Source of the DNA: Serinibacter salmoneus
Lineage (GTDB): Bacteria > Actinomycetota > Actinomycetes > Actinomycetales > Beutenbergiaceae
Reading direction: 5' to 3'
Assembly (NCBI RefSeq): GCF_002563925.1
Contig: NZ_PDJD01000001.1
Span: 682,001 to 746,000, forward strand
Length of the DNA stretch: 64,000 nt
In this document: positions 1 through 64,000 of the stretch, in pieces
How positions within the stretch are numbered: position 1 is the stretch's first letter
Layout: every line of letters starts with the position of its first letter
Translations under genes and position numbers: made by a program
Notes under the pieces: generated by a model
What the model saw: only the letters and a program-made list of their open reading frames with translations
Database searches by the model: none
What the model was told of the DNA's origin: nothing

Positions 1-527
1 AGCGCAGACGTTGGTTCGTCGAGAATCAGGATGCGCACGTTCTTCGACAACGCGCGTGCGATCTCGATGAGTTGCTGCTGACCCACGCCGAGATTCTTGA
101 TCGGGGTGTCGGGATCGGCGTTCAGGCCGACCTTGGCCATGAGCTCCAGGGTGCGGCGCCGTTGCTCATCCCAGTCGATGAGACCGCCGGAGACGACCTC
201 GTTCCCCAGGAAGATGTTCTCGGTGACGCTCAGCTCCGGGATGAGGGCGAGCTCTTGGTGGATGATCACGACGCCGGCGTGTTCGGAGGCCTTGAGGTCC
301 TTGAATTCCACGGGTGCGCCGTCGAGCACGATCTCGCCCTCGTACGTGCCGTGCGGGTAGACGCCGGAGAGGACCTTCATCAGGGTGGACTTGCCGGCGC
401 CGTTCTCGCCGCAGATGGCGTGGATCGTTCCGCCGCGGACCGGCATGGAGACGTTGTCCAGGGCCTTGACCCCGGGGAATTCCTTGGTGATGTGTCGCAT
501 CTCCAGGATGGTGTTCGACGTTGCCAC
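1..527 (-). CDS. Monosaccharide ABC transporter ATP-binding protein (MmsA/XylG type), N-terminal part
   Basis: The gene reads leftward and leaves the window at base 1, so only about 175 N-terminal residues are present. They form the first ATPase domain of the two-domain sugar importers (RbsA/XylG/MmsA). Walker [10 protein letters not shown] lies at residues 40-48, a Q-loop (IHQELALIP) follows, then the signature [15 protein letters not shown] and Walker [11 protein letters not shown]. The stretch HGTYEGEI after Walker A is typical of the XylG/MmsA (ChvE-linked) branch. The GTG start at 527 is chosen because GGGAG sits five bases upstream and the protein begins at the usual family position. 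A good sigma-70 type promoter lies further upstream. Permease and binding-protein genes are probably beyond the left edge. The exact sugar cannot be read. Confidence 0.9.
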
Positions 528-587
528 GTCAACTCCCAACGCGTCTTCGAGTGTGGGTTGCCTGTGGCGTGGACCACAGCAGGCACC

Positions 588-616
588 ACGCTAGGGTCAC
601 TCGCCGTTGGCGTCAA
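588..616 (-). promoter_or_regulatory. Sigma-70 type promoter of the sugar ABC ATPase gene
   Basis: On the minus strand TTGACG (bases 616-611) is followed by a 17-base spacer and TAGCGT (593-588). This is a near-consensus housekeeping promoter with start of transcription expected near 581 and a leader of about 54 bases. It lies in the 289-base gap between this gene and the divergent ROK gene, so a regulator bound here could affect both. No clear ROK operator palindrome was identified. Confidence 0.7.
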
Positions 617-804
617 CTTCTGAAGACAACCGTGATCAGTTCGTTATGGAAGCCGAAGGGAAGCCGGAGCGCGGTTCGGCTCAGGTGAGTCCCGGGGGCG
701 GGCCACGCGCAGCCCGGGGCCGGGCAACCGGGTGCGCACGGACACCGCGGCTCGAGTGCCGCGCCGCGTTCGGGCTGCGAACCCAACGACTCCCAGTGAC
801 CGGC

Positions 805-810
805 TATGCT
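805..810 (+). promoter_or_regulatory. -10 box for leaderless ROK regulator gene
   Basis: TATGCT ends six bases before the ATG at 817 and there is no Shine-Dalgarno sequence, which suggests that transcription starts at or next to the start codon. No convincing -35 element is seen. This supports the internal ATG over the longer open frame that begins at 607. Confidence 0.5.
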
Positions 811-816
811 GCCGCA

Positions 817-1986
817 ATGGCGAGCCGTGGAACCCCATCCGGGTCCCAGACGTCGCTGCGCGAAGCCAATGCCGCTCGCGTGTTGCACGCAGTACAGCAG
901 CACGGTGGCATCACGCAGGTCGAACTCGCTGAGACGACCGGGCTGTCACCAGCCACGGTCTCCTCGATCGTCAAGCAGTTGCTCGTCGAGGGCTCCGTGG
1001 AGACTCGCACCACCATCCGCAGCGGCCGGCGCGCCACGCTGGTGACGCTGACCAGGCGTACCGGGCTCGTGGTCGGATTGCATCTCGCGGTCCGCTCGCT
1101 GCGGGTGCTGATCGCGGACGTCGGGTACGAGGTGGTAGCAGAGAGAGTCCTGCCACTTCCTCACGACCACCGGGCGGACACGACCTTGGATCGCGCCGCG
1201 CTGCTGACCGTTGATCTTCTCGAGGAGGTCGGAGCCGGGATCGACGAGGTGATCGGCGTAGGCGTGGCGATCTCGGCGCCGGTGGATCCGGGGTCCGGTG
1301 TCGTGGCGTCTCGTGGATTGATGCGAGGGTGGGAAGACGTCGCCGTGGCGGACGTGCTCGCCGCACGTCTCGCGCGGCCCGTGGTGGCGGACAACGACGC
1401 GAATCTGGCGGCGTTGGGTGAGAGCCGATTCGGTGGCGCGCGTGGTGCGACCGACCTGATATTCGTCCGTGCGTCCTTCGGCGTCGGGGTGGGCATCGTC
1501 TCGGGTGGTGTGCTCCTGCGGGGACCCGGCGGGCTCGCGGGTGAGATCGGGCACGTGCTGGTCGACCCGCAGGGGTCGATCTGCCCCTGCGGATCCCGAG
1601 GGTGCCTGCACACGGTGGTGGGGTCGGATGCGGTCCTCGATTCCCTGAGGGTGAGCCACGGGCCGCTCACACTGCGCGACGTGCTGTCGCTGGCCCAGCA
1701 GGGCGATCCAGGGTGCCGACAGGTGCTGGAGGACGCGGGTGCAGCGATCGGTGCCGTGGTGGCCAACGCCGCGGTCGTCCTCAATCCCTCGCTGATCGTC
1801 GTGGGCGGAGAGGTGGGATCTGCGGGTGACAGCGTCGTGACCGGCGTGCGCGACGCTCTCGCTCGCCGGGTCCTTCTCAATACTGACGGACCGGTGTCGG
1901 TTATACGCTCGGAGTTGGGACCCCGAGCCGAGGCGCTGGGTGCCATGGCACATGTTCTCGATCGCGAAGGCGCGGTGACGGTATGA
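817..1986 (+). CDS. ROK family transcriptional regulator
   Basis: A 389-residue repressor-type ROK protein. An N-terminal winged helix-turn-helix (about residues 14-60, with ITQVELAETTGLSPATVSS as recognition region) precedes a ROK sugar-kinase-like domain. GEIGHVLVDPQG and the zinc-binding CPCGSRGCL motif are present, so metal binding looks intact. Such proteins usually repress sugar transport operons and sense the sugar or its phosphate. The divergent monosaccharide ABC gene on the left is the obvious candidate target. The frame is open back to 607, but residues before the ATG at 817 are low-complexity Arg/Pro/Gly and unlike the family, and a -10 box sits just ahead of 817. The gene is followed at once by a lone ABC ATPase whose first possible start overlaps its stop. 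Confidence 0.9.
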   Translation: MASRGTPSGSQTSLREANAARVLHAVQQHGGITQVELAETTGLSPATVSSIVKQLLVEGSVETRTTIRSGRRATLVTLTRRTGLVVGLHLAVRSLRVLIADVGYEVVAERVLPLPHDHRADTTLDRAALLTVDLLEEVGAGIDEVIGVGVAISAPVDPGSGVVASRGLMRGWEDVAVADVLAARLARPVVADNDANLAALGESRFGGARGATDLIFVRASFGVGVGIVSGGVLLRGPGGLAGEIGHVLVDPQGSICPCGSRGCLHTVVGSDAVLDSLRVSHGPLTLRDVLSLAQQGDPGCRQVLEDAGAAIGAVVANAAVVLNPSLIVVGGEVGSAGDSVVTGVRDALARRVLLNTDGPVSVIRSELGPRAEALGAMAHVLDREGAVTV

Positions 1987-2738
1987 GGGAGGGCCCCGTG
2001 CTGCTTGAACTGACGCGAGTGAGCAAGCGCTTCGGCGCAGTCGAGGCCGTGGTCGACGTCGATCTCGTGGTGAACCGCCATGAGGTGGTCGCGCTGGTCG
2101 GCGACAATGCGGCGGGGAAATCGACCCTGGCGCGAATGATTGCCGGCGCGATCTCTCCCGACACCGGGACGATGTCGATGAACGGCTCGAGGGTGTCGTT
2201 CAGTTCACCGTCTCACGCCTTCAACGCCGGCGTCGCTGCCGTCTTCCAGGAGCTCGCCCTTGCGGAGAACCTGGACGTCACGGCCAACATCTTCCTCGGT
2301 CGAGAGCTTCGGGACGGGCCGCTGCTCGCCGAGGAGAAGATGGAACGGCTCGCGCACCAGTACTTGCAGACTCTCAATGCTCGTAGTATCTCGCCGAGAA
2401 TGCGGCTGGCGCATCTGTCCGCCGGTCAGCGCCAGAGTGTGGCAATCGCGCGCACTCTGGTGGGGAACCCGCAGCTGGTCGTGTTGGACGAGCCGACGGC
2501 CTCGCTGTCCGTGGCTCAGACCGCGGAGGTTCTCAACCACATCTCGGGGCTACGTGACCTGGGGCTCGGTGTGATTCTCATCAGCCACAATCTCACCGAT
2601 GTGCGAGCGATCGCCGATCGGGTGGAGGTTCTGCGACACGGGCGGAACAATGGATCCTTCGATGCGACCCGGACAAGTTACGAGAGCGTGATTGCCGCCA
2701 TGACGGGCGCAACGCGGGTCTCTCGCCACCGGCCCTGA
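1983..2738 (+). CDS. Single-domain sugar ABC transporter ATPase (FrcA-like), orphan
   Basis: About 250 residues with one nucleotide-binding domain of the ribose/fructose importer class. Walker A is GDNAAGKST (usually GDNGAGKST), the signature is LSAGQRQSVAIAR, Walker B is LVVLDEPTASLS, and the switch His is in VILISHN. Length and one-domain layout fit FrcA rather than two-domain RbsA. The ATG at 1983 overlaps the ROK stop. A GTG at 1998, preceded by a strong GAGGGAGGG, is an equally good start. No permease or binding protein follows (the next gene, purU, is on the other strand), so the ATPase must either partner with proteins encoded elsewhere, perhaps those of the leftward operon, or act with the regulator. 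Co-transcription with the ROK gene is inferred from the overlap. Confidence 0.85.
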   Translation: MREGPVLLELTRVSKRFGAVEAVVDVDLVVNRHEVVALVGDNAAGKSTLARMIAGAISPDTGTMSMNGSRVSFSSPSHAFNAGVAAVFQELALAENLDVTANIFLGRELRDGPLLAEEKMERLAHQYLQTLNARSISPRMRLAHLSAGQRQSVAIARTLVGNPQLVVLDEPTASLSVAQTAEVLNHISGLRDLGLGVILISHNLTDVRAIADRVEVLRHGRNNGSFDATRTSYESVIAAMTGATRVSRHRP

Positions 2739-2760
2739 CGCGCAACCCCGCGCCCGCCGC

Positions 2761-2808
2761 AGCCCTCAGTGGAAGAGGTCCTCAGCGGAAGCAGCCCTCA
2801 GTGGAAGA
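2761..2808. repeat. Three imperfect 16-base tandem repeats at the purU 3' end
   Basis: The unit CCTCAGTGGAAGAGGT is repeated as CCTCAGCGGAAGCAGC and CCTCAGTGGAAGACGA. The last unit contains the purU stop codon (minus strand), so the other two look like duplicated copies of the gene's tail lying just downstream of it. No hairpin of note is formed. Confidence 0.6.
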
Positions 2809-3649
2809 CGACCGTGCGCCGCCCGTCCAGGAGGATGCGGTGCTCGGCGTGCCACCCCACGGCCCGCGCCAGCACGCGCCGCTCCACGTCCTCACCCATC
2901 GCCTGCAACTGGGCCACGGGGTCGTCGTGCTCCACGCGCGCCACGTCCTGCTCGATGATCGGGCCCTCGTCCAGGTCCGCCGTCGCGTAGTGCGCGGTCG
3001 CCCCGATGAGTTTCACGCCCCGGGCGTGCGCCTGCGCGTACGGGCGCGCGCCCTTGAAGGAGGGCAGGAAGGAGTGATGGATGTTGATGATCCGCCCGGC
3101 CAGGTCGCGGCAGAGCTCATCCGAGAGGATCTGCATGTACCGCGCCAGCACCACTAGCTCGGTGCCGGTGCTCTCCACGATCCGCCGCAGTTCCGCCTCG
3201 GCGGACTCCTTCGACTCCGCCGAACCGCCGACCACGGGCACGTGGTGGAAGGGCAGACCGTAGAAGTCGGCGATCGGTCGCAGCGTCTCGTGGTTGGAGA
3301 CCACGGCGGTGATCTCGACCGGCAACTGCCCCGAGCGCTGCCGGTAGGCGAGGTCGTGCAGGCAGTGCGCGGCGGTGGAGACCATGAGCACGGTGCGCAT
3401 CCGGCGGCCCACCTCGTCCAGGTTCCAGGTCATCGCGAACTGCTGCCCGACGGCGCCGATCGCCTCCGCGATCAGCTCACGGTCCGCCTCGCACGCCACC
3501 TGCACCCGCATGAAGAACAGGCCCGTCTCGGGGTCCCCGAACTGCTGGGACTCGGTGATGTTGCCCTCCAGACCGGCCAGCGCGCCGGCGACGGCGGCGA
3601 CGATCCCGGGGCGGTCGGGGCAGGAGAGAGTCAGAACCCATGTCGTCAC
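2798..3649 (-). CDS. purU: Formyltetrahydrofolate deformylase
   Basis: A 283-residue protein of the usual PurU length. An N-terminal ACT domain (about residues 1-85, starting LTLSCPDRPGIVAAVAG) is fused to a formyl-transferase fold. The C-terminal part carries NIHHSFLPSFKGARPY and GATAHYATADLDEGPII, which hold the catalytic Asn/His/Asp set of the family. The enzyme hydrolyses 10-formyl-tetrahydrofolate to formate and tetrahydrofolate and so balances one-carbon pools. The GTG start at 3649 has no Shine-Dalgarno. TAGCCT lies seven bases upstream, suggesting a leaderless transcript. It is divergent from the GNAT gene and sits near glyA-folD, which are controlled by a ZTP (10-formyl-THF shortage) riboswitch, so the neighbourhood is one-carbon metabolism. 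Confidence 0.95.
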   Translation of the reverse strand: MTTWVLTLSCPDRPGIVAAVAGALAGLEGNITESQQFGDPETGLFFMRVQVACEADRELIAEAIGAVGQQFAMTWNLDEVGRRMRTVLMVSTAAHCLHDLAYRQRSGQLPVEITAVVSNHETLRPIADFYGLPFHHVPVVGGSAESKESAEAELRRIVESTGTELVVLARYMQILSDELCRDLAGRIINIHHSFLPSFKGARPYAQAHARGVKLIGATAHYATADLDEGPIIEQDVARVEHDDPVAQLQAMGEDVERRVLARAVGWHAEHRILLDGRRTVVFH

Positions 3650-3656
3650 CCGCCGA

Positions 3657-3693
3657 AGGCTACCCGCAACCCTCCGGCAGGATCTGCCATGAT
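3657..3693. promoter_or_regulatory. Back-to-back -10 boxes of purU (-) and GNAT gene (+)
   Basis: On the minus strand TAGCCT (3662-3657) stands seven bases before the purU GTG. On the plus strand an extended -10, TGCCATGAT, ends at 3693, six bases before the GNAT ATG. The two start codons are only 50 bases apart, so two apparently leaderless promoters overlap in this short spacer and may compete. Confidence 0.5.
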
Positions 3694-3699
3694 CAAGGC

Positions 3700-4221
3700 A
3701 TGAGCGAGGAGCACGTACTGCGGATCGACGTGGTGGGGGCCGCCGATGCCGGTGAGCTGCTCACGGTGCGTCGTGCGGCCTTTGTGACCGAGGCGCAGCG
3801 ATACAACGACCCGAACATCCCGCCCCTGACTCAGACGATGGAGGAGCTCCTGGCGGACCTGGCGCGCCCCGATGTGGTGACGCTCGCCGGCTGGCAGGGC
3901 CATCGCATGGTCGGCTCCCTGCGAGTCGAACTCGAGGGTGACAAGGCCACCCTGGGGCGCTTCGCCGTCGTGCCGGATCTGCAGCGCCACGGCGTGGGCA
4001 CGCAACTGCTGCTCGCGGTGCTGCAGTACCTCCCGGAGCACACCGAGGAGGTGTGGGTGTTCACTGGGAAGGACTCCAAGCAGAACCTCAGCCTGTACGC
4101 CCAAGCGGGGTTCGAGCACGAGCACGACGAGCACACCGGGCAGCTCACCTACGCCTACCTGCGCAAGATCCTGGGCGACGTGCCCGAGGAGGAGGGCGAC
4201 GCCGTCGGGCAGCAGGGCTGA
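3700..4221 (+). CDS. GNAT family N-acetyltransferase
   Basis: A 173-residue single-domain GNAT protein. The acetyl-CoA binding motif A is clear: LGRFAVVPDLQRHGVGTQLL, with the V-x-R/H-G-x-G-T pattern near residues 87-105. The C-terminal NLSLYAQAGFEHEHDE is the usual motif B (Y-x-x-x-G-F). The acetyl acceptor cannot be predicted. The ATG at 3700 is preferred to the upstream frame opening at 3640 because the earlier part overlaps the purU start and lacks family similarity, and because an extended -10 lies just before it. It precedes the glyA leader by about 30 bases but the glyA promoter and riboswitch are separate. Confidence 0.9.
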   Translation: MSEEHVLRIDVVGAADAGELLTVRRAAFVTEAQRYNDPNIPPLTQTMEELLADLARPDVVTLAGWQGHRMVGSLRVELEGDKATLGRFAVVPDLQRHGVGTQLLLAVLQYLPEHTEEVWVFTGKDSKQNLSLYAQAGFEHEHDEHTGQLTYAYLRKILGDVPEEEGDAVGQQG

Positions 4222-4247
4222 GGTCGCCAGGGTTTCGACGAAGCCAG

Positions 4248-4253
4248 TAGGCT
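4248..4253 (+). promoter_or_regulatory. -10 box of the glyA-folD operon
   Basis: TAGGCT, the same hexamer family found before several other genes in this window, stands about six bases before the 5' edge of the ZTP aptamer. Transcription from here would start right at the riboswitch. No convincing -35 is visible. Confidence 0.5.
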
Positions 4254-4256
4254 GGA

Positions 4257-4346
4257 CGGCGTCGTGACTGGCGCCGGGTGGATCACCACCGGGGAGCGAC
4301 GACGTCCCGCGAGGGGCGCAGGCCATGAGGTCGCCCGCCTGGGCCT
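4257..4346 (+). promoter_or_regulatory. ZTP (pfl) riboswitch aptamer upstream of glyA
   Basis: The leader shows the conserved parts of the ZTP riboswitch in order: GTCGTGACTGGCG, the small hairpin GTGGATCACCAC, then CGGGGAGCGACGAC closing the first stem, a variable linker, and CCGCCTGGGC (4335-4344), the conserved 3' pseudoknot strand. This class binds ZTP/ZMP, which accumulate when 10-formyl-tetrahydrofolate is short, and turns on one-carbon genes. Placement before glyA-folD agrees with that role. A hairpin with a ten-pair stem (4355-4379) lies between aptamer and ribosome binding site and is the likely expression platform. Confidence 0.9.
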
Positions 4347-4354
4347 CTCCGGTC

Positions 4355-4379
4355 ACCGAGCAGGATGCCCCTGCTCGGT
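4355..4379 (+). terminator. Hairpin between ZTP aptamer and glyA, probable expression platform
   Basis: ACCGAGCAGG (4355-4364) pairs perfectly with CCTGCTCGGT (4370-4379) around a five-base loop. There is no U-tract, so it may act as a U-less actinobacterial terminator or as a structure that exposes or hides the ribosome binding site GAAGGAG 11 bases downstream. Which fold excludes which needs structure probing. Confidence 0.55.
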
Positions 4380-4401
4380 ACCCGCGAGTGAAGGAGCACC
4401 C

Positions 4402-5685
4402 ATGAGCGAGTACGCCGCCAACGCCCCCCTGGCCGAGTTGGACCCGGAGATCGCCGCGGTCCTGGAGGCCGAGCTCGGCCGTCAGCGCGAGACGCTGGAG
4501 ATGATCGCGAGCGAGAACTTCGTGCCGCGGGCCGTGCTGCAGGCGCAGGGGAGCGTGCTGACCAACAAGTACGCCGAGGGCTATCCCGGTCGGCGCTACT
4601 ACGGCGGCTGCGAGCACGTGGACGTGGCGGAGAACCTCGCCCGCGATCGCGCCAAGGCGCTCTTCGGCGCCGGGTACGCCAACGTCCAGCCGCACTCCGG
4701 GGCGACGGCGAACGCGGCTGTGCTGCACGCCCTCGCCACTCCCGGGGATGCCATCCTCGGGCTCTCGCTCGCCCACGGTGGCCACCTCACCCACGGCATG
4801 AAGCTGAACTTCTCCGGGAAGCTGTACGACGTGCACGCCTACGGCGTGGACGAGCAGACCCACCGGATCGACTACGACGCGCTGCGCAAGCAGGCCCTCG
4901 AGGTGCGCCCGAAGGTGATCATCGCGGGCTGGTCGGCCTACCCGCGGCACCTGGACTTCGAGGCGTTCCGCTCGATCGCGGACGAGTCCGGCGCGCTGCT
5001 GTGGACGGACATGGCGCACTTCGCCGGGCTGGTGGCCGCGGGCGTGCACCCCTCGCCCGTGCCCTACTCCGACGTGGTCTCCTCCACGGTGCACAAGACC
5101 CTCGGCGGCCCGCGCTCCGGCCTGATCCTGGCCAAGGACTTCGAGCCGTGGGGCAAGAAGCTGAACTCCGCGGTCTTCCCCGGCCAGCAGGGCGGCCCGC
5201 TGATGCACGTGATCGCCGCGAAGGCGGTGGCGTTCAAGGTGGCGGCCTCGGAGGACTTCAAGGCGCGCGCCGAGCGCACCCTGGAGGGCGCCCGGATCAT
5301 CGCGGAGCGGCTCTCGGCCGCGGACGTCGCCGGCGCCGGGGTCTCGGTGCTGACGGGCGGCACGGATGTGCACCTGACGCTGGTGGACCTGCGCAACTCC
5401 CCGCTGGACGGGCAGCAGGCCGAGGACCTGCTGCACTCCGCGGGCATCACCGTGAACCGCAATGCGGTGCCGTTCGACCCGCGCCCGCCGATGGTGACCT
5501 CCGGCCTGCGGATCGGCACCCCGGCGCTGGCCTCCCGCGGCTTCGGCGCGGCGGAGTTCACCGAGGTGGCCGACATCATCGCCCGCGCGCTCATCGACGG
5601 CACCGGCGCCGATGTGGAGGCGCTGCACGCCCGGGTGGATGCGCTCACCGCGCAGTTCCCGCTCTACCCGGGGCTGTCCCAGTGA
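4402..5685 (+). CDS. glyA: Serine hydroxymethyltransferase
   Basis: A 427-residue PLP enzyme that interconverts serine and glycine while loading methylene-tetrahydrofolate. It has the substrate motif ENFVPRAV near the N-terminus, [15 protein letters not shown], and the PLP-lysine region [18 protein letters not shown], where the Lys of STVHKT forms the internal aldimine. The HxD motif of the cofactor pocket is visible as [17 protein letters not shown]. The ATG at 4402 has GAAGGAG six bases upstream and follows the ZTP riboswitch. The frame is open further back, but that part is the riboswitch itself. The stop overlaps the folD GTG, so the two are one operon. Confidence 0.97.
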
Positions 5686-6572
5686 GCGCGGGCTCCGTGG
5701 CACAGGTGGGCGGGTCGACGGCGCGGATGCTGCCGGGCGGACCCGTCGCCGAGGCGGTGCTCGCCGACCTGGCGCCCCGGATCGCGGCGCTCACCGCGGC
5801 CGGTCATCAGCCGGGCCTGGGCACGATCCTGGTGGGGGAGGACTCCGCCAGCGCCGGGTACATCCGGATGAAGCAGGCCAAGGCCGCCGAGCTCGGGTTC
5901 ACCTCCCCGCACATCCACCTGCCGCAGGACGCCACCCAGGCGGACGTCGAGGCGGCCGTGCGGGAGATGAACGAGGCCGACGACGTGGACTCCGTGCTCA
6001 TCCAGCACCCCACCCCGCCGCAGATCGACTTCGACGCGGCGCTGCTCGCCCTGGACCCGGACAAGGATGTGGACGGCCTGCACCCGGTGAACATGGGCCG
6101 CCTGGCCCTGGGGATGCCCGGCCCGGTGCCGTGCACCCCGGCGGGGATCGAGGCGCTGCTGGCGTACTACGAGATCCCCGTCTCGGGGCGGGAGGTCTGC
6201 ATCCTGGGCCGCGGCACCACGCTGGGCCGGCCGCTCGCGCTGCTGTTGTCCCAGAAGCGCCCGACGGCGAACGCGGCCGTGACCGTGGTGCACACCGGGG
6301 TGCCGGACTGGCCGGAGTACACCCGGCGGGCCGAGATCGTCATCGCCGCCGCGGGCGTGCCGGGGATCCTGCAGCCGGAGCACCTGACGCCGGGCGTGAC
6401 GGTGGTGGGCGGGGGAGTGCGCTACGCCGGCCGCAAGCTCCTGCCGGATGTGGCCGAGGCGTGCGAGCAGGTGGCGGGCGCCATCACGCCGCGCATCGGC
6501 GGGGTGGGTCCCACCACGATCGCCCTGCTCTTCCGCAACGCCGTGGAGGCCGCGGAGCGCCGCGCCGCCTGA
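5682..6572 (+). CDS. folD: Bifunctional methylenetetrahydrofolate dehydrogenase / methenyltetrahydrofolate cyclohydrolase
   Basis: A 296-residue FolD. The catalytic Tyr and Lys are in [16 protein letters not shown]. The second substrate motif reads [10 protein letters not shown] where most bacteria have QLPLP. The dinucleotide-binding loop is [12 protein letters not shown] where most have GRSxxVGxP. Both variants are familiar from an actinobacterial FolD branch, so this is not damage. The C-terminal [12 protein letters not shown] motif is intact. The GTG start at 5682 overlaps the glyA TGA (GTGA), and a GTG at 5697 is an alternative. Acting after GlyA, it oxidises methylene-THF to 10-formyl-THF, the pool whose shortage the upstream riboswitch senses. 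Confidence 0.95.
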
Positions 6573-6593
6573 GCAACTCCTGACCAGCCCGGA

Positions 6594-6716
6594 CCTGCAG
6601 AACCGCCTCGCGGAGGCAGCAGAACCGCCTCGCGGTTGGCTGCCCCTTCGCGAGGTGGTTCTGCAGGTACGGCGAGGTGGTTCTGCAGGTACGGCGAGGT
6701 GGTTCTGCAGGCACGG
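6594..6716. repeat. 22-base tandem repeats (three copies) with inverted partial copies
   Basis: Between folD and xthA the unit starting CGAGGTGGTTCTGCAGG repeats at 6651, 6673 and 6695 with exact 22-base spacing; the third copy has one change. Two reverse-complement copies of its core (CAGAACCGCCTCG) lie at 6598-6610 and 6620-6632. The arms can pair into a long hairpin and may end folD transcripts. A related 22-base unit occurs after the yihY-type gene near 22.45 kb. Confidence 0.75.
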
Positions 6717-6745
6717 GGCTTTCGCGGGATGTCGGTGCCAGATGG

Positions 6746-6751
6746 CACAGT
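6746..6751 (+). promoter_or_regulatory. Extended -10 box for leaderless xthA
   Basis: TGGCACAGT (TGN plus CACAGT) ends six bases before the GTG at 6758. No Shine-Dalgarno is present. The hexamer departs from TANNNT at its first base, so this is weaker than the other cases. Confidence 0.35.
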
Positions 6752-6757
6752 GGTCGC

Positions 6758-7585
6758 GTGCTGACGATCGCCACTTTCAATGTCAACGGTATCCGTGCGG
6801 CCGTGCGCCGCGGCCTGCCCGCCTGGATCGAGCAGACCGCGCCGGACGTGATGCTGCTGCAGGAGGTGCGCGCGAACGAGAAGGTGCTGCGTGACCTCCT
6901 GCCCGGCTGGGAGATCGTGGATGTGGAGGCCGCGGCCAAGGGGCGCTCCGGCGTCGCCATCGCCTCCCGGGTGCCGTTCGCGGGCGTGCGCACCCGGCTG
7001 CCGCTGCCCGACGGCGCCGCCGAACCCGACACGGACACCGGCCGGTGGGTCGAGGCCGATCTGGCGCTCGCGGACGGTCGCTTGCTCACGGTGGCCTCGG
7101 CGTATCTGCACTCCGGGACCGCTGGGACCCCGAGCATGGACGAGAAGTACGCGCACATGAATCGCGTCTCCGCGCGCCTGGAGCACCTCGCGGCCCAGGA
7201 TCTCGCGCTCGTGGCGGGGGACATCAACGTCTGTCACCGCGAACTCGACCTGAAGAACTGGAAGGGCAACCGCAAGGCCGCCGGCTTCCTGCCCGAAGAA
7301 CGCGCCTACCTGGACCGTTGGTACGGGGCGACGGCGGAGGGTGGCCTCGGCCTGGTGGACCTGGCCCGGTCCGTGGCCGGGGAGGTGGAGGGCCCCTACA
7401 CCTGGTGGTCCTGGCGCGGGAAAGCCTTCGACAACGACTCCGGTTGGCGCATCGATGTGCAGATGACGACGCCGCAGCTCGCCCAGGCGGCCACCGACTG
7501 CTGGGTGGGCCGCGCCCCGAGCTACGCCGAGCGGATCAGCGACCACGCCCCCGTGCTCGCCCGGTACGATCTCACCCTCGACTGA
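6758..7585 (+). CDS. xthA: Exodeoxyribonuclease III family AP endonuclease
   Basis: A 275-residue protein close to the usual 268 of exonuclease III. It has the endonuclease/exonuclease/phosphatase fold motifs in order: TFNVNGIRAAVRRG (Asn), LLQEVRANE (catalytic Glu), ASAYLHSGT, GDINVCHRELDLKN (Asp/Asn) and the C-terminal ISDHAPVLARY with the Asp-His pair. It repairs abasic sites. The enzyme starts at GTG 6758, the position where family members begin; the open frame extends back into the tandem repeats but that part is not family-like. No Shine-Dalgarno is visible. Confidence 0.93.
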   Translation: MLTIATFNVNGIRAAVRRGLPAWIEQTAPDVMLLQEVRANEKVLRDLLPGWEIVDVEAAAKGRSGVAIASRVPFAGVRTRLPLPDGAAEPDTDTGRWVEADLALADGRLLTVASAYLHSGTAGTPSMDEKYAHMNRVSARLEHLAAQDLALVAGDINVCHRELDLKNWKGNRKAAGFLPEERAYLDRWYGATAEGGLGLVDLARSVAGEVEGPYTWWSWRGKAFDNDSGWRIDVQMTTPQLAQAATDCWVGRAPSYAERISDHAPVLARYDLTLD

Positions 7586-7870
7586 CCTAGCGGGGCCGGA
7601 GCCATACACTTTCTCCGCACGGGATTGGTGCACCACCTCATTCTCGGCGCCGCGAGTTGCCGGCCCCAAATTCCACGACACCTGCTCCTGGCGTGCCTCA
7701 TCGTTTCTAACGGTGCCAAGGGATCTGGTGCGGAAGTTCTCTCCCGAGTTGCGACGCTTCTGGGGCTGAGGCAACATAGCCACACTCTTCGCGTTTCTAC
7801 AGTGCAGTGGAGGCTCGCGCTGAGGTGAGGGATTGTCCCCCGCTTTCCCTCGACACGTCATGCCGTAGCC
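7586..7870. other. Intergenic stretch without a recognisable gene
   Basis: About 285 bases between xthA and the duplicated tail upstream of the first TasA-like gene. No open frame with coding character was found on either strand. It probably holds the xthA terminator and the promoter of the following gene, but no clear -35/-10 pair or strong hairpin could be named. Confidence 0.5.
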
Positions 7871-7940
7871 ACTGGCCCCGGTGGCGTCTACCCCCTGATC
7901 TGACACCGCGGTGGTGGCAGGAAGTACGTAGGAGATTCAC
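7871..7940 (+). repeat. Upstream copy of a 70-base direct repeat, with remnant 3' end of a surface-protein gene
   Basis: These 70 bases align without gaps to 9601-9670 (seven mismatches) and end, in both places, right at the ATG of a TasA-like gene. At 9601 the sequence encodes the last residues and stop of the Pro-Glu repeat protein ([10 protein letters not shown]). Here the same frame reads TGPGGVYPLI and then stop at 7901-7903, but the frame is closed a short way upstream, so it is only a leftover tail. It records duplication of a block that included the end of that gene. The AGGAG binding site of the next gene is part of the repeat. Confidence 0.75.
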
Positions 7941-8585
7941 ATGTCAAAGAAGACGACTGGCATCATTGCGGGCGCCGCGGGTGCGGCTCTGCTGCTCGCT
8001 GGTGGGACGTTCGCGCTCTGGGAGGGCGAGGCGTTTGTGTCCAACGACGACCTGGTTGCCGGGAACCTCGAGATCGAGTTCGCGGACAACACCTGGTGGG
8101 ATGTGTCGGATGACCGCACGGACGACCCGCACCAGATCATGCTGGAGAGTTTCCGTATCATCCCGGGCGATGACATCCGTGGCATCGCAGAGTTCAAGGC
8201 TGCCCTCGAGGGCGACAACATGGTCGCCGGTCTGAACTACGTGCTCTCGGGCTTCGAGCCGCCGTTCTTCTCCAAGGTCGATGGTCTGACCACACTGATC
8301 AGCTTCGAGTACTTCGACGGTACAGACTGGGTGTTGCTCGACGACAACGTGGCCGGCCTCGGGGCTGGCCCGTTCTACTTCGCCTCGGAGGACAACTCGA
8401 ACAACATGAACGTCACGCTGCCGACCCTGCCCACGGAGCTCCCCGCCGACCCGAATGTCCGCCTGGTCATCGACATCAAGGCTGACGACTCGGGCGTCTT
8501 CACCGGTGTCGCTCACGTCGCTGACTACGAGGTCTCGCTCACGCAGACTCGCGACGCCGGTGTGGGTGGCGGCTACATCCCCTGA
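7941..8585 (+). CDS. Alternate-signal exported protein, TasA/camelysin-like, copy 1
   Basis: A 214-residue secreted protein with the alternate (SipW-dependent) signal peptide: lysines at residues 3-4, a hydrophobic run, and GGTFALW at 21-27 followed by an acidic start of the mature part. The rest is beta-rich and acidic and ends in TQTRDAGVGGGYIP. The family (RER_14450-like alternate signal proteins, related in layout to TasA) forms or decorates surface fibres in Bacillus; function here is inferred. A good AGGAG lies seven bases before the ATG. The first 289 bases are identical to the copy at 9671. The later part is a patchwork of identical and different segments. A matching SipW-type peptidase is encoded at 10395. 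Confidence 0.85.
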   Translation: MSKKTTGIIAGAAGAALLLAGGTFALWEGEAFVSNDDLVAGNLEIEFADNTWWDVSDDRTDDPHQIMLESFRIIPGDDIRGIAEFKAALEGDNMVAGLNYVLSGFEPPFFSKVDGLTTLISFEYFDGTDWVLLDDNVAGLGAGPFYFASEDNSNNMNVTLPTLPTELPADPNVRLVIDIKADDSGVFTGVAHVADYEVSLTQTRDAGVGGGYIP

Positions 8586-8886
8586 TCCCTCAACAGGCCC
8601 GCAGGCTTCGGCCGACGAGCACGTAATGGCGTGCAGTCTTGCTGGAGGGAATCCTGACACTGCGCTCTCACAAGCGCTCCAAATGCGCTCGGAGTGCCAG
8701 GTCTTACGTCAACAGTGCGAAGTGCTGGCCAGGTGTGCAACCGAAGGGGCGAGAAAAAGTCCCACGAGTTGTGTTCGGCTCCGGTCTGATGCACTCTAGT
8801 GGGAGTTCTCGCGACCGACAGTGAAGTCGGGGCCTGTGAACAGACTCGGCAGTGATGCTGTCACCGTCCCTTGAGGAGTCAATGAT
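8586..8886. other. Intergenic stretch upstream of the Pro-Glu repeat protein gene
   Basis: About 300 bases with no convincing gene. The one structured element is an imperfect inverted repeat, GCGAGAAAAAGTCCCAC (8749-8765) against GTGGGAGTTCTCGC (8799-8812), which could be an operator or a hairpin. A GAGGAG ribosome site (8873-8878) serves the next gene. No consensus promoter was recognised. Confidence 0.4.
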
Positions 8887-9633
8887 ATGGGCGCGTGTGG
8901 GGAAAGTACCCCGCTTGCGGCAGGAAAGTGGCGTCCGGCGCCGCTTTCTGCCCTCGCGGGTGCGATTCTTCTGGTCCTGGGCGTGGCGTCTGGTGCAGGT
9001 GCCAGTGTGGATACGGATGGCACTTCCGCACTCGTACCGCAGGTTGACCCCGAGTCGGCCCCTGTGCCCGAGGTGCCGTCGGAGTCGGAGCCTGTCCCGG
9101 AGCCGGAGCCGGAGCCGGAGCCTGTCCCGGAGCCCGAGCCCGTCCCGGAGCCGGAGCCTGTCCCGGAGCCCGAGCCCGAGCCCGTCCCGGAGCCGGAGCC
9201 GGAGCCTGTCCCGGAGCCGGAGCCGGAGCCCGTCCCGGAGCCGGAGCCGGAGCCTGTCCCGGAGCCGGAGCCGGAGCCGGAGCCCGAGCCGGAGCCAGAG
9301 CCAGAGCCAGAGCCGGCTCCCGCTCGCAACTCGGAAGGCGCCTCGTCGCTTGCACTCGAGACCCGCATGTGGGAGCTCGGCGAGGTCCCGGCCACGGGAG
9401 ATGCGCTGCCCGATGCCCCTGAATTGGCTACGGACAGTGTGGTGCCTGCCGGCACCCCCGTCGTCTGGAGTTACACGGTCACCAATACCGGGCAGACCGC
9501 CGTGACCGACGTGATCATCACCGATGACCACGCCCCGAGCGGCACCGTCTGTGAGCTCGAGGAGCTCGCAGCCGGCGCCTCGATCACCTGCTTCCGGGGC
9601 ACCGGCCCCGGTGGCATCCACCCCCTGATCTGA
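8887..9633 (+). CDS. Secreted Pro-Glu repeat surface protein with C-terminal DUF11-like domain
   Basis: A 248-residue protein. Residues 1-41 look like an ordinary Sec signal peptide ending near SGAGA. Residues about 59-145 are an uninterrupted run of Pro-Glu and Pro-Val-Pro-Glu units, a stiff, highly acidic stalk. After it, [23 protein letters not shown] is the core of a DUF11/CARDB-type beta-sandwich, and the chain stops soon after in [14 protein letters not shown] without a membrane anchor or LPxTG. Such stalks usually hold a head away from the cell wall. It has GAGGAG eight bases before ATG 8887. It lies between the two TasA-like genes, and its last codons are duplicated before copy 1. Repeat number may vary by slippage. 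Role is inferred. Confidence 0.8.
9061..9320 (+). repeat. Coding repeat of Pro-Glu / Pro-Val codons
   Basis: Degenerate tandem units such as GAGCCTGTCCCGGAGCCG, 6 to 18 bases in period, encode PEPVPEP-type sequence. Both Pro codons (CCG/CCT/CCC) and the number of PE pairs between PV pairs vary, so the array has drifted but remains in frame throughout. It explains the long spurious antisense frames in this area. Confidence 0.9.
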
Positions 9634-9670
9634 CACCGCAGTGGTGGCAGGACGTATGAAGGAGATTCAC

Positions 9671-10321
9671 ATGTCAAAGAAGACGACTGGCATCATTGCG
9701 GGCGCCGCGGGTGCGGCTCTGCTGCTCGCTGGTGGGACGTTCGCGCTCTGGGAGGGCGAGGCGTTTGTGTCCAACGACGACCTGGTTGCCGGGAACCTCG
9801 AGATCGAGTTCGCGGACAACACCTGGTGGGATGTGTCGGATGACCGCACGGACGACCCGCACCAGATCATGCTGGAGAGTTTCCGTATCATCCCGGGCGA
9901 TGACATCCGTGGCATCGCAGAGTTCAAGGCTGCCCTCGAGGGCGACAACATGGTCGCCGCTCTGGCGTACGCAGTCGAGGGCTACGCGGTAGGCGACCCC
10001 ACGCCCACCCCGATCGACGGTCTGAAGCTGCGCTTCGACTTCGAGTACTTCGACGGCACCGACTGGGTGTTGCTCGACGACAACGGGTTCGGCCTCGCGG
10101 CTGGCCCGTTCTACTTCGCCTCGGAGGACAACTCGAACAACACTAACGTCACGCTGCCGACCCTGCCCACGGAGCTCCCCACTGACCCGAACATCCGCGT
10201 CACCCTGGACATCGAGGCGGAGGACTCGGGTGAGTTCACCACGGAGCTGCAGTTGGACCAGTTGAAGATCACCCTGACTCAGACCCGCGACGCCGGCGTG
10301 GGTGGCGGCTACATCCCCTGA
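9671..10321 (+). CDS. Alternate-signal exported protein, TasA/camelysin-like, copy 2
   Basis: A 216-residue twin of the protein at 7941, with the same alternate signal peptide (GGTFALW at 21-27) and the same TQTRDAGVGGGYIP end. Residues 1-96 are identical to copy 1. Residues about 97-115 and 175-205 differ strongly, while the segments around FEYFDGTDWVLLDD and FYFASEDNSNN are nearly identical again. AAGGAG lies seven bases before ATG 9671. The frame also opens at 9641 but that extension is the repeated leader. Its stop codon lies in the first of two TGACCGGTCA palindromes, followed by the signal peptidase gene. Likely a fibre subunit variant, by analogy with TasA; this is inference. Confidence 0.87.
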   Translation: MSKKTTGIIAGAAGAALLLAGGTFALWEGEAFVSNDDLVAGNLEIEFADNTWWDVSDDRTDDPHQIMLESFRIIPGDDIRGIAEFKAALEGDNMVAALAYAVEGYAVGDPTPTPIDGLKLRFDFEYFDGTDWVLLDDNGFGLAAGPFYFASEDNSNNTNVTLPTLPTELPTDPNIRVTLDIEAEDSGEFTTELQLDQLKITLTQTRDAGVGGGYIP

Positions 10322-10344
10322 CCGGTCAACCCACTGACCGGTCA
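10319..10344. promoter_or_regulatory. Two tandem TGACCGGTCA palindromes
   Basis: The perfect 10-base palindrome TGACCGGTCA occurs at 10319-10328 and 10335-10344, 16 bases apart, the first including the stop codon of the upstream gene. Flanking AACC also repeats. Two identical palindromes about 1.5 turns apart just before the signal peptidase gene suggest a binding site, though a simple short duplication is also possible. Confidence 0.4.
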
Positions 10345-10394
10345 ACCAGCCGGGCGAGAACCGTCACGCACACCCAAGAAGAAGGGAGCTCTCG

Positions 10395-11081
10395 ATGAAC
10401 GCACCACAGCCCGATGTCGTGCCGCCATCGGGAGCCGCTCCCACGGACTCCAGCCGGCCCATGGCGGAACACACCCCGGCACAGGTGCGGGCGCGCCGCA
10501 GCACAGCGCGGCGCGTCCTCACCATCGTCACGACAACCCTTGCGACCGCCCTGCTGATCCTGGCAGTGGCGGTCGCCGTGGTACCGCGGGTGATGGGCGG
10601 CGCCGCGCTCACGGTGCTCTCCGGATCCATGGAACCCGCGATCTCCGTGGGAGACATGGTGGTGAGTGTGCCGCAGGAACGCTACGAGCTCGATGACGTG
10701 GTCACATTCCAGCCTGTCTCGGGCGACCCCACTCTGGTGACCCATCGGGTGGTCGGGGTCACCATCGGCCCTGGGGGCCCGTCGTACCTGACTCGCGGCG
10801 ACGCCAATGGCGCAGACGACGATCCGATCGTGCAGGAGCAGGTGATGGGGAAGGTCATCTACACGATCCCCTACGTCGGCTACCTCTCCCAGGCCGTGGG
10901 GGAGCACCGCTCCACCGTGGTGACCGTGATCGCCGTGGCGCTGCTCGGCTACGGCGCCGTGGCGCTGCTCGTGCCCGCTCGCTACCTCTCTCGCCGATCT
11001 CAACCCACCTCTGATTCAGCTCGACGTCCCTCGCGCTCCACCCCTCGCGTGACACGTCACCGCAAAGGACCTGACGCATGA
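10395..11081 (+). CDS. sipW: Signal peptidase I, SipW/ER type
   Basis: A 228-residue membrane protease. After a polar Pro-rich N-terminus there is one transmembrane segment (about 41-66), then the catalytic Ser78 in LSGSMEP, followed by the S26B-type His117 in LVTHRVVG instead of the Lys found in bacterial LepB, and the conserved RGDANGADDDP region. A second hydrophobic segment lies near residues 178-200, then a basic tail. This is the SipW class, which in Bacillus cleaves TasA and TapA. Here four alternate-signal proteins surround it (7941, 9671, 11078, 11656), a strong functional link. AAGGGAG lies before ATG 10395. The stop overlaps the next start (ATGA), so it is co-translated with the following gene. 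Confidence 0.92.
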   Translation: MNAPQPDVVPPSGAAPTDSSRPMAEHTPAQVRARRSTARRVLTIVTTTLATALLILAVAVAVVPRVMGGAALTVLSGSMEPAISVGDMVVSVPQERYELDDVVTFQPVSGDPTLVTHRVVGVTIGPGGPSYLTRGDANGADDDPIVQEQVMGKVIYTIPYVGYLSQAVGEHRSTVVTVIAVALLGYGAVALLVPARYLSRRSQPTSDSARRPSRSTPRVTRHRKGPDA

Positions 11082-11659
11082 CCGATCACGATGCCGTGGC
11101 GGCCCCCCGACGGCGCAACTGGGCTCTGCCAGCGGCGCTGGCCGGCGCCCTGCTCCTCGGGCTCTCCACGGGTGGTACCTACGCCACGTTGTGGCAGCGG
11201 GAGGCCGCCGTCTCCAACACCCACCTGCAGGCGGGCGCCCTGGGCGTCGTCGCCACCGGCACCCCGGTGTGGCGCGACGGCCTCGGCGTGATCGACCCGG
11301 CCACCTACCCGGTGCGCCCCGGCGACACGCTGACGGTGGAGCAGGCCTACCAGATCACGCGAGAGGGGACCAACCTCAACGTGGAACCGACACTCACCCT
11401 CGGTGAACCCCTCCCCGCCGGGGTCACAGCCACCTACACCCTCTCCGTCGACGCCGGCGCCCCCACCGAGCCCACCGCGGTCGGTTCGCCGAGCGACATC
11501 CTGTCCTCGGGAATCGGCGCAGACGTGCTGCCGGTCACCGCGGTGGTCACCCTGACCATCGGTGGCACCGCTGCCGCCGGCGGAAGCGCGGCCGTGGAGA
11601 TCCCGGAGATCGCGCTGGAAGTCCAGCAGGTGCGTGCGGGAGCGGGGTACACCTCATGA
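11078..11659 (+). CDS. Alternate-signal exported protein, minor subunit candidate
   Basis: A 193-residue secreted protein. It has a basic start (PRRRNW), a hydrophobic segment and GGTYATLWQREA at about residues 32-43, the SipW-type cleavage context. The mature part is beta-rich (Thr/Val/Gly) and ends VQQVRAGAGYTS, echoing the GVGGGYIP end of the two TasA-like proteins. It differs from those in sequence, so it may be a minor or cap subunit. Both ends overlap neighbours by four bases (ATGA), placing it firmly in the sipW operon. No close family name beyond the alternate-signal class is claimed. Confidence 0.8.
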   Translation: MTDHDAVAAPRRRNWALPAALAGALLLGLSTGGTYATLWQREAAVSNTHLQAGALGVVATGTPVWRDGLGVIDPATYPVRPGDTLTVEQAYQITREGTNLNVEPTLTLGEPLPAGVTATYTLSVDAGAPTEPTAVGSPSDILSSGIGADVLPVTAVVTLTIGGTAAAGGSAAVEIPEIALEVQQVRAGAGYTS

Positions 11660-12378
11660 CCCGCCGCAGCACGGCAACCGCGGTGACCGCCGCGACGTTC
11701 GCGGTCGGGACCATCGTGGGCCTGGGTGGCACCACGTTCGCGCTCTGGAGCGACCGCGCGGTCGCCCCCGGAGCGACCTTCACCTGGGCGCAGGAGAGCT
11801 TTGCGGCAGGCATCGCAGGGGAGTCGCTCACCTTCGCGCCGAGCGACGCCGACCCGAGGACACGTTCGGTCCCGCAGCCGGGAGGGGAGGTCACAGTCAC
11901 CCTGGACGGCCCAAGCCTGGCGAACGACGTGCTCGACCACGGCGCGGCCGTGCGCGTGCTGCAGACCTCCTCGCTCAGCGAGGGCAGCATGGGCTTGCGC
12001 TACACGGCATTCCTGGGCGAGATCGAACCGGACTCGGTGCTCGGTCAAGCGCAGGTAAGCCTCTTCGCCACCGAGGGCCCGGACCAGTGCCACACGGAGA
12101 CGCCTGTACCCTCCCCGAATCCCCTCACCTCCACCCCGGTGTCACCTGCCCCGGGTGACCGCGCCCCGGTTGTGGAGTATTGGTGCCTGCAGGCCGTGGC
12201 GGAGCGACCGCAGGAGCAGACGCAGACCGGCAGCCCCGGCGTGCTCGCGACCGATGAGACGGGCAACCCGGTTGAGGTGACTGCGGACCCGTGGAATCTG
12301 GATGTGGTGGCTTCGCCCCACGATCAGGGAGACGCCGTGGTCACCTTCTCCTACACGACCTTCCGATCGGGGACCTGA
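11656..12378 (+). CDS. Alternate-signal exported protein, larger accessory subunit
   Basis: A 240-residue secreted protein with basic start, hydrophobic run and GGTTFALWSDRA (about residues 24-35), again the SipW-type signal. The mature region is acidic and contains a Pro/Ser/Thr-rich loop (PVPSPNPLTSTPVSPAPGD) flanked by two cysteines (DQCHTET and EYWCLQA) that could form a disulfide outside the cell. Start overlaps the previous stop (ATGA), and the next gene begins two bases after its stop. Function unknown. Position suggests a part of the same surface structure. Confidence 0.75.
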   Translation: MTRRSTATAVTAATFAVGTIVGLGGTTFALWSDRAVAPGATFTWAQESFAAGIAGESLTFAPSDADPRTRSVPQPGGEVTVTLDGPSLANDVLDHGAAVRVLQTSSLSEGSMGLRYTAFLGEIEPDSVLGQAQVSLFATEGPDQCHTETPVPSPNPLTSTPVSPAPGDRAPVVEYWCLQAVAERPQEQTQTGSPGVLATDETGNPVEVTADPWNLDVVASPHDQGDAVVTFSYTTFRSGT

Positions 12379-12380
12379 CG

Positions 12381-13124
12381 ATGGCAGACCGCACCCACGC
12401 TCCAAGCGGACCCACACGGCGCGCCCGAGTGCGGCGCGCCGGGGCTGTCCTCGCCGTTGCACTCCTGCACGGCGCAGGGGTTCCGGCCGTTGCCACCACC
12501 TACCAGGATGCCATCGAACTCGGATTCGACCCCGGTTCCCTCGCCCCCAGTACGAGCGAGAACTATTTCGGCCTCCCGGTGGTCGTGCCTGGTGACTCAG
12601 CCAGCCGGACCTTGACCGTGCGCAACGCCGGTCCCGGCGACGGCACGCTCACTGTCTGGCTCGTGGACACTCACATCACGGAGCCCGGCAACCCGTTCTA
12701 CTCCGACCTGATGCTGGAGTGGGACGGCGGCGAGGCCAGCTTCGAGGTGCTCGCCGCAGGCGATCGGGAAATCATGAGCGTGCCGTTGCCGCAGGGTGCG
12801 ACCAGACAGGTTCCGTTGGCCTACGACTTTCCCTCGGCAGCGACGTCGGGCAACCAGGCGGACAACGATCACGAGTTACGCGCCGGCACGACTGTCTACC
12901 TCGAGTTGACGGGGGCTACCCCCACGACCGGGCCGACCCCCACGACCGGGCCGACAGCGGGGCCAGGCGGTGGTGCCACCACGGCGCCGCCTGGAGCAGC
13001 GGGGGGTGGCGGTCTGCCCACCACGGGCGCGGACCTCGCATGGACCGCGGGCCTGGCGCTGGCGCTCCTGGCCGGGGGCGGTGCGCTGCTCTGGTCACGA
13101 GCACGGCGCGGCGACACCCAGTAG
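12381..13124 (+). CDS. LPTTG cell-wall anchored surface protein
   Basis: A 247-residue protein with a Sec signal peptide (basic RRARVRRAG, hydrophobic, ending near AVA-TTY), a beta-sandwich-like domain (about 40-170, with SRTLTVRNAGPGDGTLTVWL), a Thr/Pro/Gly linker (about 178-210), LPTTG at 212-216, a membrane segment and an RARR tail. This is a classic sortase substrate. As the last gene of the alternate-signal operon it could tether the fibre to peptidoglycan, a role met elsewhere by TapA-like or pilin-base proteins. The ATG at 12381 is two bases past the previous stop, and the longer frame from 12291 overlaps coding sequence and is rejected. No sortase gene is in the window. Confidence 0.88.
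   Translation: MADRTHAPSGPTRRARVRRAGAVLAVALLHGAGVPAVATTYQDAIELGFDPGSLAPSTSENYFGLPVVVPGDSASRTLTVRNAGPGDGTLTVWLVDTHITEPGNPFYSDLMLEWDGGEASFEVLAAGDREIMSVPLPQGATRQVPLAYDFPSAATSGNQADNDHELRAGTTVYLELTGATPTTGPTPTTGPTAGPGGGATTAPPGAAGGGGLPTTGADLAWTAGLALALLAGGGALLWSRARRGDTQ
12918..12953 (+). repeat. 18-base direct repeat in the linker of the LPTTG protein
   Basis: The unit ACCCCCACGACCGGGCCG occurs twice in tandem without mismatch and encodes TPTTGP twice. It lengthens the wall-spanning linker by six residues per unit and could vary between strains. Confidence 0.85.
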
Positions 13125-13173
13125 CACCGAGCGCTCGCGGGCTGAGCCGCCCACCACCGGCCTCGCCGAGGCG

Positions 13174-14397
13174 CTACAGCCCACCACGCAGCGCCGCGAC
13201 CGGTTCCAGCGACGCCGCCTTCAGCGCGGGGTAGGCGCCGGCGACCAGCCCGATCACGCCGCCGAGCAGGGCGGCGCCGAGCGCGAGCGGCAGGTCGATG
13301 ATCGGCGTCCATGCCTGCGCGGCGCTGACCGCGACCACCACACCCACGCCGAGCGCGGCCCCGATGATCCCTCCCAAGAGCCCGACCACCACCGACTCGA
13401 TGATGAACTGGGCCGCCACCTGCCCACGTGTGGCACCGAGCGCCCGCCGCAGCCCGATCTCCCCCACGCGCTCCATCACCGAGAGCAGCGTCACGTTCGC
13501 GATGCCCAGTCCGCCGACGATCAGCGCCACCGCGCCCAACGCGAGGAAGATGACGTTGATGTCGCCGCGCACGTCCCGCTGCAGTTCCCCGCCGGCCGGC
13601 GGCGCCTGCACGTCGATGTTCTCGGGGGAGTTCGGCGCGAGCGCGATCGGCACCTGCTCGGACACCACGTCCCCGGCGCCCACCGCGATCCGCATCTGCA
13701 CCTCACCCGGAGCAGCCAGGGCGAAGTCCACCCGGGCCGTGCCCATCGGCATGATGACGGCGTCCAGGAGGTCACGCCGTCGCACCGCATCGCCGAGGAT
13801 CCCGATCACCGTGTAGGAGTCCTCGCCGATGAAGATCGAGGGTTGGGAGTCCACCCGGTACACCCCGAGCCGCTCCGCGGCACCCGGCCCGAGCACCACC
13901 ACGCGGTCGCCGCGCGACTCGTGGCCCGCGTCGAACATCCGCCCCGTCGCGACCTCGGCGCGAATCGCCGCCAACAGACCGGGGGAGGCCGCGGAGACGG
14001 TGGGGGTCACGGTGCGCGAGGCGGTCGGGTCCGCGATCGGCACCGCGGAGATCCGCGCATCACCGACCGGCACGTCCGCCACCAGCGCCGCCGCCTCGAT
14101 GCCGTTCAGGCGCATGACCCGCTCGTGCGCGTCCCACGGCAACGCGGTGCGCGCTCGTGTCTCACCCGAGATCGTGTTGACGGTGCCCGCCTGTGCCACG
14201 GCCTGGGTGGCGGCGACGGCGTCGAACTGCCGCGCGATCTGGCCCGCCCCGGTCTGGGCCATTCCGAGCGTGACCACCACGGCCGCGATCCCCAGGACGG
14301 TGCCCAGGATCGTCAGCACGAGACGTCCCGGCCGTGCCCCGATGCCGTGAGAGGCCTCCACGAACAGGTCCTGCAGGCCGGCGAGCCGCCCGCTCAC
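13174..14397 (-). CDS. MacB/FtsX-type ABC transporter permease
   Basis: A 407-residue permease of the MacB type: an N-terminal membrane helix (about 27-48), a large external domain (MacB-PCD, about 50-280), and three C-terminal helices. The cytoplasmic loop RVGEIGLRRALGATRGQVAAQF between helices 2 and 3 is diagnostic for FtsX/LolE/MacB. Start is a GTG that overlaps the stop of the ATPase gene (GTGA). With the ATPase and the adaptor it should form a mechanotransmission exporter driving peptides, lipoproteins or small molecules across the envelope. It is the last gene of a four-gene leftward operon. Confidence 0.92.
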   Translation of the reverse strand: MSGRLAGLQDLFVEASHGIGARPGRLVLTILGTVLGIAAVVVTLGMAQTGAGQIARQFDAVAATQAVAQAGTVNTISGETRARTALPWDAHERVMRLNGIEAAALVADVPVGDARISAVPIADPTASRTVTPTVSAASPGLLAAIRAEVATGRMFDAGHESRGDRVVVLGPGAAERLGVYRVDSQPSIFIGEDSYTVIGILGDAVRRRDLLDAVIMPMGTARVDFALAAPGEVQMRIAVGAGDVVSEQVPIALAPNSPENIDVQAPPAGGELQRDVRGDINVIFLALGAVALIVGGLGIANVTLLSVMERVGEIGLRRALGATRGQVAAQFIIESVVVGLLGGIIGAALGVGVVVAVSAAQAWTPIIDLPLALGAALLGGVIGLVAGAYPALKAASLEPVAALRGGL

Positions 14398-15134
14398 CGC
14401 AGCACCTCCAGCCGGCCGTCGGTGATGCGCACCTGGCGCTGCGCACGCGCCGCCACCTGCGGGTCGTGCGTGATCACGGCGAGGGTCAGTCCGTCACCGT
14501 GCAACTCGTCGAACAGGTCCAACACCTCACCGGAGGTCGTGGAATCCAGGTTCCCCGTCGGCTCGTCGGCGAGCAACAACGCAGGTGACGTCGCGACGGC
14601 GCGCGCCACCGCCACCCGTTGACGCTCACCACCGGAGAGCGTGGTGGGGCGAAAGCCCAGGCGGTTGGCCAGGTGCACCCGTTCCAGGGCGGCGATCGCC
14701 CGCCCGGCCCGCTCGGCGCGCGGAATGCCGGCGTACATCGTGGCGAGCATCACGTTCTCCAGCACCGTGCGGTGCGGCAGGAGGTGGAACGCCTGGAACA
14801 CGAACCCGATCCGACCCGCGCGCAGCGCGGTGCGGCGGCGCTCGCTGACCTCGTGGCTGGGTTCGCCGTCCAGGAAGTACTCCCCGGCGCTCGGCCGGTC
14901 CAGCAGCCCGAGCAGGTTCAGCAGCGTCGACTTACCCGACCCCGAGGGTCCCACGATGGAGAGGTAGTCCCCGGGCTCCACGAGCAGGTCGGTGGGATGC
15001 AGCGCGACGACGCTCGGCGGGCCGGGGAAGGTGCGCGTCACCCCGCGCATCTCGATCACGGGCGGGTCGAGGACGATGACGTCCTCGGCCTGTGCACCCA
15101 CCTCGGCCTGCTGGCGCGCGGGCGTGGCGCTCAC
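14394..15134 (-). CDS. MacB/LolD-type ABC transporter ATP-binding protein
   Basis: A 246-residue ATPase with Walker A GPSGSGKST, Q-loop FVFQAFHLLPHRTVLENV, signature LSGGERQRVAVARA, Walker B LLLADEPTGNLD and H-loop VITHD. The LADEPTGNLD form and length are those of LolD/MacB/FtsE ATPases. The start is GTG at 15134, overlapping the adaptor stop. A leading 25 residues before VIEMRGVTRTF are extra and low-complexity. It pairs with the permease downstream. Confidence 0.93.
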   Translation of the reverse strand: MSATPARQQAEVGAQAEDVIVLDPPVIEMRGVTRTFPGPPSVVALHPTDLLVEPGDYLSIVGPSGSGKSTLLNLLGLLDRPSAGEYFLDGEPSHEVSERRRTALRAGRIGFVFQAFHLLPHRTVLENVMLATMYAGIPRAERAGRAIAALERVHLANRLGFRPTTLSGGERQRVAVARAVATSPALLLADEPTGNLDSTTSGEVLDLFDELHGDGLTLAVITHDPQVAARAQRQVRITDGRLEVLR

Positions 15135-16909
15135 CGGCCGCTCCCGTCGGCGTCCTGCACGCCGTCGTCCTCCTGCGATGAGTCGCCGTCGTCACCGGAC
15201 CCGCCCACGCCGACCACCACGAGGTCGCCCTCCTGCAGTGGTGAGACGCTGGAGGCGACCTCCACGTACCCGTCCGCCGCCAGGCCCGTGGTGACCTCCA
15301 CGAGTTCGGGGGCCTGCGCGCCGTCGCGCATCACCTCGATCCGGCTCTCCCCACCGGGGCCGGCCGTGAGCGCCGCGACCGGCACCGTCAGCACCTCACC
15401 GGCGGTGGAGGAGACCGGGATGGTGACGCGCACGTTCGAGCCCGCCAACTGGCTGCGCTGATCCTCGGTGAGGTCGTCGGGATGGAGCACCACCGTCGGC
15501 CCCGTGGGCACCGATGACCCGCCGCCGAATCCGTCGTCGAACTCCTCGAACCCGTCTCCCGAGTCCGAGCCCGAACCCGACTCCTGCGGCAGGATGCCCG
15601 AACCGTCCCGGCTGAGCTGGACCACGGTGGCGGGCAGTTCCAGGTCGCCGGTGCTGAGCGTGGCGGTGGCGCCCTCCTGGATGAGGTCGAAGTCGGACTC
15701 CGAGACGCTCGCGACGATCTGCAGCGTCACCCCGGACACGCGCAGCACCTCACCGGAGACGGCCGAGCCGCGGGAGACCGCGACCTCGTCCACCCGCCGC
15801 GGCAGATCAGCGAGGTAGGCGACCTCGCCGGCGGGAAGCGGGGTGAGGACCCCGAGGCGGGCCTCCTCCAGTGCGGAGCGTGCCTCGGCCAGCGCCGTCG
15901 CGGCGGCGTCGCGCATCTCCTGCTGCGCGGAGACGTCGGGTGCGGCCAGCGCCTCGTCCCGCGCCGCGACGGCGATCCGCACCGCGTCCTCCAGGTCCGC
16001 CACCCGGGGGCAGGACCGCTCCAGGGTGAGGGTCTGGCCGGTCTCCGGGTCGGTGCTCTGCTCGGCGGGCGCAGCCCAGCAGGCGCGGGCCTCGTCGAGA
16101 TCGCGTTGCGCGGAGTTCACGGCGCCCTGCAACGAGAGCCGTTCGGAGTCCGCCGGGCCCGACTGCGCCTGGCGCAGGTCGCTCTCCGCTGCGGCAAGGG
16201 ACTGCTCCGCAGCCGTGACCGATTCCTGGGCCATCGCGAGTTCGTCACGCGCTGCCTCGTCCGCCTCCGGCGCGGGGTACCCGGCGCGGGTGAACAACTC
16301 CGCCACGGCGGCAGCCGTCGCGGCGTCGTAGGTGCCGGAGTTCCCGGCGTCCAGGTCGAGGGAGCCCAGGGCCTCCTGCAGCTGTGTCACGTCGGGGCCG
16401 GAGACCCCGGCACGCAGGCTGCGGTAGACGGGCAGTTCGCCGGGTAACGCGATGACCGGGCGACCGGTGACCTCCAGCAGCACGCTCCCGGGCTCCACGG
16501 TGTCCCCGACCTGCGGCACGGCGCCCGTGACGACGGCCGGTCCGCCGAGGTCGGCCGTCTCCACCGTCACCGAGACCGCACCGTCGTAGAGTGCGTCACC
16601 GCGCACCACCACGTCGCTGGAGAGTTCCTGCCGCTCCACGGCGATCGTGATCGGTCCGGCCTCGGGCGGCGCGCTCTCCGCCGCGATCTGAGCGGGGGAC
16701 TTCACCAACCGTCCCGCGAGCAACCCGAGGGCGAGGCAGAGGACGGCGATGATCGCCATCACCCAGACCGTCCGGTTCGAACGGCCCGCTCGGGCCACGA
16801 GGGCGCTCCCGCCGCCGGTAGCGGGCGTGCCCACGGTGCCCGGCGTGACGTGGGTGAGGTCGTGGTGCTCCTGGGGTACGGGATCCTCGCGCCGGCGGCG
16901 CCGGATCAC
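15131..16909 (-). CDS. Membrane-fusion-like adaptor with peptidoglycan-binding domain
   Basis: A 592-residue HlyD/MacA-like adaptor of a Gram-positive MacAB-type exporter. A cytoplasmic N-terminus is followed by one membrane helix (about 47-70), a first barrel/lipoyl-like part (VVVRGDALYDGAVSVTVE), then a peptidoglycan-binding type 1 domain (LRAGVSGPDVTQLQEALGSL, about 165-215) inserted before a long Glu/Ala-rich coiled coil (215-365) with two cysteines (ARACWAA and ERSCPRV), and C-terminal beta barrels. The Ser/Gly/Asp-rich stretch near residue 450 is a flexible loop. Starts at GTG 16909 overlapping the lipoprotein stop. The wall-binding insert fits an adaptor that spans thick peptidoglycan. 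Confidence 0.88.
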   Translation of the reverse strand: MIRRRRREDPVPQEHHDLTHVTPGTVGTPATGGGSALVARAGRSNRTVWVMAIIAVLCLALGLLAGRLVKSPAQIAAESAPPEAGPITIAVERQELSSDVVVRGDALYDGAVSVTVETADLGGPAVVTGAVPQVGDTVEPGSVLLEVTGRPVIALPGELPVYRSLRAGVSGPDVTQLQEALGSLDLDAGNSGTYDAATAAAVAELFTRAGYPAPEADEAARDELAMAQESVTAAEQSLAAAESDLRQAQSGPADSERLSLQGAVNSAQRDLDEARACWAAPAEQSTDPETGQTLTLERSCPRVADLEDAVRIAVAARDEALAAPDVSAQQEMRDAAATALAEARSALEEARLGVLTPLPAGEVAYLADLPRRVDEVAVSRGSAVSGEVLRVSGVTLQIVASVSESDFDLIQEGATATLSTGDLELPATVVQLSRDGSGILPQESGSGSDSGDGFEEFDDGFGGGSSVPTGPTVVLHPDDLTEDQRSQLAGSNVRVTIPVSSTAGEVLTVPVAALTAGPGGESRIEVMRDGAQAPELVEVTTGLAADGYVEVASSVSPLQEGDLVVVGVGGSGDDGDSSQEDDGVQDADGSGR

Positions 16910-17967
16910 TCCGACTCGCTCTCGAACTGCTCCGCGGCGGCGATGAACTCCTCGAACAGGGCCCGGTTCTCCTCGAGGTAGGCCTCCTCGTGCTCGAACT
17001 GGATCGCGAGGAAACCGGAGTCGTAGTCGACCTCGGAGCGGCAGGTGTAGTCATCCACCGCCGTTGCGATCTCCTGCGCCTTCGCCTCGGCCAGGACGTC
17101 GTCGGTGGGTTCGACGTACTCGTCCTGAGAGCCCCAGATGGTCTCGGTCAGGTCGTAGATGCTCTGCTCGGCATCAGCAGGCGTGCGGAAGTCGTAGCCC
17201 GCCTCCGCCATGCATTCCGCCCACGTCGCGTCGAGCTCTCCCATCTTCGGGTCCGCGGCCGCGTCCTCGTACAACGTGGACATGCCCTCGAAGAGCTCCT
17301 GGAAGCGGGGATCCTCGGTGAGGCCCGCCAACTCCATGCCCGGCAGGTCCTGCTCGGTCTCGTGCTGGGCCCACCCCGAGCACCCGTAGTCCTCCCAGTT
17401 CCACTCGAAGTCCTCCAGGTCGGCATCCGGATCGGACTCCATGTCCTGCGGGGCGCCGTACAGGGCCTCGGACCACGCGACGTACTCGCTCTCGGACATG
17501 GACTCGATGATCTCGGCGTTGGGATCGGTCCACTCCTCGGCGCCGTCCTCCTCGATGGTCTCGTCGTAGGAGTCCTCCCAGGTGAAGGTGCCGTACCCGT
17601 ACTGCTCCGCGAACTCCAGAGTGCCCCACTCCGGGGTGTCCTCATCGGAGAGCACCGTGGTGGAGGAACTGCCGAGATCTGTCGGGATGTACTCGAAGCC
17701 CTGTTCCGCCATGCACTCGGCCGTCAGTTCCTCCGCGCGCACCGTGGAGGCGTCGTACAGGGCCTGCCATTCCGCGTCGGACATGTCCGCGGTGCCGGTC
17801 AGGGCCTCGATCGAGGCGAACTCCTGAGAGATCGGCGAGTCCTCCCACGTGAGGTCGCCGCCGCTGCCGTCGTCGGTGCTGTTGTTGCACGCGGCGAGCG
17901 TGGCCGTCAGAGCGATTCCCGCGGCGAGCGAGATGAATTTGCGGGTCGCGTGAGGCGTGGTGTCCAT
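16906..17967 (-). CDS. Four-cysteine lipoprotein, first gene of the exporter operon
   Basis: A 353-residue lipoprotein with lipobox LTATLAAC near residue 26, then a very acidic Asp/Glu/Ser/Thr-rich mature chain. Four cysteines sit in repeating contexts: AECMAEQGFEY, DYGCSGW, AECMAEAGYDF and DYTCRSEVDY, probably two disulfides. The same four contexts occur in the orphan gene at 22628, so this is a paralogous family. It heads the operon of adaptor, ATPase and permease, each joined by a GTGA overlap, which suggests it is a substrate or sensor of the exporter. AAGGAG lies before ATG 17967. No known function is claimed. Confidence 0.8.
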   Translation of the reverse strand: MDTTPHATRKFISLAAGIALTATLAACNNSTDDGSGGDLTWEDSPISQEFASIEALTGTADMSDAEWQALYDASTVRAEELTAECMAEQGFEYIPTDLGSSSTTVLSDEDTPEWGTLEFAEQYGYGTFTWEDSYDETIEEDGAEEWTDPNAEIIESMSESEYVAWSEALYGAPQDMESDPDADLEDFEWNWEDYGCSGWAQHETEQDLPGMELAGLTEDPRFQELFEGMSTLYEDAAADPKMGELDATWAECMAEAGYDFRTPADAEQSIYDLTETIWGSQDEYVEPTDDVLAEAKAQEIATAVDDYTCRSEVDYDSGFLAIQFEHEEAYLEENRALFEEFIAAAEQFESESE

Positions 17968-18131
17968 GCCAGTCTCCTTCGAGGCACAGGTACTGCGTGA
18001 TGAGGCCTCGGGAGGAATGGTGTCCCGTTGAGAGGTCCCTGGGGAGAGTTTGCCTCATGCGGCCGCGTTTCGGGGTCATCCTTTTGGGTAGTTCTGAGCA
18101 GCCCGGGGCGCACGTGCCCGCGGTGGGGCGG

Positions 18132-19421
<1,290 letters not shown>

Positions 19422-19506
19422 CACGTGTCCTTCGGTGGCGGGTGATCATGACGGGAGGGCGACCAGAGCGGGGCGCCCTCATGAATCTTGCCACTCGTGC
19501 GCGTGA

Positions 19507-21182
<1,676 letters not shown>

Positions 21183-21185
21183 GCA

Positions 21186-22439
21186 GTGCCGAGCTGGCTG
21201 ACGCGGGCTATCGACCGTGGCAAGGCGTTGGGCGTGTGGTTCCAGCACACCCGCCTCGGACGGATGAACGGCCGCTACGGCGCCGTGCGGGGTGCCCAAC
21301 TCGCCGGCGGCATCGCGTACGCGGGGCTGTTCAGCGTGTTCGCGGGACTGACCATCGCGGTGACGGTGTTCATGCAGGTGCTGGGTGGCCGCAAGAGGCT
21401 GCAGGACGCGGTGTTCAACAACATCGCGGAGGCGCTGCCCGGGATCCTCAAGACCGACGACGACCCGAACGGGCTCGTCTCCCCGGACTCCCTGGTGCTG
21501 GACCAGGGGCTGTCCATCACCGGCGCCGTGGCCACCGCGGTGCTGCTGCTCTCGGCGATCGGGGTGATGAGCTCCCTGTCCGGGAGCATCCGCGCGGTCT
21601 TCGGGTTGGCCAAGCCGCCGCGCAACGCTGTGCTCGCGAAGGTGACCGACCTGCTCGGCTTCGTGTTCCTGGCGGTCTCCGTGGTGGCGACGGCCGCCCT
21701 GGGGATCATTGCCGGGACCGCGGGCTCCTGGGTGGTGGACACGCTCGCCCTGCCGTCGGGGTGGGGTCAGGTGCTGGTGCGCGGCCTGGGACTGGTCAGT
21801 GCCTTCGGTGTGGACATGGTGGTCTTCGCCTACCTCATCAGGTACCTGGCCGGGGCGCGGCCACCGCGCCGGGACCTGTGGTGGGGAGCGGCGATCGGCG
21901 CCTTCGGCACCGGGGTGCTGCGGATCGCGGGCACCTCGCTCGTGGGATCGGCGGACAACGCGATCCTCGCGGCCAGCGCCGCGATCGTGACCCTGCTGCT
22001 CTGGGTGAACCTGGCGGCGCGGCTGATGCTCTACATCGCGGCGTGGACGGCGAACCCGCCGGTGCGCTTCGAGGACGTGGTGACACCCGAGGAGTTGCAC
22101 CTGCGCGAGCGGCCCAACTACGTGACGCTCAGCGCCCCCCACACCCTGGACTGGGACCACGACGCCTACACGGGCAAGGTGCAGCCACACGAGGCGGAGC
22201 GTCGGGAACGGGAACTCGCGGCGCGGGTGGAGGAGTTGGAGCGCGAGCAGCTCGAGCGCGCGGTGCGTGCCGCCGGTCGCTCCGGTGGCCCGCTGCACCG
22301 GCTGTATGTGCGTCACCGGATGCGGGTGGCGGCGCACCGGGTGCGGCAGGAGGCCGTGCAGGAGGGCTTGCGCGACGCCGTCGAGCGGCAGTTCGCCGAC
22401 AGACGCCCGAGCGACGCCCCCGCCGCCGAGGCCGAGTAG
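21186..22439 (+). CDS. YihY/BrkB family inner membrane protein
   Basis: A 417-residue protein with about six membrane helices between residues 38 and 285 in the YihY/UPF0761 pattern, including LLWVNLAARLMLYIAAW in the last helix, a typical family feature. The C-terminal 120 residues are cytoplasmic, rich in Arg/Glu and predicted helical (ERRERELAARVEELEREQ), an extension not present in the short members. The family was once misnamed ribonuclease BN; its activity is unclear. GTG start at 21186 with GGGGGA upstream. Last gene of the trpS operon. Confidence 0.88.
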   Translation: MPSWLTRAIDRGKALGVWFQHTRLGRMNGRYGAVRGAQLAGGIAYAGLFSVFAGLTIAVTVFMQVLGGRKRLQDAVFNNIAEALPGILKTDDDPNGLVSPDSLVLDQGLSITGAVATAVLLLSAIGVMSSLSGSIRAVFGLAKPPRNAVLAKVTDLLGFVFLAVSVVATAALGIIAGTAGSWVVDTLALPSGWGQVLVRGLGLVSAFGVDMVVFAYLIRYLAGARPPRRDLWWGAAIGAFGTGVLRIAGTSLVGSADNAILAASAAIVTLLLWVNLAARLMLYIAAWTANPPVRFEDVVTPEELHLRERPNYVTLSAPHTLDWDHDAYTGKVQPHEAERRERELAARVEELEREQLERAVRAAGRSGGPLHRLYVRHRMRVAAHRVRQEAVQEGLRDAVERQFADRRPSDAPAAEAE

Positions 22440-22443
22440 CCCC

Positions 22444-22487
22444 GCGAGGCGGTTGTGTCGCATTCGCGAGGCGGTTGTGTCGCATTC
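22444..22487. repeat. Two tandem 22-base repeats after the YihY-type gene
   Basis: The unit starting GCGAGGCGGTTGTGTCGC is present at 22444 and 22466 without mismatch, with a partial third copy (GCGGG). It shares its period and its first twelve or so bases (GCGAGGYGGTTSTG) with the repeats between folD and xthA, so both belong to one dispersed family placed just after stop codons. Confidence 0.7.
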
Positions 22488-22627
22488 GCGGGAGGCACTT
22501 CTTGGTGAGATCCCAGGTCATGCCTGCACCAAAGTTTCACACGCGTTTGCCCTGTCATGAGGCAAGGTGAAGGGACGAGGACAGGCGGGAGTTCCCGCGA
22601 ACACCGCTCACCAAGGGGGAAGCAGTC

Positions 22628-23719
22628 ATGACGTCCATGACGACCACACGTCCAGCAGCGGTGTTCGCCGCCGTCGCGCTCAGTGCGGTGCTCGCCTCGT
22701 GTGCCACCGAGACCGACACGTCACCGGGCGGCGCCGAGGCAGAGGCGACCGCCTCCCCGGATGTCAGCACCGCGGAGTCGCTGAACTCCGAGCCGGAGGC
22801 CGAGGCGCCGTCGAGCAGCGCGGCGGGTGAGGGCCTGACTCGTGCCGACTCGCCACTCGCGCACGAGCTCACCGAGGCTGGTCTTGCCTCGGTGCTCGAG
22901 GTGCAGACCCGTGAGGTCGAGTACGCGCTGCGCGTGCGCCAGGAGGAACTCCTCGCGGAGTGCATGGCCGAGCGGGGCTTCGAGTACGTCCCGGAGTTCA
23001 CCGCCCAGGAGGCGGCGGAGCAGGTGGAGTTGCCCGAGCGCGGAACCCGTGAGTTCGCGGAGCAGATCGGCTACGACATCACCTTCCTGCCGCCGGAGTC
23101 CGGGGAGATCGACCGGAACCCTGGGAGCGGCGACGGGTGGTACGAGGCGATGAACGGGGCCGCCCTCGACGGGGAGGATTCCTTCGATCTCACCGCCGAG
23201 GAGTCGATCCTGCGCAGCTTCGACCATGGCTGCTCCGGCTCAGTCTCCCGCACCATCTACGCGGAGTTCCCCGGCTACGGGGCGTACAGCATTCAGCTGT
23301 ACTCGCGCTTCAACGACTTCTTCCGTGGCTTCACGCAGGTTCTCATGGATGCGGCCGAGGACGCCCGCAACGCCGAGATCGAGGCGGACTGGGCCGCGTG
23401 CATGGCGCAGGGCGGCTACGAGTTCGCGAACCCGGGCGAGGCCCGTGCCAGCCTGTACGCGCTGGAGGAGGACCTCCTGGCGGAGTACCACGAGGAGTTC
23501 GACGGCGAGGCTCCCTCCGAGGAGGAGGTCGCCGAGGCCAATGCGCTAGAGATCGAGACTGCCGTCGCGGACTACGAGTGCAGGGAGCAGGTCGACTACG
23601 ACTCGCGGATGCTCGCGATCGAGTTCGAGTACGAGGCCGCGCACATCCAGGAGAACCGTGAGGTGCTGGAGGAGTACATCGCCGCGGGCCTCGCGTTCGA
23701 GGAGCAGCTCCGTCCCTAG
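22628..23719 (+). CDS. Four-cysteine lipoprotein, orphan paralogue
   Basis: A 363-residue lipoprotein with lipobox LSAVLASC (Cys near residue 25) and a long acidic Ser/Ala/Glu linker. Its cysteine contexts AECMAERGFEY, DHGCSGS, AACMAQGGYEF and DYECREQVDY match those of the exporter-operon lipoprotein at 16906-17967 one for one, and the surrounding order of motifs is the same, so they are paralogues. Unlike that gene it has no exporter beside it and seems to be transcribed alone, convergent with sdhB. A motif CATGAGGCAA occurs 63 bases upstream and also upstream of the paralogue. GGGGGA precedes ATG 22628. Function unknown. Confidence 0.8.
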   Translation: MTSMTTTRPAAVFAAVALSAVLASCATETDTSPGGAEAEATASPDVSTAESLNSEPEAEAPSSSAAGEGLTRADSPLAHELTEAGLASVLEVQTREVEYALRVRQEELLAECMAERGFEYVPEFTAQEAAEQVELPERGTREFAEQIGYDITFLPPESGEIDRNPGSGDGWYEAMNGAALDGEDSFDLTAEESILRSFDHGCSGSVSRTIYAEFPGYGAYSIQLYSRFNDFFRGFTQVLMDAAEDARNAEIEADWAACMAQGGYEFANPGEARASLYALEEDLLAEYHEEFDGEAPSEEEVAEANALEIETAVADYECREQVDYDSRMLAIEFEYEAAHIQENREVLEEYIAAGLAFEEQLRP

Positions 23720-23742
23720 TCGGGTGCCGATCGAGCGGGGCC

Positions 23743-24504
23743 TCAGAAGGACCGCGTGATCAGCGCCTTCTTCACCTCGGCGATGGCCTTGGTGATCTCG
23801 ATGCCACGCGGGCAGGCCTCGGTGCAGTTGAAGGTGGTGCGGCAGCGCCACACGCCCTCCTTGTCGTTGAGGACCTCCAGGCGCTGCGTGCCGCCCTCAT
23901 CGCGCGAATCGAAGATGAAGCGGTGCGCGTTCACGATCGCCGCCGGGCCGAAGTACTGGCCGTCGGACCAGAACACCGGGCAGGAGGAGGTGCACGCCGC
24001 ACACAGGATGCACTTGGTGGTGTCGTCGAACCGGGCCCGCTGCTCGGCCGACTGCAGCCGCTCGGAGGAAGGCTGGTTGCCGGTGGTGATGAGGAACGGC
24101 ATCACCTCGCGGTAGGAGGCGAAGAACGGCTCCATGTCCACGATCAGGTCCTTGCGCACCGGCAGGCCCTTGATGGGCTCCACCGTGATCGGCTTGGAGG
24201 TGTCCAGGTCCTTCAGGAGCGTCTTGCACGCCAGCCGGTTGCGGCCGTTGATCCGCATCGCGTCGGAGCCACAGATCCCGTGCGCGCAGGAGCGGCGGAA
24301 GGTCAGGGAGCCGTCGTGGTCCCACTTGATCGCGTGCAGGGCGTCCAGCACGCGGTCGGTGCCGTGGACCGTGAGGGTGAAATCCTCCCAGTACGGCTGC
24401 GGGTTCTCGACATCGGGGTTGTACCGCTCGATGCGCATCGTGACCTGGAAGGAGGGAACCGCGCCCACCTCGGCCTCGGGTGCGCGCTCAGCCGTCGCCG
24501 TCAT
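23743..24504 (-). CDS. sdhB: Succinate dehydrogenase iron-sulfur subunit
   Basis: A 253-residue SdhB. The [2Fe-2S] cluster cysteines are in RRSCAHGICGSDAM and NRLACKTL. The [4Fe-4S] and [3Fe-4S] ligands are in CILCAACTSSCP and CRTTFNCTEACPRGI. It passes electrons from FAD in SdhA to the membrane anchor. The ATG at 24504 shares one base with the sdhA stop (TGATG). Last gene of sdhCDAB. Confidence 0.97.
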   Translation of the reverse strand: MTATAERAPEAEVGAVPSFQVTMRIERYNPDVENPQPYWEDFTLTVHGTDRVLDALHAIKWDHDGSLTFRRSCAHGICGSDAMRINGRNRLACKTLLKDLDTSKPITVEPIKGLPVRKDLIVDMEPFFASYREVMPFLITTGNQPSSERLQSAEQRARFDDTTKCILCAACTSSCPVFWSDGQYFGPAAIVNAHRFIFDSRDEGGTQRLEVLNDKEGVWRCRTTFNCTEACPRGIEITKAIAEVKKALITRSF

Positions 24505-26273
24505 CAGTACTTCCTCTCCATCGGCTGGTAACGCGTCACGGTCACGGGCTTGTAGGCCAGCTCCACGCGGGAGCCCGCCTCGCCCTGACCCTCCCCGACC
24601 GGGTGGGCCATCGTGTGCAGCATGAAGTTCTCGTCGTCACGGTCCGGGAAGTCCTCGCGGAAGTGCCCGCCGCGGGACTCCTTGCGGGCCAGCGCCCCGA
24701 CCACCACGACCTCGGCGAGCTCGAGCAGGAAGCCGAGCTCCATCGCCTCCACCAACTCGCTGTTGTAGGAGGTACCGGTGTCGGCCACGCTGACGTCGGC
24801 GTACCGCTTGCGCAGTTCGGTGATCTTGCCCAGGGCGTTGGTCAGGGACTCCTGGGTGCGGAACACCTGTGCGTCGGCGTCCATGACCTCCTGCAGGGTG
24901 CGGCGCAGGTCCGCGGCGGACTCGCTTCCCGAGCCCAGCCGGATCCGCTCGAGTTCACCCTCCACGTAGCTCTCCGGGTGCTCGGGGAGCTCGGGCAACT
25001 CCGCACCGACCGCGTAGGCGGCCGCCGCGATCCCGGCGCGCTTGCCGAACACGTTGATGTCCAGCAGCGAGTTGGTGCCCAGGCGGTTGGAGCCGTGCAC
25101 GGACACGCACGCCACCTCACCGGCCGCGAACAGCCCGGGGACCTTGTCGGTGTTGTTGCGCAGCACCTCGGTCTCGATCGTGGTGGGGATGCCGCCCATG
25201 GCGTAGTGCGCCGTCGGGTACACCGGCACCGGCTCGGTGTACGGCTCCACGCCCAGGTAGGTGCGGGCGAACTCGGTGATGTCCGGGAGCTTGGCATCGA
25301 TGTGCGCCGGCTCCAGGTGCGTGAGGTCCAGCAGCACGTAGTCCTTGTTGGGACCGGCGCCGCGGCCCTCGCGCACCTCGTTGGCCATGGAACGCGCCAC
25401 GATGTCGCGGGGTGCGAGGTCCTTGATGGTGGGGGCGTAGCGCTCCATGAAGCGCTCGCCGGAGGCGTTGCGCAGGATGCCGCCCTCACCGCGGGCGGCC
25501 TCGGAGAGCAGGATCCCCAGGCCCGCCAGGCCCGTGGGGTGGAACTGGAAGAACTCCATGTCCTCCAGCGGGATGCCGCGGCGGTAGGCCACGGCCATGC
25601 CGTCACCGGTGAGGGTGTGGGCGTTGGAGGTGGTCTTGAAGACCTTCCCGGCGCCGCCGGTGGCGAACACCACGGACTTGGCGCGGATGATGTGGATCTC
25701 GCCGGTGGCCAGCTCGTAGGCCACCACGCCGGCGGCCTTCACCTCACCGTCCTCGCGGGGGTCGCCGGTGAGGATCACGTCGAACACGTAGAACTCGTTG
25801 AAGAACTCCACGTCCTGCTTCACGCACTGCTGGTAGAGCGTCTGCAGGATCATGTGGCCGGTGCGGTCGGCGGCGTAGCAGGCGCGGCGCACCGGGGCGT
25901 CACCGTGGTTGCGGGTGTGGCCACCGAATCGGCGCTGGTCGATCTTGCCCTCGGGGGTGCGGTTGAAGGGCAACCCCATCCGCTCCAGGTCGAGCACGGC
26001 GTCGATGGCCTCCTTGGCCATGATCTCCGCGGCGTCCTGGTCCACCAGGTAGTCGCCGCCCTTGACCGTGTCGAAGGTGTGCCACTCCCAGTTGTCCTCC
26101 TCCACGTTCGCCAGCGCGGCGCACATGCCGCCCTGCGCGGCGCCCGTGTGGGAGCGGGTGGGGTAGAGCTTGGAGACGACGGCGGTGCGGGCCCGACTGG
26201 AGGACTCCAGGGCGGCGCGCATCCCGGCGCCGCCGGCACCGACGATCACGACGTCGTAGGTGTGCGTCTGCAC
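24504..26273 (-). CDS. sdhA: Succinate dehydrogenase flavoprotein subunit
   Basis: A 589-residue FAD protein. The dinucleotide-binding motif [16 protein letters not shown] starts at residue 9. The FAD-linking His is in [12 protein letters not shown], and active-site motifs include [21 protein letters not shown] and [12 protein letters not shown]. It oxidises succinate to fumarate. TGATG coupling with sdhB. Full length, no anomalies seen. Confidence 0.97.
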
Positions 26274-26325
26274 GTGTGTTTCCTTTGCTCGCGGGTCGAT
26301 CAGGCGACGGGTCTGGGTGGCCGGG

Positions 26326-26781
26326 TCAGCCGAAGCAGATGCTCGGCAGCAGGTCGTCCGGGGAACCGGGCGGGCACGGCTCGAAGGTGAAGATCACCAG
26401 CGTCCCCAGCACCACGGTGATCACGAACGCGAGATAGAGCAGCGTCTTCAGCGTGATGCGGGTGCCGGTGCGCTCGGCATAGTCGTTGATGATCGTGCGC
26501 ACCCCATTGGTGCCGTGGATCATCGCGAGCCACAGCATCAGCAGGTCCCAGATCTGCCAGAACGGGCTGGACCACTTGCCGCCCACGAACGCGAAGTCGA
26601 TGGCGCTGACGCCCTCCCCGACCACGAGGTTGACGATGAGGTGACCGAAGATCAGGGCGACCAGCAGCACACCGGAGATGCGCATGAACAGCCACGCGAA
26701 CATCTCCGTGTTGATGCCGCCGGGCATCTGATTACTGCGCGTGACCTTGGCGCGCGGTTCGGGGATCACGGGTGTGCTCAT
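26326..26781 (-). CDS. sdhD: Succinate dehydrogenase hydrophobic membrane anchor subunit
   Basis: A 151-residue protein with three membrane helices. The conserved motif [14 protein letters not shown] in the second half is typical of SdhD (quinone/heme site), and GHLIVNLV in the first helix carries a possible heme ligand. It anchors SdhAB with SdhC. It starts one base after the sdhC stop region and precedes sdhA by 52 bases. Confidence 0.92.
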
Positions 26782-26782
26782 C

Positions 26783-27220
26783 TCAGTGCCCCCCGAAGAC
26801 GTTCATCAGGTGCCGCGGCGCGAAACCGGCCAGCAGCACGAGGGTCAGGCCGACCACGATCCACAGCATCACGCGCTGGTAGCGGGTCCCCTGGGCGAGG
26901 AAGTCCACCAGGATGATGCGGATCCCGTTGAAGGCGTGGAACAGGACGGCGGCCACGAGGCCGAGTTCGCCCAGCCCCATGATCGGGGTCTTGTAGGTGC
27001 CGATCACCTCGTTGTAGACCTCCGGGGAGACCCGCACGAGCGCGGTGTCGAGCACGTGCACGAGGAGGAACAGGAACAGCAGCATTCCGGTAACGCGGTG
27101 GGCGACCCAGGACCACATGCCCTCGGTGCCGCGGTAGAGGGTGTCACGCTTCTTGCGTCCACCCTTCGGTGGTGACGCCGACGGCGGTGTCGCCGAGCTG
27201 GCGGGAGGGGCGCTGGCCAC
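26783..27220 (-). CDS. sdhC: Succinate dehydrogenase cytochrome b556 subunit
   Basis: A 145-residue subunit with three membrane helices. The SdhC motif SWVAHRVTGMLL and the heme-ligating His in LVHVLDTALV are present, as is LFHAFNGIRIILVDF. The N-terminal 30 residues are Ala/Pro/Ser-rich and probably disordered. GTG start at 27220 with AGGAGG ten bases upstream. First gene of sdhCDAB. A TAGAGT -10 box lies upstream at 27267-27262 on the minus strand. Confidence 0.93.
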   Translation of the reverse strand: MASAPPASSATPPSASPPKGGRKKRDTLYRGTEGMWSWVAHRVTGMLLFLFLLVHVLDTALVRVSPEVYNEVIGTYKTPIMGLGELGLVAAVLFHAFNGIRIILVDFLAQGTRYQRVMLWIVVGLTLVLLAGFAPRHLMNVFGGH

Positions 27221-27261
27221 GGTGCTTGAGCCTCCTGACGGCTGTAGTGCTCTTTGGTCCC

Positions 27262-27267
27262 ACTCTA
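27262..27267 (-). promoter_or_regulatory. -10 box candidate of sdhCDAB
   Basis: TAGAGT on the minus strand, about 40 bases before the sdhC GTG, in the 112-base gap after the DUF624 gene. No matching -35 at normal spacing is evident, so the call rests on the hexamer and its place. Confidence 0.35.
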
Positions 27268-27332
27268 GTCACCCCCCGAGACGGATGCTGACATTCCTCT
27301 CGCACGAGACGCGCAAGCCTCACCTCGATTCC

Positions 27333-28034
27333 TCAGGCGGGAACGGGTTCGGGATCGCGCAGCACCGGACGCAGGCTGTAGCGCACGTTGGACCACGCCC
27401 CGTACAGCAGGGGCGCCGCGGCCAGGCCCACTGCCAGGGCGGGGAACTGCACGAAGAAGGTCCACAGCATGCCCACCATGACCAGGGTGAGCAGGGAGAG
27501 GTACCAGCGCCGAAGACCGAGGAAGAGGCTGGCCTTGAGTACCTCCCGCAGCCGCGCGTCCTCCCGTTCGGCGCACGCGACCACCGCCAGCGGCGCCGTC
27601 GTGATCACCAGGGCGATCAGCACGGCGACCACGGGGATGGCCACCGCGCCCACGGGAAGTCCCCACAGTGCCACGGCATCGACCACGAGCACGGTGAGGG
27701 CGCCGACCACCAGCGCACCGAGGGCGAGCGAGCGCATGAGGTTGCGCCGCCAGGAGGCCCAGTACACGGAGAACACGCCGGTCTCCTTGCGGTCGGTGAA
27801 GGCGGCGAAGACCGTCGCCACCGCCGTCAACCCTGGGAAGGCCATGACGGCGGCGACGGCCAGCGCGGGCCAGGAGGCGCGCGGGTCCGTGGTCACCAGC
27901 AGGACCAGCAGCGGCAGCGACGTCAGCGCGAGGAGCGCATTGGTGATGACCAGCGCCGAGGCGGTCCCGATGACGGTGCCCCAGGTCTCCTGGCGCACCC
28001 CCAGCAGCAGCCCGCGGCGTCGGGGCGCGGTCAT
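27333..28034 (-). CDS. DUF624 (YesL-like) membrane protein
   Basis: A 233-residue membrane protein with about five hydrophobic helices in the DUF624 pattern (TSLPLLVLLVTT, AFTDRKETGVFSVYWASWRRN, ending YGAWSNVRYSLR). In Bacillus, YesL sits in the rhamnogalacturonan uptake cluster, and DUF624 genes commonly accompany CUT1 sugar importers. Its biochemical role is unknown. ATG overlaps the permease stop (ATGA), so it closes the carbohydrate operon that starts at 34286. Confidence 0.85.
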   Translation of the reverse strand: MTAPRRRGLLLGVRQETWGTVIGTASALVITNALLALTSLPLLVLLVTTDPRASWPALAVAAVMAFPGLTAVATVFAAFTDRKETGVFSVYWASWRRNLMRSLALGALVVGALTVLVVDAVALWGLPVGAVAIPVVAVLIALVITTAPLAVVACAEREDARLREVLKASLFLGLRRWYLSLLTLVMVGMLWTFFVQFPALAVGLAAAPLLYGAWSNVRYSLRPVLRDPEPVPA

Positions 28035-28915
28035 CCCTTCAGCCCCGCGGTCGCGATGCCCTGGACGAAGTAGCGCTGCCCGAGCAGGAAGATCAGCGCG
28101 ATCGGCAGGACGGAGATGACCGACCCGGTCATGATGAGCGCGTACTCCGCGTTGTACTGCGAGACGAAGGACTTCAGACCGATCTGGATCGTCCAGATCT
28201 CCGGGCTGCGCAGGTAGATGAGCGGGCCGAGGTAGTCGTTCCAGGTGTTGACGAAGGTGAGCAGGACGAGGGTGGCGATCGCCGGGCCGGAGAGCGGGAA
28301 GACGATCCGCCGCCAGATGCCGTACTCGGTGAGTCCGTCGATACGGGCGGCCTCGCACAATTCGTCCGGGATGGACTCGTAGTACTGCTTCATGAGGAAC
28401 ACGCCGAACGCGGAGAAGGCCTGCAGCGCGATGATCGCCCAGAGGGTGTTGTTCAGGCCGAGCCGGGACATGAGGATGAACTGCGGGATCATGTACGCCT
28501 GCCACGGCACGGCGATCGTGCCGATGTAGGCGAGGAAGAGGACGTCGCGGCCGGGGAAGCGGGTCTTCGCGAACCCGTAGGCGGCGAAGCTGCCGGTCAG
28601 CACCTGCAAGCACGTCACCGTCACCGAGAGGATGAGCGTGTTGCGCAGCCAGGTCGCCATGTCGGACTTGGTCCAGATGTCCAGGTAGTTCTCCCAGACC
28701 ACGGGGTCGGGGATCCACTGGATGGGGATGGAGAAGACCTGGTTGTTGGTCTTCAGGGAGGAGATCACCATCCACACGAAGGGGAGCATGATCGCTGCCG
28801 CGGCGATCGCCAGCGTGACGTACAGCGCGATGCGGCCCGCGAGGGTGCGCCCGCGCCGGCGCGGGCGGTTCAGGGGACGTGGGGTCGTGGGGCGCTCGAG
28901 GGTGAGCGTGGCCAT
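28031..28915 (-). CDS. Carbohydrate ABC transporter permease, MalG type
   Basis: A 294-residue CUT1 permease with six membrane helices. The EAA loop YYESIPDELCEAARIDGLTE contacts the ATPase. MalG-type C-terminus ends RYFVQGIATAGLKG, the usual family end. TGATG overlap with the upstream MalF-type gene. No ATPase gene is in this operon, so a shared multi-operon ATPase (MsiK-like) is expected elsewhere in the genome, as is common in actinobacteria. Confidence 0.95.
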   Translation of the reverse strand: MATLTLERPTTPRPLNRPRRRGRTLAGRIALYVTLAIAAAAIMLPFVWMVISSLKTNNQVFSIPIQWIPDPVVWENYLDIWTKSDMATWLRNTLILSVTVTCLQVLTGSFAAYGFAKTRFPGRDVLFLAYIGTIAVPWQAYMIPQFILMSRLGLNNTLWAIIALQAFSAFGVFLMKQYYESIPDELCEAARIDGLTEYGIWRRIVFPLSGPAIATLVLLTFVNTWNDYLGPLIYLRSPEIWTIQIGLKSFVSQYNAEYALIMTGSVISVLPIALIFLLGQRYFVQGIATAGLKG

Positions 28916-29853
28916 CAGCGTTCCCTCCTCTTGTTCACCATGAACTGGACGATCGTGACCACCAGGCAGATGAGGAAGAGCACGATCGCCACCGCGGAGG
29001 CGTAGCCGAAGTCGTACTCCTCGAAGCCCTTGCGGTAGATGTACTGCGAGAGGACCAGGGTGGCGGTGCCCGGGCCGCCGTCCGTCATCACGAGGATCAG
29101 GTCGAAGATCTTGAAGCTGTTGATCGTCAGCATGACCGTGACGAAGAACGTGGTCGGGCGCAGGCACGGCAGGGTCACGTTCAGGAATCGCCGCAGGCCG
29201 TTGGCGCCGTCCACCCGGGCGGCCTCGTAGAGCTCACCGGGGATCGCCTGCAGGCCGGCGAGGAACAGCAGCATGTAGTAGCCCATGTCGCGCCAGGTGC
29301 CCACGATGATCACGGCCGGCATGGCCCAGTCGGTGGAGGTGGTCCATCCGGGTGGATTGTCGATCCCGATCCACATGAGGAACTGGTTGATCACCCCGGA
29401 GTCGGGGGAGAAGAGCATGTTCCACACCACGGCGATCGCCACGATCGAGGTGATGTAGGGGAAGAACGCCACGGTGCGGAAGAACCCCATGCCGCGCAGC
29501 TTGCGGTTGAGCAGGAGGGCCAGGCCGAGGGAGATGCCCAGCGTGAGCGGGATGTGCACGGCGGCGTAGTAGAAGGTGTTGAACAGCGCCGTGTGGAACG
29601 TCTTGTCGGTGATCAGGCGCTGGAAGTTCTCCGTGCCGATCCAGGTGGCCTGACCGAATGCGTTCCAACTGGTGAACCCCAGGTACATGAGGATCAGCAC
29701 GGGAACGAGGGTCAGGGTGGCGAAGCCGAGGAAGTTCGGCAGGATGAAGGTCCACCCGATGACGGCGTTGCGCACCTTCAGTCGCTGGCCGGGCTTCCTG
29801 CGCGGCGGTGGTGCCGGCGCGGCTGCCGGCTTCTCGAGCACGGGGACTGCCAT
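28915..29853 (-). CDS. Carbohydrate ABC transporter permease, MalF type
   Basis: A 312-residue CUT1 permease. A Pro/Arg-rich N-terminus precedes six helices. The EAA loop reads GLQAIPGELYEAARVDGANG, and LVMTDGGPGTATLVLSQYIY is the usual MalF/UgpA segment. It starts at ATG 29853 with GAGG upstream. An open frame runs further upstream into the binding protein gene and is rejected. Works with the MalG-type partner and the lipoprotein at 29933-31273. Confidence 0.95.
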   Translation of the reverse strand: MAVPVLEKPAAAPAPPPRRKPGQRLKVRNAVIGWTFILPNFLGFATLTLVPVLILMYLGFTSWNAFGQATWIGTENFQRLITDKTFHTALFNTFYYAAVHIPLTLGISLGLALLLNRKLRGMGFFRTVAFFPYITSIVAIAVVWNMLFSPDSGVINQFLMWIGIDNPPGWTTSTDWAMPAVIIVGTWRDMGYYMLLFLAGLQAIPGELYEAARVDGANGLRRFLNVTLPCLRPTTFFVTVMLTINSFKIFDLILVMTDGGPGTATLVLSQYIYRKGFEEYDFGYASAVAIVLFLICLVVTIVQFMVNKRRER

Positions 29854-29877
29854 GTCCTCACTCCTCCTTGAGTCTGT

Positions 29878-29912
29878 GTTCACCGGCCCGGGGCGGCCGG
29901 CCCGGGGTGAAC
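29878..29912 (-). terminator. Hairpin between binding-protein and permease genes
   Basis: GTTCACC (29878-29884) pairs with GGTGAAC (29906-29912) around a very GC-rich interior that can extend the stem with GGCC pairs. It lies inside the operon, right after the solute-binding protein gene, so it probably reduces read-through or protects the upstream mRNA, giving more binding protein than permease. Confidence 0.6.
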
Positions 29913-29932
29913 GGGCCGGCCGCGTCGGGCGG

Positions 29933-31273
29933 TCAGTCGAGCACTTCGGACTTCGCGCGCTCCATGGCCTCGGCGATGCCGTCCTGCGGGGAGACGGAAC
30001 CGGACATGATGGCGGTGTGGGCGTCACCCAGCACCGTCTGGAGGCCGGGGGAGTCGGTGCCGAGCGGCACCTCGAGCGCCGTCTGGTGCGTGGTGAAGGC
30101 GAAGCGTGAGAGATCGTCGGTGGGCATGCCGTCCTTGGCGAACATGGCGTCGGCCACGGCGTCATTGGTCAGTGCCGGGGTGATGCCGATCTCGGCGAGC
30201 GCGATCGCGGCATCCTCCGAGGCGATGTAGGTCAGGAACGCCTTGGCCGCCGAGACCTTGGACTCATCGATCGCCGGGTTGATCCCCATCGCGGTGGGGG
30301 AACCGAACGTCACCGGGTTCTCCGCGGTCTCGGTCGTCTGCTGCGGAACCGGGGCGAACCCCCAGGAGAAGGACTCGGCGTCACCCGATTCGACCTGGGA
30401 GAGGTAGGTCGCCACGTACCAGGAGCCCATGACCATCATGGCGGCCTTCTGGGTGCCGAACTGCCCCTGGTAGGTCAGGGAGTTCGTGGTGATGGCTCCG
30501 AAGTCGACCTGGGATCCCTCCGCCTGGCGCGCGAGGGCCTCCTCGTAGAACGGGACCATGTAGTCCCACTCGGCCTCGAGGAACTCGCCGTCACCCTGGC
30601 CCTGGGCATTGGCGAAGCCCTGCACGGTGGAGGCCCAGCTGTGCTGGTAGTTGCCCAGGGCGTCGGTGTTGCCCGCGGCGGCGAGTCCCGCCGTCACGTC
30701 GCTCGCGGCCTGGTCGAAGTCCTCCCACGTCCATTGCCCGTCCGGGATCTCGACACCGGCCGTCTCGAACAGGTCGGCGTTGTAGTAGAGGTACCAGGCG
30801 TCGGCGCGGTAGGGCACGGCGTAGGTGATGCCGTCCACCTCGTAGTGCTCCAGGGTGGCCACGTCCGGGGAGATCTCGGCCGCGACGTCGCTCACGTCCA
30901 TCAGCTGCCCGCCCTCCTGGAAGGTGGGGAAGGTCATGAGCTGCTTGACGGTGTAGATGTCGGGGGCCACCCCGGCGGCCAGGTCCGCGGTGATCTGGGT
31001 CTCGTAGTTGTTGACGTCGTAGTCCTCGACGTCGATCGTGATGTTCGGGTTCGCGGCCATGAACCCGTCGGCCAGGGCCTCGAACTCGGGCGTGGTGGCG
31101 AGGCTCCAACCGGCGAGGGTCAGGGTGACCGCCTCGCCGGAGGCGGCGTCGTTACCGGTGTCGCTCCCAGCGTCGCTGGAGGTGCTGGTGCTGCTGTCGC
31201 CGCCGCTGCAGGCGGACAGCACGAGCGCTGCCGCCGCAAGGACGGAGGCGGGGGCCATGAGTCGGCGCTTCAT
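29933..31273 (-). CDS. Extracellular solute-binding lipoprotein, carbohydrate ABC transporter
   Basis: A 446-residue family 1 binding protein. Lipobox ALVLSACSGGD (Cys near 22), then a Ser/Thr/Asp linker and the two-lobe fold with EFEALADGFMAANPNITIDV and APDIYTVKQLM, typical of CUT1 sugar-binding proteins. W/Y-rich stretches (YRADAWYLYYNADLFE) fit an oligosaccharide site. ATG 31273 has GGAGAG upstream; an ATG 18 bases earlier is possible. Sugar not predictable; operon partners DUF2264 and DUF624 hint at a plant or uronic-acid glycan. Confidence 0.93.
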   Translation of the reverse strand: MKRRLMAPASVLAAAALVLSACSGGDSSTSTSSDAGSDTGNDAASGEAVTLTLAGWSLATTPEFEALADGFMAANPNITIDVEDYDVNNYETQITADLAAGVAPDIYTVKQLMTFPTFQEGGQLMDVSDVAAEISPDVATLEHYEVDGITYAVPYRADAWYLYYNADLFETAGVEIPDGQWTWEDFDQAASDVTAGLAAAGNTDALGNYQHSWASTVQGFANAQGQGDGEFLEAEWDYMVPFYEEALARQAEGSQVDFGAITTNSLTYQGQFGTQKAAMMVMGSWYVATYLSQVESGDAESFSWGFAPVPQQTTETAENPVTFGSPTAMGINPAIDESKVSAAKAFLTYIASEDAAIALAEIGITPALTNDAVADAMFAKDGMPTDDLSRFAFTTHQTALEVPLGTDSPGLQTVLGDAHTAIMSGSVSPQDGIAEAMERAKSEVLD

Positions 31274-31290
31274 TGCGAGATCTCTCCTCA

Positions 31291-33279
31291 TCAGGGGTGT
31301 GTGCCCGGGGTGGGCGGGGTGAGGCCCGACGGCGTGGTGGCGCCGGGGTGGGGGAGCGCCACCTGGGTGGTGGCGCCGTCGGCCCACGCGATCCTTGCGT
31401 GGGAGTCGGTGAGAGTGAGTTGCGGTGCCGCAACAGGCGGGTTCCCGGCAGCGGCGGCGTCCGTTCCGGTGACACCGGCCAGGTGCAGGGCGCACGCGTG
31501 CCATCCCTCACCCGCGGGTGAGGTCAGCACGCCCGTCACGGCGTGGGCACCCAGCGGGGAGGCGTCATCGCGGTGGTGTGCGCGGGCCGCCTCCCAGCCG
31601 TGCAGACCCACCAGGGCCGCCCGGTGGGTGGTGGAGGCGAGGTCGATGCGGGGCAGGTCCGGATCGAGCGTGACCTCCACACCCGCGTCGTCGGCGATCG
31701 GCCAGCCGCCGGCCTGCAGGCTCGCGGCCTCGTGCGCGGGGGCGGCGAGGTGGACCAGGCGCACCTCCCAGGCGCCGCGGACCACGGAGAGCGTGGTGAG
31801 GGTGCCGGCGGGGCGGGAGGCGCCGGTCAGGCCGGCGCCGTGCCGCACGGCGGGGGTGTCCGGGGTCAGCCAGTGGGCCTCGGCGACCGAGCCGATCACG
31901 GTGGCGCTGCCGAGGTCGGCGGCGTCGCCGAGGCTGCGCATGCCGCTGCGGTGGCTGCGTGCCCCATCCGCATCGACCAGCACCACCGACTGGTCCACGG
32001 GGGAGTGCCAGTCCACGCCCCGGTGCAACGGGAAGGTGCCGGTGGAGTAGGCCAGGCGCGTGTAGAGCGGGGAATCGGCCACGGTGTCGCCGGGATGCTG
32101 GTGGTCGGCGCCGTGGTTGACCACGCGCACGATCCCGTCAGCGGCGGTCGAGCTGACGACCCACGCCGGGGCCGCGATCGTGACGCGGTGGTCGGCGGTG
32201 CTCGCGGGCAGCGGCTGCGCGGGGTCGGTCCAGACGGGGTGCTCGGCGGGCATGAGCAGGCCCAGCAGGCCCTTGCTGGCCCAGTACGGCGAGCCGGTGC
32301 CGGTGTAGCTCTGCGCGATCGGGCGCCACGGGCCGAACCACCCGATGTCGAGCAGTCCCCGGGCGTTCGGCACGCCGCGCGCGGCGAAGTGCTCCACGAT
32401 CTCCAGGGCGGCGGTGCGCAGCAGTCCCGGCCGCACGGACGGGACCTCGGCGAGCGCCCCGACCCAGTACGGCGCGGCGGCTGCGAAGCGATAGGTGAGG
32501 CTGCGGCCCTGAGGCAGCGGGGCGCCGTCGGCCCCCACCAGGTGCACGGCGTCGAGCAGATAGCGGTCCAGCCGTTCCCGGTCGCGTGCCACGCGGTCGG
32601 CAGCGAGCTCGCAGGCGCCCGCCATCCGCGACCACAGGGTCGGGTACAGGTGCATGGCCCAGCCCACGTAGTGGTCGTAGTTGCGGGCCTCACCGTCGCG
32701 ATACCAGCCATCCCGCTCGTAGTAGGAGTCGTGGCGCTCGAGGTCCTCGGCCATGTCGGTCAGGGAGTGCGGACCTCCCACCGACCGCAGGAAGGTCTCC
32801 ACGGTGAGGCGGAACCAGAGCCAGTTGTTGCGCGGGTAGCCGCGGTCGCCGACCACCTCGGCGAGGTAGTCCACGACCTGCTCCTGGACCCGGGGGTGCA
32901 GCGCGTCCCAGAGCCAGGGGCGGGTCAGGTCGAGCACGAGCGCGAGCGAGGCCGCCTCGACCTTGGCCTGCCCGTGCTCGCGGGGGCGCACCCAGCGCTC
33001 GGGGTGGCGTGGGTCCGTGCCCGCGGCGAGGCCGGCGGCGTAGCGCTCGAGCAGGCCGTGGGGATCGGCGCCGCCCTCTCCGGCGATGCGGAAGCCCGCG
33101 GCGAGCAGGGTGCGGGCGAACCCCTCGAGCCCGTCGACGGCGGTGCCGTAGCCACCGGGGGTCCCGGGGAGGGTGAGCAGGGCGCCGCTGGGTGAGGAGT
33201 AGCGACGGGCCGCCAGGAGGAGTCCGTCCGTGAACTGTGCGAGATCGGCGCGGGTGGTGATCGGCGTGCGGGTGCTCAT
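31291..33279 (-). CDS. DUF2264 family protein, probable glycan-active enzyme
   Basis: A 662-residue cytoplasmic protein with no signal peptide. The N-terminal 380 residues match the DUF2264 layout: helical (alpha/alpha)6-like with VVGDRGYPRNNWLWFRLTVETFLRS and NYDHYVGWAMHLYPTLW motifs, and GPWRPIAQSYTGTGSPYWASKGLL near residue 320. The C-terminal 250 residues are beta-rich. By fold resemblance to polysaccharide lyase/glycoside hydrolase proteins and by operon context it likely cleaves an imported oligosaccharide. I recall DUF2264 overlapping a glucuronidase family, but am not sure. Start overlaps the dehydrogenase stop (ATGA). Confidence 0.82.
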   Translation of the reverse strand: MSTRTPITTRADLAQFTDGLLLAARRYSSPSGALLTLPGTPGGYGTAVDGLEGFARTLLAAGFRIAGEGGADPHGLLERYAAGLAAGTDPRHPERWVRPREHGQAKVEAASLALVLDLTRPWLWDALHPRVQEQVVDYLAEVVGDRGYPRNNWLWFRLTVETFLRSVGGPHSLTDMAEDLERHDSYYERDGWYRDGEARNYDHYVGWAMHLYPTLWSRMAGACELAADRVARDRERLDRYLLDAVHLVGADGAPLPQGRSLTYRFAAAAPYWVGALAEVPSVRPGLLRTAALEIVEHFAARGVPNARGLLDIGWFGPWRPIAQSYTGTGSPYWASKGLLGLLMPAEHPVWTDPAQPLPASTADHRVTIAAPAWVVSSTAADGIVRVVNHGADHQHPGDTVADSPLYTRLAYSTGTFPLHRGVDWHSPVDQSVVLVDADGARSHRSGMRSLGDAADLGSATVIGSVAEAHWLTPDTPAVRHGAGLTGASRPAGTLTTLSVVRGAWEVRLVHLAAPAHEAASLQAGGWPIADDAGVEVTLDPDLPRIDLASTTHRAALVGLHGWEAARAHHRDDASPLGAHAVTGVLTSPAGEGWHACALHLAGVTGTDAAAAGNPPVAAPQLTLTDSHARIAWADGATTQVALPHPGATTPSGLTPPTPGTHP

Positions 33280-34286
33280 GCGGAGACTCCCGAGGTCTCG
33301 GCCACGACCGCGCCGGGCATCGGCGCACCGGTGGTGTAGGCCTCCAGGGCGTCCAGGGCGTGGCGGGAGAGCCGGCGGGTCTCGGTGCCCAGGGAGCCGG
33401 CCACGTGCGGCGTGACCGTCACGTTCTCCAGCGCGAGCAGCGGGTGGCCCGGGGGTAGCGGCTCCGGATCGGTCACGTCCAGGATGGCGTCCAGCCGCTC
33501 CGAGGAGCAGTGCCGCACCAGGGCGTCGTGGTCGATCAGCCCGCCGCGGGCGGTGTTGATCAGGGTGGCGCCCGGGCGCATCAGGCCCAGTTCACGTTCA
33601 CCCAGCATGTGCTGCGTGCTCGGCAGGAGCGGGGCGTGCACGGACACGATGTCGCAGCGACCCAGCAGGTCCTCCAGCTCCACGAGTTCGGCGCCGGCGG
33701 CGGCCACCTCGGCGGGGTCGGCCAACGGATCGGACACGAGGATCGGGCCGGTCTCCAGCACGCTCAGCAGCCGTAGCACGCGGCGCCCGATCTTGGAGAA
33801 GCCGATCAGGCCGACGGTGCGCCCGAGGTTGCTCAGATCGCTGGCGGCGAAGCCATCGCCCCACCCGAGGCTGGTGCGGCGCGCGCGGGCGGCGAGGGGA
33901 AGGGCGCGCTTCCCGGCCATGATGATGGCGGCGAGCGTGTACTCGGCCACGGGTACGGCGTTCATGTCGGCGGCCGTGGACACCTGGATGCCGCGCTCAT
34001 AGGCCTGCGGCGGCACCAGGTCTCGCACACTGCCGGCGGAGTGGATGATCGCGCGGAGGGTAGGCATCGCGTCGAGGAGCGCGGGTGTGATCCTCGGCGC
34101 TCCCCAGGAGGTGATCAGCACCTCGATCTCGGCCAGTTCGTCGGGCCCGAGGTCGTGGTACTCGGTCACGTGCACCACATCCGGGAGCGTGGCGAGCGCA
34201 TGCAGGCGCGCTCGCTCGCCGGCGCCGAACTGGAGCTCGAAGGTCCGGGGGGCCATGACGAGGAGGGTCTGAGGTGGGCGGTTCAC
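33276..34286 (-). CDS. D-2-hydroxyacid dehydrogenase family protein
   Basis: A 336-residue NAD-dependent dehydrogenase. The Rossmann motif is GRTVGLIGFSKIGRRVLRLL, with the variant GFSKIG for GxGxxG. The catalytic Arg is in INTARGGLIDHDALV. The acid of the relay is in LDVTDPEPLPPGHPLL, and the His in VTVTPHVAGSLG. Substrate unknown, perhaps a sugar-derived acid given the operon. The GTG start at 34286 with AGGAAA ahead matches the family N-terminus; the frame opens earlier at 34436 but that part is promoter. First gene of the uptake operon. Confidence 0.9.
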   Translation of the reverse strand: MNRPPQTLLVMAPRTFELQFGAGERARLHALATLPDVVHVTEYHDLGPDELAEIEVLITSWGAPRITPALLDAMPTLRAIIHSAGSVRDLVPPQAYERGIQVSTAADMNAVPVAEYTLAAIIMAGKRALPLAARARRTSLGWGDGFAASDLSNLGRTVGLIGFSKIGRRVLRLLSVLETGPILVSDPLADPAEVAAAGAELVELEDLLGRCDIVSVHAPLLPSTQHMLGERELGLMRPGATLINTARGGLIDHDALVRHCSSERLDAILDVTDPEPLPPGHPLLALENVTVTPHVAGSLGTETRRLSRHALDALEAYTTGAPMPGAVVAETSGVSA

Positions 34287-34310
34287 TTTTCCTGCCTCTT
34301 CACTGAGGTG

Positions 34311-34423
34311 TGATCGTTTGGTGATCGAAGTCGTCGTTACGATCCGAAACGGTAAGCGCTTTGCGCGTGATGTGTCAACCGGGTTGCCAAGTGGGGCCAA
34401 TGCGTGATCGAATATGATCGTTT
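34311..34423. promoter_or_regulatory. Shared regulatory region with paired TGATCG motifs and an AAGCGCTT palindrome
   Basis: TGATCG occurs as two direct-repeat pairs, at 34311/34322 and 34405/34415, each about one helical turn apart, one pair on each side of the gap. Between them is the palindrome AAGCGCTT (34354-34361), the typical core of LacI/GalR operators. The right pair overlaps TATGAT (34413-34418), a -10 box for the regulator gene. The adjacent regulator has a DeoR-type DNA-binding domain and a LacI-type sensor, so either motif could be its site. Confidence 0.5.
34349..34378 (-). promoter_or_regulatory. Promoter of the carbohydrate uptake operon
   Basis: On the minus strand TTGACA (34378-34373), an 18-base spacer and TACCGT (34354-34349). 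The AAGCGCTT palindrome lies in the spacer next to the -10, where a bound repressor would block polymerase. Confidence 0.65.
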
Positions 34424-34447
34424 CGTTGGCGACCACAAAGGAGTGAC

Positions 34448-35629
34448 ATGAGCGACGACGACGCCCGACCGCTGGCGGCCTCCCGCCGCGCCGAGGTCCT
34501 CGCGGCGGTGCAGGAGCGCGGCACGATCCGGGTGACGGATCTGGCGCGCGAACTCGGCGTCACCGCGGTCACCGTGCGCCGTGACGTCTCGGCGCTCGCC
34601 GCGCAGGGGCTGGTGCGCCGGGTGCACGGTGGGGCGGCGGCCCTGGAACGGGCGGCAGGGGAGGGGGATGGTACGGGCGCCTCCTCGGCGCCGACCGCGC
34701 AGGCGTCCTCACGGGGTGCACGGGCTTCGGCGGCTTCGCCGGGCGCCTCCATGCGTCCCGCCCACGCGCCGGACGCCGCCGGGGGGATCGGCGTGCTCGT
34801 CCCGTCCCTGGACTACTACTGGCCCACGGTGGCCAAGGGCGCCGAAGAGGAGGCGGTCGCCCACGGGATGCGCTTCCTGCTGCGCGGATCCGTGTACGAC
34901 TCCGCGGACGAGCGTCCCCATCTCGAGCGACTCCTCGACGCCGGCGCGCGCGCCCTGCTCATGGCCCCCACGCTGCGCGGTGCGGGTGGCGACCTGATCC
35001 GACCGTGGCTGGAGGAGGCGCCGTGCCCGGTGGTGCTGATGGAGCGCCAGGCCCTGGTGGGCGCGGAACGCCGACCGGTGGAGTCCGTCGTCACCGATCA
35101 CGCCTCGGGCGCCGCGACGGCGGTCTATCACCTGGCCAGCCTCGGGCACCGGCGGATCGGGGCGGTGCTCTCGGCCGAGTCGCCCCACGTGGGTCTGATC
35201 CGCGCCGGGTGGCTGCGCGCGCTGGACGAGCTCGGACTGCAGAGCGAGCCGCTCGTGGATGCCGCGATCCCAGGTCGGGATGAGCCGGGCTTCCGGGAAC
35301 GCGCGGACGAGGTCCTCCAGCAGGTGCAGGGTGCGGGCGTGACGGCGCTGCTCGTGCACTCCGACCCGGAGGCCATCGGTCTCATGCAGCGGTGGGAGGA
35401 GCACGGGGTGGAGGTGCCACGGGACCTCTCCCTGGTGAGTTATGACGATGAGGTCGCCACGATGGCGACCCCCGCGCTCACCGCGATCCGGCCACCGCGG
35501 CGCACGATCGGGCGCACCGCCGTCTCCCTGGCGTTGGCCCGTCTCGCCGATCCCGGCCGTCCCGCGCACCGGGTGACGGTGAGTCCCACGCTGTACGCAC
35601 GTGGCTCCACGCGGCGCCTCGAGGGCTGA
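34448..35629 (+). CDS. Chimeric transcriptional regulator: DeoR-type HTH with LacI-type sensor domain
   Basis: A 393-residue regulator. Residues about 12-65 are a DeoR winged helix: RRAEVLAAVQERGTIRVTDL, TAVTVRRDVSALAAQGLVRRVHGG. A low-complexity linker (70-110) follows, then a periplasmic-binding-protein-like domain as in LacI/GalR (GIGVLVPSLDYYWPTVAKGAE, LGHRRIGAVL, VPRDLSLVSYDDE). Such hybrids are known in actinobacteria but are less common than either parent type. Divergent from the sugar operon, it probably represses it and is released by an imported sugar. AAAGGAG precedes ATG 34448. Confidence 0.9.
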   Translation: MSDDDARPLAASRRAEVLAAVQERGTIRVTDLARELGVTAVTVRRDVSALAAQGLVRRVHGGAAALERAAGEGDGTGASSAPTAQASSRGARASAASPGASMRPAHAPDAAGGIGVLVPSLDYYWPTVAKGAEEEAVAHGMRFLLRGSVYDSADERPHLERLLDAGARALLMAPTLRGAGGDLIRPWLEEAPCPVVLMERQALVGAERRPVESVVTDHASGAATAVYHLASLGHRRIGAVLSAESPHVGLIRAGWLRALDELGLQSEPLVDAAIPGRDEPGFRERADEVLQQVQGAGVTALLVHSDPEAIGLMQRWEEHGVEVPRDLSLVSYDDEVATMATPALTAIRPPRRTIGRTAVSLALARLADPGRPAHRVTVSPTLYARGSTRRLEG

Positions 35630-35688
35630 GTGGTACCTGACGGGCGTTGTCAGTGCGCTGGACAACCTCGTCCGATAGGTTCGAAACC

Positions 35689-36846
35689 GTGACGACCACT
35701 CCCGGCTCCGAGCCCGCCAGCGCCGTTCCCGCATCGACCCACGCCGAGATCCCCGACCTCCACGCGATCGTGCCTGCGGGGGGCGCCGGAACCAGGCTGT
35801 GGCCGCTGTCCCGCCAGCACCGGCCCAAGTTCCTCCTCGACCTCACCGGTCAGGGACGCACGCTGCTGCAGGGCACCTGGGATCGACTGGCCGGGCTCAC
35901 CGGGTCCGACCGGATCATGGTCGTCACGGGCGCCAAGCACGCCGAGGCCGTCGCCGAGCAGTTGGGCGATCTGCCCGCCGCCAACCTTGTGGCCGAGCCG
36001 AGCCCGCGCGACTCGATGGCCGCGATCGGGCTGGCCGCCGCGATCCTGCAGCACCGCCACGGTCCCGTGCTGGTGGCCTCCTTCGCTGCCGACCACGTGG
36101 TGCCGGACGTCGCGAGCTTCCACCGCGCGGTGCGCGACGCGGCCGATGCCGCCCGCGCCGGCTACGTGACCACGATCGGCATCGCCCCCACGCACGCCTC
36201 CACCGCCTTCGGCTACATCCGCGCCGGTCAGTCGCTGCCGCCGGGTGAGGGCGGCCCCGCCGCGAGCGTGGTCGAGGAGTTCGTGGAGAAGCCGGATGCC
36301 GAGACGGCCGCCGAGTACCTCGCCTCCGGCAAGTACGCCTGGAACGCCGGGATGTTCGTGGTACGCACCGATGTGCTCCTGAACCACCTCACCGAGCTGC
36401 AGCCGCCGCTCGCGGAGGGCCTGGAGGTCATCGCCCGCGCCTGGGACACCGCCGAGCGGGACTTCGTGATGGACGCGATCTGGCCCGGCCTGACCAAGAT
36501 CGCGATCGACCACGCGATCGCGGAACCCGTGGCGGCCCAGGGGGGAGTCGCCGTCGTGCCCGGGGACTTCACCTGGGACGACGTGGGCGACTGGGCCTCC
36601 CTCGCGACCCTGCTGGCGGCGGGGGAGGACGGCGTGCGCGCCCCGATCCCCGGATCGCACGTGGTCGCGGTGGACGCCCCGGGCGCCCTGGTGCACGCCG
36701 CGGGCACGGTCGCCGTGGTCGGTATCCCGGAGGCGGTGGTGGTGCAGACCGAGGACGCCCTCCTGGTCACCGATGCCGCCCATGCCCAGCGGGTGAAGGC
36801 CGTGGTGGATCAGCTCAAGGCCGCGGGTCGCGACGACCTGGTCTGA
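35689..36846 (+). CDS. manC: Mannose-1-phosphate guanylyltransferase
   Basis: A 385-residue nucleotidyltransferase making GDP-mannose. The pyrophosphorylase motif GGAGTRLWPLSRQHRPKFLL is at about residue 29, with EKPD, WNAGMF and FTWDDVGDW following. The isomerase domain of bifunctional AlgA/ManC is absent, as usual in actinobacteria. The GTG at 35689 has TAGGTT seven bases upstream and no Shine-Dalgarno, hence leaderless; the frame open from 35647 covers the promoter. GDP-mannose can feed wall glycans and the polysaccharide locus 15 kb downstream. Confidence 0.93.
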   Translation: MTTTPGSEPASAVPASTHAEIPDLHAIVPAGGAGTRLWPLSRQHRPKFLLDLTGQGRTLLQGTWDRLAGLTGSDRIMVVTGAKHAEAVAEQLGDLPAANLVAEPSPRDSMAAIGLAAAILQHRHGPVLVASFAADHVVPDVASFHRAVRDAADAARAGYVTTIGIAPTHASTAFGYIRAGQSLPPGEGGPAASVVEEFVEKPDAETAAEYLASGKYAWNAGMFVVRTDVLLNHLTELQPPLAEGLEVIARAWDTAERDFVMDAIWPGLTKIAIDHAIAEPVAAQGGVAVVPGDFTWDDVGDWASLATLLAAGEDGVRAPIPGSHVVAVDAPGALVHAAGTVAVVGIPEAVVVQTEDALLVTDAAHAQRVKAVVDQLKAAGRDDLV

Positions 36847-36916
36847 GGCGACTGCACTGGGCCGACTGCACTGGGCCGGGGCGCGCCGGATCCCTCACCC
36901 CGTAGGCTTGGGTACC

Positions 36917-38227
36917 GTGCTGCGAACCTCCCGTCACGACCTCGACCACGCCCGTCCGGAACTCCCGGAGGGCGCTCGGGTGCGGATCGACGACGTCGTG
37001 GCGCGCGCTGAGGAGCACCTGGTCGCCCTGCGCCGGGACATCCACGCCCACCCCGAGCTCGCCTTCACCGAGCACCGCACCAGCGCCCTGGTCGTGGAGG
37101 AACTCACCTCGCTCGGCCTGAGCCCGAAGCGTGTGGGCCCCACGGGCGTGGTGTGTGACGTCCCGGGAGCGGACGCCACCGACCCACGCGGGTCGCTCGA
37201 GGGCGTGACCCACCCGGGCGTGGGGCATCGCCGCATCGCGCTGCGTGCGGACATGGACGCGCTGCCGCTGGAGGAGGAGACCGGCCTCCCGTTCGCCTCG
37301 ACGAAGCCCGGCGTGATGCACGCCTGCGGGCACGATGTACACACCGCGGTGCTGCTCGGGGCCGCGCACGCGCTGGCGGCGCTCGCCGAGGCGGGGGAGC
37401 TCCCGGTGACGGTGCGGCTGGTGTTCCAGCCCGCGGAGGAGATCCAGCCCGGTGGCGCGGAGGCGCTGATCGACGCAGGCGTGCTGGAGGGCACCGAGCA
37501 GATCTATGCGGTGCACTGCGACCCGAAGATCCCCACCGGCACGATCGGTTCGCGCATCGGCTCGATCACTTCCGCCTCGGATCCCGTGAACGTGACCGTG
37601 CGTTCACCCGGCGGGCACACCTCCCGGCCCCACATGACCGGCGACGTCGTGTACGCCCTGGCGCAGATCGTCACCGGCGCCACGGGGGTACTCGGGCGGC
37701 GGATGGACCCCCGTGCCGGGGTGAACCTCACCTGGGGCGCGATCACGGCGGGCAACGCGAACAACGCGATCCCGACCTCCGGCTGCCTCAAGGGCACGTT
37801 GCGGGTGCTGGACGCGGATGAGTGGGAGCGCGCCGGCCGCGTGCTCCGCCACGCCATCGAGCAGATCGCCGCGCCGTTCGACGTGGAGGTGGAGGTGGAC
37901 CACCGCCGCGGGGTGCCCCCCACCGTCAACACCCAGCAGGCGGTCGCGCACATCGAGCAGGCCGCCCACGAGGTGGTGGGGGAGGACGGCGTGCACCTGA
38001 CCGAGCAGTCCCTGGGCGGGGAGGACTTCGGCTGGTACCTGCGCCGGCGCCCGGGGGCAATGATCCGCCTCGGCTCGCGCGAGCCGGGTACGCCGGTGAC
38101 CGACCTGCACCGCGCGGACCTGCGCGTGGACGAGGCCGCCATCGCGATCGGTGCGCGCATCCTCGCGCGCACCGGGGTGATCGCGGGCCTCGCCCCGGCG
38201 CCGCCGAAGCCGCCCCAGGTGGCCTGA
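36917..38227 (+). CDS. M20 family amidohydrolase / peptidase
   Basis: A 436-residue M20D-type hydrolase (IAA-amino acid hydrolase/N-acyl amino acid amidohydrolase group). Metal-site motifs LRADMDALPLEEETG, HACGHDVHTAVLLG and FQPAEEIQPGG are present, and LGGEDFGWYL is the C-terminal motif. The dimerisation domain lies around 200-320. It matches the amiA1-type gene found near PNP and lpdA genes in mycobacteria. GTG 36917 is preceded by TAGGCT eight bases upstream with no Shine-Dalgarno (leaderless); a TTG nine bases earlier is the alternative. Confidence 0.9.
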   Translation: MLRTSRHDLDHARPELPEGARVRIDDVVARAEEHLVALRRDIHAHPELAFTEHRTSALVVEELTSLGLSPKRVGPTGVVCDVPGADATDPRGSLEGVTHPGVGHRRIALRADMDALPLEEETGLPFASTKPGVMHACGHDVHTAVLLGAAHALAALAEAGELPVTVRLVFQPAEEIQPGGAEALIDAGVLEGTEQIYAVHCDPKIPTGTIGSRIGSITSASDPVNVTVRSPGGHTSRPHMTGDVVYALAQIVTGATGVLGRRMDPRAGVNLTWGAITAGNANNAIPTSGCLKGTLRVLDADEWERAGRVLRHAIEQIAAPFDVEVEVDHRRGVPPTVNTQQAVAHIEQAAHEVVGEDGVHLTEQSLGGEDFGWYLRRRPGAMIRLGSREPGTPVTDLHRADLRVDEAAIAIGARILARTGVIAGLAPAPPKPPQVA

Positions 38228-38460
38228 CGGCGTCCTGGCGCCGGCGCCCAAACGGCGCGCAGGCACCCCGAACACGCGCCGATCCGCAACGTTTCGGTCA
38301 CGATTCGGTGCCTGACGCCAGTCTGTGACCTGCGTGACACATGGGAGTCGTATCGTCGTTCTCCGCTGACCATGGGCGGAGGTCTATCTCTGCCGACCCG
38401 TGGGCGGTTCCAGTCTGAGCGGGGGCACAACCCACCGCAGTGACCATTGAGGAGAGTCCA

Positions 38461-39600
38461 GTGAAGAAGTCGATCATGGCGATTGCCGGTTCCGCGGCCG
38501 TCGCGCTCACGCTCGCTGCGTGTGGCTCCGCCCCCGAGGACGAGGCCACCACCGACGCCGGCACGGAGGAGACCTCCGAGGAGGCCACCGAGGAGGGCGA
38601 CGGTGACATGACCGCCGCCAGCGACGTGAAGGCCTGCATGGTCTCCGACGCCGGTGGTTTCGACGACCAGTCCTTCAACCAGGCCGGCTACGAGGGTCTG
38701 CAGATGGCCGAGGCAGAGCTCGGCGTCGAGATCAACACCCTCGAGTCCGCGTCCGAGGCAGACTTCGGCCCGAACGTCGAGAGCCTCGTGAACGACGGCT
38801 GCACCTACATCATCGGTGTCGGCTTCCTGCTCGAGCAGGCCATCGAGGACGCCGCGACGGCGAACCCCGACCTGCACTTCGCCCTCATCGACTCCAGCTT
38901 CACCGACGCCGATGGCAACGTGATCGAGCTGGACAACGCCAAGCCGCTGCTGTTCAACACCGCCGAGGCCTCCTACCTCGCGGGCTACGTGGCCGCCGGC
39001 ATGAGCGAGACCGGCACCGTGGGCACCTTCGGTGGCCTGCCGATCCCGTCCGTGACCGTCTTCATGGACGGCTTCGTGGACGGCGTCACGAAGTTCAACG
39101 AGGACAACGGCGCCGACGTGTCGGTCCTCGGCTGGAACAAGGAGAGCCAGGACGGCTCCTTCTCCGGTGGCTTCGACGACCAGTCCGCCGGTCAGAACAT
39201 CACCCAGGGCTTCATCGACCAGGGCGCTGACGTGGTCATGCCCGTGGCCGGTCCGGTCGGCCTGGGCGCCGCCTCGGCCCTGGAGTCCGCCGGCGATGGT
39301 CACTACATGATCTGGGTCGACTCCGACGGCTACCTCACCACCGACTACGGCTCGATCATCCTGACCTCGGTCATGAAGGAGATGGGCGCCGCGGTGTTCG
39401 CCGCCATCGAGGAGCAGGTGAACGGCGAGTTCACCAACGCCCCCTACGTCGGCACCCTGGAGAACGACGGCGTGGGCCTGGCCCCGTACCACGACTTCGA
39501 GGACGTCATCCCCGCCGAGGTCGTCTCCGCCGTGGACGAGCTGCGCGAGCAGATCATCTCCGGTGAGATCACGGTCGAGAGCGACAACTCGCCCTCCTGA
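38461..39600 (+). CDS. BMP family nucleoside-binding lipoprotein
   Basis: A 379-residue lipoprotein with lipobox LTLAACGS and an acidic Thr/Glu linker, then the BMP/PnrA fold: MVSDAGGFDDQSFNQAGYEGL is the signature of purine nucleoside-binding BmpA/PnrA proteins, and GWNKESQDGSFSGGFDDQSAG is a second ligand loop. It captures nucleosides for the ABC importer encoded next. GTG start at 38461 with GGAG upstream; the upstream frame from 38440 is leader. A long leader region (38228-38460) contains TATCGT at 38351-38356 as a possible -10 without clear -35. A strong hairpin follows the gene. Confidence 0.94.
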   Translation: MKKSIMAIAGSAAVALTLAACGSAPEDEATTDAGTEETSEEATEEGDGDMTAASDVKACMVSDAGGFDDQSFNQAGYEGLQMAEAELGVEINTLESASEADFGPNVESLVNDGCTYIIGVGFLLEQAIEDAATANPDLHFALIDSSFTDADGNVIELDNAKPLLFNTAEASYLAGYVAAGMSETGTVGTFGGLPIPSVTVFMDGFVDGVTKFNEDNGADVSVLGWNKESQDGSFSGGFDDQSAGQNITQGFIDQGADVVMPVAGPVGLGAASALESAGDGHYMIWVDSDGYLTTDYGSIILTSVMKEMGAAVFAAIEEQVNGEFTNAPYVGTLENDGVGLAPYHDFEDVIPAEVVSAVDELREQIISGEITVESDNSPS

Positions 39601-39618
39601 TCTCCGCCACCGCACGCT

Positions 39619-39660
39619 GAACGCGGGGTGGCCCGACACCGGTCGGGCCGCCCCGCGTTC
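39619..39660 (+). terminator. Strong hairpin after the BMP lipoprotein gene
   Basis: Bases 39619-39637 (starting GAACGCGGGG) pair with 39642-39660 over 19 positions with one G-U wobble and a four-base loop. No U-tract follows. Inside the importer operon it would cause partial termination or 3'-end protection, so that binding protein exceeds the membrane parts. Confidence 0.8.
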
Positions 39661-39765
39661 TCGCCCCACGGGTGAGGTGCACACAAGGGGGAGCACCACA
39701 GCCCGAGATCTGGCAGGATTCTTCATCCCCGCACGGGCGGGGGATATCGGAGGGACCGAGAGGCA

Positions 39766-41379
39766 ATGAAGCTTGAGCTCGATGCGGTGACCAAGAGATT
39801 CGGGTCGTTCACAGCGAACGACCGGATCTCCCTCACCGTGCAGCCGGGAGAGATCCACGCGATCCTCGGCGAGAACGGTGCCGGGAAGAGCACCATGATG
39901 AACACGATCTTCGGGCTCTACCAGCCCGACGGCGGTCGGATCCTGCTCGATGACGAGCCGGTGAGTTTCGACGGCCCGGGTGACGCGATGCGTGCCGGCA
40001 TCGGGATGGTGCACCAGCACTTCATGCTCGTGCCGGTCTTCACCGTCGCCGAGAACGTGGTGCTCGGCAGTGAGCCCGTCAAGGGCGGCGGCATCATCGA
40101 CATCAAGAAGGCCCGCGAGCGGGTGCGGGAACTCTCCTCGATGTTCGGGTTCGACATCGACCCCGACGCGCTCGTGGAGGACCTGCCGGTGGGCGCGCAG
40201 CAGCGCGTGGAGATCATCAAGGCGCTCTCGCGGGACGCCAGCGTGCTGATCCTGGATGAGCCCACCGCGGTGCTCACCCCGCAGGAGACCGACGAGCTCA
40301 TCGCGATCATGCGGCGCCTGAAGGAGGCCGGTACCTCCATCATCTTCATCACCCACAAGCTCCGCGAGGTACGGGCGGTCGCGGATGCGATCACGGTGAT
40401 CCGCCTGGGCAAGGTGGTGGGCAGCGCCGACCCCTCCGCGAGCGAGACCGAACTGGCCTCGCTCATGGTGGGACGCTCGGTGACCCTGGGCGTGGATCGT
40501 CCCGAGGCCGACCCCGCGGGCACGGCGCTCGCCATCGAGGGCCTCTCGGTGCGTAACGGCGCCGGCGTGGAGGTCGTGAAGAACGTGAGCCTGGACGTGC
40601 GTGCCGGGGAGATCGTGGTGCTCGCGGGTGTGCAGGGCAACGGGCAGACCGAGCTCACGGAGTCGATCCTCGGGATCCAGGAGCCGGCCGCCGGCCGCAT
40701 CACGATGGGCGGCAAGGATCTGACGAAGCTCGGGGTCCGGGAGCGGTTGGACGCGGGGCTCGGGTTCGTTCCGGAGGACCGTTCCACCGATGGCGTGGTC
40801 GCCGACTTCACGATCGTGGAGAACCTCGTGCTGGACCGGGTGGGGGCCAAGCCCTACTCCCGCGGCGGCGCACTGGAGATGTCCCGCCTGCGCTCGCACG
40901 CCACCGAGAAGGTGGCCGAGTACGACGTTCGCACCACCTCCATCGACCAGACCCTGGCCTCCCTCTCGGGCGGTAACCAGCAGAAGGTGGTGCTGGCGCG
41001 CGAGCTCAGCCACGACCTCACCGCGTTGGTCGCCTCCCAGCCCACCCGTGGCCTGGACGTCGGCTCGATCGAGTTCGTGCACAAGCAGTTCGTGGCCGCT
41101 CGCGACGCGGGCGCCGCGGTGCTGATCGTCTCCACGGAACTGGATGAGGTGCTCGCTCTGGGTGACCGGATCGCCGTCATGTGCGCCGGGCGCCTGGTGG
41201 GTGTGGTGCCGGGCGGCACCGACCGTGACGTGCTCGGCCTGATGATGGCGGGCGTGCCCGCCGAGGAGGCCTACGAGCAGGCCCGGTCGCACCACACCAC
41301 CTTGGGCGGCAACGACACCGACGACGAGATCGACGTCCAGCACGAGATCCAGCAGGAGGAGGGGTCCGCTGATGAGTGA
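39766..41379 (+). CDS. Nucleoside ABC transporter ATP-binding protein (two domains)
   Basis: A 537-residue fused ATPase. Domain 1 has Walker [10 protein letters not shown], signature VGAQQRVEIIKAL and Walker B LILDEPTAVL. Domain 2 has a degenerate P-loop GVQGNGQTEL and signature LSGGNQQKVVLAREL, with ASQPTRGLD for Walker B. This asymmetry is normal for BmpB/YufO/NupB-type nucleoside importers. Acidic C-terminal tail. ATG 39766 follows AGGGACCGAGAGGCA. The next gene starts inside its last codons (eight-base overlap). Confidence 0.95.
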   Translation: MKLELDAVTKRFGSFTANDRISLTVQPGEIHAILGENGAGKSTMMNTIFGLYQPDGGRILLDDEPVSFDGPGDAMRAGIGMVHQHFMLVPVFTVAENVVLGSEPVKGGGIIDIKKARERVRELSSMFGFDIDPDALVEDLPVGAQQRVEIIKALSRDASVLILDEPTAVLTPQETDELIAIMRRLKEAGTSIIFITHKLREVRAVADAITVIRLGKVVGSADPSASETELASLMVGRSVTLGVDRPEADPAGTALAIEGLSVRNGAGVEVVKNVSLDVRAGEIVVLAGVQGNGQTELTESILGIQEPAAGRITMGGKDLTKLGVRERLDAGLGFVPEDRSTDGVVADFTIVENLVLDRVGAKPYSRGGALEMSRLRSHATEKVAEYDVRTTSIDQTLASLSGGNQQKVVLARELSHDLTALVASQPTRGLDVGSIEFVHKQFVAARDAGAAVLIVSTELDEVLALGDRIAVMCAGRLVGVVPGGTDRDVLGLMMAGVPAEEAYEQARSHHTTLGGNDTDDEIDVQHEIQQEEGSADE

Positions 41380-42637
41380 GGCACCCGGCACCACGGCAAC
41401 ACCCGAGAAGCCCGACGGCGCAGCCCCCGAGGTCAAGGAACCCACCGGCAGCCGGATCATCCGGGAGATGCTGTCCTCCTCGGTGGCGGTGACCGTGGGT
41501 GCGATCGTGCTGGCCATCCTGGTCGGTGCGATCCTCATCGTCGCCGCGGACCCGGCGGTCCAGGAGGCCGCCGGCTACTTCTTCGCCCGCCCCGGTGACT
41601 TCTTCTCCGCGGCGTGGAATGCGGCGTCCTCCGCCTACATTGCCCTGTTCCAGGGGGCGATCTATGACACCCAGGCCGACACCTTCAGCCGCGGCATCCG
41701 TTCGCTGACGGAGTCCCTGACGATCGCGACCCCGTTGATCTTCGCCGGCCTCGGGGTGGCGCTGGGCTTCCGCGCCGGCCTGTTCAACATCGGTGCGCAG
41801 GGCCAGATCATCGGCGGCGCGATCCTCGGCACCTACCTCGGCTTCACGCTGAACCTGCCCGCGGGGCTGCACACCCTGCTCGCGCTGCTGGGCGCGTTGG
41901 TCGGCGGCGGGATCATGGGCGCCATCCCCGGTTTCCTCAAGGCGCGCTTCGGGGCGCACGAGGTGATCGTGACGATCATGCTGAACAACATCATGGCGTT
42001 CGGTGTGCTGTGGGTGGTGACCACCTCGGTCTTCGCCTCCTCCACGCCGCTGGTCTCCCAGCACATCGCGCCCGAGGCTGAGCTCGGCCTGATGTTCGGG
42101 TCCGGTTTCCGGCTCCACTGGGGCTTCGTGCTCGCGCTGCTGGCCGCGGCCGTGGTGTGGTGGGTGCTGGAACGCTCGGTGTTCGGTTTCCGGCTCCGCG
42201 CGGTGGGCTCGAACCCGCACGCGGCGGCCACCGCCGGCATGAACGTGCGCACCATCACCGTGCTCGCCCTGGTCTTCTCCGGGGCGCTCGCGGGCCTCGC
42301 CGGTGCCATGCAGGTGCAGGGCACCGAGGGGGCGCTGACCGCCTCGATCGCCGGCACCATCGGCTTCGACGCGATCACCGTGGCCCTGCTCGGCCGCTCC
42401 AAGCCGCTGGGCACTGTGCTCGCCGGCATCCTGTTCGGCGCACTGGCCGCCGGCGGCCGCCTGATGCAGACCCGCACCGGCACCCCGATCGATCTGGTCC
42501 CGGTGCTGCAGTCCCTCATCGTGCTGTTCATCGCGGCACCGCCGTTGGTGCGGGCCGTGTTCCGGTTACCCACGCCCGGTCAGAAGCGCAAGCCGCGCAA
42601 GGCCCGTTCCGCTCAGTCCCAGGAGGTGGCGGCATGA
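41372..42637 (+). CDS. Nucleoside ABC transporter permease 1
   Basis: A 421-residue branched-chain-type permease (BPD_transp_2) with about ten helices. GLFNIGAQGQIIGGAI and VIVTIMLNNIMAF are family motifs, and FRLRAVGSNPHAAATAGMN the usual loop before the last helices. It corresponds to YufP/NupB-type subunits. A basic C-terminal tail follows. Translationally coupled on both sides (ATG inside the ATPase end; ATGA with the next gene). Confidence 0.94.
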   Translation: MSEAPGTTATPEKPDGAAPEVKEPTGSRIIREMLSSSVAVTVGAIVLAILVGAILIVAADPAVQEAAGYFFARPGDFFSAAWNAASSAYIALFQGAIYDTQADTFSRGIRSLTESLTIATPLIFAGLGVALGFRAGLFNIGAQGQIIGGAILGTYLGFTLNLPAGLHTLLALLGALVGGGIMGAIPGFLKARFGAHEVIVTIMLNNIMAFGVLWVVTTSVFASSTPLVSQHIAPEAELGLMFGSGFRLHWGFVLALLAAAVVWWVLERSVFGFRLRAVGSNPHAAATAGMNVRTITVLALVFSGALAGLAGAMQVQGTEGALTASIAGTIGFDAITVALLGRSKPLGTVLAGILFGALAAGGRLMQTRTGTPIDLVPVLQSLIVLFIAAPPLVRAVFRLPTPGQKRKPRKARSAQSQEVAA

Positions 42638-43920
42638 CCGCCGTGGCCACCGCGCCCGCCCCGACTCCCGCACCCGAGGAGTCCGCGCTGCGCGACCCGT
42701 TGAACATCCGCGGCGTCATCGGCAACGCCCTGCTCGCCGTCGCCGCCCTGCTGTTGATCCTCACGGTGCCCGCGGGCGATTCGCAGATCCGCCTGTCCAC
42801 CAATTCCGATGCGGTGCAGATCCCGGTCTTCGCGATCCCCGCACCGCTGACTGTCACGCTCATGGGCGTGGTCATCATCGGTCTGGCCGCCTGGACCATC
42901 GTGCGCCTGGTGCAGCGCCGCCCGTCCCTGACCTGGGTGACGGTGCTGGCCGGGGTGCTCCTGCTGCTGGCGTTCCTGGTGCACGTGGGCGCCGGGAAGT
43001 CGCAGGTGGTGGCCCTGACCGGCGTGCTGGCCAGCACCCTGTTCCTGGCCACCCCGCTGGTGTTCGGCGCGCTCTCGGGCGTGGTCTGTGAGCGCGTGGG
43101 CATCGTGAACATCGCGATCGAGGGCCAGCTGCTCGCCGGCGCCTTCCTCGCCGCGGTGGTCGGCTCCATCACCGCCAGCGCCTACGTCGGCCTGATCGCC
43201 GCGCCCATCGCCGGCGCCCTGGTCGGCCTGATCCTCGCGATCTTCTCGATCCGCTACATGGTCGACCAGATCATCGTCGGTGTGGTGCTGAACGTGCTGG
43301 TCATCGGCCTGACGGGGTTCTTCTACTCCACCGTGCTGACCGAGTTGGACGGGTTCAACGACCGCACCCAGCTGCCGACCATCCCGATCCCGCTGCTCTC
43401 GGAGATCCCGGTGCTCGGGCCGGTGCTGTTCCGCCAGAACCTGCTGGTCTACCTGCTGTACGTGCTCGTGATCGGCCTGCAGATCATGGTGTTCCGCTCC
43501 AAGTGGGGGCTGCGGCTACGCGCCGTGGGTGAGCACCCCAAGGCCGCGGACACCGTGGGCATCAACGTCAACCGCACCCGGTTCCGCAACACCCTGGTGG
43601 GGGGCGCGATCGCCGGCCTCGGTGGCGCGTACTTCACGGTGGCCTCCGGGCTGGCGTTCGGCAAGGAGATGACGGCCGGTCGAGGGTTCATCGCCCTGGC
43701 GGCGATGATCCTGGGTCGCTGGAGCCCCAAGGGCGCCCTGGCCGCCGCGATCCTGTTCGGGTTCGCGGAGAACCTCAGCCAGTTGCTGCCGACCATGGGC
43801 GTGTCGATCAACTCCAACCTGCTGCTGACGATCCCGTACGTGGTGACGATCTTCGCGGTGGCCGGCTTCGCCGGCAAGGTGCGCGCACCCGCCGCCGAGA
43901 ACACCCCGTACGTGAAGTGA
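42634..43920 (+). CDS. Nucleoside ABC transporter permease 2
   Basis: A 428-residue BPD_transp_2 permease, paralogue of the previous one and corresponding to YufQ-type subunits. Motifs ERVGIVNIAIEGQLLAGAF, VDQIIVGVVLNVLVIG and LRLRAVGEHPKAADTVGIN match. An N-terminal extension of two helices with an external loop (about 30-110) precedes the conserved core. Start overlaps the previous stop (ATGA), and the stop overlaps the start of cytidine deaminase, so import and salvage are in one transcript. Confidence 0.94.
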   Translation: MTAVATAPAPTPAPEESALRDPLNIRGVIGNALLAVAALLLILTVPAGDSQIRLSTNSDAVQIPVFAIPAPLTVTLMGVVIIGLAAWTIVRLVQRRPSLTWVTVLAGVLLLLAFLVHVGAGKSQVVALTGVLASTLFLATPLVFGALSGVVCERVGIVNIAIEGQLLAGAFLAAVVGSITASAYVGLIAAPIAGALVGLILAIFSIRYMVDQIIVGVVLNVLVIGLTGFFYSTVLTELDGFNDRTQLPTIPIPLLSEIPVLGPVLFRQNLLVYLLYVLVIGLQIMVFRSKWGLRLRAVGEHPKAADTVGINVNRTRFRNTLVGGAIAGLGGAYFTVASGLAFGKEMTAGRGFIALAAMILGRWSPKGALAAAILFGFAENLSQLLPTMGVSINSNLLLTIPYVVTIFAVAGFAGKVRAPAAENTPYVK

Positions 43921-44444
43921 TGACCAGCGAACACGACGCTGCCGGGGGCGGGTCCGCGCCCACTCCCGGCAGCGGGGCGGGCGAGCGATCCGCCATCGAC
44001 TGGGAGGCACTGCGCACCCGGGCCCGCGAGGTGATGACCCGCGCCTACGTGCCCTACTCCCGCTACCCGGTGGGGGCGGCGGCGCTGGTGGACGACGGCC
44101 GGATCGTGGCGGGCTGCAACGTGGAGAACGCCGGCTACGGCGTGACCCTGTGCGCCGAGTGCGGCCTGGTCTCCGACCTGGTCTCCGGCGGCGGGGGCCG
44201 CCTGGTGGCCTTCACCTGCGTGGACTCCCGCGGGCAGACCATCGCCCCGTGCGGGCGGTGCCGGCAGCTGCTGTGGGAGCACGGCGGCCCGGAGTTGCTC
44301 GTGGAGACCGCATGGGCCGGGATCATCCCGATGAGTGAGGTGCTACCCGGCGCGTTCGGGCCGTGGGACCTCGAGGCGGGCACGCTGGCCGATCCCAGCA
44401 CGCCGGCCGCAACCGACAACGAGAAGGAGACCCCTCATGGCTGA
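43920..44444 (+). CDS. cdd: Cytidine deaminase
   Basis: A 174-residue zinc deaminase converting (deoxy)cytidine to (deoxy)uridine. The active-site CAEC (Cys-Ala-Glu-Cys, the Glu being the proton shuttle) and PCGRCRQLLWEH zinc motif are present, as is the nucleoside-binding CNVENAGYG. About 25 extra N-terminal residues are Gly/Ser-rich. ATG 43920 shares a base with the permease stop; a GTG at 43917 is possible. C-terminal tail runs into the deoA ribosome site. Confidence 0.95.
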   Translation: MTSEHDAAGGGSAPTPGSGAGERSAIDWEALRTRAREVMTRAYVPYSRYPVGAAALVDDGRIVAGCNVENAGYGVTLCAECGLVSDLVSGGGGRLVAFTCVDSRGQTIAPCGRCRQLLWEHGGPELLVETAWAGIIPMSEVLPGAFGPWDLEAGTLADPSTPAATDNEKETPHG

Positions 44445-45732
44445 GGCATTCGACGCCGTCGACATCATCCGCACCAAGCGCGACGGCGGTGAACTCTCCG
44501 ACCCGCAGATCGCCTGGGTGATCGACGCCTATGTGCGTGGCGTGGTGGCGGAGGAACAGATGTCCGCCCTGGCGATGGCGATCCTGCTGCGCGGGATGGG
44601 CCGGCGGGAGATCGCCTCCTGGACCACGGCGATGATCGCCAGCGGTGAGCGCATGGACTTCTCCGGCCTGCGCCGCCGCACGGTGGACAAGCACTCCACC
44701 GGTGGGGTGGGGGACAAGATCACCCTGCCGCTCGCGCCGCTCGTGGCCACCTTCGACGTGGCGGTCCCGCAGCTGTCCGGGCGGGGACTGGGTCACACCG
44801 GCGGCACCCTGGACAAGCTCGAATCCATCCCGGGCTGGCGCGCCGCGCTGAGCAACGAGGAGATGATGGCGCAGCTCGACGGCGTGGGTGCCGTGATCTG
44901 CCAGGCCGGTTCCGGGCTGGCGCCCGCCGACCGCCGGCTGTACGCGCTGCGTGACGTGACCGGCACCGTGGAGGCGATCCCGCTGATCGCCTCCTCGATC
45001 ATGAGCAAGAAGATCGCCGAGGGCACCGCCGCCCTGGTGCTGGATGTCAAGGTCGGGTCCGGGGCGTTCATGAAGGACCTGTCCCAGGCGCGCGAGCTCG
45101 CGCAGACCATGGTGGACCTCGGCACGGACGCCGGGGTGGACACCCGGGCGCTGCTGACCGACATGTCCACGCCGCTGGGCCTGACCGCCGGGAACGCGCT
45201 GGAGGTGCGCGAGTCCCTGGAGGTGCTCGCCGGGGGTGGGCCCGCCGATGTGGTGGACCTGACGGTGGCGCTCGCGCAGGAGATGCTCGACGCCGCAGGT
45301 AAGCCGGGCGTGGACGTGCGGGCGGCGCTGGCCGATGGTCGGGCGATGGACACCTGGCGGGCCATGATCGCCGCGCAGGGCGGGGACCCCGATGCCCCGC
45401 TCCCGACGGCGAAGCACACCGAGCAGGTCCTCGCGCCCGCAGATGGGGTGCTGGTGGGCCTGGACGCCCTGGCGGTCGGGGTCGCGGCGTGGCGCCTGGG
45501 CGCGGGACGCGCCCGCCGGGAGGACGAGGTGCAGGCCGGCGCCGGGGTGGAGTTGCACGCCAAGCCGGGCGCCACAGTGCGCGCCGGTGAGGTGCTGATG
45601 ACCCTGCACACCGATACCCCGGAGCGCTTCGATCGGGCCCGCGAGATCCTCACCGATGCGGCTACGATTGCTCCCGCGGGTTCGAGGCCCGGCACCGGCG
45701 AGGGGGTTGTGCTCGAGCGCATCGCCGGGTGA
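44437..45732 (+). CDS. deoA: Thymidine phosphorylase
   Basis: A 431-residue pyrimidine nucleoside phosphorylase. The signature KHSTGGVGDKITLPLAP, with SGRGLGHTGGTLDKLES and SIMSKKIAEGTAALVLDVK, is complete. The C-terminal lipoyl-like domain contains HAKPGATVRAGEVLMTLH. It releases thymine and deoxyribose-1-phosphate. GAGAAGGAGA precedes ATG 44437, and the gene overlaps the end of cdd by eight bases. Confidence 0.96.
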   Translation: MAEAFDAVDIIRTKRDGGELSDPQIAWVIDAYVRGVVAEEQMSALAMAILLRGMGRREIASWTTAMIASGERMDFSGLRRRTVDKHSTGGVGDKITLPLAPLVATFDVAVPQLSGRGLGHTGGTLDKLESIPGWRAALSNEEMMAQLDGVGAVICQAGSGLAPADRRLYALRDVTGTVEAIPLIASSIMSKKIAEGTAALVLDVKVGSGAFMKDLSQARELAQTMVDLGTDAGVDTRALLTDMSTPLGLTAGNALEVRESLEVLAGGGPADVVDLTVALAQEMLDAAGKPGVDVRAALADGRAMDTWRAMIAAQGGDPDAPLPTAKHTEQVLAPADGVLVGLDALAVGVAAWRLGAGRARREDEVQAGAGVELHAKPGATVRAGEVLMTLHTDTPERFDRAREILTDAATIAPAGSRPGTGEGVVLERIAG

Positions 45733-45772
45733 CCTCGACCGTGCCGCCCAGTGACCCCCCGGAGGAGGCTCC

Positions 45773-46345
45773 GTGAACATCTTCGGCGATGCGCAGGAGA
45801 CGCCGACCGACCAAGCACCCGCCGTCCTGGTGGTCTGCACCGGGAACATCTGCCGCTCACCCGCGGGTGAGTTGCTGCTGCAGCACGCCACCGGGCCGGC
45901 CGTGAGCGTCGCGTCGGCGGGCACGCAGGGCCTTCCCAAGGCCCGGGTGCACCCGCGGATGGGGGAGTTGCTCGCGCGTGATGCGATCGTGAGCGAGAAG
46001 TTCCGTTCCCGGCGGATCCGCCCGGAGATGGCCGAGGGTGCGCTCCTGGTGCTCACCGCCACCCGTGAGCACCGCGCAGCGGTGTTGCGGGAGGCACCCC
46101 GGGTGCTCAACCGCACGTTCACGATCAAGGAGTTCGCGGCGCTGCTCGCGCTGGAGGAGGTGCACGGCGGCGGGCGCTCCCTGGTGCGCTCCGCGGCCGT
46201 GCACCGTGCCCGCTGCCCGTTGCGCGATGACGAGCTCGACATCGAGGACCCGATCGGTCAGGACCGCGAGGTGTTCGAGCGCGTGTACCTGGAGATCAAG
46301 GCGGCGATGCGGCCCATCGCGGCGGCACTCGCCCCGCAGGTCTGA
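45773..46345 (+). CDS. Low-molecular-weight protein-tyrosine phosphatase
   Basis: A 190-residue phosphatase with the P-loop VCTGNICRSP (Cys22 to Arg28) and the general-acid Asp in DIEDPIGQD near residue 163. The 35-residue insertion before the acid loop (EEVHGGGRSLVRSAAVHRARCPL) is longer than in Wzb. Such enzymes dephosphorylate bacterial tyrosine kinases that control capsule export. No partner kinase is seen in the window. GTG 45773 with GGAGGAG upstream. It lies 40 bases after deoA and may be co-transcribed. Confidence 0.9.
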   Translation: MNIFGDAQETPTDQAPAVLVVCTGNICRSPAGELLLQHATGPAVSVASAGTQGLPKARVHPRMGELLARDAIVSEKFRSRRIRPEMAEGALLVLTATREHRAAVLREAPRVLNRTFTIKEFAALLALEEVHGGGRSLVRSAAVHRARCPLRDDELDIEDPIGQDREVFERVYLEIKAAMRPIAAALAPQV

Positions 46346-46403
46346 GCAGTCAGGCGGCGCCCCGGAACGCTCCCGCCGCGCAGCGCGCAGCGCTGGCCCG
46401 CCG

Positions 46404-46409
46404 TAGTCT
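46404..46409 (+). promoter_or_regulatory. -10 box for the C39-like protein gene
   Basis: TAGTCT ends six bases before ATG 46416. GAGGGG lies between but touches the start codon, so a leaderless transcript is likelier than ribosome-site use. Confidence 0.45.
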
Positions 46410-46415
46410 GAGGGG

Positions 46416-47300
46416 ATGCCGCGACGTCTCACCCTGTCCTCCGCACGGGCTCTGCTGGTCGCGCTGGGCGTGGGGGAGCGCCGCCTGCCCACGGCGCCAC
46501 CGGCCGCCCCCGCCGCGCGTGACACCGCCTCGGTGCGCCGCAGCGCTCTCGCGCCACCGCAGCGACGCCTGGCGGTGAACCTGACCCGCAGTTCGCGGGT
46601 GGGTCCGCTGCGCTGGTCGGAGACGCTCGTCGCGCAGACCACACCGCAGACCTGCGGGGCGAGCAGCCTGCTGCTGCTCGCCGCCCTCGGTGACCCGGTG
46701 CTGGCCGCGTGGCTGACCACGGGGCGCCGGATCGGGTCCCAGCCTCCGCCCGAGCTCGCCCGGCTGCCCCTGGCGCAGCTGGAGGCACCGAGTGTGCAGG
46801 AGCGCATCGCCGTCGCCGAACGTCGCGTGTTCGAGCAGGTCCGCTCTCGCGCGCTCGGCCCGTTCTCCTGGCCGGCGAGGTGGGGGACCCCGCCGTGGGC
46901 AGCGGCACGTCAGGCCCGCTATCCCGGAGTGACCTACCGGCACACCCCGGTGAACGATCGGGACGTGGCGCAGGCTCGCACGATCCTGCAGGCGGTCAAG
47001 GCCGCGACCCGCGCTGGGATCCCGGTGCTGCTGTACACCGGCGGCGATCTGAGTTCCTCCCCGGCCGCGGCCCTTCCCCGGCACGTGGTGCTCGCGCTGC
47101 CGTGGCGGCGTGACCTGCCGAGCCTGCGGATCTTCGAGCCCGGCAGCGGCCGGATCCGTGAGGTGACGGTGGAGTCGCTGCTGGCGCGGGAGCGCCCGAT
47201 GGCGGCGCTGGGGAACTGGACCCACGTGGTCTGGGCCGTGCTGCCCTCCTCGGTGTTCCCCGGGGGCGAGGCGCCGGGCGGGGAACGCGGCAGCGAGTAG
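46416..47300 (+). CDS. Hypothetical protein with C39-like cysteine peptidase fold
   Basis: A 294-residue protein without a signal peptide. VAQTTPQTCGASSLLLLAALGDP (near residue 75) has the Gln-x-Cys-Gly-x-Ser pattern of papain-like C39 peptidases. A candidate His follows in LPRHVVLALPW near residue 225, and IFEPGSGRIREVTVESLL resembles the Asp/Asn-Pro-x-x-G segment after it. These suggest a cysteine peptidase or inactive relative; this is inference from motif order. Arg/Pro/Ala-rich N-terminus. No cleavage target is suggested by the nucleoside-salvage neighbours. Its TAG stop is part of the -10 box of the next gene. Confidence 0.65.
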   Translation: MPRRLTLSSARALLVALGVGERRLPTAPPAAPAARDTASVRRSALAPPQRRLAVNLTRSSRVGPLRWSETLVAQTTPQTCGASSLLLLAALGDPVLAAWLTTGRRIGSQPPPELARLPLAQLEAPSVQERIAVAERRVFEQVRSRALGPFSWPARWGTPPWAAARQARYPGVTYRHTPVNDRDVAQARTILQAVKAATRAGIPVLLYTGGDLSSSPAAALPRHVVLALPWRRDLPSLRIFEPGSGRIREVTVESLLARERPMAALGNWTHVVWAVLPSSVFPGGEAPGGERGSE

Positions 47301-47303
47301 CGT
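47298..47303 (+). promoter_or_regulatory. -10 box of add, overlapping the upstream stop codon
   Basis: TAGCGT begins with the TAG stop of the preceding gene and ends seven bases before ATG 47311. There is no Shine-Dalgarno, so the adenosine deaminase mRNA appears leaderless. Confidence 0.45.
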
Positions 47304-47310
47304 GGTGCCC

Positions 47311-48429
47311 ATGACCGACGACGCCGCCGACTTCACCCCCGCCCCCGCCCTGACCGAGCACATGATCGCCCACCTGCCGAAGGTGTCGCTGCACGATCAC
47401 CTCGATGGCGGGCTGCGGCCGCAGACCCTGCTGGAGCTCGCGGAGGAGGTGGGGCACACCCTGCCCACCACGGACGTGAACGCGCTCGGTGAGTGGTTCG
47501 TGGAGGCTGCGGACTCCGGTTCCCTGCCGCGCTACCTGGAGACGTTCGATCACACGATCGCGGTGATGCAGACCCGCGAGGGGCTGCGGCGCGTGGCGCG
47601 GGACGCCGTGGTGGACCTCGCGGCGGACGGCGTGGTGTACGGCGAGTTGCGGTACGCCCCGGAGCAGCACACCCAGCGCGGGCTGTCCCTGCAGGAGGTC
47701 GTGGACGCCGTGCAGCAGGGACTGGACGACGGCGTGGCCGACGCGCAGGAGGACGGCCGCACCATCACGGTGGGCACGTTGATCACCGCGATGCGGCAGG
47801 CGGACCGCTCGCCCGAGATCGCCAGGCTGGCGCTGGACAACCGGGACCGCGGCGTGGTCGGCTTCGACATCGCGGGGCCGGAGGCCGGGTTCCTCCCCAC
47901 GCTGCACCGGGAGGCCTTCGAGTTGCTGCGGGCGGAGAACTTCCCCGTGACGATCCACGCCGGGGAGGCCGACGGCGCAGCCTCCATCTGGGAGGCCCTG
48001 CAGATGGGCGCGCTGCGGCTGGGGCACGGGGTGCGGATCATCGAGGATGTCACCGTGCAGGAGGGTTCCGAGGGCGCTGTGCAGGTCGGCAGGCTCGCGC
48101 AGTGGGTGCTGGACCGCCAGATCCCCCTCGAGGTGGCGCCCAGCTCGAACCTGCAGACCGGCGTGGCGTCCGCGATCGCGACGCACCCGGTGACGCGGCT
48201 GCGGGACCTGGGCTTCGCCGTCACGATCAACACCGACAACCGGCTGATGTCCGGCACCACGCTGAGCCGCGAAATGACGCTGCTGGCCGCGGAGTCGGAC
48301 TGGACGTTGGATGACCTGGAGGCCGCCACGCTCACGGCCGCGTTCGCGGGGTTCGCCCACCGGGACGTGCTCGAGCGGATCGTGGCGGAGCAGATCCTCC
48401 CGGGCTACGACGCGGCACGCGAGGCGTGA
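47311..48429 (+). CDS. add: Adenosine deaminase
   Basis: A 372-residue zinc amidohydrolase converting adenosine to inosine. LHDHLDGGLRP (metal His-x-His), IHAGEADG (His and the acid/base Glu follow), LGHGVRI and the INTDNRLMSGTTLS strand with the metal Asp are present. Length and order match actinobacterial Add. ATG 47311 is preferred to GTG 47302. It feeds inosine to the phosphorylase encoded convergently. Confidence 0.95.
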   Translation: MTDDAADFTPAPALTEHMIAHLPKVSLHDHLDGGLRPQTLLELAEEVGHTLPTTDVNALGEWFVEAADSGSLPRYLETFDHTIAVMQTREGLRRVARDAVVDLAADGVVYGELRYAPEQHTQRGLSLQEVVDAVQQGLDDGVADAQEDGRTITVGTLITAMRQADRSPEIARLALDNRDRGVVGFDIAGPEAGFLPTLHREAFELLRAENFPVTIHAGEADGAASIWEALQMGALRLGHGVRIIEDVTVQEGSEGAVQVGRLAQWVLDRQIPLEVAPSSNLQTGVASAIATHPVTRLRDLGFAVTINTDNRLMSGTTLSREMTLLAAESDWTLDDLEAATLTAAFAGFAHRDVLERIVAEQILPGYDAAREA

Positions 48430-48441
48430 CCCGTCCCCGGG

Positions 48442-48458
48442 TCAGCCCTCCGGGCTGA
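48442..48458. terminator. Small hairpin between convergent add and PNP genes
   Basis: TCAGCCC and GGGCTGA pair around a three-base loop. It is placed where a bidirectional terminator would be expected, but it is short and lacks a U-tract. Confidence 0.4.
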
Positions 48459-48527
48459 GAAGGCTGGTGCCGAGGCCATCGGTTCGTTTCAGCACCGAAC
48501 CGGATCTGCTCCGGCAGACCTGGGCTG

Positions 48528-49400
48528 TTACAGAGCGCGCACGATCGCCGCCAGGAGAGCGGCGATGCGCGGTGCGGCGGCGGCGCCCGCCTCCAGCACC
48601 TCGGCGTGCGAGAGCGGATCGGGGGAGATACCGGCGGCCGCGTTGGTGACCAGGGACATCCCGAGCACCTCCATCCCGGCCTCGCGTGCCGCGATCGCCT
48701 CCAGCGCCGTGGACATCCCCACGAGGTGCCCACCGATGGTCTTGGCCATCTGCACCTCGGCCGGGGTCTCGTAGTGCGGCCCGCGGAACTGCACGTACAC
48801 ACCCTCGGGCAGGCTCGGGTCCACGGTGCGGGCGAGGTCACGCAGCCGGCGGGAGTACAGATCGGTGAGGTCCACGAACGTGGCGCCCTCGAGGGGGCTG
48901 TCCGCCGTGAGATTGATGTGGTCGTTGATGAGCACCGTGGTACCCGGCTCCCACTCCGGCACGAGGCCGCCGCAGCCGTTGGTGAGCACCACGGTGGAGG
49001 CGCCCGCGGCGGCGGCGGTGCGCATGCCGTGCGCGACCCGGCGCACGCCCTTGCCCTCGTAGTAGTGGGTGCGGGCGCCGATCACCAGGGCGTAGCGGTC
49101 GTGCCCGTAGGCGCCCTCACCGGTCTCGGAGGACTCGTCGTGGTCGATGCGGATCGAGCGGATCGTGCCGCCGTGGCCGGCCACACCGGAGGCGGAGAAA
49201 CCGGCGATCTCAGCGGCGGGGATCTCCGCCACGACCTCGCCGAGCATCTCGGCGGCGCCGCCCCAGCCGGAACCGAGCACCAGTGCCACATCATGCTTGG
49301 TCACACCGGTGGCCGCAGCGATCTGATGTGCCGCCTTCTTCGCGACGTCGAAGGGCGAGGTGGTGGGGTCGTCGAGGCCGTCGGGCGTGTGCGTGCTCAC
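48528..49400 (-). CDS. Purine nucleoside phosphorylase
   Basis: A 290-residue trimeric-type PNP. GSGWGGAAEML is the phosphate-binding start, VAGHGGTIRSI, YYEGKG, TNGCGGLVPEW and SLVTNAAAGISPDPLSH (purine-binding Asn) complete the family set. It splits inosine/guanosine to base and ribose-1-phosphate. GTG start at 49400 with TACGGT six bases upstream and no Shine-Dalgarno, another leaderless case. It is divergent from lpdA, an arrangement resembling the mycobacterial region. Confidence 0.93.
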   Translation of the reverse strand: MSTHTPDGLDDPTTSPFDVAKKAAHQIAAATGVTKHDVALVLGSGWGGAAEMLGEVVAEIPAAEIAGFSASGVAGHGGTIRSIRIDHDESSETGEGAYGHDRYALVIGARTHYYEGKGVRRVAHGMRTAAAAGASTVVLTNGCGGLVPEWEPGTTVLINDHINLTADSPLEGATFVDLTDLYSRRLRDLARTVDPSLPEGVYVQFRGPHYETPAEVQMAKTIGGHLVGMSTALEAIAAREAGMEVLGMSLVTNAAAGISPDPLSHAEVLEAGAAAAPRIAALLAAIVRAL

Positions 49401-49517
49401 CGGGTCACCGTAGCGCGTGCGCGCCGGTGCACGCGCGCGTGCGGTACATAGGCGGGGCATAGGCGCTGGCCGGTGCGGCGGTGGCAGGCACGGCCGTTGA
49501 CGCGGGAGACTGGGCTC

Positions 49518-51014
49518 ATGACGGCACACCCTGGCGAGAAGACGAACCCGGCCGACGGCGTGGAGCCCTCGGGGGGAGACGGGCAGGTTCCCGCGGCGCC
49601 CGGCAGCGGGGCGTCGCCCACCCGGCGCGGTAGCCGCGTGGTGGTCCTCGGTGGGGGGCCGGGCGGCTACGAGGCTGCGCTGGTGGCGCGGCAGCTCGAC
49701 GCCGAGGTCACACTCATCGAGCGCAACGGGATCGGGGGTGCGGCGGTCCTCACCGATGTGGTGCCCTCGAAGTCCCTCATCGCCTCGGCGAACATGGTCG
49801 CCAAGACCGAGGTGGCCGAGTGGATGGGGATCTCTCGCGGGCAGCCGCAGAGCGGGCTCGAGGTGGACCTGGCTCGCCTGAACGATCAGGTGCTCACCCT
49901 GGCGCATCAGCAGTCGGCCGATATCCGCGCGAACCTGGAGCGCGCCGGGATCGAGGTGGTGGACGGCGAGGGGCGGCTCCTCGCCCCGGACCGGGTGGCG
50001 GTGACCACCCCCGGGCGGGAGCGGGAGTTTCCCGCCGAGGTGGTGCTCCTCGCCACCGGGGCGTCACCGCGGGTGCTCCCGACCGCGGTGCCGGACGGTG
50101 AGCGCATCCTGACCTGGACGCAGTTGTATCGCCTGCGGGAACTGCCGGAGCGACTCATCGTGGTGGGTTCAGGCGTGACGGGTGCGGAGTTCGCGAACGC
50201 CTACGGGGCGCTGGGGTGTGACGTGGTGCTGGTCTCCAGCCGTGATCGTGTGCTGCCGGGGGAGGACGGCGATGCGGCCGAGCTCATCGAGGGCGCCTTC
50301 CGGCGCCGCGGCATGGAGGTGTTGAGCCGGTCGCGTGCGGCGGCGGTGGAACGCCGCGGTGAGGGTGTGGTGGTGACGCTGGAGGACGGCCGTGAGGTCG
50401 AGGGTTCGCACTGCCTGGTGGCGGTGGGCGGCGTGCCGAACACTGCTGGCCTGGGGTTGGAGGAGGCGGGTGTGGCGCTCGCGCCGAGCGGCCACATCAC
50501 GGTGGACCGGGTCTCGCGTACCACCGTGCGCGGCGTGTACGCCGCGGGAGACGTGACGGGTGTGCTCCCGCTGGCCTCCGTGGCCGCGACCCAGGGGCGC
50601 ATCGCGATGTGGCACGCGCTGGGTGACGCGGTGGCGCCGCTGGACGTCTCCAAGGTGCCCGCCACGGTGTTCACCTCTCCGGAGATCGCGACGGTGGGGG
50701 TCTCGGCGGCCGATGCCGAGGCCCATGATGCCCGCGTGCGGGTGGTGCCGCTCTCGCGCAACCCGCGGGCGAAGATGATGGGCATCGAGGAGGGGTTCAT
50801 CAAGGTGGTGGCGCGGCAGGGTTCCGGGTCGGTGCTGGGTGGTGTGGTGGTCAGCCCTCGGGCCAGCGAGCTGATCCACGTACTCACGCTCGCCGTGACC
50901 ACGCGGTGCACGGTGGATGAACTCGCCACCACCATGACGATCTACCCCTCGCTCTCGGGGAGCATCGCCGAGGCCGCCCGTCTGTTGCATATGCCGACCT
51001 TTGGGGATGGCTGA
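49518..51014 (+). CDS. lpdA: NAD(P)H-quinone dehydrogenase, LpdA type
   Basis: A 498-residue pyridine nucleotide-disulfide oxidoreductase homologue. FAD motif VVVLGGGPGGYEAAL (near 55), NAD motif VVGSGVTGAEFANAY and YAAGDVTGVLPLA are intact. The redox-active CxxxxC is missing: GGAAVLTDVVPSKSLI stands where lipoamide dehydrogenases have GGTCLNVGCIPSK. This is the LpdA/Rv3303c class, which reduces quinones instead of disulfides. A 35-residue low-complexity N-terminus precedes the fold. ATG 49518 chosen; GAGACT six bases upstream is a weak -10. Confidence 0.92.
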   Translation: MTAHPGEKTNPADGVEPSGGDGQVPAAPGSGASPTRRGSRVVVLGGGPGGYEAALVARQLDAEVTLIERNGIGGAAVLTDVVPSKSLIASANMVAKTEVAEWMGISRGQPQSGLEVDLARLNDQVLTLAHQQSADIRANLERAGIEVVDGEGRLLAPDRVAVTTPGREREFPAEVVLLATGASPRVLPTAVPDGERILTWTQLYRLRELPERLIVVGSGVTGAEFANAYGALGCDVVLVSSRDRVLPGEDGDAAELIEGAFRRRGMEVLSRSRAAAVERRGEGVVVTLEDGREVEGSHCLVAVGGVPNTAGLGLEEAGVALAPSGHITVDRVSRTTVRGVYAAGDVTGVLPLASVAATQGRIAMWHALGDAVAPLDVSKVPATVFTSPEIATVGVSAADAEAHDARVRVVPLSRNPRAKMMGIEEGFIKVVARQGSGSVLGGVVVSPRASELIHVLTLAVTTRCTVDELATTMTIYPSLSGSIAEAARLLHMPTFGDG

Positions 51015-51084
51015 GGTCCAGAGGCGTCATGTTGCATCCATGTGACTTTTCTCCCTTCAGGGAGCGCCGTCCGCATCCATCGAC

Positions 51085-51090
51085 TAGCGT
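51085..51090 (+). promoter_or_regulatory. -10 candidate of the priming sugar transferase gene
   Basis: TAGCGT lies about 54 bases before ATG 51144 in the 129-base gap after lpdA. A CTCCC-TTCA-GGGAG hairpin lies just upstream near 51052-51065. No -35 was recognised. Confidence 0.35.
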
Positions 51091-51143
51091 CCTATCTGCT
51101 GAACGGTGGGGGCCACAGGCGACACGGTGAGGCGGGCTACAGG

Positions 51144-52646
51144 ATGGTGCAGACGAGTGTGGCGGTTGACGAGGTGAGCGAGGGAGGGCCGGAGCAGGTG
51201 CGGCCACGATCCGGCGGGATCGCCGGCTTGCCCTGGCTCGTGAAGGTCCGGGCAGGGATCCTGGCGACGGACGTAGCGATGATGGCGCTCACCTTCCTCA
51301 CTGCACAGTATGTGTGGTTCGGGGGATTCTCTGAGCCGGTGGCGAGCAACCGGGTTCCGCTTTCCTACCTCGAGATCAGTTTGCTCTTCGGCGCCATCTG
51401 GCTCGTGGCGCTCTCGGCGCAGCGCAGTCGCTCGGAGCGGGTGCTCGCCGTGGGCGGCGAGGAGTACCGCCGCGTGGTGAACGCTACGGTCCTGGCGTTC
51501 GGCGTGACCGCGATCCTTGCGTTCCTGTTCGAGATCCGGCTCTCCCGCGGGTTCTTCCTGGTTGCGCTGCCCCTAGGACTCGCACTATTGGTCCTGGGGC
51601 GCTGGATTACGCGCCGCGTGCTGGACCATCTGCGACTGATGGGCCGCTGCATGAGCGACGCGATCGTGATGGGCGAGCCCGCCGATGTGCGGCGCGTGCT
51701 GACGGAGTTGGCCGAGAACCGGCAAGCCGGCTATCGGGCGGTCGCCTACAGCCTGACCTCGGGCACGAGCGCCTCGTGGGGGAACCCGGGGTGGACGTCC
51801 GTTCCGGAGATCGCGGAGCGGGACATCGTGACGCGTGTGGCGCAGGATGAGTTGCGGGCGGTGATCGTGGCCGGCGAGCTCCCCGGGGGGCGTGACGCGA
51901 TCCGCCGCCTCGGGTGGGACCTCGAGGGCAACGGTGTCGAGTTGATCCTCGTGAGCCGACTCACGGATGTGGCCGGCCCCCGGATGCACCTGCGGCCCGT
52001 CCAGGGGCTGCCCCTCGTGCATGTGACACTCCCGCAGTACTCCGGGCCCGCACACGCCCTCAAGAGGGCGTTCGACGTGCTGTTCGCGGGCGCAGTGCTC
52101 CTCGTGCTCCTCCCGGTGTTCGCGGTGATCGGGATCCTGGTCAAGGCCGGGGACGGCGGGCCAGTCTTCTTCCGCCAGGAGCGAGCCGGGGCCAACGGAT
52201 CGACCTTCAAGATGGTGAAGTTCCGCTCCATGCGCGTGGACGCCGAAGCGCTCAAGGCGACGCTGATGGCGCAGAACGAAGGTGCCGGGCCACTGTTCAA
52301 GATGAAGAACGACCCGCGGATCACCCGTGTCGGAGGGTTCCTGCGCAAGTACTCCCTCGACGAGTTGCCCCAGTTCTGGAACGTGTTCGTGGGTGACATG
52401 AGCGTGGTGGGTCCCCGCCCGCCACTGCCCGCCGAGGTGGAGGAGTACGACGCCGCCGCCACCCGCCGCCTGTTGATCAAGCCCGGCATCACCGGGTTGT
52501 GGCAGGTGGGCGGGCGTTCAGACCTGACCTGGGACGAGAGCATCCGACTCGACCTCAACTACGTGGAGAACTGGTCGCTCGCCGGTGACCTGGTCATCAT
52601 TGCCAAGACCGTGAAGGCCGTCTTCGAGAACGACGGCGCATACTGA
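51144..52646 (+). CDS. Polyprenyl-phosphate sugar-1-phosphate transferase (WcaJ/CpsE type)
   Basis: A 500-residue membrane enzyme that starts polysaccharide repeat-unit synthesis on a lipid carrier. Four N-terminal helices (about 35-170), a soluble CoA-binding-like middle domain, one helix in FDVLFAGAVLLVLLPVF, then the catalytic bac_transf domain: FRQERAGANGSTFKMVKFRSM, DELPQFWNVFVGDMSVVGPRP, KPGITGLWQVGGRSDLTWDE. All key motifs are intact. ATG 51144 has GAGGCGGG upstream; the frame from 51042 includes leader sequence. It opens the surface polysaccharide locus. Confidence 0.93.
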   Translation: MVQTSVAVDEVSEGGPEQVRPRSGGIAGLPWLVKVRAGILATDVAMMALTFLTAQYVWFGGFSEPVASNRVPLSYLEISLLFGAIWLVALSAQRSRSERVLAVGGEEYRRVVNATVLAFGVTAILAFLFEIRLSRGFFLVALPLGLALLVLGRWITRRVLDHLRLMGRCMSDAIVMGEPADVRRVLTELAENRQAGYRAVAYSLTSGTSASWGNPGWTSVPEIAERDIVTRVAQDELRAVIVAGELPGGRDAIRRLGWDLEGNGVELILVSRLTDVAGPRMHLRPVQGLPLVHVTLPQYSGPAHALKRAFDVLFAGAVLLVLLPVFAVIGILVKAGDGGPVFFRQERAGANGSTFKMVKFRSMRVDAEALKATLMAQNEGAGPLFKMKNDPRITRVGGFLRKYSLDELPQFWNVFVGDMSVVGPRPPLPAEVEEYDAAATRRLLIKPGITGLWQVGGRSDLTWDESIRLDLNYVENWSLAGDLVIIAKTVKAVFENDGAY

Positions 52647-52731
52647 GTGCCCGATCTCCCGGCGGCGGTCCCGACGCCGTGTCGCAGATGAACTGATGAG
52701 CGCCGCTCACTTCGATTTCTGCACGATGTGA

Positions 52732-54222
52732 TCAGGAAGGCGCCGTACGTGTAGAGATCAGGCCGAATGAGGCCAGTTGGGTTACGGCGTCGTCGACTCC
52801 TCTGGGAATCTCGGGCGCCGATTCCGGGAAACGCATCATAGCGAGCTCCTGGAGTTCTCCTCGTGTCCTCGCCCCTTCGGCGATGTCGAGCCAGAGTTCG
52901 GCGGCTGCACCTTCCAATGGAACGAAGCCCACTAGGGAGAGCGCATTGACGACGCACACTCGGTTCTCACTGACGTGCCAGATCACGCTTGGGAGGATGG
53001 TAATGGAATCCGCGGCATCATGAGTGGACGCGGAGCGCTCGCCAGTGAGGTCGGCAGGACGATCCGGTTCAGGCGTCGTCGGCCGATTCGCGCCGCCAGT
53101 ACCTGTTCTTGGCTGGTTTGCGACGGTTTGCGTACGTTGTCCTCCGGGTGCAGGCACAGGAGTACGGGGCACCGAAATGGTCGGCGCCGTGTCTGCCTTC
53201 TCGAGGTAGCTAGTGCCGGAGCGTAGCGCCGAACGCATGCGAAAGGAGCGCGCGGCATCGCGCCACATGTCCGGAAAGGAGGTCAAGCCGTACTGTAGGC
53301 GTCGGATTCTTGCTCGCGTGTATGCACTCCGCTCAGCTGTCGCGGGAAGCCAGCGGACACCGAGGTCCTCATGGCGGGGCCAGGCGAGTCGAAACGCGAC
53401 CAACGGGAAGCGCCACCCTGAGCGTGCAAGGGCACGAACGTGGCTGCCCGCACCCGGGGAAGAGCGCGCCACAAGGAACTCCCAAGCGGCAACCCGCTCA
53501 GCGTGGGCGCGGTCGAGGGGTACAGAGACGCCGAGGGCAGTCCACAATTGCTCGAGCGAACCGGTGGAGCCCGTGCGCCACGCGAAGGTCTGGATCGTGG
53601 ATCGACCAATCCTATCGACATCGAAGGCGCGGATAGAGTGGGCTACCTCGCTGGAGTCGATCCAGTTCGGATTCGATCGGGCGGAATGAAGGCAGTGGAT
53701 CGCCAAGCTCCCCAAGGCATCAGTGCAGGGAACGTCTCTGTTCGCTCGCCGAATATGTGCACGGCGCGACCAGAGCTCTTCAAAGACTTGGGAGGGCGGT
53801 GCCAGGAACCCAGGATAGAACTCGTGGACGTCTATCTCACATCCCAACCAAGGCAGCACCATAGTGGCGGAGTGCGCCCGGAGCACTCGGCCTTCGTTCG
53901 CGGCCTCGAACCGTCTGGCCGCGCCAGCGCCGGTGAGTCGAGCGACAAGCGCCTCGAAGTGGGCCGGATCTACGAGGATGTCGACGTCCGCGCTGACGCG
54001 AGGGAGGCGAAGGCCCTGTGCGCTCAACACGTCGCCCTTGATCAGAAGGACTCGAGCTCCGATGTTGTCGGCGATGCAGGCTATGAGGGCGGCGCCCAAC
54101 TGGAGCGCTTCACGGTGGGTCAGCGGCTGTGCCGTGCTGTGGCGAGCCATCCAACCTCCAAGAGTATCGAACACCGTACGGTCGCGTGTCGCTTGCAGCG
54201 CTGTCAACGTGGCGAGTCTCAC
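52732..54222 (-). CDS. Nucleotidyltransferase-fold protein fused to a C-terminal PqqD-like domain
   Basis: A 496-residue two-domain protein. The N-terminal half resembles NTP_transf_5 (PF14907): LLIKGDVLSAQGL and RVSADVDILVDPAHFEAL give the KG...R-x-x-D-x-D pattern of the catalytic site, followed by CEIDVHEFY. A long Pro/Thr-rich linker (about 360-405) leads to SITILPSVIWHVSENRVCVVN and AAELWLDIAEGARTRGELQEL, a PqqD/RRE-type winged helix (about 408-494). PqqD domains bind leader peptides in RiPP pathways or occur as separate genes beside nucleotidyltransferases in polysaccharide loci; here the two are fused. GTG start at 54222 (AGG five bases ahead); a later ATG is possible. Function unknown. 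Confidence 0.75.
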   Translation of the reverse strand: MRLATLTALQATRDRTVFDTLGGWMARHSTAQPLTHREALQLGAALIACIADNIGARVLLIKGDVLSAQGLRLPRVSADVDILVDPAHFEALVARLTGAGAARRFEAANEGRVLRAHSATMVLPWLGCEIDVHEFYPGFLAPPSQVFEELWSRRAHIRRANRDVPCTDALGSLAIHCLHSARSNPNWIDSSEVAHSIRAFDVDRIGRSTIQTFAWRTGSTGSLEQLWTALGVSVPLDRAHAERVAAWEFLVARSSPGAGSHVRALARSGWRFPLVAFRLAWPRHEDLGVRWLPATAERSAYTRARIRRLQYGLTSFPDMWRDAARSFRMRSALRSGTSYLEKADTAPTISVPRTPVPAPGGQRTQTVANQPRTGTGGANRPTTPEPDRPADLTGERSASTHDAADSITILPSVIWHVSENRVCVVNALSLVGFVPLEGAAAELWLDIAEGARTRGELQELAMMRFPESAPEIPRGVDDAVTQLASFGLISTRTAPS

Positions 54223-54363
54223 GCTACCTGGAGGCGCAGGGCTCGCTGCTCAGGCTACGGCGTTCGGGCGGCTCGGGTAGACTCAAGGAGTCTTCTGCGC
54301 ATCCGGGCGCGGTTTGGGGGGCGGCAACACGAAGCGGCTGATGACGAGGAGCGCACTTCGCTA

Positions 54364-55434
54364 ATGCAGGTCCTTCATGTTTCCGAGTCCTACGCTGGCG
54401 GGGTCGCAACCGCGGTGTTGGATTATGTTAACTCGACTCCGGAGTACGAGCACTCACTACTCTACGCGCCTCGGGCTGACGGGGAGATCGCTGAGAGCGA
54501 TCTAGCACCGTTCAAGAGCGTAGAGCGCATGCCGATAGCTCATTGGGCCCGTATTCAGAGCGTCAGGCGCAGCGTGACGGAACTTCGCCCGGATATCGTG
54601 CACGCTCATTCGAGTTTTGCGGGCGCCTATGTGAGGTTGGCCGTAAATCGGAAGCGTACGCCCATCGTCTACACGCCTCATGCATTCGCCTTTGAGCGGC
54701 TGGACGTGAACCGTGCGATACGAGGCGCGTTCCGCGCCACCGAGTGGATGTTATCGACCAACACCACCGCCTACGCCGCGTGTTCGCCGAGCGAGGCGCG
54801 ACTGTCGGACTTCCCCATGACACGACGTCCCGTTGCCATGGTGCCCAATGTCCCTCCGGCTGTTCCGCTAAGCGCTGACGATTGCCGGCCGACCACCGAT
54901 GGACCCTTGCGCGTTGTCGGAGTGGGTAGAGCTAGCCGGCAGAAGGACCCTGGGTTCTTCCTGCGCTCCATAGAAGAGGCCAGGGCCGCTGGGCTCGAGG
55001 TTGAGGCAACATGGGTGGGGGGCGATGATGCCCTGAAGTCGGTCCTAGAGGTGCACGACATCGCGTGCACCGGATGGGTGACCAGGGATCAGGTATACCG
55101 AGCACTGGCGGGGGCGGATATCTACCTGCACACTGCGGCATGGGATGGTTTCCCGGTGACCGTCCTCGAGGCCGTGCGGCTAGGTGCTGTGCCGGTAGTG
55201 CGCCGCTCCCGCGCGTTCGAGGGTATCGACCTTCCAGTCTACGTCAATTCACCGTCTGACTGCATCGACGGTCTTGCTGCTCTACAGGCGAGCGGCCAAC
55301 GGGTAAAGGCCCTTCGTGCAGCGGAAGAAGGGCTCTCGGGATTTAGTCGGGAACATCAGCGCACGCGCCTGTTGGGGCTGTATGAGCAAGTGTCCAGGAG
55401 AGAACGAGTCGAGTGGGAGAGCCGTGCTAATTAG
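54364..55434 (+). CDS. GT4 family glycosyltransferase
   Basis: A 356-residue GT-B enzyme. N-terminal acceptor domain begins VLHVSESYAGGVATAVLDYV, with HAHSSFAGAYVRLA. The donor domain has VVGVGRASRQKDPGFFL and the E-x7-E motif in DGFPVTVLEAVRLGAVPVV. It likely adds a sugar from a nucleotide donor to the lipid-linked unit. GAGGAG lies 12 bases upstream of ATG 54364, longer than usual. Codon use looks less GC-extreme than in the flanking housekeeping genes. Divergent from the PqqD-fusion gene. Confidence 0.88.
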   Translation: MQVLHVSESYAGGVATAVLDYVNSTPEYEHSLLYAPRADGEIAESDLAPFKSVERMPIAHWARIQSVRRSVTELRPDIVHAHSSFAGAYVRLAVNRKRTPIVYTPHAFAFERLDVNRAIRGAFRATEWMLSTNTTAYAACSPSEARLSDFPMTRRPVAMVPNVPPAVPLSADDCRPTTDGPLRVVGVGRASRQKDPGFFLRSIEEARAAGLEVEATWVGGDDALKSVLEVHDIACTGWVTRDQVYRALAGADIYLHTAAWDGFPVTVLEAVRLGAVPVVRRSRAFEGIDLPVYVNSPSDCIDGLAALQASGQRVKALRAAEEGLSGFSREHQRTRLLGLYEQVSRRERVEWESRAN

Positions 55435-56455
55435 ATACCCTGGCCGTATCGTAGATCGGCATGTTGGTGGGAATACGACCTACGCTCGTCGAATTCGCGA
55501 GGGGATGATTGCAAGGGGGGTTGATACTGCCGTGATCCCGATGCGGGGGGGTGCGCTGGGGAACCTCGTTGCCGAGACCGCTACCGGTCTCGCGAAGCGC
55601 GAGAATGAGGTCATTCACTACAGTGCTGACACTGGGGCCCTCCTGAAAACCCGGACGGCTTCCGTGGTGACAGTCCACGGAGTGGCGAGTCGGTGGATCG
55701 ACGTTGCGCGCAATCCCCGCCAGGAGTTCATCTGGCGATCACGGGTCGGGCGTGCGATGGCCTCATCGGATCGGATCATCACGGTGTCCAACTCGGCTGC
55801 GGATGACATCGCGAACGTCTTCCAGGTTGACCCGTCTCGTATCGAAGTCATCCTGCACGGAGTGGATCATCCGGGCGAGTCCGAGGGGATCTCCCAGGAG
55901 TTGCGTGAGGCAATGCCGGACGGCCCCTACGCTCTCTACCTCGGAAACGTTGAGCCTCGGAAGAACCTGATCGCACTCAGTGAAGCGTTCGACCGCACTC
56001 CACTTGCCGACCTTGGTATCCCGCTGGTCATCGCGGGCAGAATGGCGTGGAACTTCGAAGAGTCAGCAGCTGCGATCGATCGTGCGCGGAACGTCCACTA
56101 TGTGGGCTTCGTTTCGAACGAGGACCGGCTTGCGTTGATGCAGGGCGCAACTCTGTTCGTCTTCCCATCGCTGTATGAGGGATTTGGGATGCCAGTGATC
56201 GAAGCGATGGCCGTGGGCACGCCGGTTGCGTGTTCCCGTCGTGGCTCTCTCGCGGAGGTTTCCGGGCCCTCCTGGGAGTTGGATGACCTCTCCGCAGAGG
56301 GCCTATCCAACTCTCTTGCCGCGGCGCTCCAAGACAGTGACTTTCTCGCGGGTGCAGCACAGTCTGGACCGGAATGGGCGCAGCGGTTCAAGTGGGACGA
56401 CAGTATCGATGCGCACATTCGTGTCTATAGGTCTGCGCTGGAGGCCCGGCTATGA
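55424..56455 (+). CDS. GT4 family glycosyltransferase
   Basis: A 343-residue GT-B enzyme. VLIRYPGRIVDRHVGGNTTY starts the fold. LYLGNVEPRKNL is the donor-side loop of mannosyltransferase-like GT4 proteins, and FPSLYEGFGMPVIEAMAVG is the E-x7-E motif. GTG 55424 with GGGAGA upstream and an 11-base overlap with the previous gene is preferred; ATG 55382 in the same frame is an alternative that adds 14 residues. ManC could provide its GDP-mannose. The next gene overlaps by four bases. Confidence 0.9.
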   Translation: MLIRYPGRIVDRHVGGNTTYARRIREGMIARGVDTAVIPMRGGALGNLVAETATGLAKRENEVIHYSADTGALLKTRTASVVTVHGVASRWIDVARNPRQEFIWRSRVGRAMASSDRIITVSNSAADDIANVFQVDPSRIEVILHGVDHPGESEGISQELREAMPDGPYALYLGNVEPRKNLIALSEAFDRTPLADLGIPLVIAGRMAWNFEESAAAIDRARNVHYVGFVSNEDRLALMQGATLFVFPSLYEGFGMPVIEAMAVGTPVACSRRGSLAEVSGPSWELDDLSAEGLSNSLAAALQDSDFLAGAAQSGPEWAQRFKWDDSIDAHIRVYRSALEARL

Positions 56456-57501
56456 GAGTGTTGCTGATTCACGGCTATTCCGCTGACAATGCCGGGGACG
56501 GGTTGCTGGTCAGCGCGGCACTCGAGTTGGTTCGCGAAGCGTTTGGTGACCCGCAAGTAGAGTTGCTATGTCAATACCCCGATTCGTTCCGTGAGCTCGG
56601 CCTCGCCCTCTATCCCTCCCGCCCGGATTCCGCACTCAAGGCCGCGCTCCGTGGTGACTTCCCGAAGTTCGATGCGTTCGATCTCATCGTTGCCGTGGGT
56701 GGCGGCTATTTGCGATTCGGACACCCCGTCGAGGCGCTGAAGACCACGGCGGTGCACGGCTACCAGTTGGTTCTGGCATCGATGACCAAGACACCCGTGA
56801 TCTACCTCCCCCAGAGCATCGGACCGTTGCGCTTCGGATCGCAGGGCATGGTCCGCCACTTCGCCGCGCGCGTTCAGCGGATTCATCTCCGAGACGACCG
56901 CTCGATGCACGAGGTTCGGTTGCCCAATACGGTGAGAACCCCGGACATGGCGCTCCTAGCGCGCTCGTACCGGGATCGTTCCGGCGCAGTGCCGTCTGCG
57001 ACGCCGATTGTGTCGGTGCGCAACGTCGCAGGATCAGTGCCCACAGACGTGCTCGAGTTGACGCACACGCTGGAGACGTTCGACGGATACGTGCAGAGTG
57101 CCGTCGGATCGAACCAGGACCAAGCAGCGGTCGAGTCAATCTCGCCGCGGCGTATTGTGACCCGACGTGAGCTCCTCGAGGGCGACGAGCGGCGTGTGGT
57201 CGTTGCGGTGCGGTTGCATGCCGCGCTGATGGCTCTCAACGCTGGGCACCTGGTGGTCCATCTTGCGTACGAACGTAAGGGCTTCGGGGCCTTCCAGGAC
57301 CTCGGCCTGCCAGAGTACGTGCACAACGTGAACGACTTCGATCCAGCTCGGGTCCATGCCCAGGTCGCGTCCCTGCTCAACTCCCTCGAAGTGCGCGAGG
57401 CCTACGACGCGACTCTCCGCGAAGCTCGCTCGCGTCTGGAGTCGCGTCGGGCAGCGCTCATTAGGGATGTCCAGTCGATTGCGTCCTTGGAGGCGTTGTG
57501 A
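56452..57501 (+). CDS. Polysaccharide pyruvyltransferase family protein 1
   Basis: A 349-residue GT-B-like protein of PF04230. It opens with LLIHGYSADNAGDGLLVSAA (the N-x-G-D loop), has IVAVGGGYLRFG in the middle, YLPQSIGPL, and VVAVRLHAALMALNAGHLVV, where the R-x-H is the conserved basic motif near the active site. The family transfers pyruvate from PEP as a ketal to sugars or acts in related chemistry. ATGA overlap with the upstream GT and GTGA with the next gene. Confidence 0.87.
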   Translation: MRVLLIHGYSADNAGDGLLVSAALELVREAFGDPQVELLCQYPDSFRELGLALYPSRPDSALKAALRGDFPKFDAFDLIVAVGGGYLRFGHPVEALKTTAVHGYQLVLASMTKTPVIYLPQSIGPLRFGSQGMVRHFAARVQRIHLRDDRSMHEVRLPNTVRTPDMALLARSYRDRSGAVPSATPIVSVRNVAGSVPTDVLELTHTLETFDGYVQSAVGSNQDQAAVESISPRRIVTRRELLEGDERRVVVAVRLHAALMALNAGHLVVHLAYERKGFGAFQDLGLPEYVHNVNDFDPARVHAQVASLLNSLEVREAYDATLREARSRLESRRAALIRDVQSIASLEAL

Positions 57502-58772
57502 TTTCTATCAGCCGAGTACGAACGGTCGCAATAGGTCGTGCAAAGGCCGGGGTCCGCCGCCTGTGGGCGTCACCCGCCTACGCCAAGCTCCTGGTGTTGC
57601 ACGATCGGGTCGCCGCGCGCCCAGCTTCGCGTGTGCTCCCCGCGGAACGCCGGGATCGCGTGGTTCTCGTCTCACCGTCTGGCCGGGGCAACATCGGCGA
57701 CCAGGCCATGTTCGAGGCCATTCTCGCGAACACCGACGGTGCGATCGACATCGTCCTGCACTCCAGCAACTCGCTTCGTGTGCCGGTCTCTGATCTGCAC
57801 CGGGTGCGGTTGCACGTACTGCCACGTCTCGTCCGCGGTGGTCTCATCCGGCGGATCCCCGACGTGCGGTCGTTCGCGGCGCTCGCGGGGAGTGCCAGCG
57901 AAGTGATGGTTCCCGGTGCGGACACCATCGATGGGGGCCACGCTCACGCGAGCCTCGCCCGTCTTAGTTTGGTCGTGCTTGCCCACGACGCCGGCGCGGC
58001 GGCTCGTGTGCAGGGTTTCAGTTGGTCGGACCACGTGCCCGCATCAGTGACCACCCTCATGCGGTCGGTCGCGAAGCGTGCACTGGTGTTCCCCCGTGAC
58101 CCGCGCGCCGTCGAGCGCTTGCAGGCATCGCACGTTGCACCTATCACGCCTGCCGCAGACGTGGTGTTCTCGTACCGACGTGAGGCTGACCTTTCCGCTG
58201 ACTTGCAGTCCTGGCTCGACTCCCAAAAGGAGGCGGGACGTCGAGTGGTGGCCCTCAACGTCAGTGGGTTCATCGCTCGCAACAAGGACCTGCTTGACGA
58301 GTATGTCACCGTTGTCTCTCATCTCCGGTCGCGGGATGTCAGCGTTCTGTTTGTCCCGCACGTGCTCCGTGCGGGTGACAGTGACCTGGTGGCGATTCGT
58401 CACGTTGTCGAGCGCGTAGGCCTGGGCGAGGACTTCCTGATTGAGAACCAGCTGTCCCCTGCTCAGGTGCAGACGGTTGCCAGAGGGTGCGCTTGCGTCA
58501 TCACGGGTCGGATGCACTTCGCCATCATGTCCCTTAGCAACGCAGTACCCGCGGTCACGTTGGCTACTGTGGGCAAGGTCGAGGGTCTGTACGACATGTT
58601 CTCACTTCCTGAGCTGGTCGTTCAGCCTGCACCGGGAATGGCAGAGTCCATCGTGAATGCACTTGAGTCCGTCCTGGCCGACCGCACCTCGTTTGCGTCG
58701 ACAATCTCATCATCGTTGGGCCGTGTGCAGGAACTGTCTGCGCGCAACTTCGACGCGGGCGGGTCTCACTAA
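57498..58772 (+). CDS. Polysaccharide pyruvyltransferase family protein 2
   Basis: A 424-residue PF04230 protein, only distantly like its neighbour. VLVSPSGRGNIGDQAMFEAI is the N-terminal loop, MVPGADTIDGGHAHASL replaces the usual GGG-Y segment, and CVITGRMHFAIMSLSNAVP has the conserved R-x-H. GTG start overlaps the previous stop. Two family members in a row suggest either two pyruvylated sugars or that one has another activity. Confidence 0.85.
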   Translation: MISISRVRTVAIGRAKAGVRRLWASPAYAKLLVLHDRVAARPASRVLPAERRDRVVLVSPSGRGNIGDQAMFEAILANTDGAIDIVLHSSNSLRVPVSDLHRVRLHVLPRLVRGGLIRRIPDVRSFAALAGSASEVMVPGADTIDGGHAHASLARLSLVVLAHDAGAAARVQGFSWSDHVPASVTTLMRSVAKRALVFPRDPRAVERLQASHVAPITPAADVVFSYRREADLSADLQSWLDSQKEAGRRVVALNVSGFIARNKDLLDEYVTVVSHLRSRDVSVLFVPHVLRAGDSDLVAIRHVVERVGLGEDFLIENQLSPAQVQTVARGCACVITGRMHFAIMSLSNAVPAVTLATVGKVEGLYDMFSLPELVVQPAPGMAESIVNALESVLADRTSFASTISSSLGRVQELSARNFDAGGSH

Positions 58773-60056
58773 GTGCGCACGCAGGGTGGCGGCTATCTCA
58801 GCCGCGTCCGCGCGTACTTCACGAGTGCAAGCCTCCTCGGGCTCTCGCCCGTGGTTCTGAGTCTTGCGACTCTCTTTTCGATCCCGCTGCTCATCCGTGG
58901 GGTTGGTGATGAACTTTGGCTGAGTATCGCGGTCGGTCAGTCAGTCGGTGAGCTCTGCCGGGCCACTGTGATCTGGAGCTGGAACTCGATCGGGCTGACG
59001 CGTTCCGCACCGATGAGCCGCCCCGCTCGCTTGCGCTACTATTTCGAGTCATTGCGCCCGCGTCTCATCGTCTTGGCTTTGGTTATCCCCATCGCCGTCG
59101 CAGCCTGCTTCCTTATCCCATTGTCGAGCCCTGTGGCTGCGATCCTCTCGGCTCTGACCGGCGCAGTGTACGGACTGAGCGGCGCATGGGTGCTCATCGG
59201 AAGCGACCGGCCGATCCTCCTTCTCCTGATCGACTCGATTCCCCGAGCGCTCTCGATTCTCGTGGGCGCAGTGATCGCGGGCTCTGTCGGGGTAGTCTGG
59301 GTCTTCGGCCTCGTGACCGTGCTGGGGTCCTGTATGGCGGTCCTCGGGCCGTATTCACGCTTGCGACGGGAAGCGCGAGCACTTGACGTCGATGTCCGTC
59401 TCGCTTCTTTCCGCGTGAGTCTTGCGCACCTGCGGGAGGGTTTGCCGGTCGTCGGTGCCGCCTTGCTCAACGTCGGACGAATCAGTTTTGCCGTGATCGT
59501 GAGTCCGATTCTAAATGCCGCACTGGCTCCCGCGGTAGCGCTTGGTGACAAGTTCCTGCGGTGGGCCAACACAGGTATGACACCCCTGATGCAATCTCTG
59601 CAGGTGCGCGTGTCCAGAGGATCGGGCGATCTCCAGGCGCGTGCTCTCCGTGGGATTGTGGCGGCTTGGCTCGTCGGTGGCACGCTAGGCCTGGGTACCA
59701 TCGTGGTGATACCTCTGGCGTCCGGGCCAGTGTCCGCTGGCACGATGTCCCTGGGGCTGGACGTTGCTGTCCCACTCGGACTCGTTGTGACCTTGTACTT
59801 TGCGGCTGGCATCACGGGCAACTCCGTGATGGTTCTTCTTGGGCGTATCCGCGCATTGTTCTGGGGCGCCGTGGGGTCGGGCATCGTCCTGGTTGTCGCG
59901 TTCGTTCTCCTGTATAGCGCATTCGGCGTGCCAGGAGCATTCTGGGCGCTTGCGTGCTCGGAGGGGACGCTTGCCATCTATCAGATGTGGGTTGTGTGGG
60001 CGGGATTCCGTCGGCTCAGGGCAGAAGCCAATGCACGTAGAGAGGTGAATGAGTGA
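58773..60056 (+). CDS. Polysaccharide flippase (Wzx-like, MATE/MVF superfamily)
   Basis: A 427-residue membrane protein with 11-12 predicted helices, little else conserved, the typical look of Wzx/oligosaccharide flippases. FLIRW-like charged residues sit in helices, for example DKFLRWANTGMTPLMQSLQ in the middle. GTG 58773 follows the previous TAA with no gap. In this locus it should move lipid-linked repeat units across the membrane. A Wzy polymerase is not seen and may lie beyond the right edge. Confidence 0.8.
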   Translation: MRTQGGGYLSRVRAYFTSASLLGLSPVVLSLATLFSIPLLIRGVGDELWLSIAVGQSVGELCRATVIWSWNSIGLTRSAPMSRPARLRYYFESLRPRLIVLALVIPIAVAACFLIPLSSPVAAILSALTGAVYGLSGAWVLIGSDRPILLLLIDSIPRALSILVGAVIAGSVGVVWVFGLVTVLGSCMAVLGPYSRLRREARALDVDVRLASFRVSLAHLREGLPVVGAALLNVGRISFAVIVSPILNAALAPAVALGDKFLRWANTGMTPLMQSLQVRVSRGSGDLQARALRGIVAAWLVGGTLGLGTIVVIPLASGPVSAGTMSLGLDVAVPLGLVVTLYFAAGITGNSVMVLLGRIRALFWGAVGSGIVLVVAFVLLYSAFGVPGAFWALACSEGTLAIYQMWVVWAGFRRLRAEANARREVNE

Positions 60057-60991
60057 TGTTGTCGAGAGTTTCCCTGATGGGCCGTACGCTCTTCGATCGC
60101 GCCAACGGCTACCGTGAGGCGCTGATGGACGCCGTGAGATTCGCACGCTTCTCGGGTCCGCCGGACTCCGCTGTGCCGAACGAACTCGATGACACTGCTC
60201 TCGAGACCCAGCTGGTGAAGGACTATCACCGAGTAGAGAAGGGTTTGAGCCTGCGCGAGCCGAAGCGACCGTTCGGCGCGGCGGTGGAGGCGAGGTTGGC
60301 GAGGCTCTTGCCGGCTGGGCTTCAGAGTGACTCGTCTCATGCTGCCGCCGCAGCCGGGCACGGCGTGATTGCCCTCGATGCCCTCCGGCAGTGGAACGAC
60401 GAGTCCAGAGTCTCGGACGAAGTCGCCCCGGTTCCCGCCCCGTTCGCGGGAGAGTCTCCGGCGACAGTCAGCCAGAGGTTCACTTCACGCCGGAGCGTGC
60501 GTGACTACGATCTCTCACGTGTGGTCCCGAGCGATGTGCTCGATGCCGCTCTGGACTGCTTCCAGTCAGCACCGTCGGTGTGCAATCGCCAGGCCGCACG
60601 TCTGCACCTCTACCGAGACCGTGGCATGATCGAGCGGCTCCTTGAGCTCCAGGGTGGTGGCTCAGGATTCTCCCGCGACGTTCCGTACGTCGCTGTGCTG
60701 ACAGCTCGACTGTCGCTGTTCTCTGGTGCAGGCGAGCGCAACCAGGCGTGGATCGACGGATCACTCGCTGGAATGGCGTTTGTTTCCGGACTGCACGAAA
60801 TGGGTGTGTCGAGTTGTATGCTTAACTGGTCGAAGCGGAACGTGCACTCCGCGAAATTGCGGAACTTGACTGACATCCCTGAGGAGGAGGAGATCATGTG
60901 TCTCATCGCCTTCGGGTACGCGCGGGAAGGTGCTCGAGTGGCGCGATCGCCTCGGCGGCGCCGCGATGACGTGGTGGTCTCCTGGAGATAG
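60053..60991 (+). CDS. Nitroreductase family protein
   Basis: A 312-residue flavoprotein-like protein. The C-terminal 190 residues are a nitroreductase fold: RFTSRRSVRDYDLSRVVPSD (FMN phosphate Arg), SAPSVCNRQAARLHLYRD, DGSLAGMAFVSGLHEMGVSSCMLNW and LIAFGYAREG. The N-terminal 120 residues are helical and of a type found in nitroreductases of polysaccharide loci that sit beside pyruvyltransferase genes. Substrate unknown. Start is GTG 60053 (GTGA with the flippase stop) or ATG 60056; AGAGAGG lies upstream. Last intact gene of the locus in the window. Confidence 0.85.
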   Translation: MMLSRVSLMGRTLFDRANGYREALMDAVRFARFSGPPDSAVPNELDDTALETQLVKDYHRVEKGLSLREPKRPFGAAVEARLARLLPAGLQSDSSHAAAAAGHGVIALDALRQWNDESRVSDEVAPVPAPFAGESPATVSQRFTSRRSVRDYDLSRVVPSDVLDAALDCFQSAPSVCNRQAARLHLYRDRGMIERLLELQGGGSGFSRDVPYVAVLTARLSLFSGAGERNQAWIDGSLAGMAFVSGLHEMGVSSCMLNWSKRNVHSAKLRNLTDIPEEEEIMCLIAFGYAREGARVARSPRRRRDDVVVSWR

Positions 60992-61109
60992 GCGACTCCA
61001 GGTGTGCCGGCAGAGTGATGGCGTCGTCATGGCCTGCCTGGCAGTCAATGTGTTGCGTGAGGTCCCATATGGCCCCCATGTGCGGAATCCTGTAGTGTAT
61101 TTCGCCGCA

Positions 61110-61499
61110 GTAGCCAAGATTCAGGCGCGCTAGGGGGTAGTTGGTTGTGTTCCTCGATCACGCTTTGGCCTGGCCCCATGGCGGGTTCGCGGGTGGCATG
61201 TCCTTCGTGATCTCCGGGCTTCTTGATCGCAGGGTTGCTGCTGCGCGTGGGTGAGGGGACGGGGCACATCTCGTTCCGTGGGTTCCATGCAAACGGATCA
61301 AGCGCGTCGTTCCCGCGGCAACGGAGGTACGGCTGGTGACGGTAGTGCAGGGCCACCTGATCTTGCCCGCGTCCAGAGCGCATTCCGTGACGTGGGATGC
61401 GGTGTGGTCCTTCCTGTTCGGACAGAAATGGAACATGGCCCTCGAGGCACTGGGTACTTCGGGCGGGGGCTTGTGAACTCCTGCGGGTAGGGGTTTGAC
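61110..61499 (+). pseudogene. Decayed acyltransferase family 3 (OafA-like) gene, cut by an insertion sequence
   Basis: No single frame is open, but reading across frames gives the N-terminal part of an AT3 acyltransferase in order: DHALAWPHGGFAGG and FVISG near 61155-61215, then FLIAGLLLRVGEGTGHISF and RGFHAN in a second frame, then RIKRVVPAATEVRLVTVV through SRAHSVTWDAVWSFLFGQKW and NMALE in a third, and EGTGYFGRG after a further shift. At least three frameshifts are needed. The copy ends exactly at the insertion sequence at 61500. Such enzymes O-acylate surface polysaccharides. The extreme N-terminus is poorly preserved, so the left border is approximate. Confidence 0.75.
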
Positions 61500-61913
61500 G
61501 GCTCTTCGGACATCCGGTGGGGAGTAAGGGTGTCGGCGCGGTAGTCCGGGGGTAGGGGTCGAGGTCCCCGATGATCAGTAGCGACCAAGCAACTGTTCGT
61601 TCCGGAGACCTCGACGTTGACCAACGCTACGGGGTGCCCTGCGGCACCCGCGACCACGGATCCATGCTCGCGCTGTGACGTGCTGCTCGGCTTGCCGGGC
61701 GTGCAGGTCGAGGCGGTGGAGCGCGAGGCGGACCTGCTCGCGGTGACGGTCTCGACGCCGTGGCGTCTGATGGGCTGTCCCGACTGCGGTGTCGTGGCTG
61801 CGAGCCGCGGCCGTCGGATGCGGCGCCTCCACGATGTTCCCCACGCCGGGGCACGTGTGGAACTGCTCTGGCGGCAACGATTGTGGCGCTGCCCTGATCC
61901 GGGGTGCCCGCGC

Positions 61914-61921
61914 GGAATGTT
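61914..61921. repeat. 8-base target duplication, left of copy B
   Basis: GGAATGTT stands directly before copy B and again directly after it at 63383-63390. Eight bases is the normal ISL3 family duplication length, so copy B arrived by ordinary transposition. Confidence 0.92.
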
Positions 61922-63382
61922 GGCTCTTCGGACATCCGGTGGGGGTCAGGGGGTGAGTCCGCCGGCGGCGAGGAGCATGCGTAGGCGGTAGTTGTCGCGG
62001 TTGCGGTAGCCGCGGGCGAGGCGGCGTGCGAGCTCGACGATCCCGTTCACGGCTTCGGTGCCGCCGTTGTTCGCGCGGCCGGTGGTGAAGTAGGCCAGGA
62101 ACGCCTCGCGCCATTTGCGTAGCGTGCGGCCCAGGCGCGCGATCTCCGGGATCGGGCAGGTGTGGAACGTGGCCAGGATCTTCTCGGCCAGTGCCCGGCC
62201 GTGGGTGGTGTCCCTGGCCTGGTAGGCGGCTCGGAGGTCCTGGGCGCAGCGCCAGGCGATGTAGACGGCTTCGTGGGCGGGGTCGGCCTCGATCGCGGCC
62301 GCGAGGCGGTTCAGCTGCTTGTCGGTGAGGTTCTCTGCCCCGGCTCGCAGCAGGCGCTGGATGCCGTAGAGCGGGTCGCCCTTGCGGCCTCGATGCCCGG
62401 TGGTGTCTTGCTGGACCCTTCGTCGGACTTCGTCCACGGCCTGGGTGCCGAGCTTCACGACGTGGAAGGCGTCCAGGACCGCGACGGCGTCGGCGAGCTC
62501 GTCATCGATCGCGCTCTTGTAGCCCCCGAACGGATCCAGTGCCGCGATCTGGATCCCGGACCGGAAGACCTCTCCGCGCCCGGTGAGCCAGTCGGCGTAG
62601 GCCTTCTTCGACCGTCCTGGCACCAGGTCCAGCAGTCGGGCGTGGAGGCGGCCCTTCTCGTCGCGGGTCAGGTCGACCATCCCGGTCAGCTCCTTGGGTC
62701 CCTTCCTACGGGGGTCGCCGTGGTGCCAGATGTGTTCATCGACCCCGAGCGAGGTGACCCCGGCGAACCGGGACTCATCAGCGTCCAGCCGCTCCAGTTC
62801 GGGTCTGATCGCGCGCCAGGCCGTCTTCCACGCGATCCCGAGCTGGCGTCCCAGCCCGCTGATCGTGGCGTGCTCACGCCGTAGCTGATCGATCGCCCAC
62901 CCGATCGCGCGAGTCGTGACCGATCCCCGCGCCGCGACCAGGCCCGGGACCTGCTCGCTGAACATTCCGCGCGGGCACCCCGGATCAGGGCAGCGCCACA
63001 ATCGTTGCCGCCAGAGCAGTTCCACACGTGCCCCGGCGTGGGGAACATCGTGGAGGCGCCGCATCCGACGGCCGCGGCTCGCAGCCACGACACCGCAGTC
63101 GGGACAGCCCATCAGACGCCACGGCGTCGAGACCGTCACCGCGAGCAGGTCCGCCTCGCGCTCCACCGCCTCGACCTGCACGCCCGGCAAGCCGAGCAGC
63201 ACGTCACAGCGCGAGCATGGATCCGTGGTCGCGGGTGCCGCAGGGCACCCCGTAGCGTTGGTCAACGTCGAGGTCTCCGGAACGAACAGTTGCTTGGTCG
63301 CTACTGATCATCGGGGACCTCGACCCCTACCCCCGGACTACCGCGCCGACACCCTTACTCCCCACCGGATGTCCGAAGAGCC
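61922..63382 (-). mobile_element. ISL3-type insertion sequence, copy B, complete, inserted inside copy A
   Basis: A complete 1461-base element. Both ends are the same 23-base inverted repeat, starting GGCTCTTCGGACATCCGG at the left and its complement at the right end. It lies in the opposite direction to copy A and interrupts that copy's transposase gene at codon ~102. Direct repeats of GGAATGTT flank it. The parts of copy A that can be compared look identical to copy B, so both events seem recent. Confidence 0.95.
61946..63265 (-). CDS. ISL3 family transposase, intact
   Basis: A 439-residue transposase. N-terminal zinc-ribbon-like cysteines (CSRCDVLL, MGCPDCGVVA, CPDPGCPRG) precede a helix-turn-helix (HATISGLGRQLGIAWKTAW) and the DDE domain: SLGVDEHIWHHGD (first Asp), IAALDPFGGYKSAI and AVLDAFHVVKLG (second Asp), and NGGTEAVNGIVELARRLARGYRN (Glu region). 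This is the ISL3 layout and length. It starts at TTG 63265 with GGAGA upstream. Gene and ends are undamaged, so the element may still move and could mobilise copy A's ends. Confidence 0.93.
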   Translation of the reverse strand: MTNATGCPAAPATTDPCSRCDVLLGLPGVQVEAVEREADLLAVTVSTPWRLMGCPDCGVVAASRGRRMRRLHDVPHAGARVELLWRQRLWRCPDPGCPRGMFSEQVPGLVAARGSVTTRAIGWAIDQLRREHATISGLGRQLGIAWKTAWRAIRPELERLDADESRFAGVTSLGVDEHIWHHGDPRRKGPKELTGMVDLTRDEKGRLHARLLDLVPGRSKKAYADWLTGRGEVFRSGIQIAALDPFGGYKSAIDDELADAVAVLDAFHVVKLGTQAVDEVRRRVQQDTTGHRGRKGDPLYGIQRLLRAGAENLTDKQLNRLAAAIEADPAHEAVYIAWRCAQDLRAAYQARDTTHGRALAEKILATFHTCPIPEIARLGRTLRKWREAFLAYFTTGRANNGGTEAVNGIVELARRLARGYRNRDNYRLRMLLAAGGLTP

Positions 63383-63390
63383 GGAATGTT
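63383..63390. repeat. 8-base target duplication, right of copy B
   Basis: GGAATGTT, the second copy of the duplication described at 61914. Its GGA-ATG continues the broken transposase frame of copy A. Confidence 0.92.
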
Positions 63391-64000
63391 CAGCGAGCAG
63401 GTCCCGGGCCTGGTCGCGGCGCGGGGATCGGTCACGACTCGCGCGATCGGGTGGGCGATCGATCAGCTACGGCGTGAGCACGCCACGATCAGCGGGCTGG
63501 GACGCCAGCTCGGGATCGCGTGGAAGACGGCCTGGCGCGCGATCAGACCCGAACTGGAGCGGCTGGACGCTGATGAGTCCCGGTTCGCCGGGGTCACCTC
63601 GCTCGGGGTCGATGAACACATCTGGCACCACGGCGACCCCCGTAGGAAGGGACCCAAGGAGCTGACCGGGATGGTCGACCTGACCCGCGACGAGAAGGGC
63701 CGCCTCCACGCCCGACTGCTGGACCTGGTGCCAGGACGGTCGAAGAAGGCCTACGCCGACTGGCTCACCGGGCGCGGAGAGGTCTTCCGGTCCGGGATCC
63801 AGATCGCGGCACTGGATCCGTTCGGGGGCTACAAGAGCGCGATCGATGACGAGCTCGCCGACGCCGTCGCGGTCCTGGACGCCTTCCACGTCGTGAAGCT
63901 CGGCACCCAGGCCGTGGACGAAGTCCGACGAAGGGTCCAGCAAGACACCACCGGGCATCGAGGCCGCAAGGGCGACCCGCTCTACGGCATCCAGCGCCTG

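Follow-up and report, generated by a model that had tools for sequence, protein, structure and literature searches.

The locus described here is probably one instance of an operon, conserved in actinobacteria, whose products build a TasA-type surface fibre anchored to the cell wall. It lies in the window, the whole 64,000-nucleotide stretch of Serinibacter salmoneus DNA that was analysed, where the seven genes of the operon, gA to gG, are all present on the + strand within positions 7941–13124. The gene order, the signal motifs, the predicted folds of the T1 and BASE proteins, the incompleteness of the TIP domain and the sorting signals were computed; structures were predicted for gC (T1) and gG (BASE), start codons and hence protein lengths were set mechanically, and the search patterns for the SipW-type motif and the sorting signal are our own. 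The component HMMs were seeded with the window and four further loci (L020–L023), so that these five score high by construction. The features are as follows.

7941–8585, +: gA, T1 copy 1, predicted TasA-like SipW-type exported protein, 214 aa (TIGR04089; T1 HMM, E 2e-76)
7930–8229, +: 300-nt tract identical to 9660–9959, comprising 11 nt upstream and 289 nt from the ATG
8887–9633, +: gB, putative shortened TIP (DUF7507 match; TIP HMM, E 5e-14; TIP-end HMM, E 1e-26, with gB in its training set)
9343–9621, +: C-terminal Ig-like (DUF11) domain of gB, incomplete, residues 153–245 (Pfam, TIP-end HMM)
9671–10321, +: gC, T1 copy 2, predicted TasA-like shaft candidate, 216 aa (TIGR04089, AF2, Foldseek)
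10395–11081, +: gD, SipW-type (S26B) signal peptidase, Ser78/His117 (TIGR02228, both residues invariant)
11078–11659, +: gE, T2, SipW-type exported protein and T1 paralogue (TIGR04089, 56.2 bits, below the cut-off of 60)
11656–12378, +: gF, T3, SipW-type exported protein (TIGR04088, only 16.9 bits, cut-off 19; T3 HMM, E 7e-101, with gF in its seed)
12381–13124, +: gG, BASE, with an ordinary signal peptide (by eye), a predicted TasA-like domain, a linker and LPTTG (AF2, VIA, sorting-signal scan)
13014–13028, +: LPTTG sorting motif of BASE (translation, pattern scan)

The signal peptidase gD passes the NCBIfam model TIGR02228 with 81.7 bits against a cut-off of 51.85, is the only match to this model in the genome at E ≤ 0.1, and carries Ser78 and His117, which are invariant in five of five aligned orthologues; on the Bacillus SipW equivalog NF046067 it scores 83 bits, under the cut-off of 190. 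The alternate signal motif reads GGTFALW in gA and gC, GGTYATLW in gE and GGTTFALW in gF, and both gA (66.6 bits) and gC (72.5 bits) pass TIGR04089 (exp_by_SipW_III, NCBIfam, cut-off 60). The four SipW-type exported proteins of the initial annotation are borne out by these motifs and, for gA and gC, by TIGR04089, as is its single SipW-type signal peptidase with Ser78 and His117, but its description of the genes as mostly joined by ATGA overlaps was wrong: 4-nt overlaps of this kind occur at two of the six junctions only (gD/gE and gE/gF), and the remaining junctions are gaps of 301 nt (gA/gB), 37 nt (gB/gC), 73 nt (gC/gD) and 2 nt (gF/gG).

The order TIP–T1–SipW–T2–T3–BASE is found in 25 of 85 loci, the window counted, from 12 named genera of Micrococcales, Ruania included, and the last five genes of that order stand in sequence at 28 of the 85. 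This recurrence puts the association of these genes beyond chance; a gene-order survey was among the checks that the initial annotation had proposed. The fraction is not a natural frequency, since the survey kept the best 80 of 121 confirmed loci in order of their resemblance to the SipW alignment. Loci broken by contig ends were retained and lower the counts, and L035, a duplicate of L022, was left out of the 25 of 85 and kept among the other rows for TIP ends and sorting signals. In the canonical loci the SipW-type motif is present in 27 of 27 T1, 23 of 26 T2 (the window T2 being scored as a miss owing to its variant GGTYATLW) and 23 of 26 T3 proteins, and in none of 25 TIP or 26 BASE proteins. 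In L020, the TIP and T1 genes are in frame with each other. The combination of SipW processing with sortase anchoring, which had been regarded as distinctive, recurs in many genera and is not peculiar to this genome; the operon is not described in the literature searched, the scope of which lay outside subscription papers and preprints.

The T1 copies gA and gC are 81% identical, and the 300-nt identical tract sits in a longer duplicated segment starting near position 7870, so that by sequence the two 'variants' of the initial annotation represent a duplication within the locus. Two T1-type genes occur in only two of the 25 canonical loci, the window and L046, the latter having two operons. 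The variable half of gA and gC gives no support for positive selection (dN 0.27, dS 0.34). The gC model (AF2, pLDDT 80.6) has a pLDDT below 50 over its first eight residues, as expected if these form a free donor strand. With this model, Foldseek ranked the TasA fibre 8aur first among 350,542 PDB chains (E 1.3e-3, probability 0.96, TMq 0.35) and the archaeal bundling pilus 7ueg second (E 1.2e-2, probability 0.85), both of which are described as donor-strand filaments (PMC9674648); in VIA, TasA appeared only at rank 46 (Z 5.3). The T1 sequence profile retrieved no TasA chain from the PDB, its matches up to E 10 being fluorescent proteins (best E 0.053), and the T3 and BASE profiles gave no PDB match up to E 5. 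Prediction points to a TasA-like fold for gC, with modest scores: for the models examined the Foldseek E value was never below 1e-3 and the VIA Z-score stayed below 8, with TMq of 0.33–0.47 for the TasA and bundling-pilus rows. T2 aligns with T1 in hhalign at 99.9%, and T3 shows no detectable similarity to the T1 profiles past the N-terminus (23 N-terminal columns only, 13%); two of 25 T3 members match DUF7507, with a best E value of 0.027.

The BASE protein gG ends in LPTTG, a hydrophobic stretch and a basic tail, in agreement with the LPTTG-anchored protein of the initial annotation as far as sequence goes, and the Pfam and NCBIfam anchor models score just below their cut-offs. Its model (AF2, pLDDT 88.4) retrieved the TasA monomers 5of2 (rank 2, Z 7.6) and 5of1 (rank 3, Z 7.4) in VIA over 125–130 aligned residues, which is the whole domain, and retrieved the bundling pilus as well; rank 1 was a human p24 GOLD domain (Z 7.8), and in Foldseek CUB domains outranked TasA. 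The alignment begins at model residue 1–2, corresponding to TasA residue 38–39, just past the TasA donor strand, which comprises residues 28–38 (PMC9674648). Profile comparison gave no link between BASE and T1 (0.5%), and one of 37 BASE members matches TIGR04090, the BsaA family (E 4.8e-4). Prediction points, again with modest scores, to a TasA-like domain joined to a sorting signal. The fold comparison suggested at the outset, run on gC and gG, retrieved TasA for both at these scores, and the wall-tethered fibre with an LPTTG base and a two-variant shaft stands in part: shaft candidate and base are probably TasA-like, going by prediction, and the two variants reduce to the local duplication.

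The Pro-Glu protein gB, which had been read as a stalk, is indeed present and appears to be more than that: behind an ordinary signal peptide (called by eye, as for BASE) and Pro-Glu repeats, it ends in an incomplete DUF11/DUF7507 domain, matching DUF7507 positions 13–70 of 105, and is best described as a shortened TIP. In relatives TIP has 536–968 aa, usually with a vWA match, and ends inside the DUF11 (Ig-like) domain. Outside the window there are 24 canonical TIPs, nine of which were scanned with Pfam; in seven of these nine DUF7507 stops at profile position 77–79 of 105, 1–4 residues from the protein end; vWA passes its cut-off in three of the nine only, and gB and the L045 TIP are without a vWA match in Pfam. 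SpaA-type domains also occur among the TIPs. The 25 canonical TIPs supplied their final 95 residues as the training set of the TIP-end HMM; their 0–3 leftover residues hence follow by construction, and independent support for the incomplete end comes from Pfam and from proteins outside that training set. The single control with a fuller DUF7507, a giant protein of L027 (1–97 of 105), is a weak one that matches DUF7927 better. That the local duplication had cut off the end of gB was rejected, as relatives without the duplication stop at the same place.

In the proposed fibre, SipW (gD) would process the alternate signals of T1 (gA and gC), T2 (gE) and T3 (gF), and cleavage would expose Leu-Trp N-termini that may act as donor strands, as the TasA N-terminus does in Bacillus. 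T1 and T2 would be the shaft subunits, each offering a donor strand and having a groove to accept one, and TIP and BASE would be exported by ordinary signals without a donor strand. BASE would tie the fibre to the wall through its LPxTG-type sorting signal and a housekeeping sortase, and the Ig-like domain of TIP, of which the last part is missing, would take up a donor strand and cap one end of the fibre, displaying a vWA/SpaA adhesin in most of the relatives examined and, in the window, no more than a Pro-Glu spacer. The cleavage sites, polymerisation, anchoring, polarity, donor-strand insertion, the identity of the subunit touching BASE or TIP and a function in adhesion or biofilm are the parts that we infer. 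A point against the proposal is that TIP and BASE each have the look of an acceptor-only part, and one simple fibre cannot satisfy both. Tentatively, and with rather less confidence than in the fibre itself, the locus may represent a further class of Gram-positive pilus, namely donor-strand fibres without a chaperone, with the type of export signal setting the role of each part. Every SipW substrate would bear a donor strand, and every partner with an ordinary signal would form an acceptor-only end: the TasA-like BASE, anchored in the wall, and a TIP resembling FimH, in which a donor strand completes the unfinished DUF11 domain. For the window strain, gene conversion between the T1 copies would then hold the N-terminal half, used in assembly, identical and leave the other half to vary.

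The SipW substrates may instead stand singly on the surface, as monomers or in small complexes, and coat the wall as an adhesin complex with TIP and BASE. Polymerisation is itself deduced, T3 and T1 are alike at the N-terminus only and the fold scores are modest, but such an arrangement seems unlikely given that the T1 and BASE models each retrieve both TasA and the bundling pilus, that T1-type genes multiply, with nine in L057, and that TasA, CalY and BsaA, relatives that come with a SipW, form filaments (PMC9674648, PMC13082335, PMC7395162). A biofilm-matrix fibre that, like those of BsaA and TasA, has no wall anchor, the sorting signal of BASE being incidental to it, is less probable still: 22 of 26 canonical BASE genes carry the signal, the predicted fold of BASE is TasA-like and the genome holds three sortases over the Pfam cut-off. 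None of these three lies within the operon, however, and TasA–CalY–CapP and BsaA are described as assembling without a sortase (PMC13082335, PMC7395162). The signal is also missing from four of the 26 canonical BASE genes, one of which runs into a contig end, and from 18 of 42 others; as the pattern allows H, V or I in first place, the 24 non-canonical positives include three such cases, HAPTG, HPHTG and VAPTG.

Sortase-pilus tip proteins carry vWA and SpaA-type domains, and those of TIP recall them; the neighbours of the operon in G006 include a sortase gene and one for an LPLTG pilin-like protein, and a loose pattern flags sorting-like motifs in giant Georgenia proteins and, at L042, L049 and L052, in a T2 or T3 frame. 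A classical pilus assembled by sortase, with SipW incidentally serving its accessory subunits, is nevertheless very improbable, because in the window translations gG alone has a sorting signal, gA, gB, gC, gE and gF having none, and the sortases are elsewhere in the genome. Hardly any weight can be given to T1 acting as a camelysin-type metalloprotease: the matches to Pfam PF12389 (Peptidase_M73, TasA/camelysin) are weak (gA 18.9, gC 20.1 and gE 12 bits), below the cut-off of 22.5 bits, those of gA and gC span only residues 4–60, the signal region and start, and a PF12389 search of the genome gave no match at E ≤ 0.001.

The wall-anchored fibre that we favour resembles the Bacillus subtilis tapA-sipW-tasA system in that a SipW-type peptidase adjoins its likely substrates and that T1 and BASE are predicted to have a TasA-like fold, with a possible N-terminal donor strand. 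It differs in its six-gene operon, its LPxTG-type TasA-like BASE and its TIP, which combines vWA with a DUF11 domain that is incomplete; none of the operon genes was matched to TapA, and whereas TapA is described as having the full Ig fold and donating its N-terminus (PMC10151520), TIP is acceptor-like in appearance. The Bacillus cereus TasA–CalY–CapP system likewise places several TasA-like subunits and a non-TasA helper near sipW, but it is described as sortase-independent, and its helper CapP as chaperone-like, of the DUF4047 type (PMC13082335). In Clostridium perfringens a polymerising protein, BsaA, is exported SipW-dependently, and the single TIGR04090 match among the BASE members recalls this family; in contrast to BASE with its sorting signal, BsaA has no predicted LPXTG-like sequence and polymerises without the neighbouring sortase gene srtB (PMC7395162).

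In NCBIfam, gA and gC are members of TIGR04089, the name of which covers signal-bearing proteins only, and the T3, BASE and TIP members scanned gave generic repeat, anchor or low-complexity models and the one TIGR04090 match (cut-offs not being given for every member). In chaperone-usher pili of the FimH/FimG type, the tip protein begins with an adhesin and closes with an incomplete Ig domain. TIP, in which a putative adhesin likewise precedes an incomplete Ig domain, would be analogous to it, but the host here is Gram-positive and the operon contains no chaperone or usher gene. TasA-type fibres are established in Bacillus, with a structurally related pilus in archaea. If the proposal is correct, sortase-anchored, capped fibres of this type extend to another large phylum and to many actinobacterial genera, proteins named only by an 'alternate-type signal peptide' acquire a function, and it becomes simple to test whether the generation of donor strands is the purpose of SipW. 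The structure would be a little-known bacterial surface fibre, similar to that of Bacillus biofilms but with its own cell-wall anchor and adhesive cap.

The seven genes proposed in the initial annotation are present between 7941 and 13124, whereas the ATGA overlaps that it described at most junctions occur at only two of the six:

gA, + strand: TasA-like SipW-type exported protein (T1), passes TIGR04089
gB, + strand: Pro-Glu protein (TIP, the gene upstream of T1)
gC, + strand: TasA-like SipW-type exported protein (T1), passes TIGR04089
gD, + strand: SipW-type signal peptidase (SipW), passes TIGR02228
gE, + strand: SipW-type exported protein (T2), narrowly misses TIGR04089
gF, + strand: SipW-type exported protein (T3), resembles TIGR04088 only
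gG, + strand: LPTTG protein (BASE)

In the 3.27 Mb genome gD is the sole match to TIGR02228 (E ≤ 0.1). Downstream of the operon and convergent with it lies a gene set on the − strand (13174–16909), which we take to be a MacAB-like ABC transporter (permease, ATPase and adaptor-like protein).

A T1 relative is encoded in six of 24 family genomes, including that of the window, and in 52 of 297 sampled genomes of the order, and the full operon was found in four family relatives (L020–L023). Six component models were built from family members, and of 121 loci confirmed in a scan with the SipW alignment, the best-ranked gave 79 distinct named loci. Locus L035 was taken as the same contig as L022 (both of 37,623 bases, with equal scores) and dropped, and the remaining 78, together with the window and six family loci, make up 85 distinct SipW loci. 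The exact order TIP–T1–SipW–T2–T3–BASE occurs in 25 of these (the canonical loci, counting the window), and the last five genes stand in order in 28. Genera named among the canonical loci are Ruania, Enteractinococcus, Oceanitalea, Georgenia, Microbacterium, Frigoribacterium, Brevibacterium, Leucobacter, Yaniella, Nesterenkonia, Paeniglutamicibacter and Cellulomonas. Many non-canonical loci, including those of Propionibacteriaceae and Bifidobacteriaceae MAGs, have the rotated order T2 (often T3)–T1–SipW–BASE, and some contain SipW alone or accompanied by one or two partners, in many cases on a short contig. In the genome carrying L021, two genes directly upstream of the TIP gene (L021:12202–15270) adjoin the fibre operon; presumably one is sortase-like and the other a pilin-like gene with LPLTG.

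The two T1 genes of the window share an identical tract of 300 nt (7930–8229 and 9660–9959), which spans from 11 nt upstream of the start codon to codon 96 and is enclosed in a longer duplicated segment starting in the final gB codons. Divergence is abrupt right after the tract: in the other 118 aligned codons, 41 differences are non-synonymous and 11 synonymous (dN 0.27, dS 0.34), and at this synonymous rate an untouched first half would be very unlikely (4e-7). The identical first half, set against the diverged second half, therefore fits gene conversion, and the sequence suggests a recent conversion of the N-terminal half between these tandem shaft genes. Cellulomonas sp. KH9 carries a tandem pair of six-gene operons (L046:825–12799), and nine T1-type genes surround a single SipW gene in a Propionibacteriaceae MAG (L057:1174–11560), eight in one row and one past SipW, with 36–52% identity in the twelve most similar pairs.

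The structure of T1 was predicted for mature gC from a 54-sequence alignment, and the model is all beta (mean pLDDT 80.6, pTM 0.77), with residues 1–8 below pLDDT 50. Foldseek, with 350,542 chains, ranked the TasA fibre first (8aur; E = 1.3e-3, TMq 0.35) and the archaeal bundling pilus second (7ueg; E = 1.2e-2, TMq 0.33); on VIA re-alignment archaeal cannulae came out on top (Z 7.8 and 7.6) and TasA ranked 46th (Z 5.3), with unrelated sandwiches scoring equally well. T2 is a paralogue of T1 (hhalign, 99.9%), and no fold is assigned to T3. For the BASE model (140 residues, 37 sequences, pLDDT 88.4), VIA placed a human p24 GOLD domain first (Z 7.8, 92 residues), followed by the TasA monomers 5of2 and 5of1 (Z 7.6 and 7.4, 125–130 residues, rmsd 3.0–3.1), which align over more residues than any other entry listed; in Foldseek CUB domains lead, TasA comes seventh (prob 0.99, TMq 0.47) and the bundling pilus 48th (prob 0.94). 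Taken singly, the likeness of either model to TasA is weak; the stronger argument is that two proteins of one operon, between which profile comparison detected no relationship, are both predicted to resemble TasA.

In the canonical loci, with TIP matches longer than 1500 aa excluded, the SipW-type motif occurs in 27 of 27 T1, 23 of 26 T2 and 23 of 26 T3 proteins, and in none of 25 TIP, 26 BASE and 26 SipW proteins; the window T2 counts as a miss because its motif is GGTYATLW. The T1, T2 and T3 alignments (trimmed at the motif) have an invariant Trp close to the mature N-terminus, which may reflect SipW recognition. According to extracts of two papers, the donor strand of Bacillus TasA comprises residues 28–38, and the N-terminus of TapA is also donated (PMC9674648, PMC10151520). 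The BASE model aligns with TasA from residue 38–39 on, with at most one model residue ahead, and the donor segment therefore appears to be missing from BASE; crystal structures may likewise not resolve the donor.

TIP has 536–968 aa in canonical loci other than the window. Among nine TIPs examined, eight match a vWA model at E ≤ 0.05 (that of L045 does not), three of them above the cut-off, and six have a SpaA-type match. The C-terminus is a DUF11/DUF7507 domain with an early stop: the Pfam match ends at position 77–79 of 105 with 1–4 residues remaining in seven of the nine, at 67 with 15 remaining in L021, at 51 with 43 remaining in L045 and, in gB, at 70 with 13 remaining. In untrained proteins (without the duplicate L035), 28 of 29 matches to a TIP-end model lie 0–19 residues from the C-terminal end, and the remaining one is internal. 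One giant LPPTG protein of the same set has the domain nearly whole (1–97), a weak control because DUF7927 matches it better. DUF11 is Ig-like, and given the early stop the TIP end therefore resembles an Ig domain whose last strand is missing, which is how acceptors in donor-strand pili are built. In gB no vWA match was found and a Pro-Glu spacer occupies that place, so that in the window strain the cap may have no adhesive role, or the gene may be in decay. In Georgenia and Oceanitalea a giant LPPTG-anchored protein (1855–1976 aa), with part of the TIP profile in common, is encoded upstream of TIP:

L027:852-6419, giant LPPTG protein gene
L028:623-6301, giant LPPTG protein gene
L029:791-6409, giant LPPTG protein gene
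L031:450-6380, giant LPPTG protein gene

In the mechanism that we propose, SipW would generate donor strands, T1 and T2 would polymerise, BASE would tether the fibre and TIP would cap it. Polarity is the weak point: in a donor-strand fibre the donor is free at one end, but both TIP and BASE appear to be acceptors only. Either TIP and BASE would belong to different fibres, or T3 (or T2) would be an adaptor or a TapA-like terminator, or BASE would attach via another route. Each part of the operon is of a known kind; a TasA-like shaft together with an LPxTG-type TasA-like base and a vWA cap whose Ig domain is incomplete, an arrangement conserved across many actinobacterial genera, did not turn up in the literature searched. 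As whole proteins, T3, BASE and TIP had no family of their own among the members scanned (cut-offs being given for part of the members); their matches are to generic domains, repeats, anchors and low-complexity models, and one BASE member matches TIGR04090.

A sorting signal of the LxxTG or MxxTG type is present in 22 of 26 canonical BASE genes (nine LP/MP, six LA and seven other) and missing in L031, which is interrupted by a contig end, in L026 and L030, which have no membrane stretch, and in L037, where a membrane stretch is present without a TG motif. The pattern used, which is slightly looser than these types, likewise finds a signal in 24 of 42 BASE genes of non-canonical loci, one being the duplicate L035. 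In relatives from Microbacterium, Cellulomonas and Cellulosimicrobium (L081, L090, L093, L095, L096 and L099–L102), BASE ends in a membrane stretch and then a Cys-rich zinc-ribbon-like tail (CxxC..CxxC), which replaces the plain sorting tail. The window genome has three sortase matches, every one outside the operon; two adjoin genes with LPFTG or LPLTG ends, and the third, with no such neighbour within the 3.4 kb viewed, looks like a housekeeping sortase and is presumably of class E. Extracts of the respective papers describe the known SipW fibres of B. cereus and C. perfringens as sortase-independent (PMC13082335, PMC7395162).
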